Positions 1 to 55,601 of a stretch of 55,601 nucleotides of DNA are shown piece by piece. Source of the DNA: Chryseobacterium koreense CCUG 49689 (lineage in GTDB: Bacteria; Bacteroidota; Bacteroidia; Flavobacteriales; Weeksellaceae); NCBI RefSeq assembly GCF_001045435.1, contig NZ_LFNG01000014.1, positions 1-55,601 on the forward strand, given 5' to 3'. The notes beneath the pieces were generated by a model. It ran no database searches. It saw nothing but the letters and a program-made list of their open reading frames with translations, and was not told the origin of the DNA. Each line of letters starts with the position of its first letter. The stretch's first letter is position 1. The position numbers were made by a program, and so were the translations under genes.

Positions 1-119
1 TTTTTTTCTTCAAAAGAAATATGTAAAACATCATCAATATTACTAATGGCGGTAATATCGAAATGTTCTATCAAAAATTCAGGTAATAAAAGTCGGAGGA
101 TTTCGTAGCTACTTAACAT
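1..119 (-). CDS. ISAon1-type transposase N-terminal region protein (partial, runs off the left edge)
   Basis: Reading leftward from an ATG at 119 there is an open frame of 39 codons that leaves the window at position 1. The product begins MLSSYEILRLLLPEFL and continues with a segment containing EHFDI and FEEK. I recognise this from the short N-terminal-region protein encoded by ISAon1-type insertion sequences of Flavobacteriia, which precedes the transposase proper. The rest of the element lies outside the window, so whether it is intact cannot be judged. Its end must fall between this start codon and the tRNA-Phe terminator at about 203-232. Recognition is from memory of the family. Confidence 0.7.
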   Translation of the reverse strand, partial: MLSSYEILRLLLPEFLIEHFDITAISNIDDVLHISFEEK

Positions 120-202
120 CCAGCAAAATTAATGCTTTCCATAGCTTCCCCCAAGTTTTAAAACTGATCCCAAATTTCGGGGATAATCTCGGCAGCGTAA
201 TT

Positions 203-232
203 AAAAAAACCGCCCTGTTTATGGGGCGGTTT
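203..232 (-). terminator. Rho-independent terminator of tRNA-Phe
   Basis: A perfect 9-bp stem (207-215 with 224-232, AAACCGCCC/GGGCGGTTT) and an 8-nt loop are followed, reading leftward, by a run of T. It starts 2 nt after the 3' end of the tRNA. Confidence 0.9.
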
Positions 233-233
233 G

Positions 234-306
<73 letters not shown>

Positions 307-325
307 ATTTGGTAATTGAGTGCGG

Positions 326-357
326 CAAAAGTATAAACTTTATCGGGATTACACAAA
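326..357 (-). promoter_or_regulatory. Bacteroidetes-type promoter of tRNA-Phe
   Basis: On the minus strand TTTG (354-357) lies exactly 20 bp before TACTTTTG (326-333), matching the TTTG/TAnnTTTG consensus of the primary sigma factor of Bacteroidetes. The -7 element is about 20 bp upstream of the mature tRNA 5' end. Confidence 0.8.
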
Positions 358-462
358 CTTTTCAGAAAACTTTTTTGCTTTGGATAAAAACCCGTTGATT
401 TTCAGAAGGATTATTTTCACAAAGTGCTATCTGCAAATATTTATTTGTGGACAGCTGCCCGC

Positions 463-2286
463 TTATTCACCTTCCTCCTTGCGGATTTGTTCGCTTAATT
501 CTTCCAAAACCGGTTTAATGGTGCTTTCCGGAATCTCGCTGATTCGGATATACATCAGTCCGTCTATCGCATCATTGAAACTTGGATCCACATTAAATGA
601 GATCACTTTTGCATTTTGCTTAATATATTTCTTGATCAAAACCGGCAGTTTCATTTGCGGTTCCAGGTCGTCAATAATCTTATCCAGCTTGTTCAGATCC
701 GACTCCACTTCATCAAAAAATAAACTTTTGTCCCGATCTTTTAGCCTTACTTTGAATTCTTTCTTCGGATGAACATATTGGGCAACCGCAGCATCGTAGT
801 AATTCGAACGCATGAACTCGATCATCAGCGATTTTGAAAATTCGGAAAACTTATCAGAGATACTTACCCCGCCCATCAGAAATTTGTATTCGGGGTTTCT
901 CACGCATACATGGATGATTCCGCGCCAGAGAAGGAAAAGCGGCAATGGTCTCTGCTGATAGTCTGCCGAAATATAGGCCCGTCCCATTTCGATGACCTTG
1001 CGGAAAAACGGTCTCAATTCTGGATCAAATTCAAAGAGCGAACTGGTGTAAAACCCATCAATTCCGTATTTCTTTAATACTTCCGCTCCTAATGCCATCC
1101 GGTATGCGCCCACAACTTTCTTTTCCGCACTGTCCCACAGGAAAAGATGGTGGTAATGCTGGTCATACTCATCCAGGTCGAAAGGCAGGTTGCTTCCCTC
1201 TCCCACTTTTCGGAAGGTGAGTTCACGCTGTCTCCCGATCTCCCGCATAATTGATGGGATTTCGGAATAGGTCGCGAAAAAGACTTCATAATTCCCATTT
1301 CGGAAGAGCATTTTATCTTTTGGGTATAGCGATTCAATATCTTTCACAATATCGTCTTGTGGGGTTTCGTCGATAATGTTCTGAACCACATTTTCCCGCT
1401 TCAATACAGGTATGTTGATCTTCAAATTCGGAATATTGAGCCGCTCTGTAATGGATTTTCGCTTATCATAATAGCTTTTCAGCATATAGATTTTCTTCTG
1501 CAGAAACTCCCCCAATTCCTCCACGGATTCGTATTCATCCATCACTTTTACGGAAACGCATTTCCCGAAACGGATTCTGATCGGCTTCTCCCTTTTGTTC
1601 ATCATTTCAGATGGCAGCATCAAGGTTTGCAGGTCCGGATGGATTTTTGCGGCCTGATAAAACAGTGCACTGTTCTTGGCATGGAAATACATGGGAACCA
1701 CCGGAACTTTAGCCATTTTGATCAGCTTCAGAGCTGGCTTCTCCCATTTTTTATCTAAAATATCACCGAACTCATTATTCCTGTTTGAAACCTCGCCGGC
1801 CGGGAAAATTCCGACACAGCCACCGTTTTGAAGATGGGTGAGCGTTTCGCGCATGCCGGTGGAACTGTTCCTGATTTCCTTTCTGTTTTCAAAAGGATTC
1901 ACCGGAATCACATACGGTTCCATGGGTTTAATTTTCTCTAAGAGGAAATTTCCCATTACTTTAAAATCGGGACGGATTTCGGTCAAGATTTTCGTCATCA
2001 GGATTCCGTCAATCGCACCCAATGGATGATTAGAAACCAAAATGAAAGGACCCGTTTTTGGAATCTTCGCCAGATCTTCCTCAAAGACCACATATTTCAA
2101 ATCCCTTTCCCGAACGAAAGAATCAAAAAAATCCTTCCCGGTCTTATCTTTCAGAACATCGTAAAGGCGGTTCACCTTATCCAGTTTCGTGAGACGCATC
2201 AAGACCGAAGCGATTGGAGTTTTCAAAAACCCAACCTTATTCAGTCCTGAAGCAAGGATTAAATCGTTTTTAGAAATAAGACTCAT
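463..2286 (-). CDS. olsF: Bifunctional O-/N-acyltransferase, OlsF-type ornithine (amino) lipid synthase
   Basis: This 607-residue protein joins two acyltransferase domains. Residues about 60-270 are PlsC/LPLAT-like, with NHPLGAIDG at 86-94 and FPAGE further on. Residues about 330-550 are GNAT-like (N-acyltransferase, hemolysin-like). This order, O-acyltransferase then N-acyltransferase, is that of OlsF, which makes ornithine lipids by adding a 3-hydroxy fatty acid to the amino group and then a second fatty acid. The protein is probably peripheral to the inner membrane. In the PlsC motif the His (87) and Asp (93) are separated by five residues rather than the four of the usual H(X)4D motif. 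The ATG at 2286 lies 3 nt after the stop of the aspartate kinase gene, so the two are co-transcribed. The exact amino acid head group (ornithine, glycine or another) cannot be read from sequence. Confidence 0.8.
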   Translation of the reverse strand: MSLISKNDLILASGLNKVGFLKTPIASVLMRLTKLDKVNRLYDVLKDKTGKDFFDSFVRERDLKYVVFEEDLAKIPKTGPFILVSNHPLGAIDGILMTKILTEIRPDFKVMGNFLLEKIKPMEPYVIPVNPFENRKEIRNSSTGMRETLTHLQNGGCVGIFPAGEVSNRNNEFGDILDKKWEKPALKLIKMAKVPVVPMYFHAKNSALFYQAAKIHPDLQTLMLPSEMMNKREKPIRIRFGKCVSVKVMDEYESVEELGEFLQKKIYMLKSYYDKRKSITERLNIPNLKINIPVLKRENVVQNIIDETPQDDIVKDIESLYPKDKMLFRNGNYEVFFATYSEIPSIMREIGRQRELTFRKVGEGSNLPFDLDEYDQHYHHLFLWDSAEKKVVGAYRMALGAEVLKKYGIDGFYTSSLFEFDPELRPFFRKVIEMGRAYISADYQQRPLPLFLLWRGIIHVCVRNPEYKFLMGGVSISDKFSEFSKSLMIEFMRSNYYDAAVAQYVHPKKEFKVRLKDRDKSLFFDEVESDLNKLDKIIDDLEPQMKLPVLIKKYIKQNAKVISFNVDPSFNDAIDGLMYIRISEIPESTIKPVLEELSEQIRKEEGE

Positions 2287-2289
2287 TGG

Positions 2290-3531
2290 TTATCCGTTTG
2301 TTACGACCTGAATGACTTTATTGGAACTTTGCTCAAAAAGAACATTTTTGTCTTTATAAAAAATATTCAAGTCGTCTAATTTAGCATTTCTAATCGTATA
2401 AAGAGACACATTTTTCAAAAGTTCGGTCTGGAAATCTTTTTGAAGCTCTGAATTAAATTCATCGATTTGTCCGTATTTGTCTTCCAGACAAAGTTCCAGG
2501 GAAATCGCGGTATTCTGCATCAATGAGATTTTAATTTTATTTTTGACCAATAAGGCGAAAATTTGCGTGAGGTGCTGCTCCGCAATAAAGGAGAAATCCC
2601 TGGTAGAAATCCGCAGCATATGTTGATTTTCCTTTAAAATATAGGATTCGGCTTTCTGCGCATCTTCGGAATTTCCAATTTTGGTCCCACTTTTTTTCGG
2701 TTCCAAAAATGACTTGACAAAAAATGGGATATTCTTCTGTTTGAGCGGCTGCAATGTCTTTGGGTGAATTACCGAAGCTCCGTAATACGCCATTTCGATC
2801 GCCTCTTCATAAGAAATCTGAGAGAGCAGCTGCACATTTTCAAATTTCTGGGGATCGCCGGTCATCACTCCCGGAACATCTTTCCAAATCGTCATCTCTT
2901 CGGCGTCCATGCAGTATGCGAAGATTGCCGCAGAGTAATCCGAACCTTCCCTTCCCAAAGTCACCGTGAAATTGTTTTCCTCGGAACCGATGAATCCTTG
3001 AGTTACATAGCAAAGGGACTGATCCAGTTTCGAAATATTTTTTTCGGTTGCTTCCCAGTTGACGTTTCCTTCCCGGTAAAAGTTATCCGTTTTGATGTAA
3101 TCTCTGGCATCAATCCAAGTGTTGGTAAACTGAATGTCATTCAAATATTCACTTAAAATCTTGGAAGAAATCATCTCGCCACAGCTGACGACCTGATCAT
3201 AAACAAAATTGTAATTCGGCGATTTATTTCGTCTTAAAAATGATTCGATGTCGTCAAAAAACAAAGATATTTCTGCAAAAACCGGGTGACCTGCAGCAAA
3301 AATCCCGTTTGAAATCTCCAGGTGGTTTTGCTTGATCTTTTCAATTTCCTGTTGGTAATCAAGTTTGTCAAAATAATTGTGGACCACCTTTTCAAGCGCA
3401 TTCGTGGTCTTTCCCATGGCGGAAACCACCAACAGACATTTCTGGAAACCCTGAGATTCCAGAACCAACGCCACATTTTTCACGCCTTGTGCATCTTTCA
3501 CAGAAGCACCTCCAAACTTAAAAACCTTCAT
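2290..3531 (-). CDS. lysC: Aspartate kinase (monofunctional)
   Basis: This 413-residue protein phosphorylates aspartate, the first step towards lysine, threonine, methionine and diaminopimelate. The N-terminus carries the kinase signature KFGGASV (residues 5-11), and a GREGSDYSAA segment lies in the middle. The last roughly 120 residues look like an ACT-type regulatory region. Length fits a monofunctional enzyme; there is no fused homoserine dehydrogenase. It is the first gene of a two-gene unit with the olsF-type gene, 3 nt downstream. No convincing TAnnTTTG promoter was found in the AT-rich 200 bp upstream. Confidence 0.92.
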   Translation of the reverse strand: MKVFKFGGASVKDAQGVKNVALVLESQGFQKCLLVVSAMGKTTNALEKVVHNYFDKLDYQQEIEKIKQNHLEISNGIFAAGHPVFAEISLFFDDIESFLRRNKSPNYNFVYDQVVSCGEMISSKILSEYLNDIQFTNTWIDARDYIKTDNFYREGNVNWEATEKNISKLDQSLCYVTQGFIGSEENNFTVTLGREGSDYSAAIFAYCMDAEEMTIWKDVPGVMTGDPQKFENVQLLSQISYEEAIEMAYYGASVIHPKTLQPLKQKNIPFFVKSFLEPKKSGTKIGNSEDAQKAESYILKENQHMLRISTRDFSFIAEQHLTQIFALLVKNKIKISLMQNTAISLELCLEDKYGQIDEFNSELQKDFQTELLKNVSLYTIRNAKLDDLNIFYKDKNVLFEQSSNKVIQVVTNG

Positions 3532-3712
3532 CTAAATATTTAAAAATCAATAATTTATTATTAAAAATATTCCTTACAAAATTTATCTTTTGGACAAAAT
3601 ATTTGAGGTCTCAAAAATACTTATTTCACATGGGATATGAAAACCTATTTTTAAGAAAAAGACTTTTGAAAAAACATAGTGAACCGTTAATTCCATATTC
3701 CGCACATCGGCA

Positions 3713-3737
3713 TAAAAAAAATCCCGAAATCGGGACT
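3713..3737 (-). terminator. Terminator of purA
   Basis: The minus strand reads AGTCCCG-ATTT-CGGGATT followed by T6. The stem is 7 bp including one G-T pair. It begins about 6 nt after the purA stop codon. Confidence 0.85.
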
Positions 3738-3743
3738 TTTAAT

Positions 3744-5030
3744 TTAAAACAATTCCTTGCGGATGATATTCTGACTTCTTTCCGGACCTACGGAAACCAA
3801 GTAAACATTGATTCCCAAATATTCCTCGATAAACTCAATGTATTTCTTGGCGTTTTCCGGAAGTTCGTCATAGCTTCTGGCGTGGGAAATATCCTCTTGC
3901 CAACCGTCGAGTTCCTTATAAATCGGCTCGTAATCATAAAGTTTCGTGGTAGAAGAGGTGAAATAATCGATGATTTTTCCATCTTCCGTTTTGTAAGCGG
4001 TGGCTATTTTCAGAGGCGAAATTCCAGAAAGCACGTCCAATTTCGTAATCACCAAATTATTGATCCCGTTGATCATGGTCGCGTGACGAAGTGAAACCAA
4101 ATCGAGCCAACCTGTTCTTCTGGGCCTTCCTGTAGTGGCACCAAATTCGGCACCTATTTTTCTGATTTTTTCACCAAGCTCATTGTCCAGTTCGGTCGGA
4201 AAAGGTCCGTGCCCAACTCTGGTGGTATAAGCTTTCGCCACTCCGATGAGATTTTGCAGACTGGTCGGCGGAACTCCTGCTCCCGCACAAACGCCGCCGG
4301 TGGTGGGAGACGAAGACGTGACAAAAGGATAAGTCCCAAAATCGATATCCAGCATTAATGCTTGTGCACCCTCGAATAGAATGTTTTTCCCATCGTGGAT
4401 CGCGTGGTTCAATTCCACTTCGGTATCCACAATCCGGTCTTGCAATTTTTTACCTAACTCTAAGAATTCATGGTAGATTTCGTCAAATTCCAGCCCAGGT
4501 TTTTCAAAATATTTCTCAAAAAGTGAATTTTTGATTTTAAGGTTCTTTCTAATTTTTTCGGCTAAAATATCCGGATTCAAAAGATCAACCATACGGATTC
4601 CTACTCTGGCGATTTTATCTTCATAGCAAGGTCCGATTCCTTTTTTGGTGGTGCCGATTTGGGTTCCGCCCTCTTCCTCTTCGCGGTACTGGTCGAGCAA
4701 AATGTGGTAAGGCATGATCACGTGTGCCCTTCTGGAAATAAAGACGTGGTCGGTTTTCAGTCCTTTGCTTTCAATCTGCTCAATTTCGCGGATAAAGGAT
4801 TTTGGATTCACCACCACTCCGTTTGCAATAATGCATTTTCCTTTGCACTGCAGAACGCCGGATGGAAGAAGGTGCAGGACGAATTTTTCATCGCCCACAT
4901 AAACGGTGTGACCCGCGTTGTCTCCGCCTTGAAATCGAACGACGTAATCTGACTTTGCGGAAAGCACATCCGTAATCTTTCCTTTGCCTTCATCGCCGTA
5001 CTGAAGACCTACAACCACATAAGTTGCCAT
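3744..5030 (-). CDS. purA: Adenylosuccinate synthetase
   Basis: This 428-residue protein condenses IMP with aspartate using GTP, committing IMP to AMP synthesis. The P-loop-like motif GLQYGDEGKGK is at residues 8-18, NAGHT follows at about 38-42, and the family block TTGRPRRTGW is present in the second half. Length is normal for the family and it is cytoplasmic. It is monocistronic, with its own terminator (3713-3737) and a well-formed upstream promoter (5056-5087). hpt and adk, which also handle purine nucleotides, lie further right on the same strand but are separated by other genes. Confidence 0.97.
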   Translation of the reverse strand: MATYVVVGLQYGDEGKGKITDVLSAKSDYVVRFQGGDNAGHTVYVGDEKFVLHLLPSGVLQCKGKCIIANGVVVNPKSFIREIEQIESKGLKTDHVFISRRAHVIMPYHILLDQYREEEEGGTQIGTTKKGIGPCYEDKIARVGIRMVDLLNPDILAEKIRKNLKIKNSLFEKYFEKPGLEFDEIYHEFLELGKKLQDRIVDTEVELNHAIHDGKNILFEGAQALMLDIDFGTYPFVTSSSPTTGGVCAGAGVPPTSLQNLIGVAKAYTTRVGHGPFPTELDNELGEKIRKIGAEFGATTGRPRRTGWLDLVSLRHATMINGINNLVITKLDVLSGISPLKIATAYKTEDGKIIDYFTSSTTKLYDYEPIYKELDGWQEDISHARSYDELPENAKKYIEFIEEYLGINVYLVSVGPERSQNIIRKELF

Positions 5031-5055
5031 AAATTTTTACTTTTTTAGATTTCCA

Positions 5056-5087
5056 CAAAATTAGTTTTAATAAAAATAGCGGGCAAA
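5056..5087 (-). promoter_or_regulatory. Bacteroidetes-type promoter of purA
   Basis: On the minus strand TTTG (5084-5087), a 20-bp spacer and TAATTTTG (5056-5063) match the phylum consensus. The -7 element is 25 bp before the purA ATG. Confidence 0.75.
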
Positions 5088-5122
5088 AATTGTGGAAAAA
5101 TAATTACTTGTACAGGAATGAC

Positions 5123-5791
5123 TTAATCGAAAAATGCCGCATCCAAAAAATCATTGAGGGGTTTTATGGATTGATAAATTTTGGAAAAATGATGGATGGC
5201 TTTCTCGGAATGAAGCGCAGAATCGGAAACCGGGTGCATCACCACGAAACTCTTTAGTTTCAGGTATTCCCCCATCGGATCGTCTTTTTCAAAACCTTGC
5301 GGAATTTTTATCAGTTTGTTCTCCACGCTCAATCCACGGAAATGATTACGAAAATCATCTTTTTCCAGAATTTTTAAAAAATCTTTGCCGTTCCTTGATA
5401 TTTCTTTGCGAATTTCCTTTAAATCAGAACTTACAGGTTGATAAACTCCGCCTGCCAAAAAAGATTTCCCCGGTTCAATATGGAGATAATATCCGGATTT
5501 TCGATTTCCTTTTCCCATTCCTAAACTCGCACCGAAATTGGTTTTGTAGGGGGATTTATCTTTTGAAAAACGGGTATCGCGATAGATTCTGAACAGCGAT
5601 TTTTTGGCATCCATTTTTCCGATTCCCTCATCGAATTCCGAAATCTCTTCGATCAAACCTTCCACAAACGCAATGACGTTCTGGTGTGCAGAAACATAAC
5701 TCATTGTGTTTGCATTGAACCAGTCGCGGTTGTTATTCCTTGATAATTCCCTGAGGAACTGCAGGGTGGAATTTTCGATTGCCGGTTTCAT
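5123..5791 (-). CDS. DUF2461 domain-containing protein
   Basis: This 222-residue protein matches the DUF2461 (TIGR02453) family in length and motifs: NRDWFNAN near the N-terminus, FRIYRDTRFSKDKSPYKTN at about 66-84, and GYYLHIEPG followed by GGVYQP in the middle. The family is widespread in bacteria and its biochemical function is not known to me. No signal peptide or membrane segment is visible, so it is probably cytoplasmic. It is divergent from the helicase gene at 5970 across about 180 bp of AT-rich sequence. Confidence 0.88.
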   Translation of the reverse strand: MKPAIENSTLQFLRELSRNNNRDWFNANTMSYVSAHQNVIAFVEGLIEEISEFDEGIGKMDAKKSLFRIYRDTRFSKDKSPYKTNFGASLGMGKGNRKSGYYLHIEPGKSFLAGGVYQPVSSDLKEIRKEISRNGKDFLKILEKDDFRNHFRGLSVENKLIKIPQGFEKDDPMGEYLKLKSFVVMHPVSDSALHSEKAIHHFSKIYQSIKPLNDFLDAAFFD

Positions 5792-5799
5792 GTGTCGTA

Positions 5800-5816
5800 A
5801 ATTTTGATCAAAATTA
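5800..5816 (-). promoter_or_regulatory. -7 element embedded in a 16-bp palindrome upstream of the DUF2461 gene
   Basis: TAATTTTG (5809-5816, minus strand) is a full -7 match, with CTTG instead of TTTG 20 bp further upstream. It overlaps the perfect palindrome AATTTTGATCAAAATT (5800-5815), which ends 9 bp before the ATG. The palindrome could be an operator or chance in AT-rich DNA. Confidence 0.4.
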
Positions 5817-5935
5817 ATTTAAATCGTGGACTTTACCAAGATTCTCATTTAACAAAAAATTAAAAATAAGCACCAATTTTTATCAAAAATAAAAAAAACT
5901 TCGTTTTCACTGCCTTCAACTCCCAAATTTATCCG

Positions 5936-5943
5936 TATCTTTG
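5936..5943 (+). promoter_or_regulatory. -7 promoter element of the DEAD-box helicase gene
   Basis: TATCTTTG matches TAnnTTTG exactly, 26 bp before the ATG. No clear TTTG is present at the -33 distance. Confidence 0.55.
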
Positions 5944-5969
5944 CCGCCAAATTATAGACGATCATTTAC

Positions 5970-7682
5970 ATGAATTTATTTACGGAGACCAATCTAAGTC
6001 CTGAAATATTGCAGGCAATTGGCGAATTGGGCTTTACTAGCCCGACAGAAATCCAAAAACAGACTATTCCTTTTATCTCTACAGATACCCGCGATCTCAT
6101 CGCACTTGCGCAAACAGGAACAGGCAAAACAGCAGCATTTTCGCTTCCGATTTTGGATATGATTGACGACGGGAGTCGCAAAATCCAACTTTTGGTGCTG
6201 TGTCCTACAAGAGAACTTTGTTTGCAAATTACCAAAGACATTAAGAATTATTCGAAATACATGAAAAACATCAAAACCACAGCGGTTTATGGTGGAAGCA
6301 GTATTACCGAACAAATCCGATCACTACGTGAGAAACCACAGATTATTGTGGGAACTCCAGGTAGGGTTATTGACTTAATCAACAGAAAAGCACTCGACTT
6401 CTCTGAAATCAACTGGTTGGTTTTAGACGAGGCCGACGAAATGCTTTCCATGGGCTTCAAAGATGATTTGGAAACCATTTTGCGCGAAACACCGGAAACC
6501 AAACAAACGCTTCTGTTTTCGGCAACGATGAACAAAGAAGTGGAAAGGATTTCTAAGAATTACTTAACCACTCCTCATCGTATTTCCGTGGGATCTATCA
6601 ACGAGGTGAAGAAAAACATTAAGCATGAATTTTATGTGGTAGGTTACCGTCATAAGAAAGAAGCTTTGAAAAGATTGATCGATGCAAATCCTAATCAATA
6701 CTCGATTATTTTCTGCCGTACCCGTATGGAAACCCAGGAAGTTGCCGACTTTTTGATGCAAAATGGATACGGTGCAGACGCACTTCACGGCGATTTATCT
6801 CAGGCGCAGAGAGATACCGTGATGAAAAAATTCCGACTCAAAAATATTGAAATTTTGGTAGCGACAGATGTGGCGGCAAGAGGTTTGGATGTGAATTCTC
6901 TGACACACGTGATCCACTACTCCCTTCCTGATGACCCGGAAGTTTTCGTGCACCGAAGCGGAAGAACCGGTAGAGCCGGGAAAGACGGAATCTCGATGTC
7001 TTTGATTAAACCTGAAGAATCTAGAAAATTAAAGCAAATTAGATCTTCCACAAAAATTGATATTGTTGAAAAGAAAATCCCAACCGGAGAAGCGATAATC
7101 AAAGCTCAGGTAGGTGGTGTTTTCGAAAAATTATTTACTGAGCATGAAGAATTTTTCACTTTCGATGACGCTTTAATTCCTGATTTATCTGAATTTTCTA
7201 AAGAAGAATTGGTTCACAAATTATTGCAATTGCAATTGAGAGATTTAGCTATGTTCTACAAAGATAAGAACGATTTGGCTGATCAGAAATTCAACAGTGA
7301 TGACCGTGGTGAAAGAGGCGGAAGAGATCGTGATCGCGGAAGAGACCGTGATCGTGGAAGAGACCGTGACAGAGGAGAGAGAAGAGACAGCTTCAGAGAG
7401 GGAGGAAGAGATCGCGACAGAAAGCCAAGAAAAAGCAATGGGGAAATGACTCGTTTTTTCTTTAATCTTGGAAAAAGAGACCATTTGAAAAAAATTGATA
7501 TGCTCGACATCCTGAACAAGGCGACCTCGAAATCCAAGAAACGACCGGACATCGGAGATATCGAAATCATGGAGAAGTTTTCATTCTTCGAAGTGGAAAA
7601 ATCCTTCAAAGAAGATGTTTTAAGAGGATTGCAATCCTTGAAATTCAAGGGCAAGGAAATGCGGGCGGAAGTCGCAAATTAA
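5970..7682 (+). CDS. DEAD-box RNA helicase (DeaD/CsdA-like) with RD-rich linker and C-terminal RNA-binding domain
   Basis: This 570-residue ATP-dependent RNA helicase is probably involved in ribosome assembly or RNA turnover. Visible motifs are the Q-motif region (FTSPTEIQ, 22-29), motif I AQTGTGKT (47-54), PTREL, TPGR, motif II DEAD, motif III SAT, and motif VI HRSGRTGR. Residues about 437-490 form a low-complexity Arg/Asp/Gly linker containing three copies of GRDRDR-like units. Residues about 493-570 resemble the DbpA-type RNA-binding domain found at the end of DeaD and DbpA helicases. A strong terminator follows, so the gene is probably monocistronic. The exact RNA target cannot be inferred. 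Confidence 0.93.
   Translation: MNLFTETNLSPEILQAIGELGFTSPTEIQKQTIPFISTDTRDLIALAQTGTGKTAAFSLPILDMIDDGSRKIQLLVLCPTRELCLQITKDIKNYSKYMKNIKTTAVYGGSSITEQIRSLREKPQIIVGTPGRVIDLINRKALDFSEINWLVLDEADEMLSMGFKDDLETILRETPETKQTLLFSATMNKEVERISKNYLTTPHRISVGSINEVKKNIKHEFYVVGYRHKKEALKRLIDANPNQYSIIFCRTRMETQEVADFLMQNGYGADALHGDLSQAQRDTVMKKFRLKNIEILVATDVAARGLDVNSLTHVIHYSLPDDPEVFVHRSGRTGRAGKDGISMSLIKPEESRKLKQIRSSTKIDIVEKKIPTGEAIIKAQVGGVFEKLFTEHEEFFTFDDALIPDLSEFSKEELVHKLLQLQLRDLAMFYKDKNDLADQKFNSDDRGERGGRDRDRGRDRDRGRDRDRGERRDSFREGGRDRDRKPRKSNGEMTRFFFNLGKRDHLKKIDMLDILNKATSKSKKRPDIGDIEIMEKFSFFEVEKSFKEDVLRGLQSLKFKGKEMRAEVAN
7320..7373 (+). repeat. Three tandem 18-bp repeats encoding Gly-Arg-Asp-Arg-Asp-Arg
   Basis: Units at 7320-7337, 7338-7355 and 7356-7373 each begin GGAAGAGA(T/C)CGTGA. 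The first two encode GRDRDR and the third GRDRDRG-like residues (codons 451-468 of the helicase). Such in-frame repeats can expand or contract without breaking the reading frame. Confidence 0.85.
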
Positions 7683-7707
7683 TACAAATTCTTATTCACC
7701 AAATATA

Positions 7708-7735
7708 AAATCAGCAAAAATTTGCTGATTTTTTT
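7708..7735 (+). terminator. Terminator of the DEAD-box helicase gene
   Basis: AAATCAGCAAA (7708-7718) pairs with TTTGCTGATTT (7721-7731) and runs into T7. It lies about 25 nt after the stop codon. Confidence 0.9.
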
Positions 7736-7762
7736 ATTTTATGCGAATTTGAATTTCCAATG

Positions 7763-7778
7763 TTAACAAAACTTAACA
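7763..7778 (+). promoter_or_regulatory. Direct repeat TTAACA-N4-TTAACA (possible Pho-type box) upstream of the phosphate uptake genes
   Basis: Two TTAACA copies (7763-7768 and 7773-7778) repeat with a 10-bp period, and a degenerate third (TTAAAACA) follows. Together they also form the dyad TGTTAA-N6-TTAACA. TTAACA-type direct repeats with helical spacing are the PhoP box in Bacillus; use in this phylum is inference. A weak -7 element, GAAATTTG (7810-7817), lies downstream. Confidence 0.4.
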
Positions 7779-7843
7779 TTAAAACAAAAATTAGCCATAG
7801 ACTTTTTCGGAAATTTGCAGCAGTAATTTTAAACTAAAAAAAA

Positions 7844-8482
7844 ATGGGAATCGGAAATATTTTTAAGGCATTCCAACCTAAAGACAAAGTGTTTTTTGTA
7901 TTGTTTGAAAAAGTGGCAGAAACATTGGTTTCCATGTCGAAAGAATTTCATGAAAGTTTGCTGGAATTCGATATCAATGACGACACGATGCTGAAAGATA
8001 TGAGCGATTACGAACACAAACTCGATGATTTGACCCACGAGATCTTCGTGCAGCTTGGCGAAAACTTCATCACTCCGTTTGACCGGGAAGACATCAGTAC
8101 TTTGGCTAGCGGACTAGACGATATCGCAGATTTCATGTATGCCTCAGCAAAATATATTTATCTGTACAAAACTCCGCTGGACCCTTCATACACAGAATTC
8201 TCCCTGCTTATTTATAAGTCATGTGTAGAGATCGAAAATGCGATTAAAAACATGAAGGATTTCAAGAATCCTAGAGAAGTAAAAGAATCCTGTATCAAAA
8301 TCAATTCATTCGAAAATATTGCCGATGACGTTTTGAGCCAGGCTACCGTAAAACTTTTCGAAACTCAGGATGCGATCAACATCATCAAAATCAAATCTGT
8401 TCTGGAATACCTTGAAACGGTGACTGACAAAGCAGAAGACGTGGCAAACACGATTGAGAACATCATCATCAAATACGCATAA
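7844..8482 (+). CDS. DUF47 family protein (PhoU-like Pit accessory protein)
   Basis: This 212-residue helical protein has the DUF47/PhoU_div pattern: an N-terminal FFVLFEKVAET segment, FITPFDREDI at about 78-87 (a typical metal-binding region), and a C-terminal helix with LEYLETVTDKAEDVANTIE. DUF47 proteins are encoded next to PiT transporters and are thought to modulate them. Here the PiT gene starts 27 nt downstream on the same strand, which supports that role. It is cytoplasmic, with no signal peptide. The TTAACA repeats upstream suggest phosphate-responsive control, which is not proven. Confidence 0.92.
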   Translation: MGIGNIFKAFQPKDKVFFVLFEKVAETLVSMSKEFHESLLEFDINDDTMLKDMSDYEHKLDDLTHEIFVQLGENFITPFDREDISTLASGLDDIADFMYASAKYIYLYKTPLDPSYTEFSLLIYKSCVEIENAIKNMKDFKNPREVKESCIKINSFENIADDVLSQATVKLFETQDAINIIKIKSVLEYLETVTDKAEDVANTIENIIIKYA

Positions 8483-8509
8483 TCTGTTCATTAACACAAA
8501 AAATAAAGA

Positions 8510-9652
8510 ATGGATTTACCTATATTATTAGTGGTCATTATTGTTCTGGCATTAATTTTCGACTACATCAACGGATTCCACGATGCGGCGAACTCCATCG
8601 CCACCATTGTTTCCACTAAAGTTCTAACGCCTTTCCAAGCAGTACTTTGGGCGGCAGTTTGGAATTTTGCGGCATTTTTTCTCGCTGCGTATGTCATCGG
8701 AGAATTTAAAATCGGGAACACCATCGCGAAATCAGTCAATGAGAACTTCATCAACCTGGAAGTAATTTTTGCCGGACTGATCGCAGCCATCGCATGGAAC
8801 TTACTGACTTGGTGGTTCGGAATTCCTTCATCATCTTCGCACACCTTAATCGGAGGATTTCTGGGAGCAGCACTTATGTATGCATTGGTTTCTGATTACC
8901 ATGTCATCGCTTTGGCACAGCCGGATCTGGGGTTTTACGAAAAAGTTAAACTATCCATCCATCAGCTTTTCACGCAGAATGTAGTCAAATATGATAAAGT
9001 CATTCCGATTTTCCTTTTCATCTTTTTGGCGCCAATCATTGGTATGGTCATTTCGGTGTTGATTACCTTGCTTATTGTAAATATCGCCAAAAAGACCAAT
9101 CCGAGAAAAGCGGACAACATCTTCAGAAGGCTTCAATTGGTATCATCTGCACTTTTCAGTTTGGGACACGGAACAAACGATGCGCAAAAAGTAATGGGAA
9201 TCATCGGAGCGGCCGTGATTTACTACCATGTATCAATCTTGGGAGATCCTGTTTACACTTCGATGGACGGGGCGCACCAATTCACTTATTTTGTGGAGCA
9301 TTACTATTGGGTTCCATTCACCTCATTCCTGATGATCGCCTTGGGAACCATGAGCGGCGGTTGGAAAATCGTGAAAACCATGGGAACCAGAATTACAAAA
9401 GTAACACCGCTCGAAGGAGTCAGCGCTGAAACAGCGGGTGCCATCACCCTGTTTTTGACAGAGCATTTCGGGATTCCAGTTTCTACTACACATACCATTA
9501 CCGGTGCAATTATCGGAGTGGGATTAACAAAAAGAATTTCGGCGGTTCGTTGGGGAATTACCGTGAGCCTTTTGTGGGCCTGGATTTTAACGATTCCAAT
9601 TTCCGCAATCGTAGCCGGGATCACCTATTTACTTGTGATCATGGTCAAGTAA
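8510..9652 (+). CDS. Inorganic phosphate transporter, PiT family
   Basis: This 380-residue inner-membrane protein has about ten hydrophobic segments. The two PiT signature repeats are clear: DYINGFHDAANSIAT near the N-terminus and GHGTNDAQKVMG in the second half. A typical C-terminal segment contains SAETAGAITLF and PVSTTHTITG. It is expected to import metal-phosphate or sodium/proton-coupled phosphate with low affinity. It forms an operon with the DUF47 gene and ends at a strong terminator (9702-9730). Confidence 0.95.
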   Translation: MDLPILLVVIIVLALIFDYINGFHDAANSIATIVSTKVLTPFQAVLWAAVWNFAAFFLAAYVIGEFKIGNTIAKSVNENFINLEVIFAGLIAAIAWNLLTWWFGIPSSSSHTLIGGFLGAALMYALVSDYHVIALAQPDLGFYEKVKLSIHQLFTQNVVKYDKVIPIFLFIFLAPIIGMVISVLITLLIVNIAKKTNPRKADNIFRRLQLVSSALFSLGHGTNDAQKVMGIIGAAVIYYHVSILGDPVYTSMDGAHQFTYFVEHYYWVPFTSFLMIALGTMSGGWKIVKTMGTRITKVTPLEGVSAETAGAITLFLTEHFGIPVSTTHTITGAIIGVGLTKRISAVRWGITVSLLWAWILTIPISAIVAGITYLLVIMVK

Positions 9653-9701
9653 AATCAAAGGTCTTTCTAGCCTAAACTTTATTACAAACAAGAAAATAAT
9701 A

Positions 9702-9730
9702 AAAGTCATTCCTGAAGGAGTGGCTTTTTT
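9702..9730 (+). terminator. Terminator of the phosphate uptake operon
   Basis: An 11-bp stem with two G-T pairs (9702-9712 with 9717-9727) and loop TGAA is followed by a T tract. It lies 50 nt after the PiT stop codon. Confidence 0.9.
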
Positions 9731-9763
9731 CATCTTAAATTTTAAACCCACACTATTAAATCG

Positions 9764-9771
9764 TATTTTTG
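9764..9771 (+). promoter_or_regulatory. -7 promoter element of the polyprenyl synthetase gene
   Basis: TATTTTTG matches TAnnTTTG. It lies 17 bp before the ATG at 9789 and downstream of any in-frame upstream start, so it supports 9789 as the translation start. Confidence 0.65.
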
Positions 9772-9788
9772 CGAAAACAGGAAATTTT

Positions 9789-10760
9789 ATGCAGTTTTTA
9801 GACGATTACCAAAGAATTGTGGCAGAAGCCATCGACAAATATACCTTCAAGGACAAACCTGCCGAATTATATGAGCCGATGAACTATATCATCTCGCATG
9901 GCGGGAAAAGACTCCGACCAATCATGGTTTTGATGGCCAATGATATGTTTGACGGCGAATTGGAAAAAGCCCTAAAACCGGCTTTGGCAATTGAATTTTT
10001 CCATAACTTCACCTTAATTCATGACGACATCATGGATGAAGCTCCACTGAGAAGAGGCAAACCGACCATCCACACCTTGCACGGAGTGAACGTGGGGATA
10101 CTTTCCGGAGACGCATTACTTTTCAAGGCATACAAATTTTTTGAAGATCTGGAGCCCAATCTGTTCAAAGCATGCATGCGCGTTTTCAACCATACCGGAC
10201 TTTTGCTTTCCGAAGGTCAGCAATATGACATTAATTTTGAAACCAAAGGTGATGTCACCTTCAATGACTATATCCGAATGATCACCTACAAAACCGGAAT
10301 CTTGAGCGCATCTTCATTTGAAATCGGCGCATTGATCGCAGGTGCCAATTTCACAGATGCGAAAGCCATATTTAATTTCGGAAAACACGTAGGAATCGCA
10401 TTCCAAATCATGGATGACTACCTGGACGTTTTCGGCCAACAGGAGTCTTTCGGAAAAATGCATGCGGGAGACATCGTGGAAAACAAGAAAACCGTACTCT
10501 ACCTTTTGGCAAAAGAACATGCTACTGAAGAGGAACGGAAAGAACTGGAATTCTGGTACTCGAAAAAGACGGATAATCTCGATAAAATATACAGTGTAGA
10601 GAAAATTTTCCGCCGCACAAAAGTGGATGAAAAAGCACTTTTGCTCATCCAAAAACACAACGAAATCGCCCAACATTACCTCAACAAAATCAATGTGCCC
10701 GATGAAAAGAAAAAACCGTTTATCGAACTGGCAAATTACCTGTTGAGAAGAGATTCATAG
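9789..10760 (+). CDS. Polyprenyl diphosphate synthase (trans-isoprenyl diphosphate synthase)
   Basis: This 323-residue enzyme extends allylic diphosphates with IPP, most likely to make the menaquinone side chain. The GGKRLRP motif is at 38-44, the first aspartate-rich motif DDIMD at 79-83 and the second DDYLD at 209-213. The ATG at 9789 is preferred. A longer frame begins at 9720, but that start lies inside the PiT terminator and upstream of the TATTTTTG promoter element, so it would not be on the transcript. The chain length of the product cannot be read with confidence. Confidence 0.92.
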   Translation: MQFLDDYQRIVAEAIDKYTFKDKPAELYEPMNYIISHGGKRLRPIMVLMANDMFDGELEKALKPALAIEFFHNFTLIHDDIMDEAPLRRGKPTIHTLHGVNVGILSGDALLFKAYKFFEDLEPNLFKACMRVFNHTGLLLSEGQQYDINFETKGDVTFNDYIRMITYKTGILSASSFEIGALIAGANFTDAKAIFNFGKHVGIAFQIMDDYLDVFGQQESFGKMHAGDIVENKKTVLYLLAKEHATEEERKELEFWYSKKTDNLDKIYSVEKIFRRTKVDEKALLLIQKHNEIAQHYLNKINVPDEKKKPFIELANYLLRRDS

Positions 10761-10827
10761 TAATACCCAATACGAATTACAATATTTTACGCTCGATTCA
10801 AAAAGTCAATGAATCGCAAGAAGAGAA

Positions 10828-11793
10828 ATGAAATTCCGCACAGAAGTTAAAATAAAGGATTCTGAAAAGAAAATTGAAATTGAAGACCGGATCTTTTCAA
10901 TCGGATCGTGCTTTGCCACAGAGATTTCGGAATTGCTGGAAACGGGGCAAATTCAGACGCTGAATAATCCTTTCGGGACCATATTTAATCCGTATTCTAT
11001 CAATTTTGCCTTAAAGAAAATTCACGATGCCGATTTTTATACCGAAGAAAATCTGGTTGGCTATGATAATCAGGTGATTTCGCTGGATCATCACAGCAGT
11101 TTTGATTCCCGATTTTCGCATAAGACCCTCGAAAAAATCAACTCCAAAATTGAAGAGGCCAACCTTTTTTTACAGGAAACCAGCTGGATACTAATTACTT
11201 ACGGAACCTCATTCATCTATGAGTTTTTGCCCAAGAAAAAATTGGTCGCGAATTGCCATAAAATTCCCGGAAAATATTTCGAGAAGCGACTTTTAACACA
11301 CCAAGAAATTGTGGATTCCATTCGGGAAACCATTGAAAATTTGAACGATATCTGTAAAAAAGACGTCCAAATCTTATTCACGGTTTCGCCGGTTCGCCAC
11401 ACGAAAGACGGAATGGTTGAAAATAATTTAAGTAAATCCAAACTCATTTCTGCGATTCACGAAGTTTTGCCACCATTTGAAAACTGCCATTATCTCCCTG
11501 TTTATGAGGTTTTGATGGACGACCTTAGAGATTACCGTTTCTATAAAGAAGACCTGATTCATCCCAATTCACAGGCGGTTCAATACATTTGGGAAAAGTT
11601 TGGAAACGCCTATTTTTCAGATGCAACCATGGATTTTGTAGAAGAAAATTTCAGGATCATGAAAGCATTGGAACATCAACCCAACGATGAATCCGATCCA
11701 AAATACCAGGAATTTTGCGAGCATTTAAAAGGTAGAATGAAATTGCAACAAGCGCAAGTGAAGTTTCCAATATTCCAAAAAATTACGGATTAA
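10828..11793 (+). CDS. GSCFA domain-containing protein
   Basis: This 321-residue protein contains the eponymous GSCFA signature (residues 26-30) and a second block HPNSQAVQYIW towards the C-terminus. The family is found largely in Bacteroidetes and Proteobacteria. It resembles SGNH/GDSL-type esterases in having an early Ser and a late Asp/His block (D-x-x-H, here DLIHPN), but no activity is established that I know of. There is no signal peptide, so it is probably cytoplasmic. It follows the polyprenyl synthetase by 67 nt with no terminator between them. Confidence 0.88.
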   Translation: MKFRTEVKIKDSEKKIEIEDRIFSIGSCFATEISELLETGQIQTLNNPFGTIFNPYSINFALKKIHDADFYTEENLVGYDNQVISLDHHSSFDSRFSHKTLEKINSKIEEANLFLQETSWILITYGTSFIYEFLPKKKLVANCHKIPGKYFEKRLLTHQEIVDSIRETIENLNDICKKDVQILFTVSPVRHTKDGMVENNLSKSKLISAIHEVLPPFENCHYLPVYEVLMDDLRDYRFYKEDLIHPNSQAVQYIWEKFGNAYFSDATMDFVEENFRIMKALEHQPNDESDPKYQEFCEHLKGRMKLQQAQVKFPIFQKITD

Positions 11794-11885
11794 GCCTTAT
11801 TTTTCATTTCATAACAAAGGGCTATATCAAGTTCAGAAAACGAATATCCCGAATGAGGATTTAGCCGAAAACTATTTCAACGAAA

Positions 11886-12413
11886 ATGAAAATCATCGTC
11901 AGAAAAATATCTATTCCCGATTTACCGCACTTAATCAAAATCAGCCGGCAAACATTTGCAGAAACTTTTGCAGAGGTCAATTCCGAGCAAGACATGCAAA
12001 AATACCTTTCCGAAAATTTGAGTGAAAACCAACTTCGTTCAGAACTGGAAAATCAAGACTCCGAATTCTATTTCGCTGAAAATGAAAATGAAATTTTAGG
12101 GTATTTGAAACTCAATTTTGGAAAAGCACAAACCGAAAATCAGGGAAACCAGTCGATAGAAGTCGAAAGAATCTATGTTTTGAAGGAGTTTTTAAGGATG
12201 AAAATCGGCCAGCTTCTTATGGAAAAATCCCTCGAAATAGCCAAAGAAAAAAATGCCGAATTCATTTGGCTCGGTGTTTGGGAAGAAAACGAAAGAGCCA
12301 TTAAATTCTATGAAAAAAACGGATTTGAAATCTTCGGAAAACACGATTTCATTCTTGGGACCGACCATCAAACCGACTTATTAATGAAATTGAACTTAAG
12401 AAATAACATTTAA
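11886..12413 (+). CDS. GNAT family N-acetyltransferase
   Basis: This 175-residue protein has the GNAT fold signature. It starts with an N-terminal IRKISIPDLPHL-like strand and helix, followed by a central strand with IEVERIYVLKEFLRMKIGQLLM (beta4 and the acetyl-CoA pyrophosphate loop region). A late NERAIKFYEKNGFE block is typical of RimI-like enzymes. The substrate is unknown. The gene lies 92 nt after the GSCFA gene and 53 nt before tatD, on the same strand. Confidence 0.88.
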   Translation: MKIIVRKISIPDLPHLIKISRQTFAETFAEVNSEQDMQKYLSENLSENQLRSELENQDSEFYFAENENEILGYLKLNFGKAQTENQGNQSIEVERIYVLKEFLRMKIGQLLMEKSLEIAKEKNAEFIWLGVWEENERAIKFYEKNGFEIFGKHDFILGTDHQTDLLMKLNLRNNI

Positions 12414-12466
12414 ATTAAACACTCGAAGTCCTTCTCTTTCGCAGGGGAATTTCGGGTAAAGAAAAA

Positions 12467-13237
12467 ATGATAGATACCCACACTCATCTGTACTCCGACC
12501 AATTTGATTCCGACCGCGACCAAATGATTCAACGGGCGATGGATAAAGGAATTACCAAATTTTACCTTCCAGCGATTGATTCCCAATATCACCAAAAAAT
12601 GTTGGATTTGGAATCGAAATATCCCGGACAGATTTTCGCAATGATGGGACTTCATCCATGTGACGTAAAACCAGAAACCTGGGAAAAAGAGCTGGAAATT
12701 GTAGCGCATTACCTCAATGAAAGAACTTTCCCCGCCATCGGAGAAATTGGAATTGACCTTTATTGGGACAAATCTACTTTGGAAATCCAAACCAAAGCGT
12801 TTGAAAAGCAAATCGATTGGGCGATTGAAAAAGATTTGCCGATCGTGATTCACACGCGAGAAAGTTTTGACGAAGTTTTCGAAGTGCTGGAAAAGAAAAA
12901 ACATCCGAAACTTCGCGGAATTTTTCACTGTTTTTCCGGAAATCTGGAACAGGCTAAACACGCCATCGATTTAAACTTCGTGCTCGGAATCGGCGGAGTG
13001 GTGACTTTTAAAAACGGGAAAATAGACCAGTTTCTGCATGAAATCCCACTAGAAAAAATCGTTCTGGAAACCGACTCGCCTTATCTTGCGCCGGTTCCTT
13101 TCCGCGGAAAAAGAAACGAGAGTTCCTATCTGGAACTGGTTGCCGGAAAACTCGTCGATATATACGGATTGGATTTTTCTGAAATCGATCGGATTACGAC
13201 CCAAAATGCGGAACGGGTTTTTGCCAAGAGCAATTAA
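12467..13237 (+). CDS. TatD family metal-dependent hydrolase (DNase)
   Basis: This 256-residue TIM-barrel hydrolase is of the amidohydrolase-like TatD group. Metal ligands are visible at H5 and H7 (DTHTH), in GEIGIDLYW, HTRE, HCFSG and the final ETDSPYLAP block. Family members act as 3'-5' DNases or in D-aminoacyl-tRNA-related processing. Length is normal. It is cytoplasmic. It is convergent with hicB, with only 2 nt between the stop codons. Confidence 0.95.
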   Translation: MIDTHTHLYSDQFDSDRDQMIQRAMDKGITKFYLPAIDSQYHQKMLDLESKYPGQIFAMMGLHPCDVKPETWEKELEIVAHYLNERTFPAIGEIGIDLYWDKSTLEIQTKAFEKQIDWAIEKDLPIVIHTRESFDEVFEVLEKKKHPKLRGIFHCFSGNLEQAKHAIDLNFVLGIGGVVTFKNGKIDQFLHEIPLEKIVLETDSPYLAPVPFRGKRNESSYLELVAGKLVDIYGLDFSEIDRITTQNAERVFAKSN

Positions 13238-13239
13238 TT

Positions 13240-13575
13240 TCACATCATCGCTTTTTGCAATGTTTCCTTTATAAATGCGTTAATAGACAGACCGGCTTGC
13301 TCCGCAAGTTGGGCAATTTTCGCATGAATTTGTGGGGTTAACCTTACATTCAGAGTTCCGCTGTAAGATTTATGAGTTGGCAAATTATGCTCTTTGCAAT
13401 GTTCTAAATAGTCATCAACTGCATTTCTGAAATCCTTTTTCAACTCAGCAACCGTATTTCCTTCATAGGTAATCAGAACGGATTTCTCCAAACCTAGAAC
13501 TTTTCCATACAAAGTGTCATCTTCTTGGTTTACCTCAATACTACCGTAGAAATCTTTATATTTTAGCGTTTCCAT
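13240..13575 (-). CDS. hicB: HicB family antitoxin
   Basis: This 111-residue protein has a partly degraded RNase-H-like HicB domain (residues about 1-65, with YKDFYGSIEV and an ITYEGNTVAEL segment). A C-terminal ribbon-helix-helix follows (about 72-108, NVRLTPQIHAKIAQLAEQ). It should bind HicA and its own operator. The reading frame is intact and starts 3 nt after the hicA stop. Its partner gene is interrupted, so the antitoxin may be a remnant or may have another regulatory use. Confidence 0.9.
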   Translation of the reverse strand: METLKYKDFYGSIEVNQEDDTLYGKVLGLEKSVLITYEGNTVAELKKDFRNAVDDYLEHCKEHNLPTHKSYSGTLNVRLTPQIHAKIAQLAEQAGLSINAFIKETLQKAMM

Positions 13576-13578
13576 TTC

Positions 13579-13839
13579 TTATTTTAGCAAATTATTTTCC
13601 ATTAAAAAGTGCGTGATATCTTTCAGGGCCTTTTCTTTAATGATATTTTTTGGATGTGGTTTATGTGCAAGATATTGCAATTTTTTTTCCTTGTGATAGA
13701 ACCTAATCCGCGACCCTGAAGTTTTTCCTTTATTTGACAATTCGAACCCGAGATAAAGAAAAACCTTGGTCAATTCTTCAAAAGTGAAATCTTTCGGACT
13801 TGAAATTAACCTGAGTAATAATTACTCAATCTGGCTCAT
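13579..13839 (-). pseudogene. hicA: HicA toxin gene interrupted by a nonsense codon
   Basis: From the ATG at 13839 the frame reads MSQIE, a TAA stop at codon 6 (13822-13824), then LLLRLISSPKDFTFEEL and the rest of a HicA protein through the stop at 13579 (87 codons in all). The C-terminal part contains GKTSGSRIRF and HKPHP, which are typical of HicA. A single A-to-T change at codon 6 (AAA lysine to TAA) would explain the stop. Only a TTG at 13773 could serve as a downstream start, with no visible ribosome binding site, giving a 64-residue product lacking part of the first helix. The gene is therefore probably inactive or strongly reduced. A 17-bp palindrome (13812-13828) covers the stop. Confidence 0.8.
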
Positions 13840-13912
13840 TTTAAAATTTTATGGTACCGTTTTTCAGTTGCTAATTTAAACATAAAATCTGAAAATTCAT
13901 TATATAGTCAAC

Positions 13913-13950
13913 AAAAAAACCTTCCAAATAAAATTACTTGAAAGGTTTTT
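13913..13950 (-). terminator. Terminator of the RhlE-type helicase gene
   Basis: On the minus strand an AAACCTTTCAA arm (13939-13949) pairs with TTGGAAGGTTT (13917-13927), with one G-T pair, and is followed by a T run. It lies 17 nt beyond the stop codon. The plus strand also has T5 after the stem, so it may work weakly in both directions. Confidence 0.75.
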
Positions 13951-13966
13951 AGTTCAATTATTCAGT

Positions 13967-15250
13967 TTATTTTTTTCTAAAAAAATTCTTGTTTTTCACT
14001 TTTCTAAAGCCTATTTCTTCCTTCTCTTGCGGTCGGGTTTTTTTCGCATTGCCCGAGCTTTGCTGACCTTGATTAGGGTTAAAAGGTTTGTTGTTGGAAT
14101 CCCTTTTCTGAACCACCAAATCATCGGTATGGAACGGGTGGTCTCTCTCCACAGGAATTTTTTTGCCGATGAGTTTTTCTGTATTTTTCAGGTTCACCAG
14201 ATCCAGACCGTCCACAAACGAGATCGATTTTCCCTCCGCTCCTGCCCTTCCGGTTCTTCCAATTCTATGGACGTAAGTTTCAGAAACATCAGAGAGCTCG
14301 AAATTCAGCACGTATTTTAATTCGTCAATGTCGATTCCCCGCGCTGCAATATCGGTTGCCACAAGGATTCTGGTTTTTCCAGATTTGAAATTATTGAGCG
14401 CATTTTGTCTGGCATTCTGCGACTTGTTTCCATGGATCGCTTCCGCTGAAATCTTGCTTTTCTGGAGTTTCCTGGCGATCTTATCGGCACCGTGTTTAGT
14501 TCTGGAAAAAACCAAAACCGATTCGGAAATGTCATGCTGCAAAATATGCGTTAGCAAATCCAGCTTATTTTCTTTTTCCACGAAATACACTTTCTGCTGA
14601 ATGGTATCCGCAGTTGCGGAAACTGGTGCTACTGCCACTTTCACCGGATTGGTGAGCATGGAGTTGGCTAAATTCTTGATTTCGTCTGGAAAAGTAGCCG
14701 AGAAAAATAAAGTCTGCCTTTTTGCCGGCAAGAGTTTCAAAACCTTTTTCACATCATGCACGAAACCCATGTCGAGCATTCTGTCGGCTTCGTCAAGCAC
14801 AAAGATTTCCAGGTTTTTTAGTGATATCAAACCTTGTGAAATAAAATCGAGCAACCTTCCCGGAGTTGCCACCAGAATATCGACTCCTTTTTTCAGTCCG
14901 GCTTCTTGCGCACCTTGTTTCACCCCGCCGAAAACCACCAGTGTTTTCAGGGGAAGGTGTCTTCCGTAAGCTTTGAAGCTTTCCTCAATCTGGATTGCCA
15001 ATTCCCTTGTTGGAGTGAGAATCAAAGCCTTGATGTGTCTGTTTTTTTCTTTTTTCAAAGATAAGTTCTGCAGGATTGGAATCCCGAAAGCCGCTGTTTT
15101 CCCGGTTCCCGTTTGTGCTGTTCCGAGTAAATCTCTTCCCAATAAAATACTGGGAATTGCCTGCTCCTGAATTGGGGTGGGCTGCGTGTAACCTTCTTCC
15201 TTTATTGCCTTTGCAATAGGGTCGATAAGTTTTAAGTCTGTAAAATTCAA
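13967..15250 (-). CDS. DEAD-box RNA helicase, RhlE type
   Basis: This 427-residue protein has motif I AQTGTGKT (45-52), [25 protein letters not shown] and HRIGRTGR. The basic, low-complexity tail (about 385-427) is rich in Lys, Asn and Gln, as in RhlE-like helicases. It lacks the DbpA-type RNA-binding domain of the other helicase in this window. The start is a TTG at 15250. An in-frame TGA lies upstream with no ATG between, and the residues after the TTG ([11 protein letters not shown]) fit the normal family N-terminus. A terminator at 13913-13950 suggests a single-gene unit. Confidence 0.92.
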
Positions 15251-15370
15251 ATGAAATGATTTTTGGTTAAAATGAAACTTGCGTCATTCTTTTAATGTAA
15301 CGAAGAAATGAATGAAAAGAATTTTTCAGTACCGCCAGAAAGCGGATTCATTAAGAATGACTACGTTCAT

Positions 15371-15399
15371 AAAAAAACCTTCTACAAAAGAAGGGTTTT
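15371..15399 (-). terminator. Terminator of the DUF6438 lipoprotein gene
   Basis: On the minus strand an AAAACCCTTCT arm pairs with AGAAGGTTTT (one bulged C) and is followed by T7. It lies about 33 nt past the stop codon. Confidence 0.85.
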
Positions 15400-15431
15400 G
15401 TGCTGCAAATTTACGTTAATTTTTTTTAATG

Positions 15432-15917
15432 CTATTTTACCTTGGTCCAAGTCTGGGTTTTCGTCAAACCTTCGATGAATGTGTAAAGACGGTGCAAGTC
15501 TTCGGTTCCGTTTTTTCCGTAATCTTCCACATGTTTGGTGGAATTATCGATGAAGGTAATGCGGAGATATGATGTAGGTAAATCTGTAATATTCTTGTTT
15601 CCGTAGTAATTTTTCAGGGATTTTAAATTCAAAGAATCTAACATTCCAACCAGTTTATCGAAACTTTCCTGGTCCAAAGTTGTTTTAAAGGTTCCTTCTT
15701 TAGGTTTTGAAAAATCCGCTTTTGAATTTCCGTCGTAAAACGTAAATCTTTCAGCATCGATAATCGCTGTTCTATCGGGATTAATTGTCATTTTGAAAAT
15801 CGGACAAAACCCGAAACAGGCACCTGCATCATACTCTATTTTTGAATAGTTCGTCTTGTTTGAAGTTGCGCAGGAAATCATAAGAAATGCTGAAATGAAA
15901 GTCAATAAATAATTCAT
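15432..15917 (-). CDS. DUF6438 domain-containing lipoprotein
   Basis: This 161-residue protein has a lipoprotein signal peptide ending at C16 (FLMISC). The Cys-containing segment YDAGACFGFCPIFKMTI that follows is characteristic of DUF6438 proteins in Bacteroidetes. The mature part is predicted to be mostly beta strands, anchored in the cell envelope. No function is known to me. It stands alone, with a terminator downstream. The family name is from memory. Confidence 0.82.
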   Translation of the reverse strand: MNYLLTFISAFLMISCATSNKTNYSKIEYDAGACFGFCPIFKMTINPDRTAIIDAERFTFYDGNSKADFSKPKEGTFKTTLDQESFDKLVGMLDSLNLKSLKNYYGNKNITDLPTSYLRITFIDNSTKHVEDYGKNGTEDLHRLYTFIEGLTKTQTWTKVK

Positions 15918-16084
15918 ATCCTGGATTTAGGTGAAATACACTTCAATAAACGTTCCATCAATCAAACGAGACCAACCTTCGTAAAAAAGAGTCTAAATTG
16001 TTATTGCAAAACAGACTTCATTTCGGTGAATCCTTTGGTTCGCTCACAAAGACCTCATGAAAAAAGCCGAATACCTATCGAGGT

Positions 16085-17068
16085 CTATTCATGCAAATGC
16101 TTCCAAATCACATCTTTCAATTCCATCAAACCTTCTCCTGTAACTGCGGAAAAGAAAATCGGCTTCTTATTTTCCGGGAACTCTTTTGCGATTTCGGTTT
16201 TTAATTCCTCATCCAGCAAATCCGATTTTGAAACAGAAAGGATGAATTCCTTGTCTAAAAGTTCGGGATTATATTCTTTCAATTCATTTTCAAGGATTTT
16301 AAATTCCTCAAAATGTTCCTGGGAATCTGCCGGGATAAGAAAAAGTAAAATAGAATTTCTTTCGATATGCCTCAGAAACCGGTGACCAAGACCTTTTCCT
16401 TCCGCCGCACCTTCGATGATTCCGGGGATATCCGCCATCACAAAGGATTGATGATTTCGATATTCCACAATTCCGAGATTCGGCGTTAAAGTAGTGAACG
16501 CATAATCTGCAATCTTTGGTTTCGCCGCCGAAACCGCCGACAATAGCGTAGATTTTCCGGCATTCGGAAAGCCGACTAAACCTACATCAGCCAAGAGTTT
16601 AAGCTCAAAAGTGATGAAGCCTTCCTCACCGGGAAGTCCGGGTTGTGCATATCTCGGTGTTTGATTGGTTGCGGATTTGAAATGCTCGTTTCCGAGTCCG
16701 CCTTTTCCACCCTTCATCAATACAATTTCCTGTTGGTCTTCCAGAATCTCGCCGATGATTTCACCTTCTTCGTTTTTAGCAATTGTTCCCACGGGAACCT
16801 CTATGTACACATCTGCTCCTGCAGCTCCGGTCAGTTGGTTTTTCCCACCGTTTTCTCCACGTTCGGCTTTGATGTGTCGCGTGTAACGAAGCGGGAGAAG
16901 CGTCCATTCGTGGGAATTCCCTTTCATGATGATGCTTCCTCCTCTGCCGCCATCGCCACCATCCGGTCCACCTTTCGGAATGTATTTTTCACGCCGAAGA
17001 TGCGCCGAACCGGCACCGCCGTGACCGCTTTTGCAATGTATTTTTACGTAATCTACGAAATTGCTCAT
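16085..17068 (-). CDS. obgE: GTPase Obg (ribosome assembly)
   Basis: This 327-residue protein has the glycine-rich Obg domain at the N-terminus ([16 protein letters not shown], then [12 protein letters not shown]) and a G domain from about 158 with [17 protein letters not shown] and SKSD. It acts in late large-subunit ribosome assembly and stress control. It lacks a C-terminal OCT domain. It follows adk on the same strand after 80 nt. That spacer contains an imperfect inverted repeat, and no terminator T run is visible, so the two are probably co-transcribed. Confidence 0.96.
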
Positions 17069-17092
17069 AAATGCTTAGTTTCAAGTTTTTTT

Positions 17093-17140
17093 GGTTTCAA
17101 GTTTCAGGTTTTCCCAACTAGAAACTTGAGATTTGAAACC
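17093..17140. repeat. Imperfect inverted repeat in the adk-obgE spacer
   Basis: GGTTTCAAGTTTCAGGTTT (17093-17111) pairs imperfectly with the reverse complement of 17121-17140 (GAAACTTGAGATTTGAAACC). A further direct copy of TTTCAAGTTT lies at about 17079. The GAAACTTGAAAC-like words resemble intergenic dispersed repeats I have seen in flavobacterial genomes. Confidence 0.5.
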
Positions 17141-17148
17141 CGAAACAA

Positions 17149-17730
17149 TTATTTTTTTATTTTTTCTACTTCCGCAATAAGTTTCTGCGAAATTTCCTCA
17201 ATTCCGCCCACTCCGTTTACTTCTACATATTTTCCCTGTTTTTTGTAGAGTTCGGCAACTTCTGCGGTTTTTGCGTAATATTCCTTAATTCTGTTTCTAA
17301 CAATTTCTTCATTGGAGTCGTCAACTCTGCCGGAAGTTTCACCTCTTTTCAGAAGTCTATCCACCAGGATTTCATCTTCCACCACCAAAGAGAGGCACAC
17401 CGAAATATCAGAATTCAAGACCTCTTTCACGATTTTCTCCAAAGCTTCCGTTTGGTTTGCGGTTCTTGGGTAACCGTCGAAAATAAAGCCGTTGCTTTCG
17501 GTTGGTTTTTTAACCTCTTCTATCAACATATCTGTTGTCACTTGGTCTGGAACAAGCTCTCCTTTGTCGATATACGATTTTGCCAATTGACCGAGCTCCG
17601 TATCATTTTTCATATTGTAACGGAACAAATCCCCGGTTGAAATCTGTTTCAGGTTAAACTTCTCAATAAGGTTCTGGGCTTGAGTTCCTTTCCCACTTCC
17701 GGGAGGACCAAAGAGTACGATGTTGATCAT
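17149..17730 (-). CDS. adk: Adenylate kinase
   Basis: This 193-residue enzyme interconverts ATP plus AMP and 2 ADP. The P-loop is GPPGSGKGTQ (8-17), and the AMP-binding segment TGDLFR and the DGYPRT block are present. The LID segment (GETSGRVDDS) is short, so this is a short-type adenylate kinase. It is cytoplasmic. The gene lies between hpt (116 nt upstream) and obgE (80 nt downstream), all on the minus strand. Confidence 0.97.
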   Translation of the reverse strand: MINIVLFGPPGSGKGTQAQNLIEKFNLKQISTGDLFRYNMKNDTELGQLAKSYIDKGELVPDQVTTDMLIEEVKKPTESNGFIFDGYPRTANQTEALEKIVKEVLNSDISVCLSLVVEDEILVDRLLKRGETSGRVDDSNEEIVRNRIKEYYAKTAEVAELYKKQGKYVEVNGVGGIEEISQKLIAEVEKIKK

Positions 17731-17846
17731 TTCTTTTGCTTTCGGCTTTTGGCAATGAGCTATTGGCTTTTTGCGAACGCCATTTTTATTAGATTTAAAT
17801 TTAAATATCTGTAAAGCCAGTCGCCATGGGCAACCAGCTCATCAAA

Positions 17847-18404
17847 TTAATGGTTTATTCTTCCTTCCGCGAGCTGATATAAATCGGGGAGATTTCTACC
17901 GAGTTCATCATAGTCTAATCCATATCCAAGCACAAATTTGTTTGGGATTTCTTTCGCTATATAATCAATTTTGAACTCCTTGTTATAGACTTCGGGCTTC
18001 ATCAGCAATGTCGCAATTTTCAGGGATTTTGGTCGCTGGGTATTTTTAAAATAGGCATGCAAACTTTCAATGGTGTTTCCCGTATCCACGATGTCTTCCA
18101 TCAAAATAATATGTCTTCCCTCCACTTCTTTGGTGAGTTCCATTTTTTTGTACACGATTCCTGTGCTTTGGAGCCCACCCAAGTAAGAACTCATCTGGAT
18201 AAAGGCAATTTCACATTTGCCAGGATAATGTTTTAAGAAATCCGAAAAAAACATAATCACCCCGTTCAAAACTCCGATGAAGACAGGTGTTTCGTCTTTG
18301 TAATCCTCATAAACCTTTTCTGCAAGGTCTTTGATGATCTGCTGGATTTCATCATTTTTAAGGTATGGGACGAATTCTTTGTCGTGGATTTTGACTGTTT
18401 TCAT
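17847..18404 (-). CDS. hpt: Hypoxanthine phosphoribosyltransferase
   Basis: This 185-residue purine salvage enzyme converts hypoxanthine or guanine with PRPP to IMP or GMP. The PRPP-binding motif reads LMEDIVDTGNT (about 101-111), and VLNGVIMF and VLGYGLDYDE are typical of the family. It is cytoplasmic. A TAAATTTG -7 element lies 17 bp before the ATG. It is followed by adk and obgE on the same strand. Confidence 0.95.
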   Translation of the reverse strand: MKTVKIHDKEFVPYLKNDEIQQIIKDLAEKVYEDYKDETPVFIGVLNGVIMFFSDFLKHYPGKCEIAFIQMSSYLGGLQSTGIVYKKMELTKEVEGRHIILMEDIVDTGNTIESLHAYFKNTQRPKSLKIATLLMKPEVYNKEFKIDYIAKEIPNKFVLGYGLDYDELGRNLPDLYQLAEGRINH

Positions 18405-18420
18405 AGGAATTTTAAAAAGG

Positions 18421-18428
18421 CAAATTTA
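18421..18428 (-). promoter_or_regulatory. -7 promoter element of hpt
   Basis: TAAATTTG on the minus strand matches the consensus exactly, 16 nt before the ATG at 18404. The -33 position reads TTTT rather than TTTG. Confidence 0.55.
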
Positions 18429-18494
18429 AGGTTTTTTAAGTAATCCTTAAAAGAATTGAAGCGCATTCCAAAATTAAGCAGCAAAGTTATGGGA

Positions 18495-19340
18495 CTATTT
18501 CGGCAACTTTCTTCTTTCTAGAAAGTGCTTAAGTCGAAGCCCTTTAGTCAAAACAAAATGCTGCACCGGTTTTTTAGACCGATAATATTTATCCACAAAA
18601 ATCTGCATCGCCCCAAAAAATCGTTGCAGGTAAATTTCATCTTTCACCGTGCTTTCTCCCTTATGATGAAGGATAGAGACTTTCCCATAATACCAGTTTC
18701 GTTTTTTTGCGCGAAGAAGCGAATAGCACAGATCGATATCTTCACCGTACATAAAATAAGTTTCATCTAATCCGCCAACTTCCTGATAAGTTTGCTTTCT
18801 GCACAGAAAAAATGCACCCGTAATGACTTCTACCTCGGCAATCTCGGATTCCAAGATATCATTTCTATAATAGGTTTTCCTATTGCCGTTTCCGAAACAA
18901 ACAAATAATTTGTTGAAGGAATTGACAACTCCGGGAACCGAACGTTTGCTTTCGGGAAGAAAATGCCCGAGTTTGTTATGCATCCGAACTCCAAGACAAC
19001 CGAAATCTTCCATAGCATCAGCGAAATCCAGGATTTCCTTCATGCTGTGACTTTCAAATTCCGTGTCTGGATTGAGTAAGAGCACATATTCTCCTTTCGC
19101 TTTTTTCACCGCTAAATTATTGGCAACGGCAAATCCGAAATTATTTTCCTGTGGAACAAACTGAACCTGCGAAAATTCGGGAATCAATGCTTTCCAAGAA
19201 GTATCGGGAGAAGCATTGTCCACCACAATAATTTCATAATCAACATCTTGCACAAATTTCTCAATGGACTTCAAACAAGCCCGAAGTAAATCTGTGACAT
19301 TATAATTGACGATAATAATGGAGAGTTTCTTCAATCTCAT
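18495..19340 (-). CDS. Family 2 glycosyltransferase (rhamnosyltransferase-like)
   Basis: This 281-residue GT-A fold protein begins with SIIIVNYN and has VVDNASPD, then LLLNPDTEFES as the metal/nucleotide-sugar region. ITGAFFLCR and YGEDIDLCYSL follow and are typical of rhamnosyltransferase-like GT2 enzymes. It has no clear membrane segment. Its start overlaps the stop of the preceding GT2 gene by 4 nt (ATGA-type coupling), so the two are translated together, downstream of recR. It probably contributes to surface polysaccharide or glycoconjugate synthesis; donor and acceptor are unknown. Confidence 0.9.
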   Translation of the reverse strand: MRLKKLSIIIVNYNVTDLLRACLKSIEKFVQDVDYEIIVVDNASPDTSWKALIPEFSQVQFVPQENNFGFAVANNLAVKKAKGEYVLLLNPDTEFESHSMKEILDFADAMEDFGCLGVRMHNKLGHFLPESKRSVPGVVNSFNKLFVCFGNGNRKTYYRNDILESEIAEVEVITGAFFLCRKQTYQEVGGLDETYFMYGEDIDLCYSLLRAKKRNWYYGKVSILHHKGESTVKDEIYLQRFFGAMQIFVDKYYRSKKPVQHFVLTKGLRLKHFLERRKLPK

Positions 19341-20152
19341 TTAGTATTTAGGTTGTAATAATTTCTTCGGAGGACCAAAATAAAATATTTAATTCTATAA
19401 AAAATCCGCAGAAATTTATATTTCAGATAACTGATATTTCCCGCTTTATACATATCCTGCACGTTTTTTTGATAACCGCGCATCATTTCCAAAAGATTTG
19501 CAGAAAGACCAGAAACTCCGAAAGAACGTTTTCCGCCACCGGCAATCACTAGACTTTCACCCAAGATATAGAGGTCGTGATGCTTTGCAGCGTTCAGAAA
19601 AAAATAAACATCTTCGGCATACCTTTGTCGGGCATCAAAAAATCCTGTTTTTTCCAAAATATTTCTTTTAAAAACCACGGTGGAAGGATGCATCTCGTTT
19701 CGCATGAGCAACTTGTTGAAGGTTACTTTTGCCAAATTATTTTTGTCTAGGATATAGGGAAATAATATTTTCGAATTGTTCCTGGAAGATGAGATCAAAT
19801 CTATTTTGGGAGCATTTCCATTAAGGAGCGCCATTTGTTTTTCCGTTTTATTTGGAAGCCATTCGTCATCTGCATCCAAAAATGCAATGAAATCGCCCGT
19901 CACCGCTTCCAAACCGGTATTTCTGGCCGCTGAAACCCCACCATTTTTTTGGTTTTTCAGGTGGATTTTCACCTGTGGATTTTCCGCAATGTATTCCTCA
20001 ATCATTTTCGCGCTTTCATCCGTGGATCCGTCATTGACCACAATAATTTCGAAATCAAAACCGCCATTTTGATTTCTGATCGAATCCAGCGCTTTCACGA
20101 TGGTTTCCTGGGCATTGAAAACGGGAATGATGACCGATATTTTTGTTTCCAT
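19337..20152 (-). CDS. Family 2 glycosyltransferase
   Basis: This 271-residue GT-A enzyme has SVIIPVFNAQETI (7-19), VVNDGSTDES and the DXD-type motif FLDADDEW. It is more basic at the C-terminus (IKYFILVLRRNYY), which suggests membrane association. It sits between recR (9 nt upstream) and another GT2 gene (4-nt overlap). The pair is small for a polysaccharide locus and has no Wzx/Wzy-type gene nearby. Confidence 0.9.
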   Translation of the reverse strand: METKISVIIPVFNAQETIVKALDSIRNQNGGFDFEIIVVNDGSTDESAKMIEEYIAENPQVKIHLKNQKNGGVSAARNTGLEAVTGDFIAFLDADDEWLPNKTEKQMALLNGNAPKIDLISSSRNNSKILFPYILDKNNLAKVTFNKLLMRNEMHPSTVVFKRNILEKTGFFDARQRYAEDVYFFLNAAKHHDLYILGESLVIAGGGKRSFGVSGLSANLLEMMRGYQKNVQDMYKAGNISYLKYKFLRIFYRIKYFILVLRRNYYNLNTK

Positions 20153-20161
20153 AAGTAATAT

Positions 20162-20773
20162 CTACCCTGCTTCGTTATACGGAATTCTGTTCTGAATAGA
20201 CTTTCCGAGTGAAATTTCGTCGGCATATTCCAGTTCGTCACCGATTGAAATTCCACGTGCGATGGTAGAGAATTTCACACCAAAATCCTTAAATCTTTTG
20301 TAGATATAATATGCGGTAGTATCTCCCTCCATCGTTGCACTTAATGCAAAAACGAGTTCTTTCACCACTTTAGTATTCAATTTTCTCTCAATCGCCGAAA
20401 TATGGAGCTGATTGGGACCGATTCCTTCCATGGGTGATATTTTTCCGCCCAAAACCAAATATTTACCACGAAACTTATTGGTGTTTTCTATGGCCATTAC
20501 GTCCCGAACATCTTCCACTATGCACAGAATTTCGTCATTCCTGGTGGAATCTGCGCAGATATCACAAATCTCATCATCTGAAAAATTATGGCATTCCCGG
20601 CAATATCTAATTTCTGTGACCAGATTTTTCAGTGCGTTTGCCAAAGCGATTGCCTGGCTTTCTGGTTGTCTCAAAAGATGCAAAGCCAAACGGAGCGCCG
20701 ATTTTTTGCCGATTCCTGGAAGTCCGGAAATTTCCTCGACTGCTTTTGCCAAAACCTTACTCGAATAGTCCAT
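20162..20773 (-). CDS. recR: Recombination protein RecR
   Basis: This 203-residue protein has a helix-hairpin-helix GLPGIGKKSALRLALHLL (17-34), a four-Cys zinc motif CRECHNF...CDIC (58-73) and a Toprim domain (about 80-175, with VEDVRDVMAIE and ALSATMEGDTT). RecR works with RecO/RecF in loading RecA at gaps. Length is normal. It has a full TTTG-N20-TATCTTTG promoter whose -7 element ends 4 nt before the ATG, so the transcript may be leaderless. Two GT2 genes follow closely. Confidence 0.97.
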   Translation of the reverse strand: MDYSSKVLAKAVEEISGLPGIGKKSALRLALHLLRQPESQAIALANALKNLVTEIRYCRECHNFSDDEICDICADSTRNDEILCIVEDVRDVMAIENTNKFRGKYLVLGGKISPMEGIGPNQLHISAIERKLNTKVVKELVFALSATMEGDTTAYYIYKRFKDFGVKFSTIARGISIGDELEYADEISLGKSIQNRIPYNEAG

Positions 20774-20777
20774 TTCG

Positions 20778-20809
20778 CAAAGATAGAATTCGGTGGTTGA
20801 ATATGCAAA
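20778..20809 (-). promoter_or_regulatory. Consensus promoter of recR with almost no leader
   Basis: TTTG (20806-20809), 20 bp, and TATCTTTG (20778-20785) on the minus strand match the phylum consensus. Only four bases (CGAA) separate the -7 element from the ATG at 20773. Confidence 0.75.
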
Positions 20810-20863
20810 ACAGGAATGGATATTTCAAGCCAACCTGCCATTTTTTTGCACCGGGTTTTTTAC

Positions 20864-21973
20864 TCAAACTAAAGCGGCCACCATTTCACCGATTTTCGGG
20901 GCGAGTGCAACTCCCATTCCGGAAAGTCGAACTGCCACGATTTGCCGGTCGGAAATCTTTGTGATGATTGGCGATTTTTCTTTTCCCATCGCCATGATTC
21001 CGCTCCACCGGTTTGAAATCTTGAAATCCTGATTTGGGAGGATTACGGTTTTCAAAAAGTTTTCCAGGTGGTTTTGGAGGAAAACTGTGGTGACGAGCTC
21101 ATCAGTTTCTTCATTCTTAAAATCCTGATTCCGGGCGCCTCCCAACAGAACGCGGTTTCCCAGATTTCGGAAATAATAAAAACCTTCGTCATAATGGAAA
21201 GTCCCCTTCAATTTCAGATTTTCGACTGGTTCAGTCAAAAGGATTTGTCCACGAGCGGGAACCAAATCGATTTCCGGCAAAAGATTTCTCGTAAAAGCAT
21301 TGGTTGCGATCACGAGTTTTTCAGCTTCAATTTCAAAATTTTCAGCAATGATCTTTACCGAACTTTCACCTTCTTCCAGGTCTAAAACTTCTGTCCCAAA
21401 AAGAAATTCAACGCCCCTATTTTGGCATTTTTCCAAAAGTTTCTGCAATAACTTTCCCGAATGAAGAGATCCTTCCACAGGGTTTTCAACCAGGAATTTG
21501 GAGTTTCCTAATCCGAACTCTTCTAGTTTTTTTGGGTTTAAAGAATAGGTTGCTGCTAAACCTGTGATGGGTTTCAGTTTTTGGTTGACTTCATCAATTC
21601 GCTGCAAAGGTTCTTCATCATTAATGATTTCAAAACCGCCGCATAACTCGAAATCGATTTCTTTGGCTTTAAAATAATTCTGGATTTTCTTTAAACCTTC
21701 GAACCTCATCTTTACCAATTCCAAAGTTTTTTCCCAACCCATCTTTCCGGAATCGGAAATCACCTCGGTCAAACTTCCAAAACACGCGAAACCCGCGTTT
21801 CTGGTGGAAGCTCCGATGGGAATGGCACTTCTATCCACCACCAAAACTGACCTTTCGGGAGAATTCTCTTTTAGTGAAATCGCGGTCCACAATCCGGTAA
21901 AACCTGCACCGACGATGACAATATCCCTTTTTCTGTAAAATGTTTCTAGTTCCCAAATGCTCGGATTCACCAT
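20864..21973 (-). CDS. NAD(P)/FAD-dependent oxidoreductase (DAO family, D-amino-acid/glycine oxidase-like)
   Basis: This 369-residue flavoprotein has the dinucleotide-binding motif GAGFTGLWTA at about 22-31 and an STRNAGFACFG segment typical of DadA/gamma-glutamylputrescine oxidase-like proteins. VPARGQILLTEP and a final RLSGMGVALAPKIGEMVA block complete the FAD site. The substrate is an amine or amino acid by family resemblance; the exact one is unknown. No signal peptide is visible. It is upstream of recR by 90 nt, but recR has its own promoter. Confidence 0.88.
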   Translation of the reverse strand: MVNPSIWELETFYRKRDIVIVGAGFTGLWTAISLKENSPERSVLVVDRSAIPIGASTRNAGFACFGSLTEVISDSGKMGWEKTLELVKMRFEGLKKIQNYFKAKEIDFELCGGFEIINDEEPLQRIDEVNQKLKPITGLAATYSLNPKKLEEFGLGNSKFLVENPVEGSLHSGKLLQKLLEKCQNRGVEFLFGTEVLDLEEGESSVKIIAENFEIEAEKLVIATNAFTRNLLPEIDLVPARGQILLTEPVENLKLKGTFHYDEGFYYFRNLGNRVLLGGARNQDFKNEETDELVTTVFLQNHLENFLKTVILPNQDFKISNRWSGIMAMGKEKSPIITKISDRQIVAVRLSGMGVALAPKIGEMVAALV

Positions 21974-22072
21974 ATTTTTGTTTGGTTAAAAATAAAAAGA
22001 AATTTCGAGTAAAAATGGCCGGTGAAAAAGTAGTTTACTTCAATGCTGCCTAAAACCAAATTCCTATTCATC

Positions 22073-22106
22073 AAAAAAGCGGACTTACTTCTCAAGAAAG
22101 CCCGCT
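22073..22106 (-). terminator. Terminator of the glgP-type gene
   Basis: On the minus strand AGCGGGCTT (22098-22106) pairs with AAGTCCGCT (22078-22086), with an inner CTT/AAG extension, and is followed by T6. It lies about 60 nt past the stop codon. Confidence 0.8.
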
Positions 22107-22163
22107 CTTATTGATTTTTTTTGATATTAAAATCGACTTGATTCCGTCAATACGAAGTGTTTG

Positions 22164-23828
22164 TTATCTCAAATCGTCGTAAATCTGTTTGTAATATTCA
22201 TCGGCCATTCTATCGGAATTGAAATCCAGTTTCACGTCTTCCATTGCAGTTTGCTGAATCTTTCGCCATTGATCGGGATGATCATAATAGGTTGGAATAA
22301 TTTCATTTTCCAGAACATTGTACAGGTTTTCCAAATCGTACTGATCTTGATCATAAACACTAAGCACATTGTAATCCGCTTGTGGGACTACAAATCCATT
22401 GATTCCATTTTTCACAAATTCCGGAATCCATCCGTCATCAGTGGACAAGTTCACCGATCCGTTCATTGCAGCCGTCATTCCGGAAGTTCCGGATGCTTCT
22501 CTTGGAACACGCGGATTGTTGAGCCACAAATCTGAACCCTGTTTCAGCAATTTGCTCAAAGAAAGTTCATAACCTGTGAGCACCGCCATATTTTTGTAAT
22601 ATTTCCCTTCCTCCACCAAAGTATTGAAAGTAGAAATCGCTGAATAATCCATTGGATAAGGCTTTCCAGCCCAAATAATCTGAACCGGATATTTCGGATT
22701 GTTCAGTAACCGCTCGAAACGTGATTTATCATGCAGCAACAAATCTGCCCTTTTGTAACCGGCGAATCTCCTTGCCCAAACAATGGTGAAGACATTTTCA
22801 TCAAATAAATTCCCTGTCTGATCGGCAACAATTTTGAACAAACGCTTTTTCAAATGTTTTTTTCTGAAATCAAACAAGGTTTTATCGTCTTCATCTTTAG
22901 CACTGTAAAGTGGTTTGTCTGACCAGTACTTGAATTCCTGTGCATTCGTGATCGCCTTGATTTCGCAGATTCCAGGATATTTGCTCCACATCAGTCTGGA
23001 AACTTCGCCGTGAAGTTGAGAAACGCCATTGGCTACTCTGGCCATTCTCAATGCGCAAAGGGAATGGTTGAAACGGTCATCTTCAACTCCTTCGATGGTT
23101 TTCACCTCATCAATGGTCAATCCAGAGAAATAGGACATGTCATGACACATGAAGATATTGTGTTTTTCATTTCCTGCCTCTTCCGGAGTATGTGTGGTGA
23201 AAACTAATTTTTCTTTCACTTTAGATAGATCGCCGCCAAATTTTTTCAGAAGGTAAAATGCAGCTGGAAGTCCGTGTGCTTCATTCAAATGATAAACATC
23301 TCTTTCGAAATTCATCACATGCAGCAGTTTCGCCCCACCTTTTCCGAGCAAAATATATTGCGCAATTTTGGTAGATTCATTGGCATCATAAAGTCGGTGG
23401 CAAATGGTTTTTGAGATATGGTCGTTTTCCGGAACGTCTGTGGAAAGGAAAAACATCGGTGCGGTGTGGAAAATCTCCGGATCCAGGTAATAAACCTTCA
23501 CCCAAACCGGTGCGGAATGAATCTCAATCTGAAACTTAATTCCGGTATCCTGCAAAAAGGAATACATTTTTCTGGTCCAGGTGGGCTGCAAAGTCTGGTC
23601 GTGGTTTCTGGCTTGGTCATAGTATCCAAACTTCCAGAGAATACCGATTCCCACCAAATCCTGTTTCAGGTTGTATGCACTCCTCATGTGTGAACCTGCA
23701 AGAAAACCAAGTCCGCCGGAATATATTTTCAGCGCCTGATCAATGGCAAATTCCATCGAAAAATAGGCTACTTTTTTAGAATAATTGGGGGTGATGCCAA
23801 AAGGCATTTGAAAGTTGTTAAAATCCAT
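22164..23828 (-). CDS. glgP: Alpha-glucan family phosphorylase (TIGR02094-like) lacking the usual PLP lysine
   Basis: This 554-residue protein has the N-terminal signature YFSMEFAID...YSGGLGFLAGSH of alpha-glucan phosphorylases and the later FAGYKRADLL and EASGTSGM blocks. In phosphorylases the residue after this last block is the lysine that holds pyridoxal phosphate. Here it is Thr452 (codon ACG at 22473-22475, GTSGMTAAMNG). If the alignment is right, the protein cannot bind PLP in the normal way. It may be a non-phosphorolytic GT-B enzyme or use another residue. It has its own promoter element and terminator, and no other glycogen gene is nearby. Confidence 0.85.
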   Translation of the reverse strand: MDFNNFQMPFGITPNYSKKVAYFSMEFAIDQALKIYSGGLGFLAGSHMRSAYNLKQDLVGIGILWKFGYYDQARNHDQTLQPTWTRKMYSFLQDTGIKFQIEIHSAPVWVKVYYLDPEIFHTAPMFFLSTDVPENDHISKTICHRLYDANESTKIAQYILLGKGGAKLLHVMNFERDVYHLNEAHGLPAAFYLLKKFGGDLSKVKEKLVFTTHTPEEAGNEKHNIFMCHDMSYFSGLTIDEVKTIEGVEDDRFNHSLCALRMARVANGVSQLHGEVSRLMWSKYPGICEIKAITNAQEFKYWSDKPLYSAKDEDDKTLFDFRKKHLKKRLFKIVADQTGNLFDENVFTIVWARRFAGYKRADLLLHDKSRFERLLNNPKYPVQIIWAGKPYPMDYSAISTFNTLVEEGKYYKNMAVLTGYELSLSKLLKQGSDLWLNNPRVPREASGTSGMTAAMNGSVNLSTDDGWIPEFVKNGINGFVVPQADYNVLSVYDQDQYDLENLYNVLENEIIPTYYDHPDQWRKIQQTAMEDVKLDFNSDRMADEYYKQIYDDLR

Positions 23829-23849
23829 TTTCTACTTTAATTAAAGCAG

Positions 23850-23857
23850 CAAATTTA
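23850..23857 (-). promoter_or_regulatory. -7 promoter element of the glgP-type gene
   Basis: TAAATTTG on the minus strand, 21 nt before the ATG at 23828; no good TTTG at -33. Confidence 0.5.
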
Positions 23858-23890
23858 AATATTTTAATCCTTTCTAAAAGTTAATTTTTA

Positions 23891-24691
23891 TCATCTATTC
23901 TGCAGAATGATTGCAAAAATGAAGACTAAAATAATCCCGACAAAAATGGCGTAATAAATAAAAAGTGCCCACAAAGTGCGCAATACAATGCTTGTCTTTC
24001 GGCTTTTATTAAAATATTGAAGCATGGTCCACACAATTACACCCACTAAAGAAAGAAAAAATATGCTGTTTAAATTTGCAAATTTTTTGCCCAGCACGAT
24101 CAAAACCATGTAGAGCAACATTCCCTGTCCGGTAATGAAGCAGGAAATCACCAACCATTCGGGAAAATTGAGCCTGAATTTCCGGAATGCCAACCAAAAT
24201 GCGAAGGCAAAAAATGGGATCATCAGCAGCATTGAAATTGCAAAATGCTCGTTGATCCAAGTCAACACGATATTGAAATTTTCCCCGATCGAGTTTGCAA
24301 TTTTCACGAACTGTTCGTCGTTGATTTCGCCGGTTTTATCTATCCCGTTCACCGACACCGTATCGCCCATCAAATATTTTCCGCCATTGATCCAGTGATT
24401 CAGAAGAACCGTCACAGTTGCAAGAATCATGATCAAAAGTGCCGGTTTAAAATGGCTTTGTCTTTTCCCCTCGATATATTCCCGGATAGAATGTCCAGGT
24501 CTTGTGAATAGTTCCTTGATGGTGAACAAGATCCCTTTGTCAACATGAAAGATTCCATGCTGGATTTCATGCAGTAAGAAATGATAATTGATCCGGTGCG
24601 TATCAGCTCTCTGTCCGCAATTGTGACAATATTTTTGTTCTAAAACAAGGTGCTGACTGCAGTTTTTGCAATATTTCTCTCTCTTTTCCAA
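23891..24691 (-). CDS. DUF3667 domain-containing membrane protein
   Basis: The product starts with a zinc-ribbon-like segment (CKNCSQ and YCHNCGQ) followed by a block with LFTRPGHSIREYIEGKRQ, the DUF3667 hallmark. About five membrane segments then run to the C-terminus. I prefer a TTG start at 24691 (266 residues, EKREKYCKNC). The frame stays open upstream to 24856, but those 55 residues are low-complexity and overlap the divergent gene at 24822. Function is unknown; proteins of this family are common in Bacteroidetes inner membranes. The start choice is uncertain. Confidence 0.82.
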   Translation of the reverse strand: MEKREKYCKNCSQHLVLEQKYCHNCGQRADTHRINYHFLLHEIQHGIFHVDKGILFTIKELFTRPGHSIREYIEGKRQSHFKPALLIMILATVTVLLNHWINGGKYLMGDTVSVNGIDKTGEINDEQFVKIANSIGENFNIVLTWINEHFAISMLLMIPFFAFAFWLAFRKFRLNFPEWLVISCFITGQGMLLYMVLIVLGKKFANLNSIFFLSLVGVIVWTMLQYFNKSRKTSIVLRTLWALFIYYAIFVGIILVFIFAIILQNR

Positions 24692-24821
24692 TGCAAAAGT
24701 TTTGGTAAAAATACTTTTTTTCAAGATTAATTCAATCTTAAATTTTTTGTCAGTTGACTTATGTATTGTTTTTTTTCTTAACTTTAAAATCGTAAAATAT
24801 TGGTTTTCAAAATTTAATGTG

Positions 24822-25619
24822 ATGAAAAAAGTATTTTCCGAAGAAGATTTGATCAAAAATCTCTCACTGTATTACCTGAACCGGCATCTGAAAAAGAAGC
24901 CGATGGAGAAATATCACCGCGAAATAGACGACTCAGCGCTTCACGAGCGAGATAAATACAGAAAAAAATCTGAAATACTCCTGCTCAATTCGTTCCTTCA
25001 TCACTTTCCAGAAGTTCAGTTTGAAAACCTCACCTGCGAAAGTCCCGACTTCATCGCCAAACTGAATGAAAAAAAAATCGGCATTGAACTCACCGAAGTC
25101 ATCAATCACCTGGAAACCAAAAAAATAGAAAGCCAGCTCAATAAAATTTTCCGTCAGGCAGAAATATTGCTCGAAAAAGAAGACACCCCGAAATACCGCG
25201 GTGTCTATTTTTTGGAATTTCGGAACCTTGCGAAATTGGATCTGCTCGAAAAACAAGCGGAAATCGTGCAAAACATTAGGAACTGCATCAGAAAAGGCAA
25301 AGCGGTTGGCTGCGTGAAAAAAATCCGAAAATCAAATCACCGAAGAAATGTATTCATCACCCATGATTTCAATCTGGGGCTTTTTGATGGATTGTGTTCG
25401 GATAAAATCATTGAAATCATCGAGAAAAAAAACCAGAAACATGCTTACTATGACAGAAGTTTGGACGAATGTTGGCTCGTGATTGTTTCGGATATGAATT
25501 CTTTGGCATCCCGCTACACTTTTATCCAAAACAAGGAAAATCTGCAAAAAATCCAGTCGCCTTTCGATAAAATCTTTCATTTGGAGAATCTATCTGGAAA
25601 TTTAACCAACATCAAATAA
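24822..25619 (+). CDS. Hypothetical protein with possible PD-(D/E)XK nuclease-like core
   Basis: I do not recognise a named family. The preferred start is the ATG at 24822 (265 residues, MKKVFSEEDLIKNL). The frame extends upstream to 24666, but that part is hydrophobic low-complexity sequence overlapping the divergent DUF3667 gene. Residues about 70-95 read CESPDFIAKLNEKKIGIEL followed by TEV, a hydrophobic strand-turn-strand with PD and E-x-T spaced as in restriction-endonuclease-like folds. A late WLVIVSD strand is also compatible with that fold. The protein is soluble and rich in Lys and Glu. No phage, toxin or restriction partner is adjacent, so the nuclease idea is weak inference. Confidence 0.6.
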   Translation: MKKVFSEEDLIKNLSLYYLNRHLKKKPMEKYHREIDDSALHERDKYRKKSEILLLNSFLHHFPEVQFENLTCESPDFIAKLNEKKIGIELTEVINHLETKKIESQLNKIFRQAEILLEKEDTPKYRGVYFLEFRNLAKLDLLEKQAEIVQNIRNCIRKGKAVGCVKKIRKSNHRRNVFITHDFNLGLFDGLCSDKIIEIIEKKNQKHAYYDRSLDECWLVIVSDMNSLASRYTFIQNKENLQKIQSPFDKIFHLENLSGNLTNIK

Positions 25620-25656
25620 TTGGTGCCAAAGAACTTCAGCAATCGACAGCCTTTTG

Positions 25657-25664
25657 TAAATTTG
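25657..25664 (+). promoter_or_regulatory. -7 promoter element of the DUF1572 gene
   Basis: TAAATTTG matches the consensus 18 bp before the ATG at 25683. Confidence 0.5.
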
Positions 25665-25682
25665 GAATGAAAATTAACTGAA

Positions 25683-26273
25683 ATGAAAGATTTATTCATC
25701 AAACGATTTCTTTACTATAAAGAACTTGGCGACAAAACTTTTGAACAGCTCAATGACGAAGAAGTTTTGTTGCAATATAATCCGGAAAGCAATTCAATCG
25801 CGACCATCGTGAAACATATTTCCGGGAATATGCTCTCCCGATGGACTAATTTCCTGACCGAAGATGGCGAGAAAGATTGGCGAAACCGGGACTCAGAATT
25901 CGAAAACGATCTCCATTCCAAATCTGAAATGCTGGAAGTTTGGGAAAAAGGCTGGAAAGTTTTCATCGATTCCCTTAACCAAATCACCGACGAAACCTGG
26001 CAAAAAGAAATCACCATTCGCGGTGAAAAGCATTCCGTTCTGGATGCCGTTCTGAGGCAACTCGCTCATTATCCTTACCACATCGGACAAATTGTTTACG
26101 TGGCCAAAATGCTGAAGGACGACAAATGGAAAACTCTTTCAATAGCAAGAAACAAGTCAGAAGAATTCAATATCGAAATCCTGAAAAAGCATAAACCGGA
26201 AGAAATCCAACAGAATTCCTCGCCGGTTTGCTATGCAAAAAGTAACGAAATTCGAGACGATTATAAGATTTGA
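25683..26273 (+). CDS. DUF1572 family protein (DinB-like)
   Basis: This 196-residue protein fits DUF1572, a DinB/YfiT-like four-helix-bundle family. The metal-site histidines are visible in IVKHISGNM (about 40-48) and LAHYPYHIGQI (about 121-131). DinB-like proteins include thiol S-transferases and metal-dependent enzymes; the activity of this one is unknown. It is cytoplasmic. It is followed after about 130 nt by the cysteine-dioxygenase-family gene, with a separate promoter in between. Confidence 0.88.
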   Translation: MKDLFIKRFLYYKELGDKTFEQLNDEEVLLQYNPESNSIATIVKHISGNMLSRWTNFLTEDGEKDWRNRDSEFENDLHSKSEMLEVWEKGWKVFIDSLNQITDETWQKEITIRGEKHSVLDAVLRQLAHYPYHIGQIVYVAKMLKDDKWKTLSIARNKSEEFNIEILKKHKPEEIQQNSSPVCYAKSNEIRDDYKI

Positions 26274-26314
26274 AAACCAGCAATATTACCGTAAAAATCG
26301 TTTCCAAAATTAAA

Positions 26315-26344
26315 CTGATATAAATCAAGGTTGACATAAATCAA
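26315..26344 (+). promoter_or_regulatory. Two tandem FNR/CRP-like boxes upstream of the cysteine-dioxygenase-family gene
   Basis: CTGATATAAATCAA (26315-26328) and TTGACATAAATCAA (26331-26344) both fit the TTGAT-N4-ATCAA pattern with one mismatch each. They share the spacer ATAA and have centres 16 bp apart. They lie about 53 and 69 bp upstream of the start site implied by the -7 element at 26379. This is an activator-like position for a Crp/Fnr-family regulator (FNR, NnrR/DNR or HcpR type). Confidence 0.6.
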
Positions 26345-26378
26345 CACTTCGCAGCACCGTATTTCAGCGCACCGCAAC

Positions 26379-26386
26379 TAATTTTG
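26379..26386 (+). promoter_or_regulatory. -7 promoter element of the cysteine-dioxygenase-family gene
   Basis: TAATTTTG matches the consensus 20 bp before the ATG at 26406. The -33 region lacks TTTG, consistent with a promoter that needs an activator. Confidence 0.55.
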
Positions 26387-26405
26387 TATAACCAAATTAC
26401 ACAAC

Positions 26406-26987
26406 ATGAAGAATACGGCTGGATTACAGAGTTTAAGGCAGGTTTTGGATGATCTGGTCACCAAAAAACCCCTTAGTTTCGAGGAGATTTGTGATTTACT
26501 TTTCACCTACGACTATAACGATTTCAACAAAATATTTCCACTTTCGGTAACAGAAGTGGAACGCGGAACCTATCAGAGAATTCCGATTTACAGCGGCGAT
26601 GTGGTCGCATTCATCATGCTTTGGGGAATCGATAACTGTTCGGCCATCCATGATCACGGCAATTACGACGGAAGAATCAAAATCCTGAAAGGAAGTTTGA
26701 CGGAAGTCAGCTACCGAAAAAATTCAAATTTTATAGAATATGACGCGCGGACTTTTGCAAACCAAGGCGATATTTTCGCCGAGGAATTGGGCGGAATCCA
26801 TTCCATCATCAATAATTGCGAAGAAATTTCAGCGAGTTTGCACATTTACAGAACCAGCAAACTAGACCTGGAAGGCTGCAAAATATTTGACACCGAAAAC
26901 CGGAGAATCGCGATTCTTTCAAAAGAAGCAACATCGTGTTCATGGGATCTCCCTGAAAATTGCTACAAGGAAATCTTTTTCATTTAG
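26406..26987 (+). CDS. Cysteine dioxygenase family cupin protein
   Basis: This 193-residue cupin has the iron-binding H-x-H motif in SAIHDHGNYDG (about 83-93), and a third His in GGIHSIINN (about 130-138). The pattern and length fit the cysteine dioxygenase/thiol dioxygenase family, which oxidises cysteine or related thiols to sulfinates using O2. The exact substrate is not certain. It is cytoplasmic. It has its own promoter with two FNR-like boxes upstream and a terminator (27030-27057) downstream, so it is a single-gene unit whose expression probably responds to oxygen, nitric oxide or a similar cue. Confidence 0.82.
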   Translation: MKNTAGLQSLRQVLDDLVTKKPLSFEEICDLLFTYDYNDFNKIFPLSVTEVERGTYQRIPIYSGDVVAFIMLWGIDNCSAIHDHGNYDGRIKILKGSLTEVSYRKNSNFIEYDARTFANQGDIFAEELGGIHSIINNCEEISASLHIYRTSKLDLEGCKIFDTENRRIAILSKEATSCSWDLPENCYKEIFFI

Positions 26988-27029
26988 GATATAATTTCTT
27001 AATATATCAAATTAAATTTTTTCATTATT

Positions 27030-27057
27030 AACCACAACTTCGGTAGTGGTTTTTTTA
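27030..27057 (+). terminator. Terminator of the cysteine-dioxygenase-family gene
   Basis: AACCAC (27030-27035) pairs with GTGGTT (27046-27051) around a loop and is followed by T7. Confidence 0.8.
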
Positions 27058-27104
27058 TTTTAATTTCGGATCAACTTATCCGAATATCGATAAAATAAAT
27101 TCCG

Positions 27105-27112
27105 TAAATTTG
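27105..27112 (+). promoter_or_regulatory. -7 promoter element of mtaB
   Basis: TAAATTTG matches the consensus and ends 13 bp before the ATG at 27126; no TTTG is visible at -33. Confidence 0.55.
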
Positions 27113-27125
27113 CGGTCTCAAAATT

Positions 27126-28475
27126 ATGGAATATTCAACACACAAAACCGCTGCATTTCACACACTTGGCTGCAAATTAAATTTTGCGGAAACTTCCACC
27201 ATCGCCCGTCAACTGACCAATTCTGGCTACGAAAAGGTAAGCTTCGACGATAAGGCGGATGTCTATATCATCAATACCTGCTCGGTTACTGAAACTGCAG
27301 ATAAAGAATGTAGATTTCATGTGAAGCGCGCAATGAAGGCAAATCCCGATGGTTTGGTGATCATCATCGGTTGCTATGCACAACTGAAACCTGAAGAAAT
27401 TGCCAGAATGGAAGGCGTTGACATGGTTTTGGGCGCTACAGAAAAGTTCAATATTTTGAGTTATCTCGACGATTTGGAAAAATCTCATTCAAGCGGAATC
27501 GTTCATTCCTGCGAGATCGACGAGGCAGACTTCTTCATCGGAAGCTACTCCATTGGCGACCGAACCAGAGCATTTCTGAAAGTGCAGGATGGTTGCGATT
27601 ACAAATGCACCTACTGCACGATTCCTTTGGCAAGAGGGATTTCCCGTTCAGACACCATTGAAAACGTCATTAAAAACGCCAAAGAAATTGCTGAAAAAGG
27701 GATCAAGGAAATCGTTTTAACCGGCGTAAACATTGGCGATTACGGAAAAGGCGAATTCGGGAACAAAAAGCACGAACACACTTTCCTGGATCTGATCTCC
27801 GAACTCGACCAAGTGGAAGGAATTGAAAGAATCCGGATTTCTTCGATTGAACCGAACCTTTTGAAGGATGAAAGCATAGATTTGGTTTCAAAATCCAAAA
27901 GTTTCGTCCCTCATTTCCATATTCCGCTGCAAAGTGGAAGCGACGAGCTTTTGAAAAAAATGAAACGCCGCTATTTGACCAAACTTTACACAGACAGAAT
28001 CTCAAAAATCCGTGAAGTGATGCCGGATGCCTGCATCGGTGTGGATGTGATCGTGGGATTCCCCGGTGAAACTGAGGAGGAATTCCTTAAAACTTATCAC
28101 TTCCTCAACGAACTTCCGATTTCCTACCTGCACGTCTTCACCTATTCTGAAAGAGAAAATACCGAAGCCGCCGAAATGGACGGAATCGTCCCGATTGCCG
28201 ACCGCAAGAAACGAAACAAAATGCTGCGAATCCTTTCCGAAAAAAAGAAAGTGGCTTTCTACCAAACCCAGCTCGGAAAAACGCTGCCGGTACTTTGGGA
28301 ACATGACAACAAAGACGGATTGATGCATGGTTTCACCGAAAATTATGTGCGCGTTCAAAAACCTTTTGACGAAAACTCAGTAAATCAAATCGAATTTGTA
28401 AAACTAGACAAAATTGAAAACGATGGAACGGTTTCTGTGATTCCTGCTTTCGAGGAGTTTTTGGCTAAAGTGTAG
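27126..28475 (+). CDS. mtaB: tRNA (t6A37) methylthiotransferase MtaB
   Basis: This 449-residue radical-SAM enzyme converts t6A at position 37 of tRNAs to ms2t6A. The N-terminal methylthiotransferase domain shows its three cysteines in HTLGCKLN, NTCSVTE and GCYAQ. The radical-SAM cluster motif is CDYKCTYC (about 157-164), and LTGVNIGDYG and GVDVIVGFPGE follow. A C-terminal TRAM-like region completes it. The first cysteine context (LGCKLN) marks MtaB rather than MiaB. It is cytoplasmic and transcribed from its own promoter. Confidence 0.95.
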   Translation: MEYSTHKTAAFHTLGCKLNFAETSTIARQLTNSGYEKVSFDDKADVYIINTCSVTETADKECRFHVKRAMKANPDGLVIIIGCYAQLKPEEIARMEGVDMVLGATEKFNILSYLDDLEKSHSSGIVHSCEIDEADFFIGSYSIGDRTRAFLKVQDGCDYKCTYCTIPLARGISRSDTIENVIKNAKEIAEKGIKEIVLTGVNIGDYGKGEFGNKKHEHTFLDLISELDQVEGIERIRISSIEPNLLKDESIDLVSKSKSFVPHFHIPLQSGSDELLKKMKRRYLTKLYTDRISKIREVMPDACIGVDVIVGFPGETEEEFLKTYHFLNELPISYLHVFTYSERENTEAAEMDGIVPIADRKKRNKMLRILSEKKKVAFYQTQLGKTLPVLWEHDNKDGLMHGFTENYVRVQKPFDENSVNQIEFVKLDKIENDGTVSVIPAFEEFLAKV

Positions 28476-28513
28476 CGGTATCCAATATTTCAGATTGGTT
28501 TTCCACGGCTCTT

Positions 28514-29869
28514 TTACATGGTCATCCCAATATCAATCCCCTTGATTTTCCGGTAAAGGTCGGTCGCAAAATTGTCCGTCATTCCCGAAACAAAATCGAT
28601 GATGCCGAGTACTTTCTGGTAATCGGTTCCGTCTTCATAGAGAAATTGATTCGGCAGCAGTTTCAGCGCCATTTTGTCGTAGGATTTACGCTCGGTCTTT
28701 GCCTTCAAAACTGAAGGAATAAAATGGTCCAAAAGTTCATACATTACGTTGTATCCGGCGTTTTCGATTTCTACTACCGCTTTGTGTCCATAAATTTTTT
28801 CAATGGAAAAGGATTCAATTTCCTGCAGGGATTTGTTTTCGGATTTATAGATATCCAGCAATGCCTGATCCAACGTCCCATTCAAAATCTGGTCGAAATT
28901 TTGTCGGTAGATTTCCAAAGAATTGTTGATCAAAGCATTGATGACTTTCGCCCTTAAATAGGAAATCCGCTCATTTGCATTGGTGAGAATCGCCAGTTTA
29001 TCTTCCACCCTCTTCGTGTTTTGGTTTTCGGATTTGATGAGTTCAAAAAACAGGTTCTCGCAATCAGACGTGGAAACAATTCCCAAGCGGTGAGCATCTT
29101 CCATATCGATGATGTTGTAGCAAATATCGTCGGCCGCTTCCACGAGCCACACAAACGGATGCCTTTTGAAAATCACCGGTTCTGAACTTTCGCGGATCAG
29201 ATTCACCGATTGGGCCACCTGCAAAAAAGTCTCCTTTTCATTCTGAAAAAACCCGAATTTCTTTCTATGGATCGTTCCCTTTTGCTTTGCCAACGCTTCG
29301 CACGGATATTTCGCGATACCCGCCAAAGTGGAAAAAGTGAGTTGGGTTCCACCTTCATCTTTACCATTTTGCCGGTTGGTCAAAACCCGGATTGCATTGG
29401 CGTTTCCTTCAAAATTTACCAGATCCGCCCATTCTTTCTCGGAAAATTTCGGTTTTAAGTCTTTCTCATTTTTGTCGAAATAGCTTGCAATGGCATCCTC
29501 GCCGGAATGTCCGAATGCGGGATTCCCTACATCGTGGCAAAGACAAGCAGCCGCAATGACATTGTGGAGATTGTGCTGATAAAAATTCTTGGAATCATCA
29601 TTCAAATCTTTCTCAAAATCTTTAACGATAAATTCACCGATTGCACTTCCCAAACTTCGGCCAACAGAGGAAACCTCCAAAGAATGGGTAAGTCGGTTAT
29701 GCACGAAAACGCTTCCCGGAAGCGGAAAAACCTGGGTTTTGTTTTGTAATCTTCTGAAGGCAGACGAAAAAATGATCCGGTCGAAATCCCTTTGAAAATC
29801 CGTTCTGGAAACAATGTTTTGGGGATGGTTTCCGGTGCGTTGGTTGGTGAAAATGCTGTTTAAAATCAT
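28514..29869 (-). CDS. dgt: Deoxyguanosinetriphosphate triphosphohydrolase (dGTPase)
   Basis: This 451-residue HD-domain protein hydrolyses dGTP (or dNTPs) to the nucleoside and triphosphate. It shows SAFRRLQNKTQVFPL near the N-terminus, NRLTHSLEV with the first metal His, CLCHDVGNPAFGHSGE with the HD pair, and WLVEAADDICYNIIDMEDA. Length is normal. It is cytoplasmic. It is convergent with mtaB (38 nt between stops) and divergent from the lipoprotein gene at 29921. Confidence 0.93.
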   Translation of the reverse strand: MILNSIFTNQRTGNHPQNIVSRTDFQRDFDRIIFSSAFRRLQNKTQVFPLPGSVFVHNRLTHSLEVSSVGRSLGSAIGEFIVKDFEKDLNDDSKNFYQHNLHNVIAAACLCHDVGNPAFGHSGEDAIASYFDKNEKDLKPKFSEKEWADLVNFEGNANAIRVLTNRQNGKDEGGTQLTFSTLAGIAKYPCEALAKQKGTIHRKKFGFFQNEKETFLQVAQSVNLIRESSEPVIFKRHPFVWLVEAADDICYNIIDMEDAHRLGIVSTSDCENLFFELIKSENQNTKRVEDKLAILTNANERISYLRAKVINALINNSLEIYRQNFDQILNGTLDQALLDIYKSENKSLQEIESFSIEKIYGHKAVVEIENAGYNVMYELLDHFIPSVLKAKTERKSYDKMALKLLPNQFLYEDGTDYQKVLGIIDFVSGMTDNFATDLYRKIKGIDIGMTM

Positions 29870-29920
29870 AATGAGTTATCAAAAATAAGTCTTAATTTTA
29901 AGAAAATAAAAAAACTCGGA

Positions 29921-31015
29921 ATGAAATCGCATCTTTGGCTTTTACTCCCGCTCTTTTTTTCTTGCAGTAAAAAAGAAAATACCGCTGCCCAAAAGCAAAC
30001 CACGGCGCAGAATTGCTTCATCCTAAAGCAGGGAATTAATGTTGAAAGTGAGAAAAAAGCAGCCGTAATCCCAACCAATGAAGATATTCTGAAAAAACTG
30101 CCAACACATATTCAAAGGAACAAACTCCCTGATTTTAAACTTTTTTTCTATGAGCGGAAAAACACTGAAATCCTGGTTGAAAATGAAAAGAAATATTTTG
30201 AATCCAAATCCTATAAAACCAAGTTTTCAGCATGGATAAAAGCGTTACCGGAATTCAGATACCTTTCTGTCAACGAGAATTTTGCTTTAGCTAAGAACAA
30301 ATACGGACTTTGGATTGTGGAAAATCAGGGAATAGATTTCAAGCCGTATTTCCTGGGTTTTACCCCTAACTTTTTCCTTCAGGATTTCTATGGAAAAGAC
30401 CAGAAATTTTTGATGGGGCAACAAGTGGTTTTCAACGGCACTTTGGTCAATGAGCAACGGCTTTCGGAAGTCCCGATGCTGCCAAAATACGAAGTGATTG
30501 AAGACGGACTGCAATTCTCCATCCATCTCGAGGACTTGCGAAAAGACAGTGACCATGATGGTTTCAACGATTTGTTTGAAAACTTCATCGGACTGAATCC
30601 AAATTCTGCAGATACCGATGGAGACGGAATTAATGATTTTCAGGACAGCAATCCGAAATACAGATCTGCCACATCGAAATTCACCAAAATGTATGAAGCA
30701 ATTGCAGATGAACCCTCAGAAAAATACAATTATTCCTTTACGGAAATTTTGACCAACTGCGAATATTTCCACAGCATCGATCCGAAAAACCGGAAAATCC
30801 TGCTCTACACCACTAATGAGCGGTATCCGCTAATGGAGGATTTACTGGATCATTTTTTCCCGAGGAAATACAGCAAGATGCAGACTTACAAAGATTATCC
30901 GGATGCCTATTTCACAGATTATGCCGATGCGACCGGAAACGGAACGATTTCTGCGGAATACATCGGTGGGAAATGGAAAATCTACAAGAAATCCACGGTG
31001 ACTTTTGGGATGTAA
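29921..31015 (+). CDS. Lipoprotein with thrombospondin-type-3-like calcium-binding repeats
   Basis: This 364-residue protein has a lipoprotein signal ending at C15 (LPLFFSC). Residues about 209-217 (DSDHDGFND) and 231-239 (DTDGDGIND) are Asp-rich TSP type 3-like calcium-binding loops. The rest has no family I recognise: an N-terminal region with many Lys and Tyr, and a C-terminal domain of about 110 residues after the repeats. It is expected in the outer membrane or periplasm. It stands alone, with a possible terminator about 200 nt downstream (31214-31253). Confidence 0.8.
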   Translation: MKSHLWLLLPLFFSCSKKENTAAQKQTTAQNCFILKQGINVESEKKAAVIPTNEDILKKLPTHIQRNKLPDFKLFFYERKNTEILVENEKKYFESKSYKTKFSAWIKALPEFRYLSVNENFALAKNKYGLWIVENQGIDFKPYFLGFTPNFFLQDFYGKDQKFLMGQQVVFNGTLVNEQRLSEVPMLPKYEVIEDGLQFSIHLEDLRKDSDHDGFNDLFENFIGLNPNSADTDGDGINDFQDSNPKYRSATSKFTKMYEAIADEPSEKYNYSFTEILTNCEYFHSIDPKNRKILLYTTNERYPLMEDLLDHFFPRKYSKMQTYKDYPDAYFTDYADATGNGTISAEYIGGKWKIYKKSTVTFGM

Positions 31016-31213
31016 GTTGGAATTATCTTTTGGGTATTTTCTGTAGAATCAGGAAAACTTCGTCTTAGTCGTTATCCTTTCAAGCAGAAAACTTCTTTCT
31101 AATTCTAACGATATCAATCGTGAAGATTTGGTCTAAAGCAATCTTTTGCCATTTTTCCTATCAGCACGCAGTTTACTTGGAAAAGGTAATTTTTTAAGGT
31201 TCTACTAAACAAT

Positions 31214-31253
31214 GAAATTCCCAACCTTTCGATTGGGAATTTCAAATTTTTTT
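31214..31253 (+). terminator. Strong hairpin terminator about 200 nt after the lipoprotein gene
   Basis: An 11-bp perfect stem (GAAATTCCCAA at 31214-31224 with 31233-31243) is followed 3 nt later by T7 on the plus strand. The minus-strand tail is weak (TTTCATTGTTT), but it lies just past the small lipoprotein gene and may serve both sides. Confidence 0.7.
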
Positions 31254-31261
31254 GCATGTTT

Positions 31262-31615
31262 CTATTTACTTCCTCCAACTGGTTCGTTTTTAGCGTAAGC
31301 CGGAATAATAATTGCCACTGCAACCGCTACAACACCGATTAAAACAGTTTTACCAAAACTAAATTTTGCAATTTTATCGATATCATTTTTAGAAATGACA
31401 AGGTCATTAGTTCCGACTCTTCCTTGAATCTCATTGTCATTTTCACTTACAAACTCGAACTGCCTTACTTTTTCTCCATCCTTCTTAGTGATGATATATT
31501 CTGTGAACGTTTTTAAACCAGAATAATTATAGTTATTTTTCGGACCCACTTTATTTGTTACACATGATGACAATAACAAGAAGCTCAAGAAAGCTGAAAA
31601 TATTTTTAATCTCAT
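31262..31615 (-). CDS. Small lipoprotein, unknown family
   Basis: This 117-residue protein has a lipobox ending at C18 (LLLSSC) and a hydrophilic middle region. Near the C-terminus a hydrophobic stretch, TVLIGVVAVAVAIIIPAYA, looks like a membrane helix. I do not recognise the family. It lies downstream of gcvP on the same strand after about 90 nt and may be part of a separate unit. Confidence 0.75.
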   Translation of the reverse strand: MRLKIFSAFLSFLLLSSCVTNKVGPKNNYNYSGLKTFTEYIITKKDGEKVRQFEFVSENDNEIQGRVGTNDLVISKNDIDKIAKFSFGKTVLIGVVAVAVAIIIPAYAKNEPVGGSK

Positions 31616-31704
31616 TTCAAAAAACTAACAATAAAAAATTTTAAAATTCACTGCGAAGCAAATCCACCCGAAGAAAAGATTCACTCCGCAGGAAATTCAC
31701 TTGC

Positions 31705-34563
31705 TTACATATACTCCTCAATCGGCGCACAAGTACAGATCAAGTTTCTATCACCATACGCTTCGTCCACTCTGGCAACAGTTGCAAAGAATTTGTGGTC
31801 TCTCACCCAGTCCAAAGGATATGCTGCTTTTTCGCGGCTGTAAGGTTTGTCCCAGGAATCGGAAATCACCAGTTGTTCGGTATGCGGGGCATTTTTCAAA
31901 ACATTATTTTCTGCATCCGCGGTTCCGTCTGCGATTTCCTCGATCTCTTTTTTGATGGAGATCAATGCTTCGGCGAAACGGTCGAGCTCTGCCTTACTTT
32001 CAGATTCTGTAGGTTCGATCATCAATGTTCCGGCAACCGGGAAACTCACTGTTGGAGCATGGAAACCGTAATCCATCAATCGTTTCGCCACATCTGCCAC
32101 TTCAATTCCCAGTGGTTTGAACTGTCGGAAATCCACGATACATTCATGGGCAACCCGCCCTTTTGCATTGGCATAAAGGATTGGGAAATGCTCCGCCAGG
32201 ATTTCTTTTAGATAATTGGCATTCAAGATGGCGTGTTCTGTTGCTTTTTTCAAACCATCGGCACCCAGCATTTTGATGTAGGCATAAGAAATATTCAAGA
32301 CCAAAGATGATCCGAAAGGAGCTGCGGAAATTGCTTCAATAGCTTCTTTTGAGCCAATTTTGATATTGGGATTGGAAGGCAGGAATTTCACCAAATGTTC
32401 CGCCACGCAGATGGGTCCAACTCCAGGACCGCCTCCACCGTGTGGAATCGCGAAAGTCTTGTGCAAATTAAGGTGACAAACATCTGCACCGATATTTCCG
32501 GGCGAGGTGAAACCCACCTGCGCATTCATATTTGCACCGTCCATATAGACTTGTCCGCCGTGTTGGTGGATGAGTTTGGTGATTTCAATGATATTGTCAT
32601 CAAAAAATCCATAAGTTGACGGATAGGTGATCATGGCAGCTGAAAGGTTTTCGCTGTGTTGTTCAGCTTTTGCCTTTAAATCTTCAAAATCGATTTCTCC
32701 GTTTTCAAGGTTTTTCACTACCACCACTTTCATTCCTGCAATCACTGCGGATGCTGGATTTGTGCCATGTGCAGATTGCGGAATCAGAACGATATTCCGG
32801 TGTGATTCACCGCGTGATTTGTGGTATTCCCTGATCACCATCAAACCGGCGTATTCTCCTTGCGCTCCGGAGTTCGGCTGCAAAGAAGTCCCTGCAAATC
32901 CGGTGATTTCTGCCAAATCTTTTTCCAGTTCCTGGATTAGACTTTGGTAACCACCTGCCTGTTCGATTGGAACAAATGGGTGCACACTTCCCCACTCCGG
33001 CCAAGAAAGCGGCAACATTTCGGTAGCGGCGTTTAATTTCATGGTACACGATCCCAGGGAAATCATGGAATGGGTCAAAGACAAATCTTTTCTTTCCAAA
33101 CGTTTGATGTAGCGCATCAATTCGGTTTCGGTGTGGTATTTATTGAAAACCTCGTCGGTCAGGATTTCATCTGTTCTTAGAAATTCTTTTGGGATTTCAA
33201 CTTCTTCTTTAAATATCAATTTGAAACTTTGCTTGTCTTTCACATTCGCAAATGCATCAAACAATGTTTGAAGTTTCTCTTTGGTAGTAGCTTCATTGAC
33301 GGAAATGCTCACCACGCCTTCCGTGAAATAATTCAGGTTGATTTTGTAATCGCGCATCATCCGCATCAGGATGTTTTTTTCCTCCTCTTGCATCCTGATT
33401 TTCACGGTGTCAAAAATCGGCTCCTCCACGGTATCAAAACCAAGCACCTTCAAACCGTCTCGCAACGCGTTTGCCTTGAAATGAATTTGGTTGGCGATAA
33501 ATTCCAATCCTTTCGGACCATGATAAACCGCGTACATTCCTGCCATCACCGCCAAAAGAACCTGTGCGGTGCAGATATTTGAAGTAGCTTTTTCTCTTTT
33601 GATATGCTGCTCCCTGGTTTGCAGCGCCATTCTTAATGCCCGTTTTCCGTAAGCATCCTGCGAAACGCCGATGATTCTTCCGGGAATATCGCGTTTGTAT
33701 TCTTCCTTGCAGGCAAAAAATGCAGCGTGAGGACCTCCATAACCCATCGGAATACCGAATCTCTGGGTAGTTCCCACCGCGCAGTCAGCTCCCATTTCTG
33801 CAGGAGATTTCAATTTCACCAAAGCCATCGGATCACAGGCAACAGCAACCTGAAGGTCTAATTCCTTATAATATTTAATGTGGTCTGTATAATCTATAAT
33901 AATTCCGTTTTTTCCCGGATATTGAAGCAAGACCCCAAAATAGGACTCATCGAACTGATGGTTTTTGTGGTCTCCGACGATGATGTCGATTCCCAAACCT
34001 TCCGCTTTTGTCTTCAAAACGGCAATGGTTTGAGGTAAAACCAAATCAGAAACAAAGAACTTGATGGCTCCATTTTTCTTTTGGTCTTTGGTTCGGCTCT
34101 CAAAAAACATGTGCATTGCTTCTGCTGCAGCCGTGGATTCGTCTAAAAGGGAAGCGTTCGCCAATGGCAGTCCCGTCAAATTGACGATCACCGTCTGGAA
34201 ATTCAGCAGCGCCTCTAATCTTCCCTGAGCTATTTCCGCCTGATATGGCGTGTATGCAGTGTACCAGGAGGGATTCTCCAGAATATTTCGCTGGATTGCG
34301 CTGGGCAAGATCGTGTTGTGGAATCCAAATCCGATATAGTTGTCAAATGGCAGGTTTTTTTGCGCAAGATCTTTAGAGTGCATCAACATTTCATGCTCCG
34401 AAAGTGCCTCAGAAATGTTTAATTCTTTCTTTAAACGGATAGAATCCGGAATGGTTTGAGCGATCAGCTCATCGATTCCCGAAACGCCTACTTTCTTTAA
34501 CATGGCCTGTTTATCGGCATCGTTCATGGAAATGTGGCGGTTTACAAACTTAGTGGTGTCCAT
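31705..34563 (-). CDS. gcvP: Glycine dehydrogenase (decarboxylating), P protein of the glycine cleavage system
   Basis: This 952-residue PLP enzyme decarboxylates glycine and passes the aminomethyl group to the H protein. The single long chain contains both halves found as GcvPA and GcvPB elsewhere. The N-terminal half has GFGFHNTILPSAIQRN-like sequence, and the C-terminal half has the PLP lysine motif HLNLHKTF and a following GGGGPG. It is cytoplasmic. gcvT and gcvH are not in the window, so the system is split across the chromosome. It is divergent from fbp across 214 bp. Confidence 0.97.
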   Translation of the reverse strand: MDTTKFVNRHISMNDADKQAMLKKVGVSGIDELIAQTIPDSIRLKKELNISEALSEHEMLMHSKDLAQKNLPFDNYIGFGFHNTILPSAIQRNILENPSWYTAYTPYQAEIAQGRLEALLNFQTVIVNLTGLPLANASLLDESTAAAEAMHMFFESRTKDQKKNGAIKFFVSDLVLPQTIAVLKTKAEGLGIDIIVGDHKNHQFDESYFGVLLQYPGKNGIIIDYTDHIKYYKELDLQVAVACDPMALVKLKSPAEMGADCAVGTTQRFGIPMGYGGPHAAFFACKEEYKRDIPGRIIGVSQDAYGKRALRMALQTREQHIKREKATSNICTAQVLLAVMAGMYAVYHGPKGLEFIANQIHFKANALRDGLKVLGFDTVEEPIFDTVKIRMQEEEKNILMRMMRDYKINLNYFTEGVVSISVNEATTKEKLQTLFDAFANVKDKQSFKLIFKEEVEIPKEFLRTDEILTDEVFNKYHTETELMRYIKRLERKDLSLTHSMISLGSCTMKLNAATEMLPLSWPEWGSVHPFVPIEQAGGYQSLIQELEKDLAEITGFAGTSLQPNSGAQGEYAGLMVIREYHKSRGESHRNIVLIPQSAHGTNPASAVIAGMKVVVVKNLENGEIDFEDLKAKAEQHSENLSAAMITYPSTYGFFDDNIIEITKLIHQHGGQVYMDGANMNAQVGFTSPGNIGADVCHLNLHKTFAIPHGGGGPGVGPICVAEHLVKFLPSNPNIKIGSKEAIEAISAAPFGSSLVLNISYAYIKMLGADGLKKATEHAILNANYLKEILAEHFPILYANAKGRVAHECIVDFRQFKPLGIEVADVAKRLMDYGFHAPTVSFPVAGTLMIEPTESESKAELDRFAEALISIKKEIEEIADGTADAENNVLKNAPHTEQLVISDSWDKPYSREKAAYPLDWVRDHKFFATVARVDEAYGDRNLICTCAPIEEYM

Positions 34564-34751
34564 ATAATTTTAGTAGATTTATTTTGAAAATAAGGTTCGT
34601 AAAATTACAAATTTTAAAGGAAAGTGCCAATTGATTTGAAAAGCCAAACAATGATATAAATCTTATTTCCATCATTTCCAAAAGTGGAGATTTAAAGGCG
34701 GAAAATAATCATGAATCTTGGAATTGATGCGAAAAAATCCAAAGTTTTTTC

Positions 34752-34759
34752 CGAAATTT
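34752..34759 (+). promoter_or_regulatory. Weak -7-like element of fbp
   Basis: GAAATTTG (one mismatch to TAnnTTTG) lies 18 bp before the ATG at 34778. The same variant precedes the DUF47-pit operon. Confidence 0.3.
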
Positions 34760-34777
34760 GTACGAAATCAAAAAAAC

Positions 34778-35800
34778 ATGGAATTGACAGATAATTTTCG
34801 AACGCTGGGTGAATTTATTATTGACAAACAGGAGGATTTTCAATATTCCACCGGTGAACTTTCAAGATTATTAAGCGCAATCCGACTTGCCTCAAAAGTG
34901 GTGAACCGCGAAGTGAACAAAGCGGGGATCGCAAATATCATCGGGAAGGTGGGAAACCAAAACATTCAAGGCGAAGAACAGCAAAAACTGGATGTGATGG
35001 CCAATGAAATCTTCATAGAAGCGTTGTCTCAGCGAGAAGTCGTTTGCGGAATCGCATCCGAAGAAAGCGACCATTTTATTGAAATCAAATGCGGCACAAA
35101 CGCCCATCTCAGCAAATATGTAGTGTTGATCGATCCTTTGGACGGTTCGTCAAACATTGATGTGAATGTTTCTGTGGGAACTATTTTTTCCATATACCGC
35201 CGAGTGACCGAACCCGGAACACCTGTAACTCTGGCAGATTTCCTACAAAAAGGCGTCAATCAAATCGCCGCAGGATACGTGGTTTACGGATCTTCAACGA
35301 TGATTGTCTATACCACCGGAAATGGGGTAAATGGTTTCACACTCGATCCAAGTTTAGGAACCTTTTATCTTTCTCATCCCGATATGACTTTCTCTAAAAA
35401 AGGAAAGATTTATTCCATCAACGAGGGAAATTATTTCAAGTTTCCGCAAGGGGTTAAAGATTATATTAAATATTGTCAAAAAGAGGAAGACGACCGTCCA
35501 TACACCTCTAGATATATCGGAAGTTTGGTTTCAGATTTTCACAGAAATATGATTAAGGGTGGAATCTATATTTATCCATCCACATCCCAGTCGCCAAACG
35601 GAAAATTGAGACTTTTGTATGAATGCAATCCCATGGCGTTCTTGGCCGAACAAGCAGGTGGAAAATGTACTGATGGGTTCAACAGAATTCTGGAAATTCA
35701 GCCGACCGAGCTGCACCAAAGAGTTCCCTTCTTTTGCGGAAGTTTCGAAATGGTGGAAAAGGCAGAAGAATTCATGCGGAATGCTGCCGAACAAGAATAA
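34778..35800 (+). CDS. fbp: Class 1 fructose-1,6-bisphosphatase
   Basis: This 340-residue gluconeogenic enzyme hydrolyses fructose 1,6-bisphosphate. The metal-binding core [14 protein letters not shown] is clear, GEEQQKLDV and GIASEE lie before it, and [21 protein letters not shown] comes later. I take the ATG at 34778 ([13 protein letters not shown]). A longer frame begins at 34718, but its extra residues are not typical of FBPase and lie upstream of the likely promoter. It is cytoplasmic, and a hairpin follows the gene. Confidence 0.95.
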
Positions 35801-35822
35801 CAACCTAAATAAGCAACTTGGT

Positions 35823-35846
35823 AAAGGCGCGATTTTTCGCGTCTTT
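35823..35846 (+). terminator. Hairpin terminator between fbp and menC
   Basis: AAAGGCGCGA (35823-35832) pairs with TCGCGTCTTT (35837-35846), with one G-T pair, around loop TTTT. The T tail is short, so read-through into menC is possible. Confidence 0.65.
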
Positions 35847-35867
35847 GCTGTTTAAAAAACCTTTAAA

Positions 35868-36893
35868 ATGAAATCCGCAAATTTTTCAAAGCACCTGCTG
35901 GAATTTAAAAATCCCAGCGGAACTTCACGGGGGATTCTGCACACGAAAGAAACCTTCATCCTGGAAATCTCTGAAAATGGCAGAAAAGGAATCGGCGAAT
36001 GTGGAATTTTCCGTGGATTGAGTTTTGACGATGTCCCTGATTATGAAGAAAAACTGAGCTGGCTTTGCGAAAACATTAATGAAGATGAAGCGTTTCTAAA
36101 AAAAGAACTGCTTTATTTTCCATCGATTTGGCTGGGTTACGAACAGGCGACTTTAAATCTAAAACATGGCGGAAAAATTTATTTTCCAAGCGAATTCACA
36201 GAAGGAAAATCCGTCATCAAAACCAACGGACTGATCTGGATGGGAAATCCGGATTTTATGCAAAGACAAATTGAAGAAAAGCTAAAATTGGGCTTTGACT
36301 GCATCAAACTGAAAATCGGTGTGGATTGGAGCGCTGAGAAGGCAATCTTAAAACAATTGAGAAATCGCTTTCCAAAGGAAAAACTAGAACTGAGGGTGGA
36401 TGCAAATGGCGGATTCACTTTCGATGAGGCAGGAACCGTTCTGCAGGAGCTTTCAGAATTGGGAATCCATTCGATCGAACAACCGATAAAAGCTGGCAGC
36501 TGGAGAGCGGGATCCGAAAATGAAATCGCAGCATTATGCGAGAAAACGCCGATTCCCATCGCTTTGGACGAGGAATTGATCGGGGTGCTAGATTTTGAAG
36601 AAAAGGCAGCGCTTCTGGAAAACATCAAACCGCAATACATCATTCTGAAACCATCTTTAATTGGTGGTTTTTCAGGAACAGACGAATGGATTTCACTCGC
36701 TGAAAAAATGAAAATCGGTTGGTGGATTACCTCTGCGCTGGAAAGCAATATCGGTCTAAACGCTATATCGCAGTACACTTTCACCAAAAATCCAAAAATC
36801 CCGCAGGGATTGGGAACGGGTGGACTTTTTACTAACAATTTTGAATCCGCACTGAAACTAAATGGCGACCGGCTTTCGATGGTTGCTGGATAA
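35868..36893 (+). CDS. menC: o-Succinylbenzoate synthase
   Basis: This 341-residue enolase-superfamily enzyme dehydrates SHCHC to o-succinylbenzoate in menaquinone synthesis. Catalytic and metal motifs are visible: CIKLKIG (KxK type, about 145-151), RVDANGGF, EQPI, ALDEELIG and LKPSLIGG. It is cytoplasmic. No other men gene is adjacent; the polyprenyl synthetase at 9789 probably supplies the side chain. It is convergent with the histidine kinase gene (151 nt between stops). Confidence 0.92.
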   Translation: MKSANFSKHLLEFKNPSGTSRGILHTKETFILEISENGRKGIGECGIFRGLSFDDVPDYEEKLSWLCENINEDEAFLKKELLYFPSIWLGYEQATLNLKHGGKIYFPSEFTEGKSVIKTNGLIWMGNPDFMQRQIEEKLKLGFDCIKLKIGVDWSAEKAILKQLRNRFPKEKLELRVDANGGFTFDEAGTVLQELSELGIHSIEQPIKAGSWRAGSENEIAALCEKTPIPIALDEELIGVLDFEEKAALLENIKPQYIILKPSLIGGFSGTDEWISLAEKMKIGWWITSALESNIGLNAISQYTFTKNPKIPQGLGTGGLFTNNFESALKLNGDRLSMVAG

Positions 36894-37044
36894 TCTTTTG
36901 GACCTCATCATTGACAAAAACAATATGCATCTCCTTTCGTTTTCAATTGAAATCTTGAATATTTTACGAGGAATTCGCGAATAACACGGGTACGCTCTCT
37001 CCCCATTTTCCAAATTGAAGGTATAAGGTGAGGCGAGATGCATT

Positions 37045-38898
37045 TCATAGATTTAGGATGAAGCATAGATGAACTCCTTTTTCAGATTCAATGATGTGAA
37101 AGTCACCCGCCAAAAGCGCCATCCTTCGTTTCATACTTGAAATACCGTTTCCCTTCATGAATTTTTGGGGGGATATACCGACTCCATCATCTTTTAAGGT
37201 GATGATAAGCTGACAATCGGTCTGCTCAAAATTAAAGTTTACGTTTTTCGCAGAACTATGTTTGTAAACATTGTTCATTCCTTCCTTCAGACAGAGAAAC
37301 AGATTTCTTCGGGTTTCTGCCGAGATCATCGCATTTGAAAGGTTTGATGAATGAAAGTGGACATCTGTAATGGCTTTATTAAAGAAATTCTGCGCATAAT
37401 TTGTTACATAAAAAACAAAATTCTGCACATTGTCATTTTTAGAATTGAGACTCCACAACATTTCCCTCATCGAAAGATGCATGTCCGCCGAGGTATTCAG
37501 AAGGTCATCTAAATCTTCTCTCACATTTTCGTCCCGCACCTTATTTCGGATATACTCGATCTGCAATTTCATGGCGGAAATTCCCGCTCCCAAATCGTCA
37601 TGCATATCATCTGAAATCCTTTCGCGTTCGCGCTGAATATCTCTTTCTCGCTCTAGTTCGTGGGTCAACAGCTGTAGCTTTATTTCACTTTTTTCTTTCT
37701 CTGACTTGGTGTAGTTGTAAATCATTGTGGTAATAAAGGCCATAAGGTTGACCAAAATGGCGAATTGAAGCAATTTGAAGGAACTAAGACTTAGGTTTAC
37801 CCAGCCAGCTTTTCCGTCGAAGATTCTGTTCCATAACACTTCTAGAGAACTGATGGTGATCAAGGTCAAACCGATTGCACCCAATTTATAAAAAGCGGTG
37901 TTCAGCCGATTACCATAGACAAAAATCAAAATAGTCACCAGGACCAACGAATCTAAGATTGAAGCAAAACCGAGATAATGAGAAGCAAAAAAGGCAAGAT
38001 TATGATTTGTGAAATCAGTCAGTTCCACTAATATTTGCACGATCCAAAATATAATCCCGATTGTGGTGACTTTATGAACGAGTGATTTCTTCGGGATATC
38101 AAAAAAATTTCGATAAAAAAGGTAATACAGCAGCATATTCACATCGCCCAATGCGTTCCAGAAATGACTGTTGGTCATAAAGGGTACAAAAGATGGTTCA
38201 ACGATCAAAAAGTTGGATCTGGAGAGAAAGTAAACAGCATCTGTAATATTAATTAGGAGAAAGGGTATCACATAATGCGAGAACTCCTCGCGTCCGTTGA
38301 ACAACAGGAACAGAACCGCAATTAAGAATAAACAAAATTCAAAACCTGCGGTTAACAGAATGATGGAATTAATACTAAAAGAATCCGGATTATTATAGAG
38401 AAAATAGGACGCATAAAAAGTGGGAACCGACAGCATATATCTTTCCGAGGAGATTTTTAGAAGAAATGTTTTTTCGCTGAAGGGAGCAACTGCAATCGCT
38501 CCATAATTTTTTCTGATAGAGTTTTCAGAAATTCTTCCTGCAAAGCCGGAACTTCCAATCCGTATAGGTTTTGTGTTTTCCATGCTATACAGTTCCATTT
38601 TTGCAATTTGATTTTTGCAAAAGATGAAAACGGTATCCCTTGCCGTGCTTTTAATAGAGAACTTGATCCACACCGCCTTTTTGGATTCCACATCCATTTT
38701 GCTGAATTCATCATAAGGGATGAACACTTTTGGAATTTCATTTTTGGAATCAATCACAGCAAATTGAGCATGTTCATTGAGCGGAATTCCATTTAATGAG
38801 TTTGATTGGTTGATAACAATATCCTTGCCTTTGACGCAGGAGAATGTCATCATGAGAAATAATAAGAAAAAGAGATTGGACTTTATTCCGTTAATCAT
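37045..38898 (-). CDS. Sensor histidine kinase with 7TM (7TMR-DISM-like) sensor and HisKA_3 core
   Basis: This 617-residue protein has an N-terminal signal sequence (to about 25, with a lipobox-like FSC) and a periplasmic beta-rich domain (about 30-180). It contains KAVWIKFSIKS, as in 7TMR-DISM extracellular domains. About seven hydrophobic segments span roughly 185-400. The kinase part has the dimerisation motif ERISDDMHDDLG with phospho-acceptor H433, and a HATPase_c domain (GMNNVYKHSSA, DDGVGI) at the end. It is of the NarX/DesK type. The gene lies 13 nt downstream of its response regulator, which is divergent from the exported-protein cluster at 39829. Confidence 0.92.
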   Translation of the reverse strand: MINGIKSNLFFLLFLMMTFSCVKGKDIVINQSNSLNGIPLNEHAQFAVIDSKNEIPKVFIPYDEFSKMDVESKKAVWIKFSIKSTARDTVFIFCKNQIAKMELYSMENTKPIRIGSSGFAGRISENSIRKNYGAIAVAPFSEKTFLLKISSERYMLSVPTFYASYFLYNNPDSFSINSIILLTAGFEFCLFLIAVLFLLFNGREEFSHYVIPFLLINITDAVYFLSRSNFLIVEPSFVPFMTNSHFWNALGDVNMLLYYLFYRNFFDIPKKSLVHKVTTIGIIFWIVQILVELTDFTNHNLAFFASHYLGFASILDSLVLVTILIFVYGNRLNTAFYKLGAIGLTLITISSLEVLWNRIFDGKAGWVNLSLSSFKLLQFAILVNLMAFITTMIYNYTKSEKEKSEIKLQLLTHELERERDIQRERERISDDMHDDLGAGISAMKLQIEYIRNKVRDENVREDLDDLLNTSADMHLSMREMLWSLNSKNDNVQNFVFYVTNYAQNFFNKAITDVHFHSSNLSNAMISAETRRNLFLCLKEGMNNVYKHSSAKNVNFNFEQTDCQLIITLKDDGVGISPQKFMKGNGISSMKRRMALLAGDFHIIESEKGVHLCFILNL

Positions 38899-38911
38899 TG
38901 CTCGCAGGATA

Positions 38912-39541
38912 TTACTTGAACGGCTGGCTCAGTTTATTAATCGCCTCAATTTTATTACTGACCTGCAATTTGCGATAGATACTCCCAATATGTTTTTTCA
39001 CGGTGTCCAGTGCAATGCATTTTTTATCCGCAATTTCTTTATAGAGCAACCCTTGAGCTAGCATTTCCAACACCTCTTTCTCGGTTTGGGTGAGGATGGT
39101 GGTTTCATTATTTCTTTTCTCCTCCCGAAAAAACTGCAAAACTTTTTTTGCTACTGAAAAGCTCATGGGTGCACCGCCATTATGGACTTCTTTCACAGCA
39201 TTAATAATTTTGCCCATACTGTCTCCCTTCACCAAATAGCCAGACGCTCCAGATTTTAGAGATTTAAAGATATTCTCTTCATCTTCGAAACTGGTGCACA
39301 TGATAAATTGGGTTTTTTCCATCTCGGCACTCAATTTATGCACGATATCTGTACCCGAAATATCCGGCAGCTTAATGTCAATCAGCACCACGTCGGGTTT
39401 GCAGAAAGCCAGTTCGCGCATCGCTACTCTACCTTCAAAAAATTGCTGAACGCAAAGTAGTTCTTCATCGAAATCTACAATTTTTTTCAATGCGTTATTA
39501 TAGTGTCGGTCGTCCTCCACAATGGCTATTTTGATTGGCAT
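38912..39541 (-). CDS. Response regulator, NarL/FixJ (LuxR HTH) family
   Basis: This 209-residue protein has a receiver domain with acidic pocket E9-D10-D11, phospho-acceptor D55 (VLIDIKLPD) and a switch Thr/Ser region (MCTSF). A C-terminal LuxR-type helix-turn-helix follows (about 148-205, LTQTEKEVLEMLAQG and VKKHIGSIYRKL). It is encoded immediately upstream of the histidine kinase on the same strand. It faces a 287-bp intergenic region that contains two copies of an ACCCTTTT-type motif, candidate binding sites for this regulator. Confidence 0.95.
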   Translation of the reverse strand: MPIKIAIVEDDRHYNNALKKIVDFDEELLCVQQFFEGRVAMRELAFCKPDVVLIDIKLPDISGTDIVHKLSAEMEKTQFIMCTSFEDEENIFKSLKSGASGYLVKGDSMGKIINAVKEVHNGGAPMSFSVAKKVLQFFREEKRNNETTILTQTEKEVLEMLAQGLLYKEIADKKCIALDTVKKHIGSIYRKLQVSNKIEAINKLSQPFK

Positions 39542-39593
39542 GGTTCAAGGTTTAAAAAAGCAAATATCCTTTAAAAACAAAACGTGTACAATT

Positions 39594-39724
39594 ACCCTTT
39601 TGGGTGATATTGCAAAACTGTATGGATGTTTTTGTTTCGATAAAAGTAACTAAAAAAACATTGCCTTGAAACCAAAATTATTAAACGAATGTTTAATTAA
39701 AAATCACCCTTTTGTGGTATTGCA
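39594..39724 (+). promoter_or_regulatory. Repeated motifs in the divergent region between the two-component genes and the exported-protein cluster
   Basis: ACCCTTTTGGGT (a perfect dyad, 39594-39605) followed by ATATTGCA recurs at 39706-39724 as ACCCTTTTGTGGT followed by ATTGCA, 112 bp further on. A second word, AAACTGTATG, occurs at 39615-39624 and again at 39767-39776. The paired repeats suggest regulator binding sites. No clear TAnnTTTG element was found before the cluster. Confidence 0.5.
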
Positions 39725-39828
39725 GATCATGTTGTAATAACAGAGCTTTGGGGCTTTATTTGAAAAAAACTGTATGATCACACCAAACAAAAATGAAAAC
39801 AAAAAAATCAACTAACTATTTGTAAGCC

Positions 39829-41061
39829 ATGAGAAAATCTACCCTTTTATTTACGTTTTTTTGTGCAGGTTTATTTTTTGCACAAAAATATTCCATTTCA
39901 AAAAAAGACTCTGTAAGCATAGATTACCGGAGAAGTTCCCTTTCTACATTCATGCTGGACAACAAATCGATCGAGTATGACGATGCAGTTCAGAATGCAT
40001 TTATGACCAAATTCACCCCGGACAAATATAACAACCACAATTTGCCTGACGACACCCGATTAATTCCCAAAAATGAGTTGAACATTGATGATGTGAAATA
40101 TCTTGAAAATTTCCTCAATGAACAGAAAATCGGAAACGAACTGGTAGCAAAATGGTTCAACCGAAGTAAAAAAGGCGCATTTGATGCCGATCTGGTGTTG
40201 AAAAGAGGATTTTATGATGCCAAGGAACTGGACCGGAAAATCGCACAGAACACCTCCCGCGGAGAGTCATCTTTGGGAGATAAGGGTGCTGAGTTAATTG
40301 ATAATACCTTCGTCATTGTCATGAAATCCAATTACACCAACAAGGAAAATATAGCCAAAGGTCTTGGAGCAGGACTTTCATTGCTATCGCAGAGCTTTCT
40401 ACAAGAGGGAAACCAACTCGCGTCCTCATTGACGGATCTCACAAAACTGACCACCGACACTTTCGGCAAAGGTTTTTGGGTAGGGACCAAATCCTACCTC
40501 TTCAAGCTGGTTTGGGATGCGGATACCAGAGATCGCTTCTACAACGAACTTTGGGCTGATGAAAAATCAATTACTCCCGAAAAGAAAGCAGCTTTTGATA
40601 ACGCTGATTATTTCAAAGTAAAATTTGTGGGCCAAACAAAAACTGGTGCAGATATTCAATCCTCCACGCTATCTGGCAAATCAAACGAGCAACTGGTGGA
40701 AAGAGCGACCATTAAATCATTTGATAAGGCCATCAACAATCTTCAAAAATCTTACGATGTCTTTTCCGTTAAAATCCCCGTGTTTACAGTGGATCCGGTA
40801 ATTACCATTAAAGCCGGGATGAAAGAGGGAATTGATAAGAAGTCGAAATTTGATGTTTTGGAGAGGGTCATTAAAGAGGATGGTACAGAAGAGCTTGTGG
40901 TAGTAGGGAAAATGAAAGTGGATACCAACTATCCGATCTGGGACAACAGATATGGTGCAGATGAAGAAAATCCAAATCAAGAAGTGGATGTAACCGTATT
41001 GAAGGTGAGTAAAATGAAAGGCGACATTGTTCCCGGAATGTTATTAATGCAAACAAACTAA
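39829..41061 (+). CDS. Exported protein of unknown function, first gene of the envelope cluster
   Basis: This 410-residue protein has a Sec signal peptide ending near FFAQ (residue about 19). The mature protein has an RGFYDAKELDRKIAQ segment in the middle (about 126-140) and a hydrophobic Gly/Leu/Ser-rich stretch, KGLGAGLSLLSQ. The last roughly 90 residues look like a small beta-barrel (DVLERVIKEDG, VVVGKMKV, PGMLL). I recall similar uncharacterised proteins in Bacteroidales but know no function. It is followed 11 nt later by the next cluster gene. It is likely periplasmic or outer-membrane associated. Confidence 0.75.
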   Translation: MRKSTLLFTFFCAGLFFAQKYSISKKDSVSIDYRRSSLSTFMLDNKSIEYDDAVQNAFMTKFTPDKYNNHNLPDDTRLIPKNELNIDDVKYLENFLNEQKIGNELVAKWFNRSKKGAFDADLVLKRGFYDAKELDRKIAQNTSRGESSLGDKGAELIDNTFVIVMKSNYTNKENIAKGLGAGLSLLSQSFLQEGNQLASSLTDLTKLTTDTFGKGFWVGTKSYLFKLVWDADTRDRFYNELWADEKSITPEKKAAFDNADYFKVKFVGQTKTGADIQSSTLSGKSNEQLVERATIKSFDKAINNLQKSYDVFSVKIPVFTVDPVITIKAGMKEGIDKKSKFDVLERVIKEDGTEELVVVGKMKVDTNYPIWDNRYGADEENPNQEVDVTVLKVSKMKGDIVPGMLLMQTN

Positions 41062-41072
41062 AATAAATTGCT

Positions 41073-41573
41073 ATGAAAAAATTAATCCTAATCCTTATCT
41101 TGTTTCTGTCTGTAAACTCATTTGCACAGAATGGAAAAAATGACAAAAACACCCGGGAATGGAAATATGAAATCGAATGTGCCGGTGTTGGCCAAGACGG
41201 AAGCTATCTGGTGAGGGTTTTCTCTTTCGAGAAAACAAGGAAATTGGTCATTGAGCAGGCAAAGAAAAATGCGGTACACGGTGTGATTTTCAAAGGATTC
41301 ATCGGAAATTCCGAATGCGGCACACAAAAACCACTGGCCAAAAACCCAAATGCAGAAGCTGAAAATGAACATTTCTTCAACAATTTCTTTATGGATGGAG
41401 GAAAATACATGAAATACGTAACACTATCTACCGACGGGAATGTAGATCCAAAAGACATCGTGAAAGTTGGGAAAGAGTACAAACTAGGAATTATCGTTAC
41501 CGTATCAAAAGATCTCTTGAGAAAAGACCTAGAAGCCGCAGGAATCATCAAGAGTTTCTCATCCATGTTCTAA
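41073..41573 (+). CDS. Exported protein of unknown function, paralogue of the lipoprotein at 41668
   Basis: This 166-residue protein has a signal peptide ending at about residue 19 (NSFAQ). The mature protein has an ordered pattern: IECAGVGQDGSYLVRVFSF, then EQAKKNAVHGVIFKGF, a CGTQKPLA loop, FFNNFFMDGG, and a final YKLGIIVTVSKDLLRKDLE. The alternating strand and helix pattern is compatible with the TolB-N/CsgG-like fold of envelope lipoproteins (inference). The same pattern recurs in the next gene. It lies 11 nt after gene one of the cluster. Confidence 0.75.
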   Translation: MKKLILILILFLSVNSFAQNGKNDKNTREWKYEIECAGVGQDGSYLVRVFSFEKTRKLVIEQAKKNAVHGVIFKGFIGNSECGTQKPLAKNPNAEAENEHFFNNFFMDGGKYMKYVTLSTDGNVDPKDIVKVGKEYKLGIIVTVSKDLLRKDLEAAGIIKSFSSMF

Positions 41574-41667
41574 AAATAATCAGCCGAAATCAAATCCGGA
41601 AAAAAACACCCAAAGGAAAATTCCTCCGCAAAAAAAACAACGGTCCAAAAACCAAAATTATCGGAAA

Positions 41668-42144
41668 ATGAAAAAATTAATACTTATCACCTCTGCCCTC
41701 GTTTTTCTGAGCAGCTGTCAATCCTACAAGCCAGAATATGACTTAGGCAATTATTCGCTTAAAACCATCGGCATCAGAAATGAGCTCGATGGAAATATAC
41801 TGGTAAAAGTTTCCGCTCGTGGAACTACCTACGAAGAAGTAAAAGCTAATGCATTGAAAACTGCACTCAACGATATTTTCTTAAAAGGCATCGATCAGGG
41901 TCCAAAAGACTGCATCAAGCTCCCGCTTTTTCAAAACAAGCAAGATGCCCCCGAAACAAAGCAGTGGCTGCTTGCCTTTTTTTCAAATGAAGGAAATATA
42001 GGTGATTACGCATCCATCTACCGGGAATTTGCCACTTATGAACAAAAGCGCGATTTAAAATACACCCAAAACCAAGCATTAAGTTTCGAAGTCCTGTTAA
42101 AATACAGCGCTTTAGAAGGTTTGGTAAAAAGACTTAACCCATAA
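41668..42144 (+). CDS. Lipoprotein paralogous to the 41073 product
   Basis: This 158-residue lipoprotein is processed at C17 (FLSSC). It aligns with the preceding protein along its length: IGIRNELDGNILVKVSARG, ANALKTALNDIFLKGI, DCIKLPLF and LLAFFSNEGN correspond in order and spacing to GVGQDGSYLVRV, AKKNAVHGVIFKGF, CGTQKPLA and FFNNFFMDGG. It is therefore probably a membrane-anchored partner of the soluble paralogue. It is separated from it by 94 nt without a terminator, and from the DUF6175 gene by 3 nt. Confidence 0.75.
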   Translation: MKKLILITSALVFLSSCQSYKPEYDLGNYSLKTIGIRNELDGNILVKVSARGTTYEEVKANALKTALNDIFLKGIDQGPKDCIKLPLFQNKQDAPETKQWLLAFFSNEGNIGDYASIYREFATYEQKRDLKYTQNQALSFEVLLKYSALEGLVKRLNP

Positions 42145-42147
42145 ACT

Positions 42148-43098
42148 ATGAAAACAAAATTATTACCGATTGTGCTGGTTTTGATGGCACAAGCATTTTT
42201 TGCACAGGGTGCGAAAAAACCAATCCTAATGCTTTTCCCTGAAGACAGTTGGTGTACCCGAAACGGATTTATGGAAAAAGATGGAAATGGTGAAGACCAA
42301 TGCAACTACACCAGAGCTTTCAAGGAAAGTGATGAACTAAACCTGGTGATGAGCAAAATTGGCGAAATTTTCACTGACCGAACCGATGGGAAATTCAACA
42401 TCAGAGCATTCGCACAAAACCAGAAAATTCAGTCTAAAACAAATGCCAGAGCTGGGATGGAAAGTAAAGACGGAGCCCAAATCAAGACCTCTGCCGTAAA
42501 TGATTTGGTTTCCGGGCAAAGCAATTTTGATTTAGGCATCTATGTGAATTTCTATTTTGCGAAAGAAGGACCGAAAAATTCTCTGAAATTCGACTTCAAC
42601 GCCAAAGATAATTATACCGGTGAACAAGTTGCCAGTTCACCCGACCTGGTCGGAAAATCTACTTATTCCAGCGATATTTTGTCCATGGTGGCAGAAACCA
42701 TCAATAACAAAGTGGATCCATTTTTTAATCAAATCGAGAACTATTTTTCCGATATGGCAGAAAATGGAAGAAAAGCACAGTTCGTGTTCGGGTTGTTCAA
42801 TGATATGAAAGAGGATTTCGAAACAGAAATAAACGGTCAGACTCTCGATAATCACATTGAAGACTGGTTCTCCAGCAATGCGGTGAAAGGAAAATACAAT
42901 CTCACTGAGTCTTCGGAAGTGATGCTCAATTTTGAAGAAGTCAGAATCCCCGTTTTTGATGCAAACGGACGTGCAGTAAGTGCCGATATTTTTGCGAGAG
43001 GAATCAAGAAAACCTTCGAAGCAGCCCCATATAATTTCAAAGTTACTGTGAAAAGAACTGGAATGGGCAAAACATCAATCTACTTTTCAAAAAAATAA
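42148..43098 (+). CDS. DUF6175 family exported protein
   Basis: This 316-residue protein has a signal peptide ending near FFAQG (residue about 21). The first mature strand is KPILMLFPEDSWC, followed by the RAFKESDELNLVMSKIGEIF helix. Further on are SNFDLGIYVNFYF, a DNHIEDWFSSNAVKGKYN block and a C-terminal FEEVRIPVF region. I recognise this as DUF6175, a family common in Bacteroidetes without a known function. The first half resembles TolB-N/LpoB/CsgG-like domains (inference). The gene is tightly packed, with 3 nt upstream and 4 nt downstream. Confidence 0.8.
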   Translation: MKTKLLPIVLVLMAQAFFAQGAKKPILMLFPEDSWCTRNGFMEKDGNGEDQCNYTRAFKESDELNLVMSKIGEIFTDRTDGKFNIRAFAQNQKIQSKTNARAGMESKDGAQIKTSAVNDLVSGQSNFDLGIYVNFYFAKEGPKNSLKFDFNAKDNYTGEQVASSPDLVGKSTYSSDILSMVAETINNKVDPFFNQIENYFSDMAENGRKAQFVFGLFNDMKEDFETEINGQTLDNHIEDWFSSNAVKGKYNLTESSEVMLNFEEVRIPVFDANGRAVSADIFARGIKKTFEAAPYNFKVTVKRTGMGKTSIYFSKK

Positions 43099-43102
43099 AG
43101 TC

Positions 43103-44035
43103 ATGAAAACAATAAAATTAATCGCACTTATTCTGGCATTTACTCCGTTGTCATTTTTTGCACAAGATGATACCGGAATAGAAATCTCCACCGCTGCAGG
43201 TTCAAGTGATTTAGCCCAAACCTATTCTAGCCTTATCGAGAATAAACTTGGTAGCCTACTCGCTCAAAACGGAATTGTTCGTGGAATAAATTCGCAATTC
43301 GAGATCTCAACCGATTTTAATGTTTTGAACACTAAAACCGCAGGTGGGGCACCACCAATGTATATTTACGAAATCATGTTTACCACAAAGATTATGAATA
43401 TTGTGGACAAAAATACCTATGCACAGGTATCTAAAGTATCAAACGGTGTGGGAAATACTTTAGCAAAAGCAGTAAACAACGCGATCAACCAGATGAATTT
43501 CAACACGCCTGAATATCAAAATTTCTTGGCCGACGCTAAAACAAAAATAGTGAATTACTATACAAAAAACTGTTCTACAATCATCAACGAAGTAAACATG
43601 CTCGAAAAAACAAACCAATACGATTTTGCACTTTATAAACTTACTTCAATTCCGTCTGCCGCAAAAAGTTGCTATTCTCAAGCCATGGCAAAAGCACAGG
43701 CTGTCTATGTGAAAAAAATCAATTATGAGTGCAAATCCAATCTGGCACAGGCCAAAATGGAATGGAGTAAAAACCCCAATGCCGAAGGTGCCGAAGCCGC
43801 TACAGCATATCTGTCACAAATTGACCCAAGTTCATCCTGTTTCAAAGAGGTGGAAGCTTTCTCAAAAACAGTTGGCACAAGAATGAAAGAGATAGACGGC
43901 AGAGAATGGAACGTGTATTACGAAAAAGAAGTGGGTCTGGAAAAAGACAGAATCCAAGCTATCAAGGAGATCGGAAAAGCTTTTGGAGCAGGACAACCAA
44001 AACAAGTTATTCATAACACCAAAATAAAGTTATAA
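43103..44035 (+). CDS. Exported protein of unknown function in the envelope cluster
   Basis: This 310-residue protein has a signal peptide ending at about FFAQ (residue 21). The first mature domain (about 25-150) has IENKLGSLLAQNGIVRG followed by strands and NVVDKN-like turns, again reminiscent of a CsgG/TolB-N-like domain. The second part (about 150-290) is mostly helical, with several cysteines (NCSTI, KSCYSQ, YECKS, SSSCF). It reads like a TPR-like helical region. I recall uncharacterised Bacteroidales relatives. It lies 4 nt after the DUF6175 gene and 2 nt before the porin-like gene. Confidence 0.72.
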   Translation: MKTIKLIALILAFTPLSFFAQDDTGIEISTAAGSSDLAQTYSSLIENKLGSLLAQNGIVRGINSQFEISTDFNVLNTKTAGGAPPMYIYEIMFTTKIMNIVDKNTYAQVSKVSNGVGNTLAKAVNNAINQMNFNTPEYQNFLADAKTKIVNYYTKNCSTIINEVNMLEKTNQYDFALYKLTSIPSAAKSCYSQAMAKAQAVYVKKINYECKSNLAQAKMEWSKNPNAEGAEAATAYLSQIDPSSSCFKEVEAFSKTVGTRMKEIDGREWNVYYEKEVGLEKDRIQAIKEIGKAFGAGQPKQVIHNTKIKL

Positions 44036-44037
44036 CG

Positions 44038-44643
44038 ATGAAAAATCTACTATTAAAACTGTTTGCTCTTAGTACGTTAATGGTTTTCACCGGAATTCAG
44101 GGGCAGAAAACCAGCAAATACAAGAAAAAATCAGGTCCGGATTTTAAGTTTGGGGCGCTGGTTGGTGCAAACTACGCCAATATCAATGGATGGGATTCCT
44201 CTGCAGATCCAAAATTTATTTTTGGAATCAATGCCGGAATGTACACCTACTATCAATTCAGTGAAAAAATAGGTTTGCAACTTGAAGCGACATATACAAA
44301 TTTTGGATCCGATGTGAAATTTGAAACTGCAGGGACTACCTTAAAGGAAAGACTTGATTACATCGCAATCCCGCTTCTTTTGAAGCCGCGATTCGACAAT
44401 TTTTACATTACCGCAGGACCACAATTACTGATTTTGGTTTCTGCAAAAGAAAATGGACACGATATTAAAGAAAGTCTGAATACCACGGATTTCGGTTTGA
44501 CAGGCGGTTTGGGATATTACTTCACAGAAAATTTCGGTATTGATTTAAGATATACACATGGAATGTCCGACATAGTAAAAGACAGCACATTTGAAAAGTT
44601 AACCAACAATGCGTTTGCTGGAAGGCTTTTCTATCAATTTTAA
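44038..44643 (+). CDS. Outer-membrane beta-barrel protein (porin/PorT-like family)
   Basis: This 201-residue protein has a signal peptide (to about 22) and then alternating amphipathic strands with Gly and aromatic residues (FKFGALVGANYANI, GLQLEATYTNFG, GIDLRYTHGM). It ends in a C-terminal Phe (RLFYQF), as in barrel proteins. It fits the 8-stranded outer-membrane beta-barrel family widespread in Bacteroidetes. As the last gene of the cluster it may anchor the other exported proteins at the outer membrane. A perfect hairpin follows at 44717. Confidence 0.85.
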   Translation: MKNLLLKLFALSTLMVFTGIQGQKTSKYKKKSGPDFKFGALVGANYANINGWDSSADPKFIFGINAGMYTYYQFSEKIGLQLEATYTNFGSDVKFETAGTTLKERLDYIAIPLLLKPRFDNFYITAGPQLLILVSAKENGHDIKESLNTTDFGLTGGLGYYFTENFGIDLRYTHGMSDIVKDSTFEKLTNNAFAGRLFYQF

Positions 44644-44716
44644 AGTTTAAATTTTAGTTTTCACACCGAATTTCTTTTAGATTTCGACCATTGAATCAAA
44701 AAATGATTACAAAATT

Positions 44717-44744
44717 CACTGCCAAAGCTTTTGCTTTGGCAGTG
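44717..44744 (+). terminator. Perfect 12-bp hairpin after the envelope cluster
   Basis: CACTGCCAAAGC (44717-44728) and GCTTTGGCAGTG (44733-44744) are perfect complements around TTTT. The following sequence is not T-rich (CTGCTTTCT), so it may be a weak terminator or an RNA-stabilising structure. Confidence 0.55.
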
Positions 44745-44834
44745 CTGCTTTCTAATCTTGCAATTCCGCCCCTGCATATTCTGTTTCTGAATATTCACAA
44801 AACGCCACCAGTTTTTCTTTTCCCCAAGAATCCG

Positions 44835-44842
44835 TAAATTCG
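44835..44842 (+). promoter_or_regulatory. -7-like element of glnS
   Basis: TAAATTCG (one mismatch to TAnnTTTG) ends 19 bp before the ATG at 44862. Confidence 0.4.
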
Positions 44843-44861
44843 CACTCTACAATTCTAAACA

Positions 44862-46535
44862 ATGGAAGAAGAAAAAAAAGCACTCAACTTTATTGAGCAG
44901 ATCATAGAAGAAGATCTCGCAAAAGGATTAGGAAAAGACCAATTGCGATTCCGTTTTCCACCTGAACCGAATGGATATCTTCATGTGGGTCACACCAAAG
45001 CAATCTGCATCAATTTTGGCCTGGGTGAAAAATATGGAGCACCCGTAAATCTTCGTTTTGATGACACCAATCCTGAAAAAGAAGAACAGGAATTTGTGGA
45101 TTCCATCAAGGCAGATATCGATTGGCTTGGCTTTAAATATGACCAAGAACTTTACGCATCCGATTATTTTGACCAACTCTACGATTGGGCGGTCCAAATG
45201 ATCAAGGAAGGGAAAGCTTATGTGGACGAACAATCTTCCGAAGAAATTACCGCCCAAAGAAAAAACCCTTTCGAAGACGGAATCGAATCACCTTTTAGAA
45301 ACAGACCGATTGAAGAAAGTCTGCAACTATTTGAAAAAATGAAAAACGGAGAATTTGCTGAAGGCACCATGTCGCTTCGTGCAAAAATCGACATGAAATC
45401 TCCCAACATGAATATGCGTGATCCGGTGATGTACCGAATCCTGAAAAGACCACACCACAGAACCGGTGATAAATGGAAAATCTACCCAATGTACGATTGG
45501 GCGCACGGAGAATCCGACTATATCGAGCAAATTTCGCACTCGCTTTGTTCTTTGGAATTTGAAAATCACCGTCCACTTTATGATTGGTATCTGGATCAAA
45601 TTTATGACCCGTCCAAGGTGAGAAACAAGCAAAGGGAATTCGCCAGAATGAATGTGACCTACATGATTACTTCCAAAAGAAAACTGCAGAGACTGGTCGC
45701 AGAAAAAGTAGTGACAGGATGGGACGATCCCAGAATGCCTACCATTTCCGGAATGCGGAGATTAGGTTTTACCCCGATTGCCATTAAGAACTTCATCGAA
45801 AGAGTGGGAGTTGCTAAAAGGGAAAACATGATCGACATACAGCTTTTGGAATTTTTCGTGCGCGAGGATTTGAACAAGATTTCCACCAGAGTGATGGCGG
45901 TGGTTGATCCTGTGAAACTCGTCATCGAAAATTATCCTGAAAATGAAGAAGAATGGCTGGAAACCGAAAACAATCCGGAAGATGAAAATGCAGGAACCCG
46001 AGAAATCCCTTTCAGCAGAGAACTTTACATTGAGCGCGAAGATTTCAAGGAAGAAGCCAATAATAAGTTTTTCCGCTTAAAATTAGGTGGTGAAGTCCGT
46101 TTGAAATCCGCATACATCATCAGAGCTGAAAGAGTGGAAAAAGACGAAAATGGCGAAATCACCACGATTTATGCAACTTATGATCCAAAATCAAAATCCG
46201 GAAGCGGAACCGAGGAAAGCTTAAGGAAAGTAAAGGGCACCCTACATTGGGTTTCTGCAAAACATGCAATTCCGGTGGAGGTGAGAATCTATAACCGGCT
46301 TTTCACCATTCCTGAACCGGATTCGGAAAAGGAAACTGACTTCATGGAATTCCTCAATCCGGAAAGCATGCAGACCGTTCATGGATTTGCTGAACCAAGC
46401 CTTAAAAATGCGGAGATTGGCCATCCTTATCAGTTTCAAAGGATCGGTTATTTCACCAAAGACAGAGATTCCTCTGAGGAGAAATTGGTGTTCAACAGAA
46501 CCGTGACTTTGAAAGACGGCTACAAACCCGAATAA
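44862..46535 (+). CDS. glnS: Glutaminyl-tRNA synthetase
   Basis: This 557-residue class I synthetase charges tRNA-Gln. The HIGH motif appears as PNGYLHVGHTK (about 33-43), and RFDDTNPEKE is typical of the GlnRS/GluRS family. The KMSKS counterpart is MITSKRKL (about 268-275). The C-terminal part is the GlnRS beta-barrel anticodon-binding region, not the helical GluRS one. Length matches GlnRS. A perfect terminator follows. Confidence 0.96.
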   Translation: MEEEKKALNFIEQIIEEDLAKGLGKDQLRFRFPPEPNGYLHVGHTKAICINFGLGEKYGAPVNLRFDDTNPEKEEQEFVDSIKADIDWLGFKYDQELYASDYFDQLYDWAVQMIKEGKAYVDEQSSEEITAQRKNPFEDGIESPFRNRPIEESLQLFEKMKNGEFAEGTMSLRAKIDMKSPNMNMRDPVMYRILKRPHHRTGDKWKIYPMYDWAHGESDYIEQISHSLCSLEFENHRPLYDWYLDQIYDPSKVRNKQREFARMNVTYMITSKRKLQRLVAEKVVTGWDDPRMPTISGMRRLGFTPIAIKNFIERVGVAKRENMIDIQLLEFFVREDLNKISTRVMAVVDPVKLVIENYPENEEEWLETENNPEDENAGTREIPFSRELYIEREDFKEEANNKFFRLKLGGEVRLKSAYIIRAERVEKDENGEITTIYATYDPKSKSGSGTEESLRKVKGTLHWVSAKHAIPVEVRIYNRLFTIPEPDSEKETDFMEFLNPESMQTVHGFAEPSLKNAEIGHPYQFQRIGYFTKDRDSSEEKLVFNRTVTLKDGYKPE

Positions 46536-46555
46536 ATTTTAGACAAGTATTTTAC

Positions 46556-46584
46556 AAAAAACTTCGGACTTCCGAAGTTTTTTT
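46556..46584 (+). terminator. Terminator of glnS
   Basis: AAAAAACTTCGG (46556-46567) pairs perfectly with CCGAAGTTTTTT (46572-46583), followed by more T. Confidence 0.92.
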
Positions 46585-46899
46585 GTCAGATGACATCCCG
46601 AATGAAAATGGCTTCCTTAATCGATTGCAAAAGTTTTCGATAACGTTGTTTAACTGTGATTGAAAATGAGTTCATCTTGTGTATTTATTAGCTATCCCAA
46701 AAATAGGAAACACCCGCCAAACTTACTTTAAACCAATATTAATAACTGATTAAATCTTGTGGATACCGTATTTCAGTCTACAGCAAATTCCTTTTTTGGT
46801 GCGAAAGCATCTTCCATTTCACAAAGCACAGCATTACATTAGAATCATCGGAACTGCTCAAATTCGCTTAAAATAATCTTATAATTTCCCAAAATCTTC
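46585..46899. other. Gene-free stretch between glnS and the thioredoxin-like operon
   Basis: No credible reading frame, RNA gene or hairpin with a T tail was found here. The stretch contains ACCGTATTTCAG (46765-46776), a 12-bp word also present upstream of the cysteine-dioxygenase-family gene. CTGATTAAATCTT, a partial FNR-like half site, lies about 10 bp before it. The right end grades into the promoter of the thioredoxin-like gene. Confidence 0.5.
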
Positions 46900-46928
46900 T
46901 TTGCTCAAATTTTTTATAATTATATTCG
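46900..46928 (+). promoter_or_regulatory. Promoter of the thioredoxin-like operon
   Basis: TTTG (46900-46903), 17 bp, and TATATTCG (46921-46928, one mismatch) resemble the consensus. The preferred ATG is at 46949. Confidence 0.45.
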
Positions 46929-46948
46929 CACAGATTTTTCCTAATGAA

Positions 46949-48121
46949 ATGAAAAAAATCCTGTTATTCCTATTCGTCACTATCTCAATTTCCATTTTTG
47001 CACAAGAGGGCATAAATTTTGAAAAAAGCAGCTTTAAAGATATTTTGGCTAAGGCAAAAACCGAGAAAAAACTGGTTTTTCTGGATGCTTATGCTTCCTG
47101 GTGCGGTCCATGCAAAATGATGGAGAAAAATATTTTCCCGCTCAAATCGGTGCGTGAGTTTTTTAACTCCAATTTCATTAACGCCAGTATCGACATGGAA
47201 AAAGGAGAAGGACGAGACATTGCCAGAAAATACAATATCTACTCCTATCCTACTTACCTTTTTCTGAATGGAGATGGTGAAGTAGTGCTAAAAGATTATG
47301 GCTATAAATCAGAAAATGAATTCCTCGATTTCGCCAAGGAAGCCAATAATCCTAAACTGAAAAATGGTTCTTACAAAGAGCTCTTTGCGAAGGGGGAAAA
47401 AGATCCTGAACTGCTGCTCAATATGATGCGGACCTATTCAGACAGTGATCCCGAATTCGCCAAAAAAGTCTCCGAGCGGTACTTTCAGGGGAAGGAAAAA
47501 CAACCATTAAGCCCGGAAGAAATCCGATTACTTCTATATTATATAAAATCACCGGAAGACCCGAATTACAAGGTTTTTGTTGAAAGAAAAGACGAAATCA
47601 GCCAAATGATCTCTCCTGAAAAATACCGGGAAATTGATTCAAGCCTAAAGATTTCAAAGGCGTTTGAGGCTGCTTTCGATCAGAAAACCGGCACCATCGA
47701 TGAGGAAAAATTCTTTCAGTCCGCCACTCCGTTGGTAGGAAAAACCGAAGCTGAAAATGAACTCAATAGGTTTAAGGTAAATTACTACGCCAATGTGGGG
47801 AATTTTGCCGGATTTGAAAAAGCTGCTCTTGCATATTATTCAGATCCTGAAAAGTTTACGACCGACGAGCTCATCAAAGCAGCCTGGATTTTCAGCGAAC
47901 ACGTCACTGATCCGCAATCTCTGAAAAAAGCGGTGGAATGGGCAGAGAAAGTAAACATGAATGTTCAAAATCCACAAAACACCTATATCCTGGCAAAACT
48001 TTATGCCAAAACCGGTAATAAAGATGGTGCTTTACTGTACGCAAAACTATCAAAGTATCTTGCCGAAAGTCAAGGCCAGGATTCCTCTTTAGCCACGCAA
48101 TTATTAGAAACCCTAAAATAA
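46949..48121 (+). CDS. Exported thioredoxin-fold protein with helical C-terminal domain
   Basis: This 390-residue protein has a signal peptide (MKKILLFLFVTISISIFAQ). A thioredoxin-like domain (about 20-135) follows, with the active-site motif YASWCGPCKMM (about 50-60) and the cis-Pro region YSYPTYLFL. The remaining roughly 250 residues are mostly helical and Glu/Lys-rich, resembling a TPR-like region. It should act as a periplasmic thiol-disulfide protein. The frame is open upstream to a TTG at 46901, but the Lys-rich signal peptide starts at 46949. It is co-transcribed with a DUF3575-like gene 6 nt downstream. Confidence 0.88.
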   Translation: MKKILLFLFVTISISIFAQEGINFEKSSFKDILAKAKTEKKLVFLDAYASWCGPCKMMEKNIFPLKSVREFFNSNFINASIDMEKGEGRDIARKYNIYSYPTYLFLNGDGEVVLKDYGYKSENEFLDFAKEANNPKLKNGSYKELFAKGEKDPELLLNMMRTYSDSDPEFAKKVSERYFQGKEKQPLSPEEIRLLLYYIKSPEDPNYKVFVERKDEISQMISPEKYREIDSSLKISKAFEAAFDQKTGTIDEEKFFQSATPLVGKTEAENELNRFKVNYYANVGNFAGFEKAALAYYSDPEKFTTDELIKAAWIFSEHVTDPQSLKKAVEWAEKVNMNVQNPQNTYILAKLYAKTGNKDGALLYAKLSKYLAESQGQDSSLATQLLETLK

Positions 48122-48127
48122 AATAAC

Positions 48128-48760
48128 TTGAAAAAAATCTTTTTACTCCTTGCTTTTTCGGCATTTGCCTTTCTTAGCGCACAAACCAATGATTCGGTCA
48201 AGACTCCAAAAAAACTTTATGTAAAAGCCAACGCCCTTTTTCTGCCAATCGGAATGCTGAATGCAGGAATTGAGCACCAACTTAGTGAAAAATGGACCCT
48301 ACAGGAAGAAATTTTCATTTCACCATGGGAATCATTCGCAGGAGTTCCTGCGCAAATCTATATGGGTGGAATTGAGGCCAGATTTTATTTCAATAAAGCT
48401 TTTAAACATTTTTATTTGGGAGCAAATTTGCATGTTGCCGCGTTCAAAATGAGGAAGTATAATTATTGGGGTGACGGAGATTATCAATATGGACCGGAAT
48501 ATCCTGTTTACAAATTAAACGACATCTATCAGTCAGGATTTGCAATAATGGGCGGCGCTACAGTGGGTTACCAGTGGCAAATCAATGAAAACTGGAACTT
48601 GGATTTGTTTCTTGGTGGCGGTCATTCAGAAGGGTTTTATCATGGTTATGTAACCAGTACCGGCGAAAGATATGATGTAGATTATGTGGACGGCGCTAAC
48701 AGAAGTGGCGAGTGGATTCCCTATAAAGGCGGTTTAATGATTTCATACAGGTTGAGATAA
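48128..48760 (+). CDS. DUF3575-like outer-membrane beta-barrel protein
   Basis: This 210-residue protein begins at a TTG (48128) with a clear signal peptide (KKIFLLLAFSAFAFLSAQ). The mature part has strands such as YVKANALFLPIGMLNAGIEHQ and a GGIEARFYF block. A further IMGGATVGYQWQINENWNLD segment is typical of DUF3575 outer-membrane proteins. It ends in an aromatic/hydrophobic strand with final YRLR. It lies 6 nt after the thioredoxin-like gene, and its stop overlaps the start of the next small gene. Confidence 0.82.
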   Translation: MKKIFLLLAFSAFAFLSAQTNDSVKTPKKLYVKANALFLPIGMLNAGIEHQLSEKWTLQEEIFISPWESFAGVPAQIYMGGIEARFYFNKAFKHFYLGANLHVAAFKMRKYNYWGDGDYQYGPEYPVYKLNDIYQSGFAIMGGATVGYQWQINENWNLDLFLGGGHSEGFYHGYVTSTGERYDVDYVDGANRSGEWIPYKGGLMISYRLR

Positions 48761-48963
48761 TGAACATTAAAAGCACCAAATTCGTCGTGATCGCAGTGAT
48801 CACCTTTATTATTTTATTCCTGATGAACTACATCGGCAATGATTTACCGGACAAGGTTGAAAGAGCCTTGATGACGGCAGTTGCAGGAGTTGTCGGTTTG
48901 ACAATTGGAATGTGGTTTGTGCACCGGAACTCAAAAGACGATACCCACCACGACTTCGATTAA
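48760..48963 (+). CDS. Small two-helix membrane protein
   Basis: This 67-residue protein has two hydrophobic helices (about 8-25 and 40-56) and a charged, His/Asp-rich tail. The start overlaps the preceding stop (TAATG), so translation is coupled to the DUF3575-like gene. I do not recognise a family. A terminator follows directly, ending the three-gene unit. Confidence 0.75.
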   Translation: MNIKSTKFVVIAVITFIILFLMNYIGNDLPDKVERALMTAVAGVVGLTIGMWFVHRNSKDDTHHDFD

Positions 48964-48976
48964 AAAAATTTCAGAT

Positions 48977-49006
48977 AAAAGCAGCTTCCTTTGAAGCTGT
49001 TTTTTT
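48977..49006 (+). terminator. Terminator of the thioredoxin-like operon
   Basis: CAGCTTC (48982-48988) pairs with GAAGCTG (48993-48999), flanked by A4 and T7. Confidence 0.88.
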
Positions 49007-49075
49007 ATCACGCACACTTGAAACTTTCGCCATTAAACTTCTTTGTTGCGGTCTTCCGACTTCTAACTAATTTCG

Positions 49076-49083
49076 TAATTTTG
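49076..49083 (+). promoter_or_regulatory. -7 element of dusB placed 4 nt before the ATG
   Basis: TAATTTTG matches the consensus; CGCC separates it from the ATG at 49088, so the transcript should start at or next to the start codon. No TTTG at the usual -33 distance. Confidence 0.6.
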
Positions 49084-49087
49084 CGCC

Positions 49088-50080
49088 ATGATAAAAATCG
49101 GCAACATAACGCTTCCAGACTTCCCGCTTCTGCTCGCTCCGATGGAGGATGTTTCTGATCCGCCATTCCGAAGACTCTGCAAAATGCACGGAGCAGATCT
49201 CATGTATTCTGAATTCATCTCTTCGGAAGGACTGATTCGCGACGCCATGAAAAGCCGAAAAAAACTGGATATCTTCGATTATGAAAGACCCGTGGGAATC
49301 CAAATTTTTGGCGGTGATGAAGAAGCAATGGCACTTTCCGCAAAAATCGTGGAAACCGTGAATCCAGATTTGGTGGACATCAATTTCGGTTGCCCGGTAA
49401 AAAAAGTCGTTTGCAAAGGAGCCGGCGCAGGTGTTTTGAAAGATATCGACTTAATGGTCCGACTGACCAAAGCAGTGGTAAATTCCACCCATCTTCCGGT
49501 GACCGTGAAAACCCGTTTAGGTTGGGACACGGAAACCATCAACATCATGGAAGTTGCCGAAAGATTGCAGGAAGTTGGCATAAAAGCATTGACCATTCAC
49601 GCCAGAACCCGATCCCAAATGTACAAAGGTGAAGCCGATTGGGATTATATTTCAAAAGTGAAAAACAATCCGAATATTGAAATTCCAATTTTCGGAAACG
49701 GTGATGTGGATTCTCCCGAAAAAGCTTTAGAATACCGCACAAAATATGATTGCGACGGAATCATGATCGGTCGTGGTGCAATTGGCTATCCGTGGATTTT
49801 TAACGAGATCAAGCATTTTTTTGCGACGGGTGAAAAACTTCCCGAACCGACTATTACACAACGTTTGGAAGCGGTTCGCCAACATGCGGAATGGAGCGCG
49901 GAATGGAAAGGCGAAAGATTGGGGCTGATTGAAATGAGGCAGCATTACAGCAACTATTTCCGGGGAATTCCACATTTCAAGGAATGGCGCATGAAGTTTT
50001 TAGAGGTATTCACTTTGGAAGAAATGGGCGATGTAATTCAACAAGCCAAAACGTTCTATGAGGAAGGAAATTTCGTGTAG
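49088..50080 (+). CDS. dusB: tRNA-dihydrouridine synthase (DusB type)
   Basis: This 330-residue FMN enzyme reduces uridines in the tRNA D loop. Typical blocks are APMEDVSDPPFRRLC (about 17-31), NFGCPVKKVVCKGAGAG with the catalytic Cys, VKTRLGWD, IHARTRSQMYKG, GNGDV and GRGAIGYPWIF. A helical C-terminal tRNA-binding domain follows. Length is normal. It is cytoplasmic and has a near-leaderless promoter. Confidence 0.95.
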   Translation: MIKIGNITLPDFPLLLAPMEDVSDPPFRRLCKMHGADLMYSEFISSEGLIRDAMKSRKKLDIFDYERPVGIQIFGGDEEAMALSAKIVETVNPDLVDINFGCPVKKVVCKGAGAGVLKDIDLMVRLTKAVVNSTHLPVTVKTRLGWDTETINIMEVAERLQEVGIKALTIHARTRSQMYKGEADWDYISKVKNNPNIEIPIFGNGDVDSPEKALEYRTKYDCDGIMIGRGAIGYPWIFNEIKHFFATGEKLPEPTITQRLEAVRQHAEWSAEWKGERLGLIEMRQHYSNYFRGIPHFKEWRMKFLEVFTLEEMGDVIQQAKTFYEEGNFV

Positions 50081-50231
50081 CACTTTTTTAGCGAGCTCCC
50101 TTTTCAGACTCACTTCTTAAAATACCGCAGAATTCTTCTAAACGCTTTCCGAAAGGAATAGTACAAAGTCATTTATTGGCTGCACCGTAACATTTTCATG
50201 AATCCAAGTACTAATATCTAAAAGAATTTTC

Positions 50232-51134
50232 ATGCTCAAAGCAGAACACGTCACCAAAACTTACAACGCCGGAAAAAAACTGGCACTCCATGATTTTTCC
50301 ATTAATGTTCCGGAAGGCAGTATTTATGGGCTTCTTGGTCCAAATGGTGCCGGAAAAACCACATTCATCAGAATTATCAACCAAATTACGCAAGCCGATT
50401 CCGGTGAAGTATTTATCAATAACGAAAAACTAAATCCGGAACACATCAAGCAAATCGGTTATATGCCGGAAGAACGCGGGCTTTACAAAAATATGACTGT
50501 GGGCGATCAGATCCTTTATTTCGGGGAGCTGAAAGGAATGGGAAAAAATGACGCACTGGACCAGGCAAAATACTGGTTCGGGCAACTTCAGATTGACCAG
50601 TGGTGGAAAAAGAAACTCTCTGAACTTTCAAAGGGAATGGCACAGAAAATACAGTTCGTGGTCACCGTTTTGCACCGCCCGAAATTGCTGATTCTGGACG
50701 AGCCGTTTTCAGGTTTTGATCCGGTGAACGCAAATTTGATCAAAGACCAAATCCTAAACCTGAAAAACCAGGGAACCACAATCATCCTTTCCACCCACCG
50801 AATGGAAAGCGTGGAGGAAATGTGCGATTACGTAGCCTTGATCAATAACGCGAAAAAAGTTCTCGATGGGAAAGTCTTCGAAGTGCGTGAAAAATTCAAG
50901 AAGAATATTTTCAAGGTAACCCTTTCAGATGTGGATAATGATCATTTTGAATCTTTCAAAAATCAGTTTCAAATTGAAGACTATTCTATTGAAAACCAAC
51001 TGATTTCATTTGACATCAAAAATGGAGATCACCAAAACCTATTACTGAATGAACTGATGAAAGTAGGGAAAATCAGATCTTTTGATGAGAAAATTCCAAG
51101 CATGAATGAGGTGTTTATTAATGCAGTGCAATAG
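50232..51134 (+). CDS. ABC transporter ATP-binding protein (NatA-like exporter ATPase)
   Basis: This 300-residue ATPase has Walker A GPNGAGKT (about 36-43), a Q-loop region, the signature LSKGM (a variant of LSGGQ, in which Met replaces Gln) and Walker B LLILDEPFSGFDP. A C-terminal extension of about 80 residues is typical of ABC-2 exporters. The permease gene starts 97 nt downstream on the same strand. The substrate is unknown. Confidence 0.93.
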   Translation: MLKAEHVTKTYNAGKKLALHDFSINVPEGSIYGLLGPNGAGKTTFIRIINQITQADSGEVFINNEKLNPEHIKQIGYMPEERGLYKNMTVGDQILYFGELKGMGKNDALDQAKYWFGQLQIDQWWKKKLSELSKGMAQKIQFVVTVLHRPKLLILDEPFSGFDPVNANLIKDQILNLKNQGTTIILSTHRMESVEEMCDYVALINNAKKVLDGKVFEVREKFKKNIFKVTLSDVDNDHFESFKNQFQIEDYSIENQLISFDIKNGDHQNLLLNELMKVGKIRSFDEKIPSMNEVFINAVQ

Positions 51135-51231
51135 GTAGTTTTTCTTTAGAAATTGAAATCCAAAGATTATCTTCGGATGAATCCATTGCCTATTTTGAGC
51201 CTCAAACCTTAAACTTTAATCCAAAATTTAG

Positions 51232-52548
51232 ATGAAAAACATATTCCTAATTACAAAACGTGAATATCTAACCCAGGTCAAAAAGAAATCCTTCGTGATT
51301 CTAACGCTTCTCGCGCCCATTTTGATGATTGGTTTCGGTGCTTTGATCGCGTTTATGTTCAAGGCCAACGAAAGTTCAAGTACTTTCAACGTCATTGATA
51401 AAAGCGGGATTTTCGTAGGCCAACTTAAAAATGATAAAAATATCAAGTACGTTTTTGTTCCCCAGGAAAATGAAAGAGCACTCACGGAGACTTTGAAAGA
51501 TATGACCGGAATTGAGGGATTGCTGGTGATTCCGGAATTGAGAAACAACAACTTCGACGAACTTGAAAAAGGAAGCAAACTGCTGATCAACAAAAAGATT
51601 GGTTTCGATACGAAACTGAGCGTCATCGCAGATCTTTCCAGAATCATCAAAAAAGAAAAAATCAAAACCCTCGGAATTTCTGAAAGCCAGATCAAGGATT
51701 TGGATAAAAATTTCGAGCTCTACACCAAAAATATCGTGGATGAAAAAAGTACCGACAACGACCTCTCTTTCGGCGTGAAATCCGGATTGAGCATGGTTTT
51801 GATGTATGCGGTTTTCATGTTCATCATCATTTACGGAGTTCGCGTGATGAGAAGTGTTTTGGAGGAAAAAAACAACCGCGTGGTGGAAATCATCATTTCC
51901 TCGGTGAAACCATTTGAACTGATGATGGGCAAAATTTTGGGCGTTACTTTGGTCGCTTTAACCCAATTTTCAATTTGGATCACGATGGCTGTACTTGGCG
52001 CAATCACTTTGAACACTGGTTTTTCAGCCATGCAAAATCAAATTCCCGGCGGCGAACAATCTGCAGAAATGATCCAGAAATTCGACTTTAAACAAATGGC
52101 GGGCGAAGTTTCCCACATTCTTTTGGACATGAATTTCCCGCTGATTATCTTCGTATTCATCGTTTTCTTTTTGCTGGGATATATTTTTTACAGCTCCATG
52201 TATGCCGCGATCGGTTCCGCTGTGGATAACGAAACTGAAACACAACAGTTCACCTTATTCGCCATCATTCCTTTAATGCTAGGAATGTACGGAAGTTTCA
52301 CCATCATGAATAATCCTGAAGGTCCGCTTGGTTTTTGGCTGTCCATCATTCCGTTCACTTCGCCGGTTGCCATGATTGCCAGAATTCCATTTGGTGTGCC
52401 TTTATGGGAAATCGCACTTTCCATGATATTGCTGATTGTTTCAACATTGCTCATGATCTACATCGCCGCAAAAGTCTATCGCGTGGGAATTCTCATGTAT
52501 GGAAACAAAGCGAGCATGAAGGAGCTTTGGAAATGGATTCGGAGTTGA
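51232..52548 (+). CDS. ABC-2 type transporter permease (NatB-like)
   Basis: This 438-residue protein has one N-terminal membrane helix after TKREYLTQVKKKSF, a large extracytoplasmic domain (about 45-180) and five or six more helices in the C-terminal half. The motif VLEEKNNRVVEIIISSVKP is characteristic of NatB/YhaP-type ABC-2 permeases. It works with the ATPase encoded just upstream. A terminator follows at 52563-52591. Confidence 0.92.
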   Translation: MKNIFLITKREYLTQVKKKSFVILTLLAPILMIGFGALIAFMFKANESSSTFNVIDKSGIFVGQLKNDKNIKYVFVPQENERALTETLKDMTGIEGLLVIPELRNNNFDELEKGSKLLINKKIGFDTKLSVIADLSRIIKKEKIKTLGISESQIKDLDKNFELYTKNIVDEKSTDNDLSFGVKSGLSMVLMYAVFMFIIIYGVRVMRSVLEEKNNRVVEIIISSVKPFELMMGKILGVTLVALTQFSIWITMAVLGAITLNTGFSAMQNQIPGGEQSAEMIQKFDFKQMAGEVSHILLDMNFPLIIFVFIVFFLLGYIFYSSMYAAIGSAVDNETETQQFTLFAIIPLMLGMYGSFTIMNNPEGPLGFWLSIIPFTSPVAMIARIPFGVPLWEIALSMILLIVSTLLMIYIAAKVYRVGILMYGNKASMKELWKWIRS

Positions 52549-52562
52549 AAAGAAAATGCAAC

Positions 52563-52591
52563 AAAAAACTTTCGTCATCGGAAGTTTTTTT
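52563..52591 (+). terminator. Terminator of the ABC exporter genes
   Basis: AAAAAACTTTCG (52563-52574) pairs with CGGAAGTTTTTT (52579-52590, one T-G pair) around TCAT, followed by T. Confidence 0.88.
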
Positions 52592-52701
52592 AATTTTGAT
52601 GACTTATGGTCTTCATTTCGTCATTAAAGACTGATTGGACCGAAAAATGAATAAATATTTGAAATTCCTTTTCCACTGTCGCAAATTCTCGGAATAACCA
52701 T

Positions 52702-52709
52702 TATTTTTG
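52702..52709 (+). promoter_or_regulatory. -7 promoter element of the flavin reductase-like gene
   Basis: TATTTTTG matches the consensus 31 bp before the ATG at 52741. Confidence 0.45.
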
Positions 52710-52740
52710 TCGGAAAGTAAATCCTATTTTAAGCAATTCA

Positions 52741-53565
52741 ATGAAAACGATTTCTCCAAAGGAATTAAATAACCTTCAACTTCAAACGCTTTTGCAGACA
52801 GCGATTGCACCGCGTCCTATCGCATTGGCTTCCACGGTTGATCAAAACGGCTTCATTAATCTGAGTCCGTTCAGTTTCTTCAATATGTTCAGCAGCAATC
52901 CGCCCATCGTGATTTTTTCACCGGCGAGAAGAGTTCGTGACAATACGACGAAACATACTTTAGAAAATGTTTTGGAGGTTCCGGAAGTGGTGATTGGAAT
53001 CGTGAATTTCAAAATCGTACAGCAGATTTCACTGGCATCCACGGAATATGAGAAAGAGGTAAATGAGTTCGTGAAATCCGGATTGACGATGAAAGATGCC
53101 GATTTGGTGAAACCTAAACTCATCGAAGACTGTCCGGTGAATTTGGAATGTAAAGTTTTAGAAATCAAACATTTGGGAACTGAAGGCGGTGCCGGTAATT
53201 TAGTCATCTGCGAGATCATCAAAATCCATGTTCGTGAAGAATATTTGAATGATTCCGGAAACTTAGACCAAAAGAAACTCGATTTGGTCGCAAGATTAGG
53301 CGGAAACTGGTATTCCCGAAATAATGAAAACAACCTTTTTGAAGTTCCAAAACCTTTGGTAACGAAAGGAATCGGTTTCGATCTGCTGCCGGATGAAATC
53401 AAATTCAGCAAAGTCTTTACCGGAAACGATTTGGGAATGTTGGCTAATGTAGAGGAATTGCCGGCTGCAAATTTTCATTCCGAAAAGGAAAAACATTTGG
53501 AGGCACAGCAACATCTTCAGGAAAGCCGAATTGAAGAAGCGTGGAAAGTTTTGGTTAAAAATTAG
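52741..53565 (+). CDS. Flavin reductase-like (FMN-binding split barrel) family protein
   Basis: This 274-residue protein has the flavin reductase-like domain from the N-terminus: AIAPRPIALASTVD (21-34), FINLSPFSFFNMFSSNPP, and HTLENV. The C-terminal region beyond about 200 is charged and helical. Family members bind FMN or FAD and reduce flavin for partner oxygenases or act on unknown substrates. It is cytoplasmic. It is convergent with the hydrolase gene, with a single base between stops. Confidence 0.88.
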   Translation: MKTISPKELNNLQLQTLLQTAIAPRPIALASTVDQNGFINLSPFSFFNMFSSNPPIVIFSPARRVRDNTTKHTLENVLEVPEVVIGIVNFKIVQQISLASTEYEKEVNEFVKSGLTMKDADLVKPKLIEDCPVNLECKVLEIKHLGTEGGAGNLVICEIIKIHVREEYLNDSGNLDQKKLDLVARLGGNWYSRNNENNLFEVPKPLVTKGIGFDLLPDEIKFSKVFTGNDLGMLANVEELPAANFHSEKEKHLEAQQHLQESRIEEAWKVLVKN

Positions 53566-53566
53566 A

Positions 53567-54415
53567 TCAAAGCTGAAAAACCAAAGCTAGAAAATCAATA
53601 GATTTCATCGTGGCTTTTTCAAGATCTTTCGGCAAAAAATCACCTGACCACGGTTCTTTTGCGCCAAAAGTATGGTTCGAATCTTCTATGATGAAAAGCT
53701 CCGAAGTTTTGCACCATAAGTTCAGCAATTCCGCTTCTTTGACATTCACCGCCAAATCATCGGTTCCCTGAATGATGAGGAATGGCTTCCTGAAATGTTG
53801 TGCGGCAAACTGGATATTGAAACGGTTTTCGTTGTTCTTAAAATCCTCAAAATACTGGTAATAATGCGGCATCTGCTGTTTGGTTCTGCCGTTTTCGGAA
53901 TACATGACCCCGGATTTTTTCCAAGCTTCCAGTTTTTCGCTCCTCGGGAAACGGTTGGCGAAATTACTCACTCCGGCTAAAGTAACCAACGCTTTTATTC
54001 TTTCATCTTCAAATGCCTTGATTACCGAAATTCCTCCTCCCCGACTGTGACCGATGATTGCGATTTTCGATTGATCAATTTTCGGATTTTCATAAAAATG
54101 ATTTAAAACCGCATCGTAATCCGACATTTCTTTTGAGAAATTATTGTTCCCGAATGCTTCCAAATCTGCAAACTCGGTGGGGTTTTCTAAAGTGGTCCCG
54201 TTGTGCGAAAAATTGAATTTAACGAAGAAGAATCCTGCTTCTGCAAACTTTTCTGCCATCAGATTCCACGCTCCCCAGTCTTTGTAACCTTTATAACCGT
54301 GTGCAAAAATTACGAGCGGAAGTTTAGTTTCTGAATTTGGGTAGAAAGCGTCCGCGAGGAAACTTTTTGTTTCAGCGTTTTGAATGATGATGTTTTTTTC
54401 CTGATGAACGGCCAT
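53567..54415 (-). CDS. Alpha/beta hydrolase family protein
   Basis: This 282-residue hydrolase has the oxyanion region IFAHGYKGYKDWG (about 36-48) and the nucleophile elbow GHSRGGG (about 122-128, Ser nucleophile). A late Asp block, QGTDDLAVN, and a final His, SNHTFGAKEP, complete the triad. It resembles dienelactone hydrolase or acylaminoacyl peptidase-like enzymes. There is no signal peptide. The substrate is unknown. It lies 27 nt downstream of the exported-protein gene at 54443 on the same strand. Confidence 0.9.
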   Translation of the reverse strand: MAVHQEKNIIIQNAETKSFLADAFYPNSETKLPLVIFAHGYKGYKDWGAWNLMAEKFAEAGFFFVKFNFSHNGTTLENPTEFADLEAFGNNNFSKEMSDYDAVLNHFYENPKIDQSKIAIIGHSRGGGISVIKAFEDERIKALVTLAGVSNFANRFPRSEKLEAWKKSGVMYSENGRTKQQMPHYYQYFEDFKNNENRFNIQFAAQHFRKPFLIIQGTDDLAVNVKEAELLNLWCKTSELFIIEDSNHTFGAKEPWSGDFLPKDLEKATMKSIDFLALVFQL

Positions 54416-54442
54416 AATCTCAATTTTTAACGGAGCTTAAAG

Positions 54443-54931
54443 TTACCAATAAATCTTTCTGGAAAAATAATTGATAGGAACAAAAACACCATTTTGCAAA
54501 GTGAGGTTGCCATTATTATTGTCTTCTTCATCATAGTTCAGGTAGGCACATTTGGTGCTGATGATGCCAATCGGTATTTCTACGGCGGGGGTTACGATAC
54601 TTTCAAAATTTGGTAAAGTGTCCTCATTTGAAAAATAATTATGCCCCGAAGCCGTGTAGAGTTCAAATAAAGCCTGACGGAAATGGCCGTTATTACTTAC
54701 ATTGTGTTCGGGATAATTGAAATTATACAGATCGGCAAACATCGGTGCTTTATCCAAAAGTACTTTTTCCGGAGCAAATCCAGGTTGTGGCACATAGATT
54801 TGTGAAAGCGCATTATCCCAATTGAAATTTTGTGCGAAGATTGATTTCGTAAATAGTATAATACCGAAAAGAAATAGTTTATTCCATTTGGAACTACAAA
54901 ATATTTTTTCTCTTGTAATTTTCGATTTCAT
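54443..54931 (-). CDS. Exported protein, possibly the N-terminal remnant of a larger one
   Basis: This 162-residue protein has a signal peptide after a basic start (WNKLFLFGIILFTKSIFAQ). The mature segment has APMFADLYNFNYPEHN, GHFRQALFELYTAS and VEIPIGIISTKCAYLNYDE. To my memory these match the N-terminal region of large secreted Flavobacteriia proteins. Here the chain stops soon after, at KIYW. A nonsense change or deletion may have shortened it, with the downstream hydrolase only 27 nt away. Alternatively it is a genuinely short form. Confidence 0.6.
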   Translation of the reverse strand: MKSKITREKIFCSSKWNKLFLFGIILFTKSIFAQNFNWDNALSQIYVPQPGFAPEKVLLDKAPMFADLYNFNYPEHNVSNNGHFRQALFELYTASGHNYFSNEDTLPNFESIVTPAVEIPIGIISTKCAYLNYDEEDNNNGNLTLQNGVFVPINYFSRKIYW

Positions 54932-54976
54932 AATTTTGTTTTTGAGTTAGAGTCAGTTATTTATTAATTCGGTTGA

Positions 54977-54998
54977 GGGAGCAATGACAGTTGCTCCC
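54977..54998 (-). terminator. Hairpin after the DUF6252-like lipoprotein gene
   Basis: GGGAGCAA (54977-54984) and TTGCTCCC (54991-54998) pair perfectly around a 6-nt loop. The T tail on the minus strand is poor; the plus strand has T4. Confidence 0.5.
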
Positions 54999-55008
54999 TT
55001 TTAACTAG

Positions 55009-55601
55009 TTATGGGAAATTTGTTGTATTAATAAGGCTATTAAAATCAAAACGACCTTCAGAAATATCAATAATATCAGATGGGTCGTTTACATTTTTGA
55101 CCTTACAATAAAATGTACCCGATAAAATGGCATTATCATTTCTGGTTAATATAATTTTCCCTGTACCAGCCATGGATTTGTAATTATTTGAAATACCATT
55201 TTTATATGCACTTACATAAATGTAGTTGTTATAATTGTCATTTAGGAAACTTGGTGAGATGCCATCAAAAATTTGATATTCTCCTGTAGAAAAATAATTG
55301 TTACCGGAAAAATTTTGTAAATAAATAAATACTGCTCCTCTATTGGTTTCTCTTCGATCCGAGGCTTGGATATACATATATTCATTGTTTGTACCTCCGG
55401 CTACAGTTATTGGATAATGATTGCTTCCCGGCGGCACATAACCAATAGAGTTTCTCGGCACCATCACCACACCGTTTATCTTGCAACCAAAGGTGTTAGC
55501 ACCGGTCTGGGTAATGGGAGGCAGTTGTGGGTTGTAGGTGTCCTGCTGGTTTTCGCTGCTTCTGCCGCAGGCAAGCGATAGGGTTGCTAAAGCAAAGATT
55601 A
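55009..55601 (-). CDS. DUF6252-like lipoprotein (N-terminus beyond the right edge)
   Basis: The frame stays open to the window edge, so the true start lies outside. The visible 197 codons begin within a lipoprotein signal (IFALATLSLAC) followed by a spacer and the block LPPITQTGANTFGCKINGVV. That block is typical of small Bacteroidetes lipoproteins grouped as DUF6252. The rest forms beta strands, with repeats of Asn and Tyr. A frame from GTG at 55470 would miss the signal and is not the real start. It is upstream of the exported protein at 54443 on the same strand. Confidence 0.75.
   Translation of the reverse strand, partial: IFALATLSLACGRSSENQQDTYNPQLPPITQTGANTFGCKINGVVMVPRNSIGYVPPGSNHYPITVAGGTNNEYMYIQASDRRETNRGAVFIYLQNFSGNNYFSTGEYQIFDGISPSFLNDNYNNYIYVSAYKNGISNNYKSMAGTGKIILTRNDNAILSGTFYCKVKNVNDPSDIIDISEGRFDFNSLINTTNFP

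Follow-up and report, generated by a model that had tools for sequence, protein, structure and literature searches.

A co-inherited six-gene envelope module in Chryseobacterium koreense with predicted FlgT- and CsgG-type domains

CsgG and PelC form outer-membrane rings. Another ring of the envelope, the H-ring of Vibrio, is described in passages of two papers (PMC6814793 and PMC6375700) as consisting of FlgT, FlgP, and FlgO, and as stabilizing the basal body and aiding passage of the filament across the outer membrane. Here, we describe a cluster of six genes (g1 to g6) from Chryseobacterium koreense, some of whose products are predicted to carry domains of the FlgT and CsgG types. One of them encodes a DUF6175 protein, a family that a text search found named in no open-licence PMC paper, and we likewise found no open-licence PMC literature treating FlgT together with CsgG.

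The window, i.e., the whole stretch of 55,601 nucleotides that was analyzed, is contig C14 of the 3.15-Mb genome. A sequence-only reading of this DNA had described six consecutive plus-strand genes, mostly 2 to 11 nt apart, and their coordinates and strand are exact (Table 1), although the intergenic gaps from g1 to g6 (11, 94, 3, 4, and 2 nt) include one of 94 nt. The identities given to four of the products were borne out: g2 and g3, read as paralogues of which one is a lipoprotein, are 23% identical and are both found by one profile, and g3 fits the Pfam lipoprotein attachment model; the fourth product is indeed DUF6175 (292 bits against a cut-off of 23; E 4.9e-87), and the sixth is a β-barrel by Pfam. 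DUF6175, the barrel, and the lipoprotein signal are the only Pfam matches over cut-off on g1 to g6. The apparent signal peptides of the six products were judged from the sequence by eye, and 16 of the 23 g2/g3 family members have a stretch that agrees with a crude lipobox pattern. Terminator-like patterns around the hairpin that follows g6 number 14, versus 5.5 expected. The seven flanking genes that were scanned (FBPase, enolase-like, GlnRS, thioredoxin-like, DUF3575, Dus, and GcvP) are housekeeping or unrelated genes.

Table 1. Features of the six-gene module and its surroundings (positions in the window)
Feature	Positions	Strand	Description
Histidine kinase	37045-38898	-	7TMR-DISM-like extracellular region just below cut-off; generally outside the module
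Response regulator, LuxR-type	38912-39541	-	Divergent from g1; generally outside the module
Two direct repeats ACCCTTTTG..TATTGCA	39590-39614, 39702-39724 (span 39590-39724)	+	5' of g1; candidate control sites
g1	39829-41061	+	410 aa, apparent export signal; predicted TolB-N/CsgG-like domain ~34-312 and FlgT-C-like β domain ~313-410
g2	41073-41573	+	166 aa, apparent export signal; g3 paralogue; family of the fused DUF6175 N-terminal domain
g3	41668-42144	+	158 aa, predicted lipoprotein (Pfam LPAM_1 over cut-off); g2 paralogue
g4	42148-43098	+	316 aa, DUF6175 (PF19672); N-half predicted CsgG/PelC/TolB-N-like
g5	43103-44035	+	310 aa, apparent export signal; N-half weakly CsgG-like by profile
g6	44038-44643	+	201 aa, outer-membrane β-barrel (OMP_b-brl_2, E 1.2e-20)
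12-pair hairpin after g6	44717-44744	+	Possible terminator or unit end; plus-strand tail T-poor

The six genes are inherited together as a module. A search for DUF6175 found it in 11 of the 247 phylum genomes and in 20 of the 197 family genomes, and g5 occurs in the identical set of 20 family genomes. Strong g2-like matches were obtained in 19 of these 20, the exception being G304, with three marginal matches outside the DUF6175 genomes (at most 19 candidates scored per genome), while g1 is found in 7 of the 197 genomes, all inside the set of 20. The chance of such overlaps (~1e-27 for g4 and g5, ~4e-8 for the g1 subset) assumes independent genomes and is far too small given their kinship; since the module is patchily distributed (8 of 33 genera), common genome ancestry alone is an insufficient explanation of the co-occurrence. 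Neighborhoods were read in 29 genomes: that of the window, 10 that the phylum search had returned, and the other family genomes except G309 (18 of 19). In 28 of them g5 lies directly 3' of g4, and in G237 a 76-aa same-strand ORF is called between the two. The g2-like gene is separate in 20 neighborhoods and fused in 6, there is none in G304, and 2 are lost at contig ends, while separate g6-like genes were seen only in the window and in two relatives, R2A-55 and Kaistella chaponensis. The closest named g4 match is from Chryseobacterium sp. R2A-55 (96%), whose six proteins are 80 to 97% identical to those of the window. Across the 197 family genomes and the 29 neighborhoods, the genes are co-conserved and not scattered. 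The patchy distribution, together with upstream and downstream genes that vary among loci, would also suit a cassette shared for regulation or transfer only, whose products serve unrelated envelope tasks. We consider such a cassette very improbable, since parts of the module are fused in distant lineages and since one slot holds either g1 or a CsgG-like protein, as described below.

The two-component pair facing the module exists as read, with divergent kinase and regulator genes recognized by Pfam, but its standing as a fixed part of the module was downgraded. In R2A-55, the nearest relative, the regulator persists as a broken start only and no kinase was found, while the six genes are intact; the system is therefore at most a lineage-specific regulator. 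Kinase and regulator genes stand beside the module in K. chaponensis, G109, and G312, and the link to the module is real in some lineages and not general. The ACCCTTTTG..TATTGCA repeats sit between the response regulator and g1; R2A-55 has two similar copies 5' of its g1, and K. chaponensis has a single ACCCTTTTG in that position. Where the window has its two-component system, R2A-55 carries an array of ~21-nt repeats that lies between a menC-like gene and g1 (L013:4944-5194).

The first gene is predicted to fold as a pair of FlgT-M- and FlgT-C-like domains. When its predicted structure was compared with solved structures, FlgT was the best match (E 4e-7) and CsgG the next, and the model consists of a TolB-N-like M domain followed by a FlgT-C-like domain, as in FlgT. 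The slot of g1 is occupied in the 20 family genomes either by g1 (7 genomes) or by a CsgG-like protein (13 genomes, 12 by Pfam and G312 by clustering), and no family genome holds both at the locus. These counts include G279, where g1 is on another contig than DUF6175, G399, where the CsgG-Pfam gene adjoins g2 on a separate small contig, and G352, where it is displaced downstream. The Pfam matches of slot proteins tested singly are to CsgG (at best 6.5e-16) or LpoB (7.3e-10), with weak, sub-threshold matches also to FlgT_C (0.014) and FlgT_M (0.013); the slot protein of G158 is below all Pfam cut-offs. The earlier view that the cluster holds no known secretion component is accordingly correct within the window but does not extend to those 13 module genomes. 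Upstream of the module in locus L053 (G365) there are two neighboring CsgG-like genes. Beside the CsgG-like gene of eight loci (L050 to L057) an exported, probably helical protein of 176 to 216 aa recurs, which may be a further subunit; one of these proteins, searched against Pfam, had no match over cut-off.

A database search with g1 gave 649 matches, and among the 120 listed some are named Flavobacterium or Pedobacter. Some longer matches, as read for P0088 and P0102, carry an N-terminal extension. The g1-like proteins of 533 to 597 aa have longer C-terminal tails, and a fusion of g1 to a barrel in these long proteins is only suggested, because the tails of three of four such proteins match barrels below cut-off and that of L065 shows none. 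A search with g6 recovered separate barrels of close kin only and did not find the long g1-like proteins, and g6 is equated with the tails by position only.

The CsgG Pfam match of the alternative slot protein, the fold matches to CsgG, PelC, and PelBC (see below), and the presence of a barrel gene in the window could indicate an export channel, that is, a CsgG- or PelBC-like secretion portal with the g6 barrel, in which the TolB-N proteins form a gating ring for some secreted polymer. We regard this as rather unlikely. The stretch of the second membrane hairpin of CsgG, at what we take to be its position, is 10 to 38 residues long in all 8 CsgG-like slot proteins measured out of 11 aligned (20 in five of them) versus 48 in E. 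coli CsgG, by direct counting in which 3 of the 11 rows were uncaught by the pattern, and this apparent shortening would argue against a curli-type pore. Moreover, the window's genome has no CsgF match, g6 with its 201 aa is small for a channel, and no substrate gene lies among the seven window flanks scanned, the flanks of relatives being mostly unannotated. Membership in a curli system was rejected, since Pfam CsgG and CsgF each gave 0 matches in the window's genome and the strong CsgG matches in kin (~460-aa frames, E near 1e-65) are loci apart from the module. CsgF is found in 10 of the 30 module genomes; nine of these are family genomes, in which it stands beside a separate strong CsgG. 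In G158, CsgF is on contig C32 and the module on C39. Membership in the type IX secretion system through PorT or PorU was also rejected, all NCBIfam matches being below cut-off.

Natural fusions tie g2 to DUF6175. The DUF6175 proteins of six genomes from other classes have an N-terminal domain of the g2 type, and in all six the gene that follows, in the place of g5, carries LPP20 (PF02169). By hhalign, g2 matches the N-domain of fused DUF6175 at 99.9%, and of 121 DUF6175 proteins from the database, 117 contain a g2-type domain according to a profile built from separate g2/g3 genes. P0231 is 38% identical to g2 and 29% identical to g4 of the window, and P0236 (622 aa) combines CsgG, a TPR stretch below threshold, a domain of the g2 type, and DUF6175 in a single chain, with Pfam FlgO just above cut-off. 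The predicted structure of a fused g2+DUF6175 relative matched FlgT first, then GNA1162 (E 3.4e-3), CsgG, and PelC, with PelBC also matched and the PelC dodecamer named in titles of the matched structure entries; the N-half of DUF6175 is predicted to fold as CsgG/PelC/TolB-N. Within this whole-chain model the g2-type domain has the order strand-helix-insert-strand-strand-helix with a helical insert. A passage of PMC12222027 describes the SHS2 domain of FlgP with the same order of elements and a β-hairpin as the insert. We infer that the g2/g3 domain resembles FlgT-N/SHS2 and not TolB-N.

Among 66 domain pairs compared with hhalign, 3 are same-family by construction; of the other 63, the CsgG-like N-domain against that of fused DUF6175 came top (82%), followed by the CsgG-like N-domain against g5-N (55%) and against the window-type DUF6175-N without its signal region (50%), and by the CsgG-like C-domain against g1-C (39%); the fifth pair was g1-C with the C-domain of fused DUF6175 (17%), and all remaining pairs were at or below 6.1%. 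At whole length, signal peptides included, g4 and g5 match the CsgG-like family at 93% and 95%, and g1 weakly (12% and 27%). For g2 the 66-pair comparison gave no match to CsgG-like domains, and nothing beyond signal peptides linked it to g4 and g5. No credible match came from searching PDB sequences with the profiles of g4, g5, g2, and g1, and the CsgG-like profile reached CsgG at E 0.04 only. The TolB-N/CsgG-like fold, which had been thought common to three or four of the products, is retained for g1 by its predicted structure, for DUF6175 by that of the fused relative, and weakly for g5 by profile (55%), but looks unlikely for g2 and g3. It might also be envisaged that these proteins regulate the upkeep of the cell wall or envelope in the manner of LpoB or TolB, acting as separate periplasmic proteins with no ring. 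This appears improbable, as TolB is outranked by CsgG, PelC, and FlgT in the fold search of the fused relative, and the fusions and strict co-inheritance point to joint assembly.

The reading we prefer, for which we see roughly an even chance, is that the co-inherited module builds a ring on the inner side of the outer membrane from FlgT/CsgG-type domains, and that this ring acts as a collar or scaffold and not as an open secretion pore. Such a collar would be comparable to the rings of FlgT/FlgP/FlgO, CsgG, and PelC. The six products would form one complex, in which g1 or its CsgG-like stand-in would make the base ring, g4 and g5 would add stacked or concentric rings, g2 and g3 would be SHS2-type subunits, g3 being attached to the outer membrane by its lipid, and the g6 barrel would tie the ring to the membrane. 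Its partner or cargo might be, as a guess, the gliding or secretion machinery. More tentatively, and somewhat against the balance of our own judgment, the module could represent a flagellum-independent outer-membrane ring machine of Bacteroidota and neighboring phyla that uses the domains of FlgT/FlgO/FlgP and CsgG and is either a cousin of flagellar H-rings and curli portals or the source from which both were drawn.

A flagellar locus was rejected as an identity of the module, because FlhA (PF00771) gave 0 matches in the window's genome. FlhA is absent from 28 of the 30 module genomes, and in the other two it is on contigs other than that of the module (control, 4 of 14). With no FlhA, CsgG, or CsgF match in the window's genome, the module is therefore neither flagellum nor curli. 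Window proteins gave no match to Pfam FlgT at E up to 1 and none to Pfam FlgO or LPP20, and LPP20 (PF02169) has 0 matches in the window's genome.

Compared with known systems, the module resembles the Vibrio proteins FlgT, FlgP, and FlgO in that FlgT-like domains are predicted in g1 and in the fused g2+DUF6175 relative, that a lipoprotein is encoded together with TolB-N-type proteins, and that six distant relatives have an LPP20 domain on their g5 gene, as in FlgP. It differs from them in the distribution of its domains among chains and in the lack of a flagellar export gene, which holds for the window's genome and for 28 of the 30 module genomes. Unlike curli CsgG, its CsgG-like relatives have an apparently shorter second membrane-hairpin stretch, and some relatives hold a curli-type CsgG elsewhere than in the module. 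Unlike PelC and PelBC, g1 and DUF6175 carry a second domain, and no polysaccharide gene is present among the seven window flank genes scanned. A further likeness is to the lipoprotein GNA1162 of Neisseria, through the fold match of the fused relative. Placing DUF6175 and its partners in the fold world of FlgT and CsgG gives several uncharacterized families a testable role, and it suggests that accessory flagellar rings may be members of a broader class of outer-membrane collars, one that serves nonflagellate cells as well.
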